Shown: positions 1 to 64,000 of the stretch, piece by piece
Numbering within the stretch: position 1 is the first letter of the stretch
Layout of the letters: each line of letters opens with the position of its first letter
Source of the DNA: Ianthella basta
Lineage: Eukaryota; Porifera; Demospongiae; Verongiida; Ianthellidae
Direction: 5' to 3'
Assembly: GCA_964019415.1 (NCBI GenBank)
Contig: OZ025886.1
Coordinates: 1,425,384 to 1,489,383, forward strand
Length of the DNA stretch: 64,000 nucleotides
Translations under genes and position numbers: made by a program
Notes under the pieces: generated by a model
Database searches by the model: none
The model's input: the letters and a program-made list of their open reading frames with translations, nothing else
What the model was told of the DNA's origin: nothing

Positions 1-974
1 CTCTGTGCCATTGCCTATGTGCCATTGTATATATAGGAAAACAAATGGTGACCTTTCTATTATACCTATTGCATTTGTATGTACGTACACAGTGAAACAG
101 GACCCAATCCCCCTGCATGGCTATAGTCTCTCGTAGTCAGATCGCCATTATGTAGACTAGCCAAGACCTCCTGTAGTCTACAGGAGGTTGTGGCTTGGAA
201 GGAGTGATGTATGAGGAGGCAACTACACTAATGTACTTATACAACAAAGAGATGTATTCATATTATCATGGTCTTCATGCGCTTAAATTATTTGAGAAGC
301 CAAAATTACACATAGATATTCATGCAGACATTGCTGCATGCCTTCTTCAATCCTGCTGTGCAGTTGTAAACATTTCCTTACTATCAGATGTTGATTGCAA
401 AGCCATTATACCATAAGAATATAATGTATAGCTTGCACATGCAGTTGGCCTCACATGGATCACATGCATGTGTAGAACGCTGTACAACTCGTTGGGGCTG
501 GAAAACGGACGGGCATGCAACGAACACTTCGCGGGCACAAGTCAACAATCAATGAAGTAACAAGGTGAACCAAATCTGTGAGCACTACAGGGTCTCTGAT
601 CGTGACTGACTAAGGTGCAACCACAACCGGATGATCACAGAGTTCTAATCAGGTGTGGATACATAACTTTTTAAATTACAGATACACATGTACACAACAC
701 AATCATCCACACACAGTTAACACAAGGGTCCACACAGTGTCACACATGCATACCAGTCCTATGATAACAGCTTGATCGATTGCTACTATATAGAGTAGTA
801 TAAATATCATTTTAAGCACATATTTGTAACAGTATTGTTATGTCAAACCACTGCAATCCTGCTCTTATAAATCCTATACTTATTGCAATGCTATGTATGG
901 CAGTCTAGTGCTGAATGTAGAGGTTAAGTGAATGCATTTCCCTAGTGGTAGCAGCAGGTTGGTGAAAGTTGAGT
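1..974. other. 3' flank of ABCG gene A, no gene seen
   Basis: No convincing coding exon. Positions 168-188 form a short perfect hairpin (CCTCCTGTAG and its complement). Positions about 222-400 are a paralogue of sequence at about 11508-11700 and 22990-23190, so this is the duplicated 3' flank of the transporter unit. It preserves the uninterrupted target of the Helitron found downstream of gene B. The last 130 bases before the stop codon of gene A are nearly identical in genes A and B. Confidence 0.7.
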
Positions 975-8184
<7,210 letters not shown>

Positions 8185-8600
8185 GGCTCGCTGCCGAACG
8201 CGTATATAATTAGGATTCTTAGTGACAATAATGAATCAGTGCAGCCGGCGCGGGTTAAACTCTCCGCTGTAGGTAGATGTAAAGCAGTAGCCTCGCCGAC
8301 AACCGATGTATACGTGACCACTAACGCTGCAGAAGTAATCGCTTGTAGCGTAGGCTGGCATTGCCTGACACGACGAAGGCGAAAGGCTCCGGCCGTCCCG
8401 GAGAGTGGACCTTTCGATTCGTTCGACGCACTAATTCCTGTTCTTCCGAATCACTGCATTCACATGTACACCTACTTCAAACTTTCTGGCCTCTTACATT
8501 TTGCCCCTTGCTATCGTTCGTATGCGTGCGCGGTGCACACATACAAACGATAGCACCGCTGCGCTATCCGAACGGTTTTAACTATATTATAGCCCAATTT
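8185..8600 (-). promoter_or_regulatory. Upstream region of gene A with tRNA-like box A
   Basis: GC- and CpG-richer block upstream of the start codon. It is conserved at the same place in genes B and C (for example GCCTCGCCGACAAC, near plus positions 8291, 20519 and 31173). On the minus strand at 8556-8566 is TAGCGCAGCGG, a perfect match to the Pol III box A consensus. The same motif recurs upstream of B (20761-20771) and C (31424-31434). The promoter role is inferred from position and conservation; no clear TATA box was chosen. Confidence 0.5.
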
Positions 8601-8778
8601 ATAAAAATGAATTACAGCAATACAACAATAAGCTGTTTTTTTTTTTACTAAGCATTATGCTTTGATGATACTGTCAAACATGTGCATTCTTGCTAATTTC
8701 CCTTCTCTTATAAATTGTAAGTTAATATGTATTAATTATAGAAATACAACAATATAATTTCAAACCACTGGAGCCTTG

Positions 8779-9206
8779 ACGTATCCCCAGACAAGATCAT
8801 GAGAGCCAAGGCCAGCTCATTGTACCATAGTGGGATGGCAAGGAAGTTCTGATTCAGATATTGAGTATCATTTGCACAAGGCAGCTGTGGGACACTGTGG
8901 GGGAGATGTGAAGGAGGGGTGTGAGGGTGTGTACATGTGTGCGCGATGTGAGGGGAGTGGTGTACATGTGATAGGAGATCGAGGTATGTGCATGAGGGGA
9001 ATGTTGAGGGAGTAGAGTGGTTAGTGAGGGTAGGTGGCAAAGGGAGTGATGTGCAGCAGCGTGGTGCATGAAGGAGCAGTGAGATTGCTTGCTTAAATGG
9101 GAAGCAGTGAACACAATGAAACGTTGTTGGGTGGAGTCTAATTGAGCGACTGAGGTGCATCTGGATCACAAAAACAGACATCGTTTAACACATTCACACT
9201 TAGGGC
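8779..9206 (-). pseudogene. ABCG pseudogene 1: relic of the last two exons
   Basis: Matches exons 14 (about 9206-9097) and 15 (8894-8779) of the transporter genes. It is broken in three ways. The exon 14 frame hits a TAG after about 22 codons. The exon 14 donor is TT instead of GT (CTTCCCAT then TTAAGC). The exon 15 end, including the conserved KKEK tail and stop, is deleted. Residues such as FLAIPLWYNELAL resemble gene D more than A to C. No upstream exon remains; the sequence runs instead into a palindrome and the 25-bp minisatellite. Confidence 0.88.
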
Positions 9207-9211
9207 CTGCA

Positions 9212-9277
9212 TGTGGGGTAGGCCTGGGTGGGATGTACAACTATAGTATATAGTTGCACATCCCACCCTACCCCACA
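9212..9277. repeat. 66-bp near-perfect palindrome at a rearrangement junction
   Basis: TGTGGGGTAGG near 9212 pairs with CCACCCTACCCCACA at its far end, centred on TATAGTATATA. The left arm is normal intron 13 sequence following pseudo-exon 14; the right arm is the same sequence inverted. It joins directly to the minisatellite. Confidence 0.75.
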
Positions 9278-9996
9278 GCTGGTAATACACTACACTCACA
9301 CGGCTGGTAATACACTACACTCACACGGCTGGTAATACACTACACTCACACAGCTGGTAATACACTACACTCACACAGCTGGTAATACACTACACTCACA
9401 CGGCTGGTAATACACTACACTCACACAGCTGGTAATACACTACACTCACACAGCTGGTAATACACTACACTCACACAGCTGGTAATACACTACACTCACA
9501 CAGCTGGTAATACACTACACTCACACAGCTGGTAATACACTAAACTCACACAGCTGGTAATACACTACACTCACACGGCTGGTAATACACTACACTCACA
9601 CGGCTGGTAATACACTACACTCACACGGCTGGTAATACACTACACTCACACGGCTGGTAATACACTACACTCACATAGCTGGTAATACACTACACTCACA
9701 CGGCTGGTAATACACTACACTCACACAGCTGGTAATACACTACACTCACACAGCTGGTAATACACTACACTCACACAGCTGGTAATACACTACACTCACA
9801 CAGCTGGTAATAAACTACACTCACACAGCTGGTAATACACTACACTCACACAGCTGGTAATACACTACACTCACACAGCTGGTAATACACTACACTCACA
9901 CAGCTGGTAATACACTACACTCACACAGCTGGTAATACACTACACTCACACAGCTGGTAATACACTACACTCACACAGCTGGTAAAACACTACATT
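9274..9996. repeat. 25-bp minisatellite, about 29 units, intergenic
   Basis: Same 25-bp unit as in intron 10 of the genes, with frequent CAG to CGG variants. Unlike the other arrays, no exon 10 or exon 11 is recognisable beside it, so it is an orphan array left from a lost gene copy. Confidence 0.95.
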
Positions 9997-10460
9997 GAGA
10001 CTGCTAGCAATATGTCATACACCGCTCCAACTACATACCTTACTAAGATAGAGCTGTATGATAATTTGGACCCTGTGTCCAATTGACTGAGGAAGCGCAG
10101 ACTTGCTTCCATTTGTGATTGGGAACAGCTGTAGAATGAGAGAATATATGCTTCCCAGCCACTTTGTGAGCTACAATTTTGGGAGCCCCGGGAAAGTTCT
10201 GTAGAGGTAGCAAAGCTTATAGGACCTTTATGAAGATGATCATGGAAGACACAGGCCTGACAAGAGAATAACTCATAATGCTAGCTAAAGACAGAGATCA
10301 GTGGTCCTAACTTCGCAGCCATTTGTAATTAACTGTATAACTCCTCCTTGCATGTCTTGTATGTGCATGAACTGATTGATGATTGATACTAGGTCAGCAG
10401 TGTAGTGACTAACACATAGACTTCATTGTACCTTATAACAGATCCTTGCAACTGCACTAA
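9997..10460. other. Intergenic, nothing recognised
   Basis: No exon, repeat array or RNA gene recognised. The last 100 bases (through GCACTAA at 10460) are paralogous to sequence around 22900-23000, the flank of pseudogene 2. Confidence 0.6.
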
Positions 10461-11511
10461 TCTATATATATAAAGAGAAGTGCAAAACGGTTGCCCGCGA
10501 AGTTCTCCCGAGAGCGGCCACCAATTGAGACCAAACTTTCCCAGATTATGGACGCCATACCGGGTCTCGATCTAAGGGGGACGTCTTGCGCACAGAAGCT
10601 CCTGCCGAGGAGCGCGCGGCGAAAAATCTCGAACTTACCGTCCGCCATCTTGGATCTTCGGAGAAAGTATACGGTTTCCGGGCACGCTCCTATGCTGTCA
10701 ATACAAAGGAAGAGCCCCAACCGTTGTCCGCGAACTCCTCTCGCGAGCGTCGACGAATAGCGGCCAAACGTTCCTATCCGTCGCACTCTGTACCCCATCT
10801 CAACATAATGTGGTAGACGTGCTGAAATAAGCTGCTGCCAAGGAGCGCGTGGCGAAAACCAGGATGAACCAACCGTCGGCCATCTTGGATCTTGGAAGAA
10901 AGTATGCCGTACCCTAGGCGTTCGCGTTGTTTTACCATGTCGATCAACAAAGCCCAAGGCCAAAGTTTGAAAGTCGCTGGGCTATACCTTGAATCACCCT
11001 GCTTTGCTCATGGTCAGTTCTACGTGGGTTGCTCAAGAGTTGACTGTCCTAACAATCTTTTTATTTATGCACCTGGTGGTGAGACCAGGAATGTTGTTCA
11101 TAGAGAAGTACTATAGCTACAAACATCAGCATGTAGCTACACAGTAACATCTATTGATCTCTTTGTACACATAGAGCTTTCCTTTGTGCATATAATTATA
11201 GCATTCCTCTGTACATTATATAGCTTTCTATTGCAGAAAGCTATAGCTACACACAGAAACCATCAGCTTCTTACAACTATCCGTTGTTTGTCTACAGTGA
11301 TCTTCCATGTAAATTGGATGCACACATGGTAGGTCAGTCACACTGACATCACTGGGCCAGCCTGGACTATCCTTTGCCAGAGCATGCATGACCAGCCAGT
11401 GCATTACTAGCCGGGGCCTGAGTAGCAATGGCATTACCAGCCTGTGTCTGATCAGCTGGCATACGCCGAGCACACGAAGAGACCCACACAAAGGGCGGGT
11501 CTGCCCGCTAG
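10461..11511 (+). mobile_element. Helitron remnant (1,051 bp)
   Basis: The 5' end is TCTATATATATAAA preceded by A. The 3' end is a GC-rich hairpin (GCGGG TCT GCCCGC) running into CTAG, followed by T. These are the classic Helitron hallmarks: 5' TC, 3' hairpin plus CTRR, insertion between A and T, no target duplication. Inside is the C-terminal end of a Helitron helicase (10892-11116). Positions 10480-10700 and 10700-10920 are a diverged tandem duplication with two copies of GCCATCTTGGATCTT. Uninterrupted sites in the paralogous flanks at about 230 and 22996 confirm the left edge. Confidence 0.88.
10892..11116 (+). pseudogene. Helitron helicase (Pif1-like) C-terminal fragment
   Basis: The frame contains SINKAQGQSLK, then GQFYVGCSRV, then LFIYAP and NVV. 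These are the last conserved helicase motifs and tail of the RepHel protein of Helitrons, of the Pif1/RecD-type superfamily 1B. Only about 65 of the usual more than 1,000 residues remain. The Rep nuclease and the Walker motifs are absent, so the element is non-autonomous. Confidence 0.85.
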
Positions 11512-11973
11512 TGTCCTAATAAAGCAATGAGATGTATTTATATAATTACCATGGTCTTCATGCGCTTATTTGAGAAGCCAAAATTACACATATATATTCA
11601 TGCAGACATTGCTGCATGCCTTCTTCAACCCTGCTGTACAGTTGTAAACATTTCCTTACTATCAGATGTTGATTGCAAAGCCATTATACCATAGGAACAT
11701 AATAATAGCTAGCACAGTAAGGCCGCACATGTATTACATGCACACATACTAGTTTTATGTCATAACAGCTTGAATAATTGCTAGTATATAAAGAATGTCT
11801 ATCATTTCAATTAAGCACATACTTGTAACAGTATTGTTATGTCAAACCACTGCAATCCTGCTCTTATAAATCCTATACTTATTGCAATGCTATGTATGGC
11901 AGTCTAGTGCTGAATGTAGAGGTTAAGTGAATGCATTTCCCTAGTGGTAGCAGCAGGTTGGTGAAAGTTGAGT
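11512..11973. other. 3' flank of ABCG gene B
   Basis: Continuation of the duplicated 3' flank interrupted by the Helitron. From about 11530 it follows the window start and 23020 onward. No gene seen. Confidence 0.7.
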
Positions 11974-12837
11974 TCACTTCTCCTTTTTGATTATACGGAG
12001 GTTGAAGTATGCCCAGAAAAGGATCAGGAGGATCATGAGAGCCAAGGCCAGCTCATTATACCAGAGTGGGACTTCAAGGAAGTCCTCACTCTCAAGATAC
12101 TGAGTTCCATTCACACAGGGCAGCTGTGGGACACTGTGGGAAGAGTGGTGAGGGTCCACTGAGGAAGGGTTGTGAAGGTGTACATGAGTGTGGTATGTGA
12201 GGAGAAAGGTGTATGAGGAGAATGTGTGCAAGAGGAGTAATGAGTGTGTAGACATGAGGGAAGGAGTGATGTATGTGCAGCAGTGTGGTGCATGAAGGAG
12301 CAGTGAGATTGCTTGCTTACATGGGAAGCAGTGAACACAAAGAAATGTTGGCGGGTGGAGTCATATTGATAAACGTGAGGGCATCCGGATCACATAAACA
12401 GGTGCCATCAAACTCATTCACACTTATGGCCTGCATGTGGGGTAGGGTGGGATGTGTGCACATAGTGTTGTAGATAAAGTACATATATTGTGTGTATAGC
12501 TGCAATAAGATAATAATTATAGAAATAACATGCTAGCATAATTATGGAAGAATTCCTGAACAAGTGTAAGTAATATAACCACCAAAGTACTGTAGCATGC
12601 CCATGCAGGTTCCCTTACAGTCACTGCATATTTGAATATGCTGAGGTACTGTAGCCATGACAACCACACAGATATAGATGCAAGGTTGATGAGGAAGCCC
12701 CCAAATATCTTCAGAAATGGAAAAGCAAAAATACATGTAAAATGCTCACATGCAGGCAATTGAGACCATGCACTTCACAGTCAACCCAATACAGTGCGTA
12801 TTCACACAGTGCATGCATGCACACACACAACACACAC

Positions 12838-12924
<87 letters not shown>

Positions 12925-13172
12925 CACACACACCATTGATAGCAGAAAGAGACTCGTAGTAAGTAACATGGCGGCCGTTCTGTTCCTGATAAGGGCACCA
13001 ATGGCAAAAACAAGGGATGTAGAAACAGTGGCAGTCAGGCATAAGGTGAGCAGGAAGATAAAGAACTTGGCTGCATCCAACTGAAAACCTACATATGGAA
13101 GGAGGTGTCAGTGGTGAGGGACAGGATCAGACATATAGTAAACTTTATGGATATATCATGGTCTTTGAGGTG

Positions 13173-13217
<45 letters not shown>

Positions 13218-16200
13218 ACTACCTATCATGAAGTACACAACGACAGAGTAGAAGATAACAGGAATGATGCGGAACGGGACGAGATCACATGAGACCTTGG
13301 CCAGGAAGTAGGCAGAAACTCTGTAAAATCCGCTTACATTCTCATGCCTGCATGAGATGGAATACACTACACTCCAACAGCTGGTAATTCACTGCACTCA
13401 CACAGCTGGTAATACATTGCTTTCACACAGCTGGTAATACACTACACTCACACAGCTGGTAATACACTACACTCACACAGCTGGTAATACACTACACTCA
13501 CACAGCTGGTAATACACTACACTCACACAGCTGGTAATACACTACACTCACACAGCTGGTAATACACTACACTCACACAGCTGGTAATACACTGCACTCA
13601 CACAGCTGGTAATACACTACACTCACACAGCTGGTAATACACTACACTCACACAGCTGGTAATACACTACACTCACACAGCTGGTAATACACTACACTCA
13701 CACAGCTGGTAATACACTACACTCACACAGCTGGTAATACACTACACTCACACAGCTGGTAATACACTACACTCACACAGCTGGTAATACACTACACTCA
13801 CACAGCTGGTAATACACTACACTCACACAGCTGGTAATACACTACACTCACACAGCTGGTAATACACTGCACTCACACAGCTGGTAATACACTACACTCA
13901 CATAGCTGGTAATACACTACACTCACACAGCTGGTAATACACTACACTCACACAGCTGGTAATACACTACACTCACACAGCTGGTAATACACTGCACTCA
14001 CACAGCTGGTAATACACTACACTCACACAGCTGGTAATACACTACACTCACACAGCTGGTAATACACTGCACTCACACAGCTGGTAATACACTGCACTCA
14101 CACAGCTGGTAATACACTACACTCACACAGCTGGTAATACACTACACTCACACAGCTGGTAATACACTACACTCACACAGCTGGTAATACACTACACTCA
14201 CACAGCTGGTAATACACTACACTCACACAGCTGGTAATACACTACACTCACACAGCTGGTAATACACTACACTCACACAGCTGGTAATATACACTGCACT
14301 CACACAGCTGGTAATACACTACACTCACACAGCTGGTAATATACACTGCACTCACACAGCTGGTAATACACTACACTCACACAGCTGGTAATACACTACA
14401 CTCACACGGCTGGTAATACACTGCACTCACACAGCTGGTAATACACTACACTCACACAGCTGGTAATATACACTGCACTCACACAGCTGGTAATACACTA
14501 CACTCACACAGCTGGTAATACACTACACTCACACGGCTGGTAATACACTGCACTCACACAGCTGATAATACACTGCACTCACACAGCTGGTAATACACTA
14601 CACTCACACAGTTGGTAATACACTACACTCACACAGCTGGTAATACACTACACTCACACAGCTGGTAATACACTACACTCACACAGTTGGTAATACACTA
14701 CACTCACACAGCTGGTAATACACTACACTCACACAGCTGGTAATACACTACACTCACACGGCTGGTAATACACTACACTCACACAGCTGGTAATACACTG
14801 CACTCACACAGCTGGTAATGTACTACACTCACACAGCTGGTAATACACTACACTCACACAGCTGGTAATACACTACACTCACACAGCTGGTAATACGCTA
14901 CACTCACACAGCTGGTAATACACTACACTCACACAGCTGGTAATACGCTACACTCACACAGCTGGTAATACACTACACTCACACAGCTGGTAATACACCA
15001 CACTCACATGAACTGAGCTCGCTGTTTGATAAAGGTCTCAAGGGCAGTCATGCTACCACCAAATGCCTGGTTCATGATGATTAAGAAGATTGCTCCCATC
15101 CTGTGAATGGGACAGTCATGTTAATGCTTTATGATTGTGTATGAATGTCCATGTACTTGTACAACACTACCTTCATACGTACATGTATCTAAGAATGTGC
15201 ACGTGTGTGTGTGTGTGTGCACATGTACATTTACATGGCACTTCCCCATATACGCACCTGTCATTAAGGCCATTGACATCGTGTTTGAGTTGGAAGTAGA
15301 TTATTCCAAGTACGACCGAATACGCGACTATGAAGATAACCTGAAGCAAGATAGGAAGAAGTTGAGGCAACAGATACTGTAGTTACTCATAGCTACCTAA
15401 TGCAGTTGTAGCTAATTGTGGTTGTGTTCATTAAATTTTGTATGCAGAATGACTATAATATATGATTTCATGGAGCCAACAAGGAGAGATGTGTGGGTGT
15501 GTGATGTAATTCAGTACTGCATTCACCTGCATAGAACTTCCAAATGGGTTTCTCAATATATTCAGCCAATTACGCCACACAAGGACAATCAGCTATCAGC
15601 AGATGTGAAGCAAGGGTGGGGAGGGAGAGTGAGGATGCACGCATTAAAGAGGATCAGAATAATGAACAGCACGTGGTTGTATTGGTACTATTATAGAATG
15701 GGCTAGAGCTTAAATGCTAATACAGTCTTTACCTACATGTATGTACTTTATAGCTCTGTGTTCAAATGTACAGGAGATAGCTATAGGTGGATCGCATTCA
15801 CAGCATCACAACAATCAATTATCATATATAACACAGGAGGCTATATGCCACTGCACTTCATAATGTTGCGTGTTACTTGCATACCTGCCAGGGGAAGGAG
15901 GTGCTGTAGCGTATGGCCTTCAACTTTGTATCTTGGTTGTTTCTGTGGTCATCAGCAACAAAGTCTACTTGTTTCATCACCTCCTGGTGCTCTGCAGATG
16001 ATTTGAACTCTGCAGCTAGGCTTGTTTGTGCCACTGCAAGTTCAGTGGGTATTGAAGAAGAGAGGGGAAATAAGATACACTATGATATAATTATAGAAGC
16101 CCAGTCTGCCACTGGAATCATGTACAGTACATGTGAGCAAGATAACGGTGTATTCCATGCCTGAGTGGTCAGAGTATGTGGACAAGTAAATACTTATACA

Positions 16201-19200
16201 CAGTTATACAGAGGAACTTGTCTAAGATGGTCACTGAGTTAGGCAGCCACCTCTCTAATACAGCCAGCCTCCTTGGCCCCTAATAGCGCCAAACATTGAA
16301 CCTCTGTAGGGCATCCACCTCTCTATATAGATGCCAGTTAATCAGAATGGGCCAACAGGTGGTTGTCTTAGACAGGCTCCACTGTACACATATACAATTG
16401 TTTCATATTTTACTGTATCTATATATACACCAAGTGTGAGTATACATTTATACAATCAATGTTACCATAGATATGGACTCAAGAAGTACATACAGTATTT
16501 TTGTTCATGTACACGTACACAATGTATGCATGTTTACACTAACATGCAATGCTATAATAATTATGTACATAATTAAATAGCTTGAGCAGTTCGCATGCAA
16601 TGTCGCTATGTAGTTAGCAATAATTATTAGGAGAAAGTTAGGCATGCATGCTATGATCAAACCAGTAGTCCAATAGATGTGTTCCCACCTGGTGTGCTTT
16701 TCTGCAAGGTTTCCGGTGCATCCAAGGTCTTCTGCAAGGCTGCCACCTCATTCCGAATGATTATATCAAGGAAGAAGTCAGCCGGGTTGTCGTGTTCCTC
16801 ACACTCATAGCCATGTGCTGTAAAGTAGTCCAGTGCCCTGTTGGCAGGACCGTGGTACACCATGTCTCCCTTGGACAGGAGAGTTATGGAGTCAAAGAGT
16901 TTGAAGATGGAGTACCGAGGCTGGTGAATGGAGAGGATGATGGTGTGTCCTTTCAAGCTTAGTCTGTGCATGGAGGGTCAATTGATGAGAAGGAGGAAAC
17001 CTAGTTAATGCTGGTGGCAAAACATTATATGCAACGCAATTGCAGAAGAATTCTGGCAATTACAGCATTTTATTACAGAGAGAGGGAGGAGGAAGAGGAG
17101 GAGGAGGAGGAGGAGGAGGAGGAGGAGGAGGAGGAGGAGGAAGAGGAGGAGGAGGAGGAGGAGGAGGAGGAGGAGGAGGAGGAGGAGGAGGAGGTGGTGG
17201 AGGAGGAGGAGGAGGAGGAGGTGGAGGAGGAGGAGGAGGAGGAGGAGGAGGAGGAGGAGGAGGAGGAGGTGGAGGAGGAGGAGGAGGAGGTTGGGGGCTC
17301 ACATCTTGAGGAGCTGCACAACAGAGGTGGCAGTGGTGGCGTCCAACCCAGTGGTGGGTTCATCCAGGTAGAGGACTTTGGGAGAGATGATCAACTCAAT
17401 GCCAATATTGCAGCGCTTGCGTTCTCCACCAGAAACACCTCGAATGTACTCTGTGCCAACCTGCAGACCAGAGAACACATGCATGTGGAGCACAGGAAGA
17501 CATGCAACTATGACTCACCGACAAAAGTACTGTGACATAAACTGCACACAATTTACATAATGTTACAAAGGAAGCAGCGGTGTTTAAATACATTAGATCA
17601 ACTCTTGCTAGCTCAGCTCTAACCAGTTACAAGTAGTATAATAGTTAGAGCACAATTGTTTTTGCACATGCAGATGATATTGGTTGGGATGTTGTCCTGC
17701 ACTTGCCTTCAGTTTGTGCATTACAGAGCAGAGGGATGGTATTGCATCATCCAAGTGAGCACATTAATTAACCTATTATCCACCAATTTGAACCAATAAT
17801 GACACAATTCTGCGAAATGTCAACACTCATGGAGTGCCCTTCCGCACCTACAAGCTGCCCATGCAAAGGCTTGGCATGTAGGGACATTTTGCTGATGACA
17901 AACACCTCCCTAGAATTGGCTAGGAGGAATGAAAATGAACCAAAAGGCAAAAGTTAAATCATTCTATGGCGTCCTAAAAGTAGCTGTACCAGAGACTACA
18001 CTACAGGTAGGTATTACAGAATGGGAGATTTGTTTGTGGAATGAGTGAACCACTAACAGCTAGAGCTGTTGCTTCTGCTGCCAAACCAATAGTACCAGTG
18101 GTACCAGTTGCAAAACCATGCAATAGGAAGGACAAGGTATAGGAAAGCAGACCACAGCACATAAACATAAAATGGCATGTTCCCTCACCAAGTCATCTAT
18201 CTCTCACTGCACCTTCAACAACGTTACAGCTTAATTTACAGCCAAGTAATTACTACCTGTACGTTTAGAAATGCTAGTTGTGTTTGCTAGTGTTCTGCAA
18301 TGTCCAAGTAATGCACACTTAAGTGCACATATGCAGTCTATGAATACAGATTTCTGCACAGCTGCATGGTTGGCCATCAACTGATCAGTAACATTACAAG
18401 TCCCGTCATCATTCTTTTGCCATATTCTAAAAGATTACTCAAGATCTGCATACTCCAGATCTATATACATACAACATGACATTGACCATAAATAGCAGGC
18501 CCACTAGGTTTAAAGGTGTTCTCCTCCCATCAGCACCTCCCACCTCCATTGATCCCATTCTCCCTACCTCTTCCCTCCCTCAACCCTCCACCCTCCCACC
18601 ACCCTCCCTTCCACAATCCTTCCTTCTATCTCCTTCCTACTCCTTCCTAGACAATTTGCATCACCATACCATTGTGTTTTGGCACTCCGTCAGTCCCAAT
18701 TCTTCAATCACACCGTCCACCTTCTCCTTTCGCTGTTTGAATGAGTAGTTAGAAGGAAGGCGCAGGGCAGCTGAGAAACTCAAGTTCTCCCTCACAGTCA
18801 ATGTTCCCATCACCACATCATCCTACACAGAAGAGGAGCGATGGCTAGTCACATACGTCTACTGAACATGTGCATGAATGCGTGGACAGATGGATGGACG
18901 AACCTGGACCACATATCCTGATGCACACTTGAAGTTCTTAGGTAGCCTCTGTCCATTGATCAACACCTCCCCTGTCACCCCCTTGCTACTCTTGCGGCCA
19001 GCTAGGATGTCCAACAGACTGCAGGGAGAAATGGGTAACTATGAAATTATATACGCTTGTTGAAAATCATCAGGCCGGCACGCAGGGTTTTGAATAGGGG
19101 GTTACATTCTGAACAGAAATGTTCGTAGGCAAATTTTCCCAGTCAATGGTGTCACAACAAATGGCAAACAGTGTAAATGGTGATACACGCACACTAGAAC

Positions 19201-20418
19201 TGCTGGAACAGAGCAACAAATGAGCTTCAAAGAAACAATACTTCTGGTCCTCAATAAGGACTTGGACTACCAGAAAATGGATAGGTTCTTAGTTTTCTGT
19301 CCCACAGACCCTGGATCTAAAAGGGGTTCGTATGAACCTAACAACCCCCCCTGTGTACAAGGAGGGCTTCACCAGGGCTGCCATGGGTCAGCAGTGACAT
19401 CCTTGCATTGTATGTGTAATTATACAACCACATGAATGTGGTGGTCTGTACAATACCATATGCACTCAATACACCACACAGTTTTGCCTGAAGTGAGTGG
19501 CTTGCATGGTGTGGACAGCAAGACTCTGCAACCAATCACAAGCAAATACGGCATTGGACAAGGATTGGTATTAATGTTGTTTAAATCAATGCCATTGATT
19601 GCGTGATTGAAGATCTGAAGAGAACTAATGACAATTACTACAGGTACTAGAAACTCTAAAATGACTGTAGTGGTGAGCAAGTCTTGTTCAGACACAATCA
19701 CATGGAATGCACATGCACATGGGGTGCACACATACAGCAAACACTTGCGCACACCATGCACACTGTGAAGTGCGTGTACAGTGTCACGTATCAGAATTGC
19801 AACAGTAAGATAGTTTAATAAATGCAACTCACGAGGTCTTCCCTCCCCCTGTTGGTCCCAAAATGGCATTGAGCCCTGGTTCCATCAAACCACTGCAAGG
19901 ATGCGGAGCAAACAGTAGGAGAAATATCCTTAAACCAGAGATTTATCCTCTATGCTCTTATGTGTGGCAACATGATAAAGAAGTAAAGTGTGCAAAGGGA
20001 GATGAAGGGGAGAAGGCTCAGAGAGACAGAGACCTATATAGTCCTTAAGCCGGGTTGACACTGCTATTGCACTATTATACTTATGCATGTTTAATGTATG
20101 TGTCTGCCTATACTCCGGTCCAGTATTGACATGCTCTGCACTCGAATTATACGTGATAACACACACGTGTCCCCCCCCCCCCCCCACACACACACAGTAT
20201 TACCTCAAGTCGTTCAGGATGTGTTTTTCGCCGGCAGGAATGATGCCAAATTTTCTCTGACGAATGGAGTAGGAGACATGATGGAAGGTCAACACGCTGC
20301 GGTCTTCCGTGGTCCTAAACTCTGAAACATTCTTCAGCTCGAGTCCAGCCTTCAACAGTGGTGCCTTGTCGTGGGCTACTGCGCCGTAGTCTGGTGCAGT
20401 GTCAGCTAGCGACGACAT
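11974..20418 (-). CDS. ABCG2: ABCG2-like half-transporter, gene B (15 exons, 668 aa)
   Basis: Same family and exon plan as gene A. Exons: 20418-20204, 19892-19833, 19018-18904, 18822-18670, 17460-17303, 16963-16689, 16033-15885, 15592-15527, 15340-15258, 15100-15008, 13347-13223, 13088-12934, 12708-12619, 12430-12321, 12133-11974. Every exon has the same length and phase as in A, total 2007 nt with no stop. The nucleotide-binding motifs are intact ([29 protein letters not shown]). Differences include SMTALETFIKQ in exon 10 where A has QTAIELFIRE, and a Thr to Ile change at the exon 5/6 junction. Intron 10 is inflated to 1.66 kb by the minisatellite and intron 5 by a GGA tract. It appears functional. 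Confidence 0.93.
12826..12933. repeat. (CA)n microsatellite containing the exon 12 donor, gene B
   Basis: In gene sense exon 12 ends CAATG and the intron opens directly as GTGTGTGTGTTGTGTG, so the splice donor is itself part of the GT tract. Confidence 0.93.
13173..13217. repeat. (TG)n microsatellite, intron 11 of gene B
   Basis: Short TG tract starting about 7 nt past the exon 11 donor in gene sense. Confidence 0.93.
13377..15007. repeat. 25-bp minisatellite, about 65 units, intron 10 of gene B
   Basis: Longest array of the window. Sub-variants (ACTGCACT for ACTACACT, CGG for CAG, a TAATATACACT insertion repeated several times near 14290-14470) suggest block-wise amplification. The right end is the real exon 10 donor at 15007 (gene sense GTGAGTGTGG). 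Confidence 0.96.
17092..17291. repeat. (GGA)n tract, intron 5 of gene B
   Basis: About 65 GGA units with GGT and GAA interruptions; starts about 12 nt beyond the exon 5 donor in gene sense. Confidence 0.95.
20171..20196. repeat. Poly(C)/(CA) tract, intron 1 of gene B
   Basis: In gene sense the exon 1 donor GTAATACTG is followed by a few TG units and a run of about 15 G. Genes A and D have more than 60 TG units at the same place. Confidence 0.9.
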
Positions 20419-20790
20419 GGCTCGTTGCCGAATGCCCGTAAACTTCTTAGCTGGTGAATTATAATCAGTGCTTGTAACCGGCGCGGGTTAAACTCTCCGC
20501 TGGCTGTAAAGCAATGGCCTCGCCGACAACATGCAGGTGTACGTGACCACCTACGCTGCAGCAGTATTCGCTTGCAGCGTAGGCTGGCACCGTCTGACAC
20601 GACGAAGGTGAGAGGCTCCGACCCCGTCCCGGAGAGTGGAGTTTCGACTCGTTCGAGGTATACTGATTCCTGTTCTTCCAATTCACTGCATTCACACCTG
20701 CTTCAACGTTTGTCGCTCCTTGCCTCCGGATAGAACCGCGCACGCATACGAACGGTAGCACCGCTGCGCTATCCGAACGTTTTTTTTTTT
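20419..20790 (-). promoter_or_regulatory. Upstream region of gene B with tRNA-like boxes
   Basis: Homologous to the upstream blocks of A and C. On the minus strand TAGCGCAGCGG (20771-20761) is followed after about 23 nt by GGTTCTATCC (20737-20728), close to Pol III box B. The spacing and sequences suggest a tRNA-derived relic embedded in the promoter area. Any activity is unknown. Confidence 0.5.
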
Positions 20791-21110
20791 ATAGCCCAAT
20801 ACTTAAATTACTTATTAATTATTATTTACTTAAATACCAAAAATTAATTGCAGCATTATAACAATAAGCTGTTTTCTTGCTAAACGTTATAATAATTATG
20901 TTCTGATGTTATTGTCAAACATGTACTCTTGATAAATTCCTTCTCATATAACATTAATTGTAAAAGTTACCGTGTATTAATTATGGAAATACAATAATTT
21001 TTGTTGCATAATTTCAAACCACTGGAATCCTGTCTTTATAAGCACAGTATATTGCAAGGTCATTGCACTATAGCAGTGAGTGTGTAGCAGTCTAATATAA
21101 TTATTTGGTT
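20791..21110. other. AT-rich intergenic, nothing recognised
   Basis: AT-rich spacer, paralogous to about 8580-8760. No gene or RNA recognised. Confidence 0.6.
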
Positions 21111-21259
21111 AAGATGGTCCATGTACCATGGTGACGAGAATGAAAGACAGCGTTTGGAACTACACATGGTAAGGAAAGAGGGGGGATGGAAAAAATTCAC
21201 TGCCATTTTCTCCTTCCCCCCTCTTTCATTACCATGTGTAGTTCCGAACGTTGTCTTTC
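21111..21259. mobile_element. Foldback element, short copy
   Basis: Relative of the 2174-2644 element: same unpaired left leader (AAGATGGTCCATGTACC), then a hairpin whose arms start GAAAGACAGCG and end CGTTGTCTTTC. The central part is deleted. Flanks TAATTATTTGGTT (21098-21110) and TAATTCTTTGGTT (21260-21272) are 13-mers differing at one base, a second likely 13-bp target duplication. The uninterrupted version (AATTCCTTGGTTGTGAAAGG) is present near 31860 downstream of gene D. Confidence 0.8.
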
Positions 21260-21285
21260 TAATTCTTTGGTTGTGAAAGGTGGCT

Positions 21286-22660
21286 TCACTTCTCCTTTTT
21301 GATTATGTGGAGGTTAACGTATCCCCAGACAAGGAGCACAAAGATCATGACAGCCAAGGCCAGCTCATTGTACCAGAGTGGGATGGCAAGGAAGTCCTCA
21401 TTCTCAAGATACTGAGTGCCATTCACACAGGGCAGCTGTGGGACACTGTGGGAAGAGTAGTGAAGGAGGGTGTGAGGGTGTGTACATGTGCATGTGCATG
21501 GTGTGAGGGGAGTGGTGAGATTGCTTGCTTACATGGAAAGCAGTGAACACAAAGACACGTTGGTAGGCTGAGTCAATATTGAGTGACTGCATGGAGGGCA
21601 TCTGGATTACATAAACAGACATCGTTCAACTCATTCACACTTAGGGCCTGCATGTGGGGTAGGATGTGCAACTATATAGTGGTATATATAAGATGCATAG
21701 AATCATTGTGTACATGGTGCACAATGATAAAATAATACAGATAAAAAGCATACAAGCATATGCAGGCAATTCTGAACAAGAGTGATAGTAATATTAATCA
21801 TCGATTAATGCAAAGTAGCATGCCCATGCATGCAGGTTCCTTTACAGCCACAGCATATTTGAACAGGCCGAAGTATTGTATCCATGACAACCACACAGAT
21901 AGAGAGCTGAGGTTGACAAAGAAGCCCCCAAATAGCTACAGTAAATGGAAATGACAAAAAGACACATGCAGGCAAATGAGACCATGCAACTCTATGTCAG
22001 AGCATGTGCAAGAACTCGATACAGTGTGTAAGCGCACACATGCACACACATGCACGCGCAAACACACACACAAACACACACAAACACACACACACACAAA
22101 CACCCACAAACACACCCACACACCATTGTCAATACAAAGCAGCTTGTAGTGAGTAACATGACCTGGAAACCTATGTAATAAGGCGAGGAAGGACAGGAGC
22201 AGTCACTATAATAAAATATATTGCAATTGATTTTAAATATATTGATTTTAAATATACCATCATGGTCTTTGAGGGGAATATTTTGTGCGCGCGTGTGTAA
22301 TAGACTGTATAGTGGTACAAACATTCATACACAATTGTACAATATGTATGTACAAACATGCCAGGGGAAGGAGGTGCGGTATCAAGCAGCCGTCTCTCAT
22401 GCAGTTTGGCTTGTTCTATGCATGGGCATCAGCAATTGGGTCTACTTAATTGTTTCATTACTTCCTGGTGCTCTGCAGCTAAGGTACTTCCTGGCCTGTG
22501 CAAGTGGCCATCTTGGCAAATTGTTCTGACATGGCCTGACCACCTTTAAAGTGCTTCCTTCAGGCCTGTTGTGGTGGATTCATCCAGGTAGAGGATATTC
22601 TGGGAGAGATGATCAGCTCCAGGCTGATAGTGCAGTGCTTGCGTACAGAGTGTCTGTACA
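21286..22660 (-). pseudogene. ABCG pseudogene 2: compressed, multi-deleted copy
   Basis: Exon 15 (21445-21286) is intact and ends in KKEK. Exon 14 (about 21640-21533) has a premature TGA after about 24 codons. Exon 13 (near 21935-21845) is readable. Exon 12 (near 22170-22120) has lost about 100 bp of its middle. Exons 8 to 11 and 6 are missing. A frameshifted exon 7 relic (22510-22356) and an exon 5 relic (22660-22560) remain; in the latter Walker B reads LYLDEST instead of LYLDEPT. Exons 1 to 4 are absent. The tail is most like gene D and pseudogene 1. Confidence 0.88.
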
Positions 22661-23493
22661 CAGTCAACAAAGACCTCCAGGTCAAAACGTCCTATTCTCA
22701 CCTCCCCCTTGTTTTAAGCTGCAGTATTGCTCTCCAAATTTCATGTTGACTCAACCAACGCAGCTTTTAGCCTCTATTGAATCAGTCCAAGTCCAGCTTG
22801 CTAAACTCAGACACAATTTGGTATTCTTCCTCCCACCTCCCTCCCAACTTGAGTCTAGCACACCATTGCATTCACACAACCAGTACCCCAATTTGCACAC
22901 TTGTAGTATATAGAGGTATAAGTCAGCAGTGTGTAGCAATACTTAACACATAGACTTTATTGTACATTATATTCTTGTTGCAAGGGCAACTGCACTAATG
23001 TAGTTATATATTTGCGCGTAACAAAGAGATGTATTCATATCATCGTGGTCTTCATGCGCTCATTCGAGAAGTCAAAATATATCTATGTAAGCAGACATTT
23101 ATGCATGCATGCATGCAGTTGATAACATTCCCTTAGTTGTATATTATTATACTGAGGTTGATTGCAAAGCCATTATACCATAGGAACATAATACTAGCTA
23201 GCACAGTAAGGCCTCACATGTATTACATGCACACATACTAGTTCTATGTCTATGTTCTATAACAGCTTGATTAATTGCTAGTATGATATATATTATATAT
23301 GGTATCATTGTAAGCACATACGTACTTTTAACAGTGTTATATGTCAAGCCGCTGCAATCCTGCTCTTATAAATCCTATAACTATTGCAATGTTGTACATG
23401 TACTATGTACGTATGTATGGCAGTCTATGGTGCTTAATGTAGAGTAACTGAATGCATTCTCCAGTGGTAGCAACAGGCTGGTGAAAGTTGAGT
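22661..23493. other. Duplicated 3' flank between pseudogene 2 and gene C
   Basis: No gene. Contains the uninterrupted Helitron target (GCACTAATG near 22993) and the same flank seen at the window start. Confidence 0.65.
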
Positions 23494-31069
<7,576 letters not shown>

Positions 31070-31450
31070 GGCTCGTTGCCGAACGCGCGTAAATTTCTTA
31101 GCTGGTGAATTATAATCAGTGCTTGCAATCGGCGCGGGCTAAGCTCTCCGCTGTAGCTGGCTGTAAAGCAATGGCCTCGCCGACAACATGCAGGTGTACG
31201 TGACCACCTACGCTGCAGCAGTATTCGCTTGCAGCGTAGGCTGGCACCGTCTGACACGACGAAGGCGAGAGTCTCCGACCCCGTCCCGGAGAGTGGAGTT
31301 TCGATTCGTTCGAGGTATACTGATTCCTGTTCTTCCAATTCACTGCATTCACACCTACATGCTTCAAAGTTTCTCGCCCCTTGCCTCTGCATGGAGAGCC
31401 GCGCACGCATACGAACGATGGCACCGCTGCGCTACCCGATCGGTTTTAAC
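31070..31450 (-). promoter_or_regulatory. Upstream region of gene C with tRNA-like box A
   Basis: Homologous to the upstream blocks of A and B. The minus strand carries TAGCGCAGCGG at 31434-31424, about 355 bp before the start codon. Promoter role inferred. Confidence 0.5.
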
Positions 31451-31559
31451 CAGCCCAATTCAATTGCAGCATGCAAGAATGCAACATATGGGCATGCATT
31501 CGTGATAATTTCCTTCTCTCATAAATTGTAACAGTTAATATATACGCCTGCTAGGGACA

Positions 31560-31725
31560 ATATAATAGCAGTCTGTTCACTACGACTCTGCTTTTTTTCT
31601 CCTGTGGAACTATCCCCTGTAGCGATTCTTGTGTTCTAGTGCTGCATTGAACCTTTTGTGTCCTAGTACCATTTGGTGCGGTGCACTCTAATAATAATAA
31701 TAATGATTGATTGATTGATTGATAT
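31560..31725 (-). repeat. SINE-like dispersed repeat
   Basis: On the minus strand the segment reads ATCAATCAATC, (ATT)n, then AGAGTGCACCGCACCA and a CTAGGACACA block. The same order occurs on the plus strand at 52098-52190. Two dispersed copies in opposite orientation with simple-repeat ends suggest a SINE or MITE family. Limits are approximate. Confidence 0.55.
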
Positions 31726-31883
31726 ACGTATTGATTATAGAAATACAGCAATATTATTCCAAACCACTGGAATCCTGCCCTTATTAAAATTATACAGTAT
31801 AATTATTGCATTGGACTATGGATTGCAGAATAGCACTGAGTGTGTAACAGTCTATTATAATTCCTTGGTTGTGAAAGGTGGCT

Positions 31884-37981
<6,098 letters not shown>

Positions 37982-38864
37982 GGGCGTTTAGTTGCTTCGA
38001 GAGAATACCGTAGGAATCAAAGCGGGGGGCTTTGCTCGCCAATATGGCTATAAAGTAAGCAGTGGCTTCGCCGACAACAGTCTTAGATAAAGTGAACTTC
38101 TCTGCAGAATTAATTGCCTGTAGCGTAGGCTAGCACTGCCTGATACGACGTACGTGACGTTCAAGACGAGCGGATCCGACCCTGACAGTCAACCATTGGA
38201 CGTGTTCGATGCATGTAAATAGCGGTCCCGTCATCCCGGTGGATTTTACTGCATTTTGCACCTGTTTCTACTACTTTACTCTTCCCTTAAGTTGGTTTCT
38301 CCCTGGAGAACGGCGAACGCTGCCTGCGCAAATAGATAGAAAGGATAGCACCACTGAACTAAAAATGCAGTCGGCTTTTGATAAACGTGCATGGAACTCG
38401 AGGGCAATTTGGTTAACGTTATTGGCAGCAATTCGACGTAATTAGCTAGTACCGTCATCATCATCGATCATATGCATGTACATTAAGCACGCGATCTCTG
38501 TGTGTATATGTATACACTGTCGACCGTTTATATAACGCGCGAAGTGGAGACGACACCGCATCGCAGCTATACAGCGCTAGGTCCGACAGATCAAGATCGA
38601 GTTAATTATTAATTAACATGCGCATTGTAGTAATTATTAATATGATTAAGGAGTACTGCGGGTATATTCCTTACGATAGCATAGGTTATAAATAATAACA
38701 TTAACGAAGTTAAATGTAGATAGGTTATGCAAACCACATGCAAATGCAGCACTTACAGAAATGACAGAAAGAGTACAAATAATACATGAATGAAAAAGGC
38801 AAGTGAAATGTGATATAGATATATATACAAGGGTACAAAACTGTAATTCCAACAACACATGCAG
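37982..38864. other. Intergenic between gene D and N4BP2, promoter of D inferred
   Basis: Includes a CpG-richer stretch up to about 38200 with GCTTCGCCGACAAC, shared with the upstream blocks of A to C. The rest is AT-rich. No additional gene recognised. Confidence 0.5.
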
Positions 38865-49148
<10,284 letters not shown>

Positions 49149-50030
49149 TTTGTCACACCAGCGATCACGTGAGCCGCCAACTACCTGCCAGCATACTATA
49201 TACTAGGTGATGTAGCTACCAGCTTGAGCGGTTGTGTGGAGTGAACTGGGTGCGAAGAGATATGCTGGAAGCAGGCAGATGGCAGTTGACAGCTAAGGAT
49301 TCTTAAACTATTTCACTGTTAATTAAGTGTACTCTGAACCAAGAAATAGTGTCTGTGTGTAATAGAGTTTGTGATTAGAACACAGTTGAATGAGGTTAGC
49401 GTAGGGATTCGAAGCCCTTGTGTTACATAATGTTATTCATGGATTCCTAGTGGGGTGACGTCTGCGATGGCCAGGCGCACACATCTGCAGCGGGATTTAG
49501 GCCACCACAACTGTACATGCATGCGATGTAGCTGCAATTCGCATGGCATCCATTGCTTAGTGGATCATAATGTGGTCCGGGTCTTTTTCTTTTCTTTTCC
49601 TTGTCTTCTATATTCTCTGTCCTTTTGAACGTGACTAGGGTGTGAGCCATGTCCCCCAGGTGTGACCAGCAGGGAGGTAGTTAGGGTCAAAGATCATGCC
49701 TGGGCGGACACCCTGTCAAACTAAGGAGTGGGTCTAATGGTCCCCTCCTCTGTATCTGTTGGAGGTGCACCAGGTAAGTGTTTGATGGAACACAGTAGAC
49801 CTTGACATTAATCTTCATAACAGAGTACATTGAGTCACGCATACTGCAGGCAGTGGCAGCAGAACATGAAGCATTACTGAGGGCTAAGGCTGTACCCCCC
49901 CCCCCCCCCCCACACACACACATTCCACCTCCTTAGCAAACAGGCATGTGATACTTGCAAAATGGACCCAGTATTCTCCCATAAAAAAGAGTTTTAAGCA
50001 GGTTGTGAGAAGTGGATAGTTCAAAATGGC
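49149..50030. other. Intergenic upstream of N4BP2, promoter inferred
   Basis: No gene recognised. Holds a compound poly(C)-(CA) tract at 49897-49921, the same type as in intron 1 of genes B and C and at 39119-39149. The N4BP2 promoter should lie in the first few hundred bases. Confidence 0.5.
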
Positions 50031-50034
50031 AAAA
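50031..50034 (-). terminator. Pol III T-run terminator of SRP RNA
   Basis: TTTT on the minus strand directly after the final conserved stem of the SRP RNA. Confidence 0.75.
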
Positions 50035-50328
50035 GGACTACGGTCTAACGGTATTGCCCGGGCTGACACACACCACTGTTCACAAGCGCTATCCCACTAC
50101 TACCAAGTACGGAGCCTTTTGCCTGCTGTGTTTCCACCCTGGGCCGTTACGGCGCTCATTATCAACCTGGACGCCCGGGACTCCTCCTAAGCGCCCATGT
50201 TGATACCCGGTTTAGTGCGGACGCTCGCTCAGCACAGGAAGTGCGGGCCAGTGATCCCGAACTCACGCCATCCCATAGTCCAGCCTCAGAAGCAGCTCTG
50301 ATTACAGGCGCGCGCCACCACACCCGGC
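50031..50328 (-). ncRNA. Signal recognition particle RNA (7SL/SRP RNA), about 298 nt
   Basis: Read on the minus strand it aligns with metazoan 7SL RNA end to end. The Alu-domain 5' end is GCCGGGTGTGGTGGCGCGCG with the TGTAATC (UGUNR) motif. The centre has GCGTCCGCACTAA and ATCAACATGGG. The S-domain has GGCCCAGGGTGGAAACACAG and AGCAGGCAAAAGG of helix 8, where SRP54 binds. The 3' Alu strand is TAGTAGTGGGATAGCGC with GCCCGGGCAATACC. It ends at TTTT (50034-50031), the usual Pol III terminator. Length matches human 7SL (about 300 nt). Its product scaffolds the SRP that targets ribosomes to the ER. Full length and conserved S-domain argue against an Alu-like SINE. Confidence 0.95.
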
Positions 50329-50420
50329 GATATAATGTTGGCATTTTTGGGCTTTTAAAGTATAAACAGTGCGGGACAATCGGAAACGTGCCTACAATGG
50401 TATATAAGCTGATCATGAGT
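50329..50420 (-). promoter_or_regulatory. Putative Pol III promoter of the SRP RNA gene
   Basis: TTTAAAAG lies 24-31 nt upstream of the RNA start (50359-50352), where an external TATA-like box would be expected; TTATATACC lies further up (about 50406). It occupies the gap between the Nudix-like stop codon and the RNA start. Inferred from position. Confidence 0.45.
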
Positions 50421-50424
50421 TCAG

Positions 50425-51264
50425 TCAAGGAGTCCACGCGACAGAGTGTTGCTTATCAGCTTCTTCAAACATGGGATTGTTCAGTGATACCAAGAGAGAA
50501 TTCTCCGGAGGGTTGGCCTTGGACTCATACACAGGGTTCTCTATGAGAGCAAGCAATTGGCCACCAATCCCTTCACTGCCTCTGGCCATGAAGAGGAGGT
50601 CCATGTTGACAAAGGGAATTGCATGTCTCTCCTTCAGCCACTGGTCAAGGACAAAGACCATCTCCCTGTGAGTGCAGACAAGACTCACTGTAGAGATGTG
50701 GACACAACTTATCTGATAACCACACTCACTCTAGAAACTTGCAACATGCCAGTGCCGTGGCAATGGGGTTAGCAACAGTTATGTCACAAGGTCCGTAGCA
50801 ATGAGTAATGTGCTACACATGCTAATGATGCTATTCTACCATGAGGAGGGGGCATCGTTATGCAAGCAGGAAGGACTCTCAGTGACACTATCATGTAGTG
50901 ATTAGACGGCTTTGCTTACTTGAGTGAAATTCCAAAGTGGCCATGCATAGCACAGATTGGACACATTGCAAATAGTGCACCCACCTCTGTCCATGGATCA
51001 TGTTGTAGGAGCCTCCTTCATTCTGCAGCACATAGGCCAGGTTGTGGAACTTGGTCTCCATTGAAGGAAAGCCAATAGGTTCACCTACATATAGATTGGG
51101 CAAACGATCATATGGAATTAAATGCACATAACTACTAGGCTTATTCTTCATGCATTGAACACAATTCATACAGTGAACACGCAACACACACATTCATATG
51201 TGGAGCTGTACTTAAATGTTCATCAGCATGTGCGAATCCTCATATGCATAATGGTGGGCATGCA

Positions 51265-51307
<43 letters not shown>

Positions 51308-53127
51308 TGTGTGTGTGTGTGTGTAGTGTGTAGTGTGTGTGTGTGTGTAGTGTGTGTGTGTGCGTGCGTGCGTGCATGCGTGTGCGTTTGACGATGTGAG
51401 TGTGTGAATCCACACATGCCACCTCACCTTCCATGCCTACTGGGGTGGCATAGAACAAGGTCACCACATGTAGCCCATCTGAAGGCTTACCATGAACATA
51501 CAGTGGAAATGACTGATTCCCTTAGATGGAAAAATAAAAACAACGAGTAATGTACAGCAAGCCATATCATTTTGCCATCTTAAGACTGAGTCAAAAGCGC
51601 AGACAAACAACCATGATCACTGCTGGTCCTCAAAAGTTAATGACGATTTCCGATTGACAAATCCATGCAAAAACATTGCAGGAAATGTGCTAAATATATT
51701 GTTAACTGCGTGGAGCTTCAGTCAACATTCGCATGAAACAAACATGTGACATGATTGGTATCTCTTGAAGCAACTCTTCTCATGTGCTTGCATCTGAAAG
51801 TAGTACCACTTCCAGTTACAGCAGTTCATGTTAAAAAGAGGAAAGAACACAGGAGTGGCTACCAATCTGGGTTTTGATATAATGCGATCTGGCTTCACCA
51901 GAATGAGAAAGAAAGGAAAGACTGAGTTAACACTGGGAGGCCTGCTGAGGGATAACTTTGGGTCTCTTAAGCATAATGGGGTAGGATTTAGTGTGATAGA
52001 CACTGATAGCAGTGTTGATCGAGGACCATGCAACGAAACTACATAGCCAACTACATGATTAGACCACTTCAAGAAACAATTTTGTAATTTTTGCTACTCC
52101 TGCATATCAATCAATCATTATTAGAGTGCACCGCACCAGAAGGTGCTAGGACACAGATAGGTCCAATGAAACACTATCACAAAGGTACATAGACTAAACA
52201 TGGACATGTGAAGGAAGTTGTTACATGAATAATAGAGTCATAGACCAAAATGGGCACACCACATGGATCTGATGCATTTCATAATACTAGTGTTGGTACA
52301 AGCTGCAGACAGAATGATGGCAGTCTGCTTCTTAATAGAGGTCCCCTGTGGCCAGATGTCCATCCCAGGCTGTGTAAGCAGGGGCCGTCTGATGTGGTCC
52401 CAGTATATCATTTGGCTAGCAATCTTTAAGCACTCTCTGGTAATTTTATAATGTCACATGCGGCATACAGCACAAACCATGCAGTCCAGTCTGTCTTTGC
52501 AGGTATTTCACTGCTGCCTGATGCGGGTCCTGCTCTGACGCCACTCTCCCCCCAGGGAACATGTATAGACCGTCATAGCCTTCACGCATGAAACAGACCT
52601 TATCAGAGTGGAACAATGCACATATAAAATACAAACAATATGCAATCGAGTCTGGCATACAACCAGTCCCATTCTGATGTCCTACACCAGGTTGAGCACA
52701 GTAACCACATGTTGAACTAGAGCACAGGGCGGCCCACTAGCTCTTGCCCACAGTCCAACTGCTAAGTAGCTACAGACAGTATTTTCAACTCGACAGCAAG
52801 GTGCGCGTGCCTAATTCAAGTCAAGCACTACTGCTCATCAGTACCGTGCAGACTGTTATACACACTAGCAACCAAGCATTCTACCTTCCCTCGCTGCCTA
52901 CCTCGTAGTTGTGAGGGGAGTAGTCTTTCTGGGCGTGCATTCGCTTTATTGCGGCGCATGCCACGGCCAACTTCGGCGCGGGCAGCACCGGGTACCTGAG
53001 TGAAGATACAGCGACATAGAACAGCAGTAAACTACTTAACTGACAGATACCAAATATAGCAGTGCTATACTTGACTGCAGTTATGCAGAGACAGCGAAAT
53101 TGATCATACAAACCTCTTCTTCAACAT
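50425..53127 (-). CDS. Nudix-fold-like protein with degenerate Nudix box (6 exons, 220 aa)
   Basis: Exons: 53127-53114, 52995-52902, 52598-52478, 51520-51428, 51084-50985, 50665-50425; all GT-AG and in phase (663 nt). The start is the first ATG after an in-frame TAA. Exon 3 reads VCFMREGYDGLYMFPGGRVA, like the strand and Gly-rich loop before a Nudix helix. The helix, however, has VKYLQRQTGL where active enzymes have RE-x2-EE-x-G, so the metal-binding glutamates are missing. GX5E spacing is kept (GGRVASE). Later parts (SDGLHVVTLFYATP, MVFVLDQWLKERHAIPFVNMDLL) fit the remaining strands and the C-terminal helix. It probably lacks pyrophosphohydrolase activity and might bind a ligand or RNA. I cannot assign an orthologue. 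Confidence 0.8.
51269..51375. repeat. (TG)n with TAG interruptions, intron 4 of Nudix-like gene
   Basis: TG tract broken by repeated GTAGTG units, ending in GCGTGCGTGCGTGC. Confidence 0.92.
52098..52190 (+). repeat. SINE-like dispersed repeat, second copy
   Basis: ATCAATCAATCATTATTAG then AGTGCACCGCACCAGAAGG and CTAGGACACA, the same blocks and order as on the minus strand of 31560-31725. Lies in intron 3 of the Nudix-like gene. Confidence 0.55.
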
Positions 53128-53529
53128 TAATATTTAGGGGTGTGGCACTCCTGGAAACGACCTGGGCGCTTAAGGACGTCCTCGTGACCATTACCAGTAT
53201 TTTGCAGTAGTATAATATCTGTGGTATTACTTAGCTAGGAACAGAGATCCTCCAAACCTATGGGTAAAATATCTAGCTGTGCATATGACGGGAAACCCCT
53301 TCACTTATACGCTGAACTCCTCAGCTGTCTCGATACAAAGTATGAATTGGTTACTCGACCTATTAAATTTAGGAGGAAGTGACACCAATAAAATGAACTA
53401 ACTCGTTAGCTGAAAGGGGAGGGTCATCGATCGTACGTATATAGGTCACGCTTGCTCGATGTGAGCTGGCATCACCATGGCGGGGATCCTTCACTGTGTG
53501 ACTGGTGAGATCGCGAAGTATTTTTAGCA
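53128..53529. promoter_or_regulatory. Divergent promoter region, Nudix-like gene and adhesion gene
   Basis: Only 402 bp separate the two head-to-head start codons. An ATG in GCATCACCATGGCGGGGATC (53478) opens a short frame that meets GTGAGATCG, so it may belong to a 5' leader exon or upstream ORF of the adhesion gene. No TATA box chosen. Confidence 0.45.
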
Positions 53530-56500
53530 ATGTCAAGGCGTGCTGCTCTAGTTTGCAATTGCTGTGAGATGCACGCCCTGTGTGATCAACTGCGTCTCGT
53601 ACGACCTTCCACTGCAGTGCTGTTAGCTGTTGCCTTGCTCATCACCGGGCAGCCGGAGTTCGCTGATGATCTCCAGTCTCCTGTATTGAGAGAAGCGCAG
53701 ATTGTTGGGGTTCAGGTGCGTGTGAGTTGGGATTTCTGGGAGCCTACGGACAGTTGCTCCGGGGGGATTTTCGAGCTGGCCTACCTGGAAGGATGCGACT
53801 CGCAGCCGTCGACTAATGGCACTTTCGCGTGCACTATACCTTGCTACGAGAGCTCCGCCACTGTTCCTCTAATAGGGCCGGAGGTGGAAAGTGACAGGTC
53901 CTACAGCTTTTACCTTCGAGTCCGGTGTAACAGGCGAGTGGATGACAGGTATTCTTACTCCTACTCCTACTATTACAGTGAAGAATTCGAAACCGTTGAA
54001 GTTACAACCAACTACTCTGCACCACTATGCATCCACGGCAACTCTTCACTTATTGGAACATTCATTGAACTAGGGGCATCCAGCATCTTCACTGGATTTA
54101 CTCCACCTTTCCGTGACTGCTTCACAGACAGCCACTACAATATATCCGTTTCTCCAGGCTGCAGACGTGGTACAGAGACAATACTGTACACAACGAATAA
54201 GCTTGATTTTGTTATCACTGGCTTGGAGCCCAACACTTGGTACATGGTCAACGTGCAGGGATACTGCGATGGCCGGTGGATTGAATCGGTGGAGCCTTTG
54301 TGCAACAAAACTTTCAGTGTGCCCCTTGAAGTTGTTGCTATAACTGCTTCTTCTACCTCTGTGACTGTCCAGTGGAATACATATGAAGGCATGGAGAGTG
54401 AATGCAGTTCTGTGGCATCCTATACTGTTTACCTGTTCACTGACTCCTTTTTATTGGCATCTTTGACAGGCCAGTCTCCACTTTATGTGATGTCGGCTGC
54501 TGCCAACTCCACAATGGTAACTGTGGGAAGTCTAGAAGAGAACACTGAGTATTTTGTGTATCTGTATGCATCTTGCCTCTTCCCACTGGGAAGAAATGTG
54601 TTTGCAGAACAGATCTACAGGGCTACCACTTTTGTTCCCCTGTTTGAGATTTACAGTGTCACACCTAGTGTGAATGATGCTTATCTCACATGGACGGTGC
54701 CTCCATGCAATGAACCAACGTATGATGTTGTAGCTCAAGTTGGCTGCTCCGGTGGATCAGATGCAGCAGAAGTGGTACACAGAAGCACCAGGAACTATAC
54801 CACAATCAGTTCTCTCCTTCCTTACACATTCTATGATTTCACTGTCATAGCTCACTGCAATGCCACATATCAAACTCTTTCTCAGCGTGTTTGTGCTAGA
54901 ACTGATAGTGCTCCTCCAAGTATCACCAATACCTCAGCAGCGATTTCCATATTGTTCATCTCTTGGGAGAGGTCATCCTGCAACTCCTTCGTATACGAGA
55001 TCAACATCACCACTGGGTGTGAGACGATGCCTGACAGCAATGTTGAAGTATACAGGGTTTTCAATATTACTTCAGAAGGCGGACCAGCACAGCAACCAAC
55101 AAGTGATCCAGAGAGACAGGATGTGAACAGTTCGTCTAATCCACTCCCTTCACAGTACTCAACATCCGTTTTCGGTCTTCTACCTGGCACAGTCTATGGT
55201 GTGAAAATCCGTTCTTATTGTGCAGGGGAGTCTCACGTTACTGGGTACTCTGATGTGACTTGTGCTATGACGATGGAGCCTGACATTGAGTGCAATTCAT
55301 CTGTGCCATTTTTTGCACTTTCTCAGAATAGTGACAGCCGGGTAGTGAGTAACCAGCTTGTTGCTGCCATTTTTGACCCCATATCAAATGGTAACACCTA
55401 TTTTGGGGTAGATCCAGAGGAGCAGTTGTTTCTACTCAAAGTCAATGTCCTTGGCTCCAGGGGTTTGCTGCCTTTTGGAAGTGATTATGGAGGAATGGAG
55501 TATGAGTATTCTTATAGTGATTCCTCCTACTATGGGTTGCAGTACACTCTTCCTAAGCCGCTGCCTTTCTTTGACGAAGATCACTCTATTTTGTACATTA
55601 ATGCTCGTGGTTTCATTTCCATTGGCGAGCCTTACCTCAACCCGTGGTCAATAACTCCTTTCCCCCTCACTGGTGATGTCCCAATGGTGGCTGCCTTCTG
55701 GTGGTGGTATTACACCAGAGCCCACATCCACAGCTACCAACAGGGCTCTAGTGAGTTTGATGATGCTGTGATCCGTGTGGTGGGAGATAGACTGCAGCAG
55801 TTCAATTCAGTGAACAGCACCTTCCGACCAGAAACTGTGGTTTCCATCACTTGGAGTCTGGTGAGTGTGCTGTAGTAGCACCATTTATCACACTATTCAT
55901 TGTTTAATTTAGCTCATTCGGTATTGGTGGGGGCTGACACACTAGTCTCGCTTCCAGACCCTATTCCATGTGCAATTGTGCAATAATAGGGCTATGTGCA
56001 AATTGTTTCTTCTATTTACCTCGCAGGACACTTCCTATTATGTGCAGTACACTACTCAAATGTGGATTGTGTCCAATGGCATCAGAACATTTGCAGTCAC
56101 CCTCTATGATGATGAGGACTGGGAATTCCCACATTGGTATAGTTCATACTCATTCAACCAACCAGTGATTGGGTATTCTGGTGGTGATTTCATCAACTTT
56201 GCCACTCTGAGCACAAACTTCTGGGAACTGAATGACACTGTGGGTAACACAGGGGTGAGAGGTGCATGGATCTTCCCCATGTTCGACCAGGGTGCTAACT
56301 ATGATGCTGAGGAGAGGTGCATGGAGTGGTACAATATAGAGCGATTCACCACACCTGCTAATCTTGTTTCTGAATCATCTCTTAATTCCTGCCCTTGTAC
56401 CTATCAACAAGCATTGAGAAACTGGCGGTGGAGGCGAGGCTTCAGGTCTGGAACTCGAGACCGCTGCACGTTTCTTTGGTGGCCACGACGTAATCGCTTT

Positions 56501-58489
56501 AGATGGGGAAGGGATCCTTTGGGCACCATTGAGTGCTGCTATGATGATTTTGGTAGCCTAATTGTTGGCAGACCAGATGGTGGAACCTCAAAGAAGTTCC
56601 ACTTCTACTATGAAGCTGTGGACCACATCAACAGAGACCTAGTGCCTTATCAGGATTGTTGCGTCAGGAGCTCAAGGACTGAACTTTGCAACAGATACTA
56701 CGAACTGAGAATTTCGGATGACTGTTCTCTCTTTAATGAGGCAGCATGTAAGTACGATGTGTACAGTACAAATGTAGTGTGTCTGTGACTGTGAGTTCTT
56801 TGTTCCTTGTACTTGAGTTGTGTTGTTGATGCATGCCTTCATTTAAATTTCCATCAATTATTCCTTTTCCTCTTGCACTTTCAGCTCGCAATTTTGGTGA
56901 TCCTCACTTTGACACATTTGATGGCCTCCGCTACACTTTCAACGGCAAAGGGGAGTTCTGGCTGGTGCAGACCACAGACGACTCTGTCAATATCCAGGTC
57001 AGACTGACTCCAGTGCAGGGTGGAGGAGCCACCATCATTTCTGCAGTGGCTGTTCAGTTTGAGGACAGCTCCAACTCTGCTGCCCAAGCTCGCATTTCAG
57101 GTGGCAGTGTGGAGGTAGAGATAGGAGGTGTTGCATACACGGCAGATGATGTGGAGAACACAACAAACATTGATGCAAATGGCAATATTGTGGAAGTGGG
57201 AGATGATGTTACAGCCCTCCAGAATGTGGTCTTCCTGCTGCAGAAGGACAGTGATTCATCTGGTATAGTGATCTCCTCTCTGAATGGCATCTCTGCCACT
57301 GTACGGCTGCAGGGCAGTACTGCCCTCTCTGTGTCTGCCAGTTTGAACATCAGGGCAGCAGAGAATACCACCAGGGGACTCCTTGGTGTCATCAATGGTG
57401 ATGAAAGTGATGACTTTACCCTACCAGATGGTACTTCTATCAACATTAACTCCACTGAAGAGAACGTTTACAACAACTTTGGACGGGAATGTTAGTCCAT
57501 TGTGCTGCATGAATAATACCTTTGTAGTAACTTCTACTCACAATGTTGTCTTGCTTTTGCTGTCCAGGGCGAACTCAGGTTGCTGAGAGTCTCTTCACGT
57601 ATGGTGTTGGTGAAAGTCATGCTGACTTCAATGATGACAGCAGTTACACTCCTGTGTTTGGAGTTGATCCAGATAGTGTGCCTGGAAATGTGAAGGCTGC
57701 CTGTGGCGACAATAGGGAGTGTCTGTTTGATTTTGCTCAGACTCAAGACATGGATTTTGCGATGTCCACAATGACTGAGGTAGAAGACCAAGAGGAGTTG
57801 AAAAAGATTCTTAGTGAGTGTAGCACCAATTTATAGCCAGCATCTTCAGTCTACTACTGAAAAAGGCTACGTACAAGCATGTGTAGTTCATCTCTATAAC
57901 CTCTTCTCCACCCACAGGTGCTGTTCCTCCAAAGATTGTTGGTCCTACCACTATTCGAGTCACAGCTGGTGAAGCAGTCACTGTGGAGTACAACAGCAAC
58001 GGAACACTCTCATTACAAGTAAACTCCACTAGACCAAATTCATTTCTGTTTGCTTATGTTGTGCTCTTTAATCTGCTTCTACTGCCTTCTCCAGTTTCCT
58101 TACCCTCCCAACCTGTCCATGGTGGATGGCATGCTGGTGTGGAACACACCTCCCAGAAGGGCCCCCACTGAACCAATCCGAATTCTGGCTTACGACGCTG
58201 CAGCCAACACAACCACCACTCTGTCCCTCTCTGTCATTGTCTGTGGGTGTGCTGAGGGTGGGTCATGCGTGCAAGTGACCACACCCAACTTTGATGTGAA
58301 CAACTACTACCAGGAGCAGTGCATGTGCAGTGCTGCCTACGAGGGAGACTTCTGTGAGGAGGATGTCGATGGCTGCAGAGAGAACCCCTGCCAGGACCCA
58401 TCCCTCTGTGAAGATTCACCAGCACCTGCTGTGGGGTTTGTTTGCACTGGATGCCTAGAGGGATACAGTCTGAATGGGAGCATATGTGA

Positions 58490-58552
<63 letters not shown>

Positions 58553-61500
58553 TGAGCTTGCAAATTCATGCTAGGGGTGCCTCTGGACAGGGATCATAAT
58601 GTTGCTTGTGTGTTTGGTATGGGTGTGGTGTGTTTACAGTACCTGCAAGTGTAGAATTCTAATCCAACTTGCCCTTACTTCCTTGACAACTTCTTTGTGT
58701 ACTTAACAACTGATGATATTCATTGACTAGTGTGTCAGTATGCATGACATTCATGAGTGGGGTGGGATCACAGTTGGTGGCCAAGGATTTGTGCAGTTTG
58801 TGATCAGACTTCATGTTAGCTGTCAAAGTCTGCTAGATAGTCACTATATAGTAAGGTTCCAATGTCAGGTGACAGAGTCAGTCAGTCATCTACTTTTCAT
58901 TCCCTAGTATTTATATGTAGTAGGCACCAAGTCCATGAGGAGAAGAGTAACATTGTAAGTACCGTATATGTACAAATTTTCGCGGGATGTATATTTCGCA
59001 AATGCCCCTTTCCTGACAATTTTCGCGATTTTAATTTTGCGAATGGCTCCCTTTGTGTGCAAGAGCAGGAGCAGTCCTTCAGCGTGAATGGAGAAGCGGA
59101 AGCAGCCAAGATCCTTACGTGGTGGCAGTCCAGAAAAACGGCCTGACTGTGGGACATGTTCTGTGCACCATACCCTGCCTTTGCTCTGTGTTTGCTTGGC
59201 GCAGTGGCTCGATAGTATGCACAATTACTGGAGCGTTGATTACTTGAACTGGCAAGTCCTCGGTAAAGACATCTACGGTCTTGAAGTAATCTTTGATCGT
59301 CTTCTTGGGCCATTCCGCACAATAGAAACGTGTGTTTACTACACACTTATCCATTTAAGGCCTTTCCTACATGCATATTGCCCTGGGAAATTGTAAGAAT
59401 CTTCGCGATTTTAATTTCGCGAACCTTCACAGAATTGTGAAATTTGCAAAAATAGCATCCTGCGAAAATTTGTACGTATACGGTATCATTGTTCAGGTAC
59501 ACACACAGGTAGTCCTCTGGGTGTACTAATGTGATTGGAGACGTACTCAGTGTACAAATAATTATAGGAGGAAATGGAAGAATAGATTCAAGGATGTTGC
59601 ATTCATTCTCAGCATCCTCCATTTTGTATTAACCCCATCCTCCTGCAGACATTGATGAATGTGCTTCTTCAGCCTACTGCCCGGCAAATTCCACCTGTGC
59701 CAACCAGCCTGGATCATTTGAGTGCTTCTGTGACTTGGGTTACATCATGCAGAATTCACTCTGTGTTGGTGAGTACGCAACTCTGCCCCAACTCTTTAGT
59801 GACTCTCATCACTTACCATGTATCCCTGTTTGCAGATGTTGATGAATGTGCCGAGAGCCGTTCTCTATGTGGTGATACTATGAGATGTGTCAACACTGAT
59901 GGAGGCTACCGGTGTGACTGCTATCCAGGGTTCACAGAGAATGATGCTGGGATGTGCACAGGTGAGGTGCAGAACCTTGCTCTAAGGTGTTAAATAAAGC
60001 AGTGTTGTTAGTCTATGATTATCTCTGCCCTCAAGTATGGGGGCACTTAACCTTCGATCAGTGAGCTTATCAGTATGACACAGTGATACTCTGTGACCAG
60101 TGGTATGTTATACCATTTGGGCCCCATGCCTCTTACATGCTCCCTATATAATTATCTTCAGCTGTGGAGACCTGCTCTGCACAGTGCCCCGGTGGGGAGT
60201 GTGTGGTTGGAGAGAATGGGGAAAGCACTTGTGTCTGCACCGCTGGGCAGTTCTTTGATGGATCAGCATGCACATGTGAGTAGTACCATGTTGTATGTTG
60301 TATGTTGTATGCGTGCTTGTTGGTGTGCAGGCGTGTGTGCTCTTACACTACTGTGCATGTACTAGTTATAACATGGCCATGAGGGCGCTGGCTGATTTAT
60401 CACACAAGGGTGTGAAGTGCCAAGTGCGATAAATTAGCTAAGCATCCATGTGGCCATGTTATAACTCATGGGGAGTTCGGACAATGTCCTGGGATTGTGC
60501 AATACCATGGCAAGCGGACCTTAATTGCATTACTGACATTCCACTTGCGTTTCTATGTATTAGCTCATTGTGCTCTAAGGACGAGTGTATCTACCCTGAG
60601 CCATGGCAGGGCCTTGTACTGCATCCATGCCCCTGGTATGACTTGTACGTACGTAGCCGAGGAGCCATATGGTCGATTGGCTTAGTTGTTGGACCGCTTT
60701 CAAGATTAAGTTGTTACAAGTTATCACAATGTTTCTTGGGGATTGCCAGGATGCTTTAGCAATTTCTAGCATCCTTAGCTGCTGTAGAACATGATAAATC
60801 ATGTACAGAATCAAAACAATCATATGGACGTGGTTGCCAATTGCACTCCTATTCATGATTGCAGAAGGAGTCAACCTATCAGTCTTGCAGTCCTGAAGTT
60901 GTCAATGACGACTCGCTACCAGCTTCTAAGGAGTCACTTCCACAGCAGCACTTGCTCAGTACTCCAGATTAGACTTGATCTGTCTCGTAGCTGGCATTAG
61001 TGAACACTTGTAGACCGGTGTTGTATAATGCTTGCAAATCTACCTACCTAGATGCTGGGGTACAGTGGGGAATGGTCCATTTTCTGAAACTCCTTGTCCA
61101 ACTGTGTGCTCAGAAATAAAGAAACAAGTGATGGAACATGTTTCTCACAATATATCTGCTCTTAGCTAGTATAGGCAAAATACACAGTAAGAGCAGCTAC
61201 TGTAATCGTAGAATTTATTGTGGGGCAAACATTTTGTGTTTCAAATGTTTGTGGGGCATAAATTTCATGGCCTGGGCTACCCACAAAATTGAAACCCCAC
61301 GAAATGTAACTGTGTACATTGTTATACTTAAACACAGCAGAATACAGAGTACCACACTTTGCCAAGTGAAGATCTTCTACATCTTTTCTCATTCTCCAAC
61401 ATTACTCTAGGCCTTCCAGACCAAACACACTGTAGTCTCGTTGACCCAATGATTCAGCTCCCTGGAAAAAAGAAGTGCGTTGCTGCAACCATGCCGTGAA

Positions 61501-63776
61501 GCAAACAGTTCTTGCATATTTACGGTCCAAACCTAGGACTAGCATTGGCGCTGTAGTGCTGGTAAGGTTGGTGCTTCCCCTTCGCACTCTGTGCAGCGCA
61601 GACCTCCGGCCATGTTCTCTTTTGCGATGGCCATGAAGGTAGTATAGCAGACGCTAGTGAGCTGCGTGAATCTGGAAGTCATTAGCTTCTTTCCGCTGTA
61701 GGAACCTCAGGAGAACCATCCCCCGCAGCTCCTATCAACACAAATGCCCCACGATTTCAGATGCAGACATATGCATCGTTTCAATATATTAGATGTATTA
61801 TATTAGTTACTACTGTGTTCTTTGTGCATAAATGTTCGTGGCCATAATTTTCATGGATGGAGGCTACCGCAAAAATTCCACACAACAAAACTTTCAACGA
61901 TTACGGTATGTCGGCCTTTTTTTGAATGCATGTGACCTTGACCAACCCCCTTGGCTAGAGTAGGGATGGGGATTTTTTGTTTCTTTGGCACTGATGTTCA
62001 TCTCTATATTTCATTGCAGTGTGCCCTGTTGGTCAATATGGGTTTAGCTGTGAGGGTACCTGCAACTGTGTCAATGCTGTTACTTGTGATCTAGAGGTTG
62101 GGTGCATCTGTGAGGCAGGGTGGACTGGACCCAACTGCAACCAAGGTGACTCACATGATACATTGACATTGCAATGAATGGTACTGTGAATACTGAGTAA
62201 AAGCAGTCTCAATTAGACAACACAACTTAGTAGGATGCATCTGTACAGTATATACGTAGGTAAGTTATATGCATGGACAGGTCCTTCACTTCTCATTGTC
62301 TCCTCTTGCAGTGATCAACAACTTTCCTCCTGTATTCAATCCATCCCTCCCAACAATGGTCACCATCTCTCATCGGCTTCAATTGGGTAGTATTGTGCTC
62401 ACCCTTGAGGCTACTGACAGAGATGTTCATCCTCTTGCACAGTCAGTTAGGTTCTACTTTGTACCTCTAATGGCACAGTATGCTAACATGTACAAGGATG
62501 GGTCCGAGTTCTTCGATCTCACCTCTGACACAGGGGACCTGGCCCTGCGCACTTTGCCAAGTGATGGTGGACGTTATCTACTGACAATTGTAGCAACAGA
62601 CAGAGCAGATGAACCACGATCCTCCACACCATTCAGGCTGGCAGTGGTATTTGAAGAGCCTGAGAATGAAGATGTAATTGAGCTGAACATTGAGGAAGGC
62701 TCCAATTCAGGGACGTCTGTAGGCAGGGCCTTGTGTAGTGACCTTGGGGAAGGCCAGACAGTGAGTGTTACTCCAGGGAACAATATTAGTCCGTTACAGT
62801 TAACACCTGATGGTCAAGTGTCCCTTGTAGGGACTGTGGATCATGAAACTGCTCCACTGTATGCCTTTGGCATTGATTGTATGGGAGCTGATGGCACGGT
62901 AGCATCTGCATCAGTGCTTGTGTACGTTGATGACATCAATGACAATTTCCCAGTGATAATGTACAGTGGGACGGTAATCGAAGTGTCTGAGAATAACATG
63001 GTTGATGCCACAATTGGCCAGGTTGAGTTTTCAGATGTAGATTCTGGTGACAATGGTCGTGTTGATGTCACAGTTAGACCAGCTGATACTCCAGTGCGTG
63101 TCACACCCAGTGGACAGATGCAACTCACCAAAGTGCTCAGTTATGAAGACCAGAACAGTTACACCTTCACACTTGTAGCACAGGACCGTGGAACACCCTC
63201 TCGCTTAGCCACCACACAGGAGATCACCCTCAATGTACTTGATGCCAACAAACCTCCACGGTTTGGAGCTCCTGCCTATGCAGTCCATCTTCCCGGTAAT
63301 GCTACTGTCACGGGAGTCCCACTGGTGAAGCTTTCAATAACCGATGATGACAGTGGAGTAGATGGTACCATAGTTGAGCTAACAGTGGACATCCCATGGC
63401 TGGTGGTTGACCTGAACATGCAACAGATCACACTCAGTCGCACTCCGCAAATTGGGTCAGACGATGTTACTCCCTACCTTACTGCTAGTGTTGACAATGG
63501 GGACAGTTCAGTGACGTACCTCAGAGGGACCCTCACTGCTACTGATGGGAGTGGCCTCAAAGCATCTGTTCCACTTTTCATTGTCCTCTTCCCAAAAGAA
63601 GCCCTCATCACAGTGGAGGTCTCCACCAACATCAGCCCGGATGACTTTGATGACACTGCAAGTACCATTACTAGAGTTTTCAGTGAGTCACTGAATCAGC
63701 GCACTATCAGGTCAGATGCTGAGGATTACCGATTTGCTGTTTTGTACACAAGACGCTCACCAAGTCGTGGAAACAG
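53530..63776 (+). CDS. Giant adhesion protein: FN3-like x5, NIDO, AMOP, VWD, EGF, cadherin (partial, 2,117 aa)
   Basis: Exons: 53530-55860, 56027-56747, 56885-57490, 57568-57813, 57918-58018, 58095-58491, 59649-59768, 59836-59961, 60162-60275, 62020-62145, 62312-63776; phases agree and the gene continues past the window. The start may instead be 53566, which places a hydrophobic signal (STAVLLAVALLITG) nearer the N terminus. Order: about five FN3-like repeats with paired Cys (residues 50-600); NIDO (about 625-870; LLPFGSDYGG); AMOP (about 880-1010; Cys-rich, SCPCTYQQAL, CCYD); VWD (1018-1220; FGDPHFDTFDG); EGF modules from about 1430, two of them calcium-binding (DIDEC, DVDEC); then cadherin repeats (1635-2117) with ATDRD, DINDNFP, DVDSGDNG and AQDRG calcium motifs. 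NIDO-AMOP-VWD is the MUC4-type core. Likely secreted or type I membrane; adhesive role inferred. Confidence 0.9.
58492..58551. repeat. (GT)n microsatellite forming the exon 6 donor of the adhesion gene
   Basis: Exon 6 ends TGTGAAG at 58491 and the intron begins GTGTGTGTGTGTGT, so about 30 GT dinucleotides are potential alternative donors. Confidence 0.9.
58962..59483. mobile_element. MITE with TA target site, intron 6 of the adhesion gene
   Basis: Ends CCGTATATGTACAAATTTTC and GAAAATTTGTACGTATACGG are inverted repeats bounded by TA. Both halves repeat TTTTCGCGATTTTAAT-like motifs. 522 bp with no coding capacity. Confidence 0.85.
60368..60466. repeat. Small foldback, intron 9 of the adhesion gene
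   Basis: GTTATAACATGGCCATG at the left pairs with CATGTGGCCATGTTATAAC at the right, with an inner pair around GATTTATC / GATAAATTAGC. Structure only; no family assigned. Confidence 0.65.
61200..61906. mobile_element. MITE with TA target site, intron 9 of the adhesion gene
   Basis: Ends CTGTAATCGTAGAATTT and the complement of CAACGATTACGG are imperfect inverted repeats flanked by TA. Subterminal halves share motifs such as ATAAATTTCATGG and ATAATTTTCATGG. About 707 bp, no coding capacity recognised. Confidence 0.7.
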
Positions 63777-64000
63777 GTCAGTCATGGTGTGAACTTTGCA
63801 TGATGTAAAGTGTTGTATATACTATGCTGTGTGTATTCAAGCATCCAAGCGTTCAAGCATTCATACATTTCATATTCTTCATTGTGATTGTATGCTGGTT
63901 AGAGGAATTTGCAAGCTGTGTAGTTTGTGCTGAGTCACATGTTATGACGCTGTGTTGAGGATTACCATTAGTTCACCAAAGACCCGGACCTCTTACCCGG
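63777..64000. other. Intron 11 of the adhesion gene, window end
   Basis: Follows the donor GTCAGTC after exon 11. No further exon was recognised before the window ends. Confidence 0.6.

Follow-up and report, generated by a model that had tools for sequence, protein, structure and literature searches.

The window analyzed here is a stretch of 64,000 nucleotides from the sponge Ianthella basta (C19:1425384-1489383), and genome-wide searches covered 209 Mb in 96 contigs. Four tandem ABCG2-like genes lie in the window, all on its minus strand: gene A (975-8181), gene B (11974-20418), gene C (23494-31069) and gene D (31884-37981). The splice sites of gene D were set by eye from GT/AG ends and reading frame, and those of A to C by alignment to D. 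All four 15-exon frames are open and encode 667, 668, 668 and 677 aa for A, B, C and D as modelled; in gene A, an in-frame ATG is located immediately 5' of the modelled start. We call the genes ABCG2-like transporters because the gene B protein carries ABC_tran and ABC2_membrane domains, and ABCG2 is the nearest solved relative of the B protein and of a 72-aa piece of D. A search with the gene B protein scored 7,994 candidates and returned 4,189 matches. Among the best 120 of these 4,189, identity was 60% to a JGI protein, about 47-51% to ABCG2-like proteins of the sponges Dysidea, Halichondria, Amphimedon and Ephydatia, and about 44-51% to vertebrate, mollusc, cnidarian and echinoderm proteins.

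Other features of the cluster include an exact 27-bp tandem duplication in exon 4 of gene D (36483-36536), which adds nine in-frame residues (RENLSFSAA twice). A GGA microsatellite (plus strand) is found directly beyond exon 5 in genes A (5261-5328), B (17085-17290) and D (35652-36037), and is longest in D with up to 128.7 triplets. Besides the gene remnant discussed below, a second ABCG2-like remnant (21289-22643, minus strand) matches parts of exons 5, 7 and 12 together with exons 13-15, and has no 25-bp array.

Intron 10 of each gene is filled by a tandem repeat. The intron measures 177 nt in gene A (2880-3056), 1660 nt in B (13348-15007), 979 nt in C (25014-25992) and 354 nt in D (33638-33991), all on the minus strand. 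In gene B it separates exon 10 (15008-15100, minus strand) from exon 11 (13223-13347, minus strand), is 99% array, and exceeds every other intron of the four genes (56 in total; second longest, 1209 nt). TRF places array B at 13361-15008 with a period of 25, 65.7 copies and 95% matches. The 25-nt unit is GTGAGTGTAGTGTATTACCAGCTGT, and together with degenerate end units the repeat spans from +1 to 13 nt before the acceptor. With these end units counted, the repeat fraction of intron 10 is 0.927, 0.992, 0.987 and 0.963 in A, B, C and D, respectively.

A preliminary description of this DNA estimated about 6, 65, 38 and 13 donor motifs in A, B, C and D, which agrees closely with the 6, 64, 39 and 14 copies of GTGAGT that we counted. 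It also proposed that every unit carries GTGAGT and ends in TTACCAG. Intron 10 of B does hold 64 GTGAGT and 62 TTACCAG in gene sense, but not every unit conforms, as one reads GTGAAA and the unit nearest the acceptor reads TGGAGT. A fifth array, here called x (9274-9994, minus strand, 28 GTGAGT), had been missed. When 25-mer units of the five arrays were compared, 97/146 were equal to the consensus; eight units of other length or in terminal position were set aside.

The first GTGAGT of intron 10 in gene sense is by homology the authentic donor (TTCAT|GTGAGT, phase 2). Exon 10 ends in TTCAT and exon 11, preceded in gene B by the acceptor ATCTCATGCAG, starts with (A/G)CATGAG; joined, they encode QF(I/M)HEN in all four copies. 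The exon 10/11 product of gene D aligns across the junction (F-I-H-E) with ABCG2 chains of the PDB, which we take to be human. This alignment bears out the earlier assignment of the authentic donor to the last unit of the array, which is last in plus-strand coordinates and first in gene sense.

The repeat is restricted to this locus. Genome-wide, all 145 matches to the 25-mer with up to three mismatches lie inside the window on the minus strand, as do all 129 strict 31-mers, and the reversed-pattern control for the 25-mer gave no match in the genome; this placement rests on the genome and the window giving identical counts. Since no copy exists beyond the window at up to three mismatches, the idea of a mobile or introner-like element was rejected. 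In contrast to the unit, the motif by itself is unremarkable: GTGAGT-bearing repeats are frequent in the genome, with 7,497 spaced GTGAGT triples where the reversed pattern gives 9,200 (overlaps included). What stands out is that the start of the repeat coincides exactly with a real donor and that the intron is filled by it. Elsewhere, at C9:481352-646832, twelve near-identical 25-mers share one strand at intervals of about 5-21 kb and point to a separate family of tandem genes or repeats.

The first donor has almost no advantage over the decoys in U1 pairing energy. In a fixed register against the U1 5' end, the real donor pairs at -5.1 kcal/mol and the decoys at -5.0 kcal/mol, while the 52 other donors of the four genes have a median of -6.1 kcal/mol (range -10.3 to -0.8). 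When the register was left free, the energies were again nearly equal (-7.5 or -6.7 for the real donor, -7.4 or -6.6 for a decoy).

Exon 10 ends in AT and the intron begins with GTGA, which makes ATG TGA; every GTGAGT decoy donor, and likewise retention of the intron, therefore leads to a stop at the same codon. The predicted product of 455, 456, 456 or 465 aa (A, B, C and D) compares with 667, 668, 668 or 677 aa for the normal protein. As any later donor or retention hits this immediate stop, decoy donors would only be able to waste transcripts and not make new proteins. The stop precedes several exon junctions, and the truncated transcripts would thus presumably be lost to NMD. On the acceptor side, one TTACCAG decoy per gene would still reach the normal stop, with an insertion.

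In an alternative reading, the units are copy-number-dependent poison donors: the decoys would compete with the first donor, a longer array would lower the productive fraction, and array length would set transporter dose. The equal U1 pairing energy of the decoys, the same-codon truncation in all decoy-donor products, and the existence of four paralogues with 5, 13, 38 and 63 decoys are in line with such competition. There is also a precedent in human IFI6 (6-16), where two of the downstream units serve as donors and make three mRNA species possible (PMC4526556). However, 64 equal donors would leave gene B with about 1/64 productive transcripts, which is at odds with its open frame.

If the long array had cost gene B its function, its downstream exons might show decay. 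Over the six gene pairs, omega was 0.51 (0.39-0.67) for the first ten exons and 0.68 (0.48-0.99) for exons 11-15. In exons 11-15, pairs with B (0.68, 0.47-1.04) were no higher than pairs without B (0.68, 0.47-0.98), which speaks indirectly against poison donors; the pairs share lineages and their omega values are not independent. Gene B shows no sign of decay in exons 11-15, in what is a weak test. Among pairs with B, 13/400 bootstrap replicates for exons 11-15 were at or above 1. Constraint on exons 11-15 is itself weakly shown, given that the bootstrap interval extends to 1.04, that A-B alone gives 0.91, and that omega is 0.68 against 0.51 in exons 1-10.

Conservation of the donor motif within the arrays was assessed as well. 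Only 2/17 substitution types fall in the GTGAGT hexamer (binomial P 0.19), and both are in one unit; counted as a single event, 1/16 types fall there (P 0.075). The latter value leans towards poison donors, but conservation of the hexamer does not clearly exceed that of the unit's other bases, although some conservation is compatible with P 0.075. Selection keeping the donor hexamer was not accepted, as neither count is significant. Overall, we regard competition by poison donors as doubtful. The more specific proposal of a heritable dial, where each added unit would be one more U1-competent poison donor and copy number would set productive splicing and dose for each paralogue, seems to us distinctly unlikely.

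Recursive splicing proceeds at ratchet points (AG|GT). The preliminary description suggested recursive or nested splicing, i.e., stepwise removal of the intron via the TTACCAG and GTGAGT of the units, and the consensus unit does contain both motifs, so that donor and acceptor-like sequences alternate along the intron as in recursively spliced introns. However, no AGGT occurs in intron 10 of A to D, which leaves no zero-length ratchet exon; in the consensus unit, CAG and GTGAGT are 4 nt apart (CTGT), and a single unit would be an intron of 21 nt. The acceptors are also poor: the pyrimidine fraction before the consensus unit CAG is 0.44, against 0.67-0.72 before the intron 10 acceptors and a median of 0.78 (range 0.50-0.94) for the 52 other acceptors. 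With no AGGT and acceptors below the weakest of the 52, recursive or nested splicing was rejected as extremely improbable.

The array may contribute to the branch point of intron 10. The yUnAy motif at -50 to -15 is absent from intron 10 in all four copies and present in 32/52 other introns. A relaxed branch motif at -38, within the last full unit, is found in all four introns 10, and 45/52 other introns have one; this weakly suggests that the array may supply the branch point.

We also considered folding of the array RNA, which could hide the decoys, bring the intron ends together and be selected for structure. Compared with 60 dinucleotide shuffles apiece, folding was better in introns A (z -4.1) and D (z -4.4), and introns B and C each outperformed 8/8 shuffles. 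Among the donors of intron D, the first shows the least pairing (0.38 unpaired vs 0.18-0.30). Yet tandem arrays of shuffled units, which are the fitter control, folded as well or better in 75/300 dinucleotide-shuffled and 112/300 base-shuffled cases. Special RNA folding, strong against whole-intron shuffles and ordinary against tandem shuffled units, was thus set aside, and selection for structure appears very improbable.

Array x lies ahead of exons 14-15 of a gene remnant in which exon 14 carries a stop. Exon 10 matches in the window are confined to genes A to D, with none beside array x, and neither TTCATGTGAG nor RAQF was found in the 610 bases upstream of it. Array x shares two non-consensus unit types with array B. 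Array x has been amplified even though no authentic donor adjoins it, which suggests that the repeat can grow or be maintained independently of a functional splice site. The remnant itself (8732-10280, minus strand) matches exons 14-15 only, with its own 28-unit array, and contains an inverted repeat of the end of intron 13 between the array and exon 14, which suggests a fold-back rearrangement.

The persistence of array x in a gene remnant also bears on the idea that the array acts as DNA, with the splice motifs as passengers. CAGCTG, which is presumably an E-box, occurs 6, 59, 37 and 13 times in introns 10 of A, B, C and D, as might be expected of an E-box cluster or another intronic regulatory element. 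Against this, CAGCTG is a short motif of 6 bases and array x persists where the gene does not, and we find a regulatory role of the array very improbable.

The origin of the array was approached through a paralogue. The exon 10/11 peptide gave ten protein matches, of which eight correspond to the four genes in the window, one to a paralogue on the same contig and one to a more distant match on C16. The paralogue exon (C19:1756429-1756554) is 298-328 kb from the window genes and has the same phase-2 junction and the same donor, TTCAT|GTGAGT, whose 11 bases (TTCATGTGAGT) are identical. Its intron, 280 nt long, contains a single GTGAGT and lacks the 25-bp array. The array is common to all four copies A to D. 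A junction, phase and donor shared with this array-free paralogue indicate that the donor probably existed before the repeat. The earlier suggestion that the array arose by duplication of the intron start is likewise the likeliest origin, given one array-free paralogue that shares TTCAT|GTGAGT and the phase. Past GTGAGT, the paralogue intron is unlike the 25-nt unit, and the evidence for the seed would hence consist of six intron bases and their exon context in one paralogue. Gain of a new intron at this site was considered as well; the phase-2 intron and donor in the array-free paralogue, a single one, argue against it.

Our preferred account is ordinary minisatellite growth from the intron start, with the first donor normally used, and we hold it to be probable with moderate confidence. 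A phase-2 intron of an ancestral ABCG2-like gene would already have carried the donor TTCAT|GTGAGT, and its first bases would have been the seed of the 25-bp tandem repeat. The repeat would then have expanded, before the tandem gene duplication or in its course, to occupy the intron from +1 up to a point 13 nt short of the acceptor, and slippage or unequal exchange would have let array lengths drift to 6, 14, 39 and 64 donor copies. Exon 10 would fix the first donor as the one normally joined to the single good acceptor right behind the array, and the expected junction in every copy is from the first GTGAGT to CTCATGCAG. Use of a later donor, or retention, would meet the immediate stop (AT|G TGA) and give one truncated, probably NMD-sensitive product. 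The near-equal U1 pairing energies of first donor and decoys, and the lack of a yUnAy motif at -50 to -15 in all four introns 10, count against this account. The decoy array is real, and it is probably mostly ignored in splicing.

Human IFI6 appears to be the closest precedent. Its repeat is located at the exon end, and an IFI6 minisatellite with splice donor units was reportedly described by Turri et al. in 1995, in NAR 23:1854. In later reports, the IFI6 minisatellite is cited for interference with splicing (PMC3618361) and its repeat-unit donors yield different protein isoforms (PMC4526556). As in IFI6, where minisatellite units act as donors, the repeat here starts at what appears to be the authentic donor and its units repeat the donor motif. 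It differs in that later donors would lead to an immediate stop and not to altered protein isoforms, and in that the repeat fills a whole intron and forms a series over four paralogues. A related mechanism is intron gain through tandem duplication of a segment with AGGT, in which splice signals are likewise copied along with the DNA at a splice site (PMC4974935); the present intron is, however, probably older than its repeat and holds no AGGT. A literature search, mainly of openly accessible papers, found no second donor-bearing minisatellite intron, which is no proof of absence.

The locus offers a natural test of how the spliceosome picks the first of up to 64 near-identical donors. In this series of four paralogues, the exon 10 edge and the acceptor are almost identical and the number of decoys runs from 5 to 63; any wrong donor would lead to one and the same truncation, which is easy to score. 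Invariable use of the first donor would mean that position and exon context outweigh U1 pairing; otherwise, repeat length would tune gene dose.
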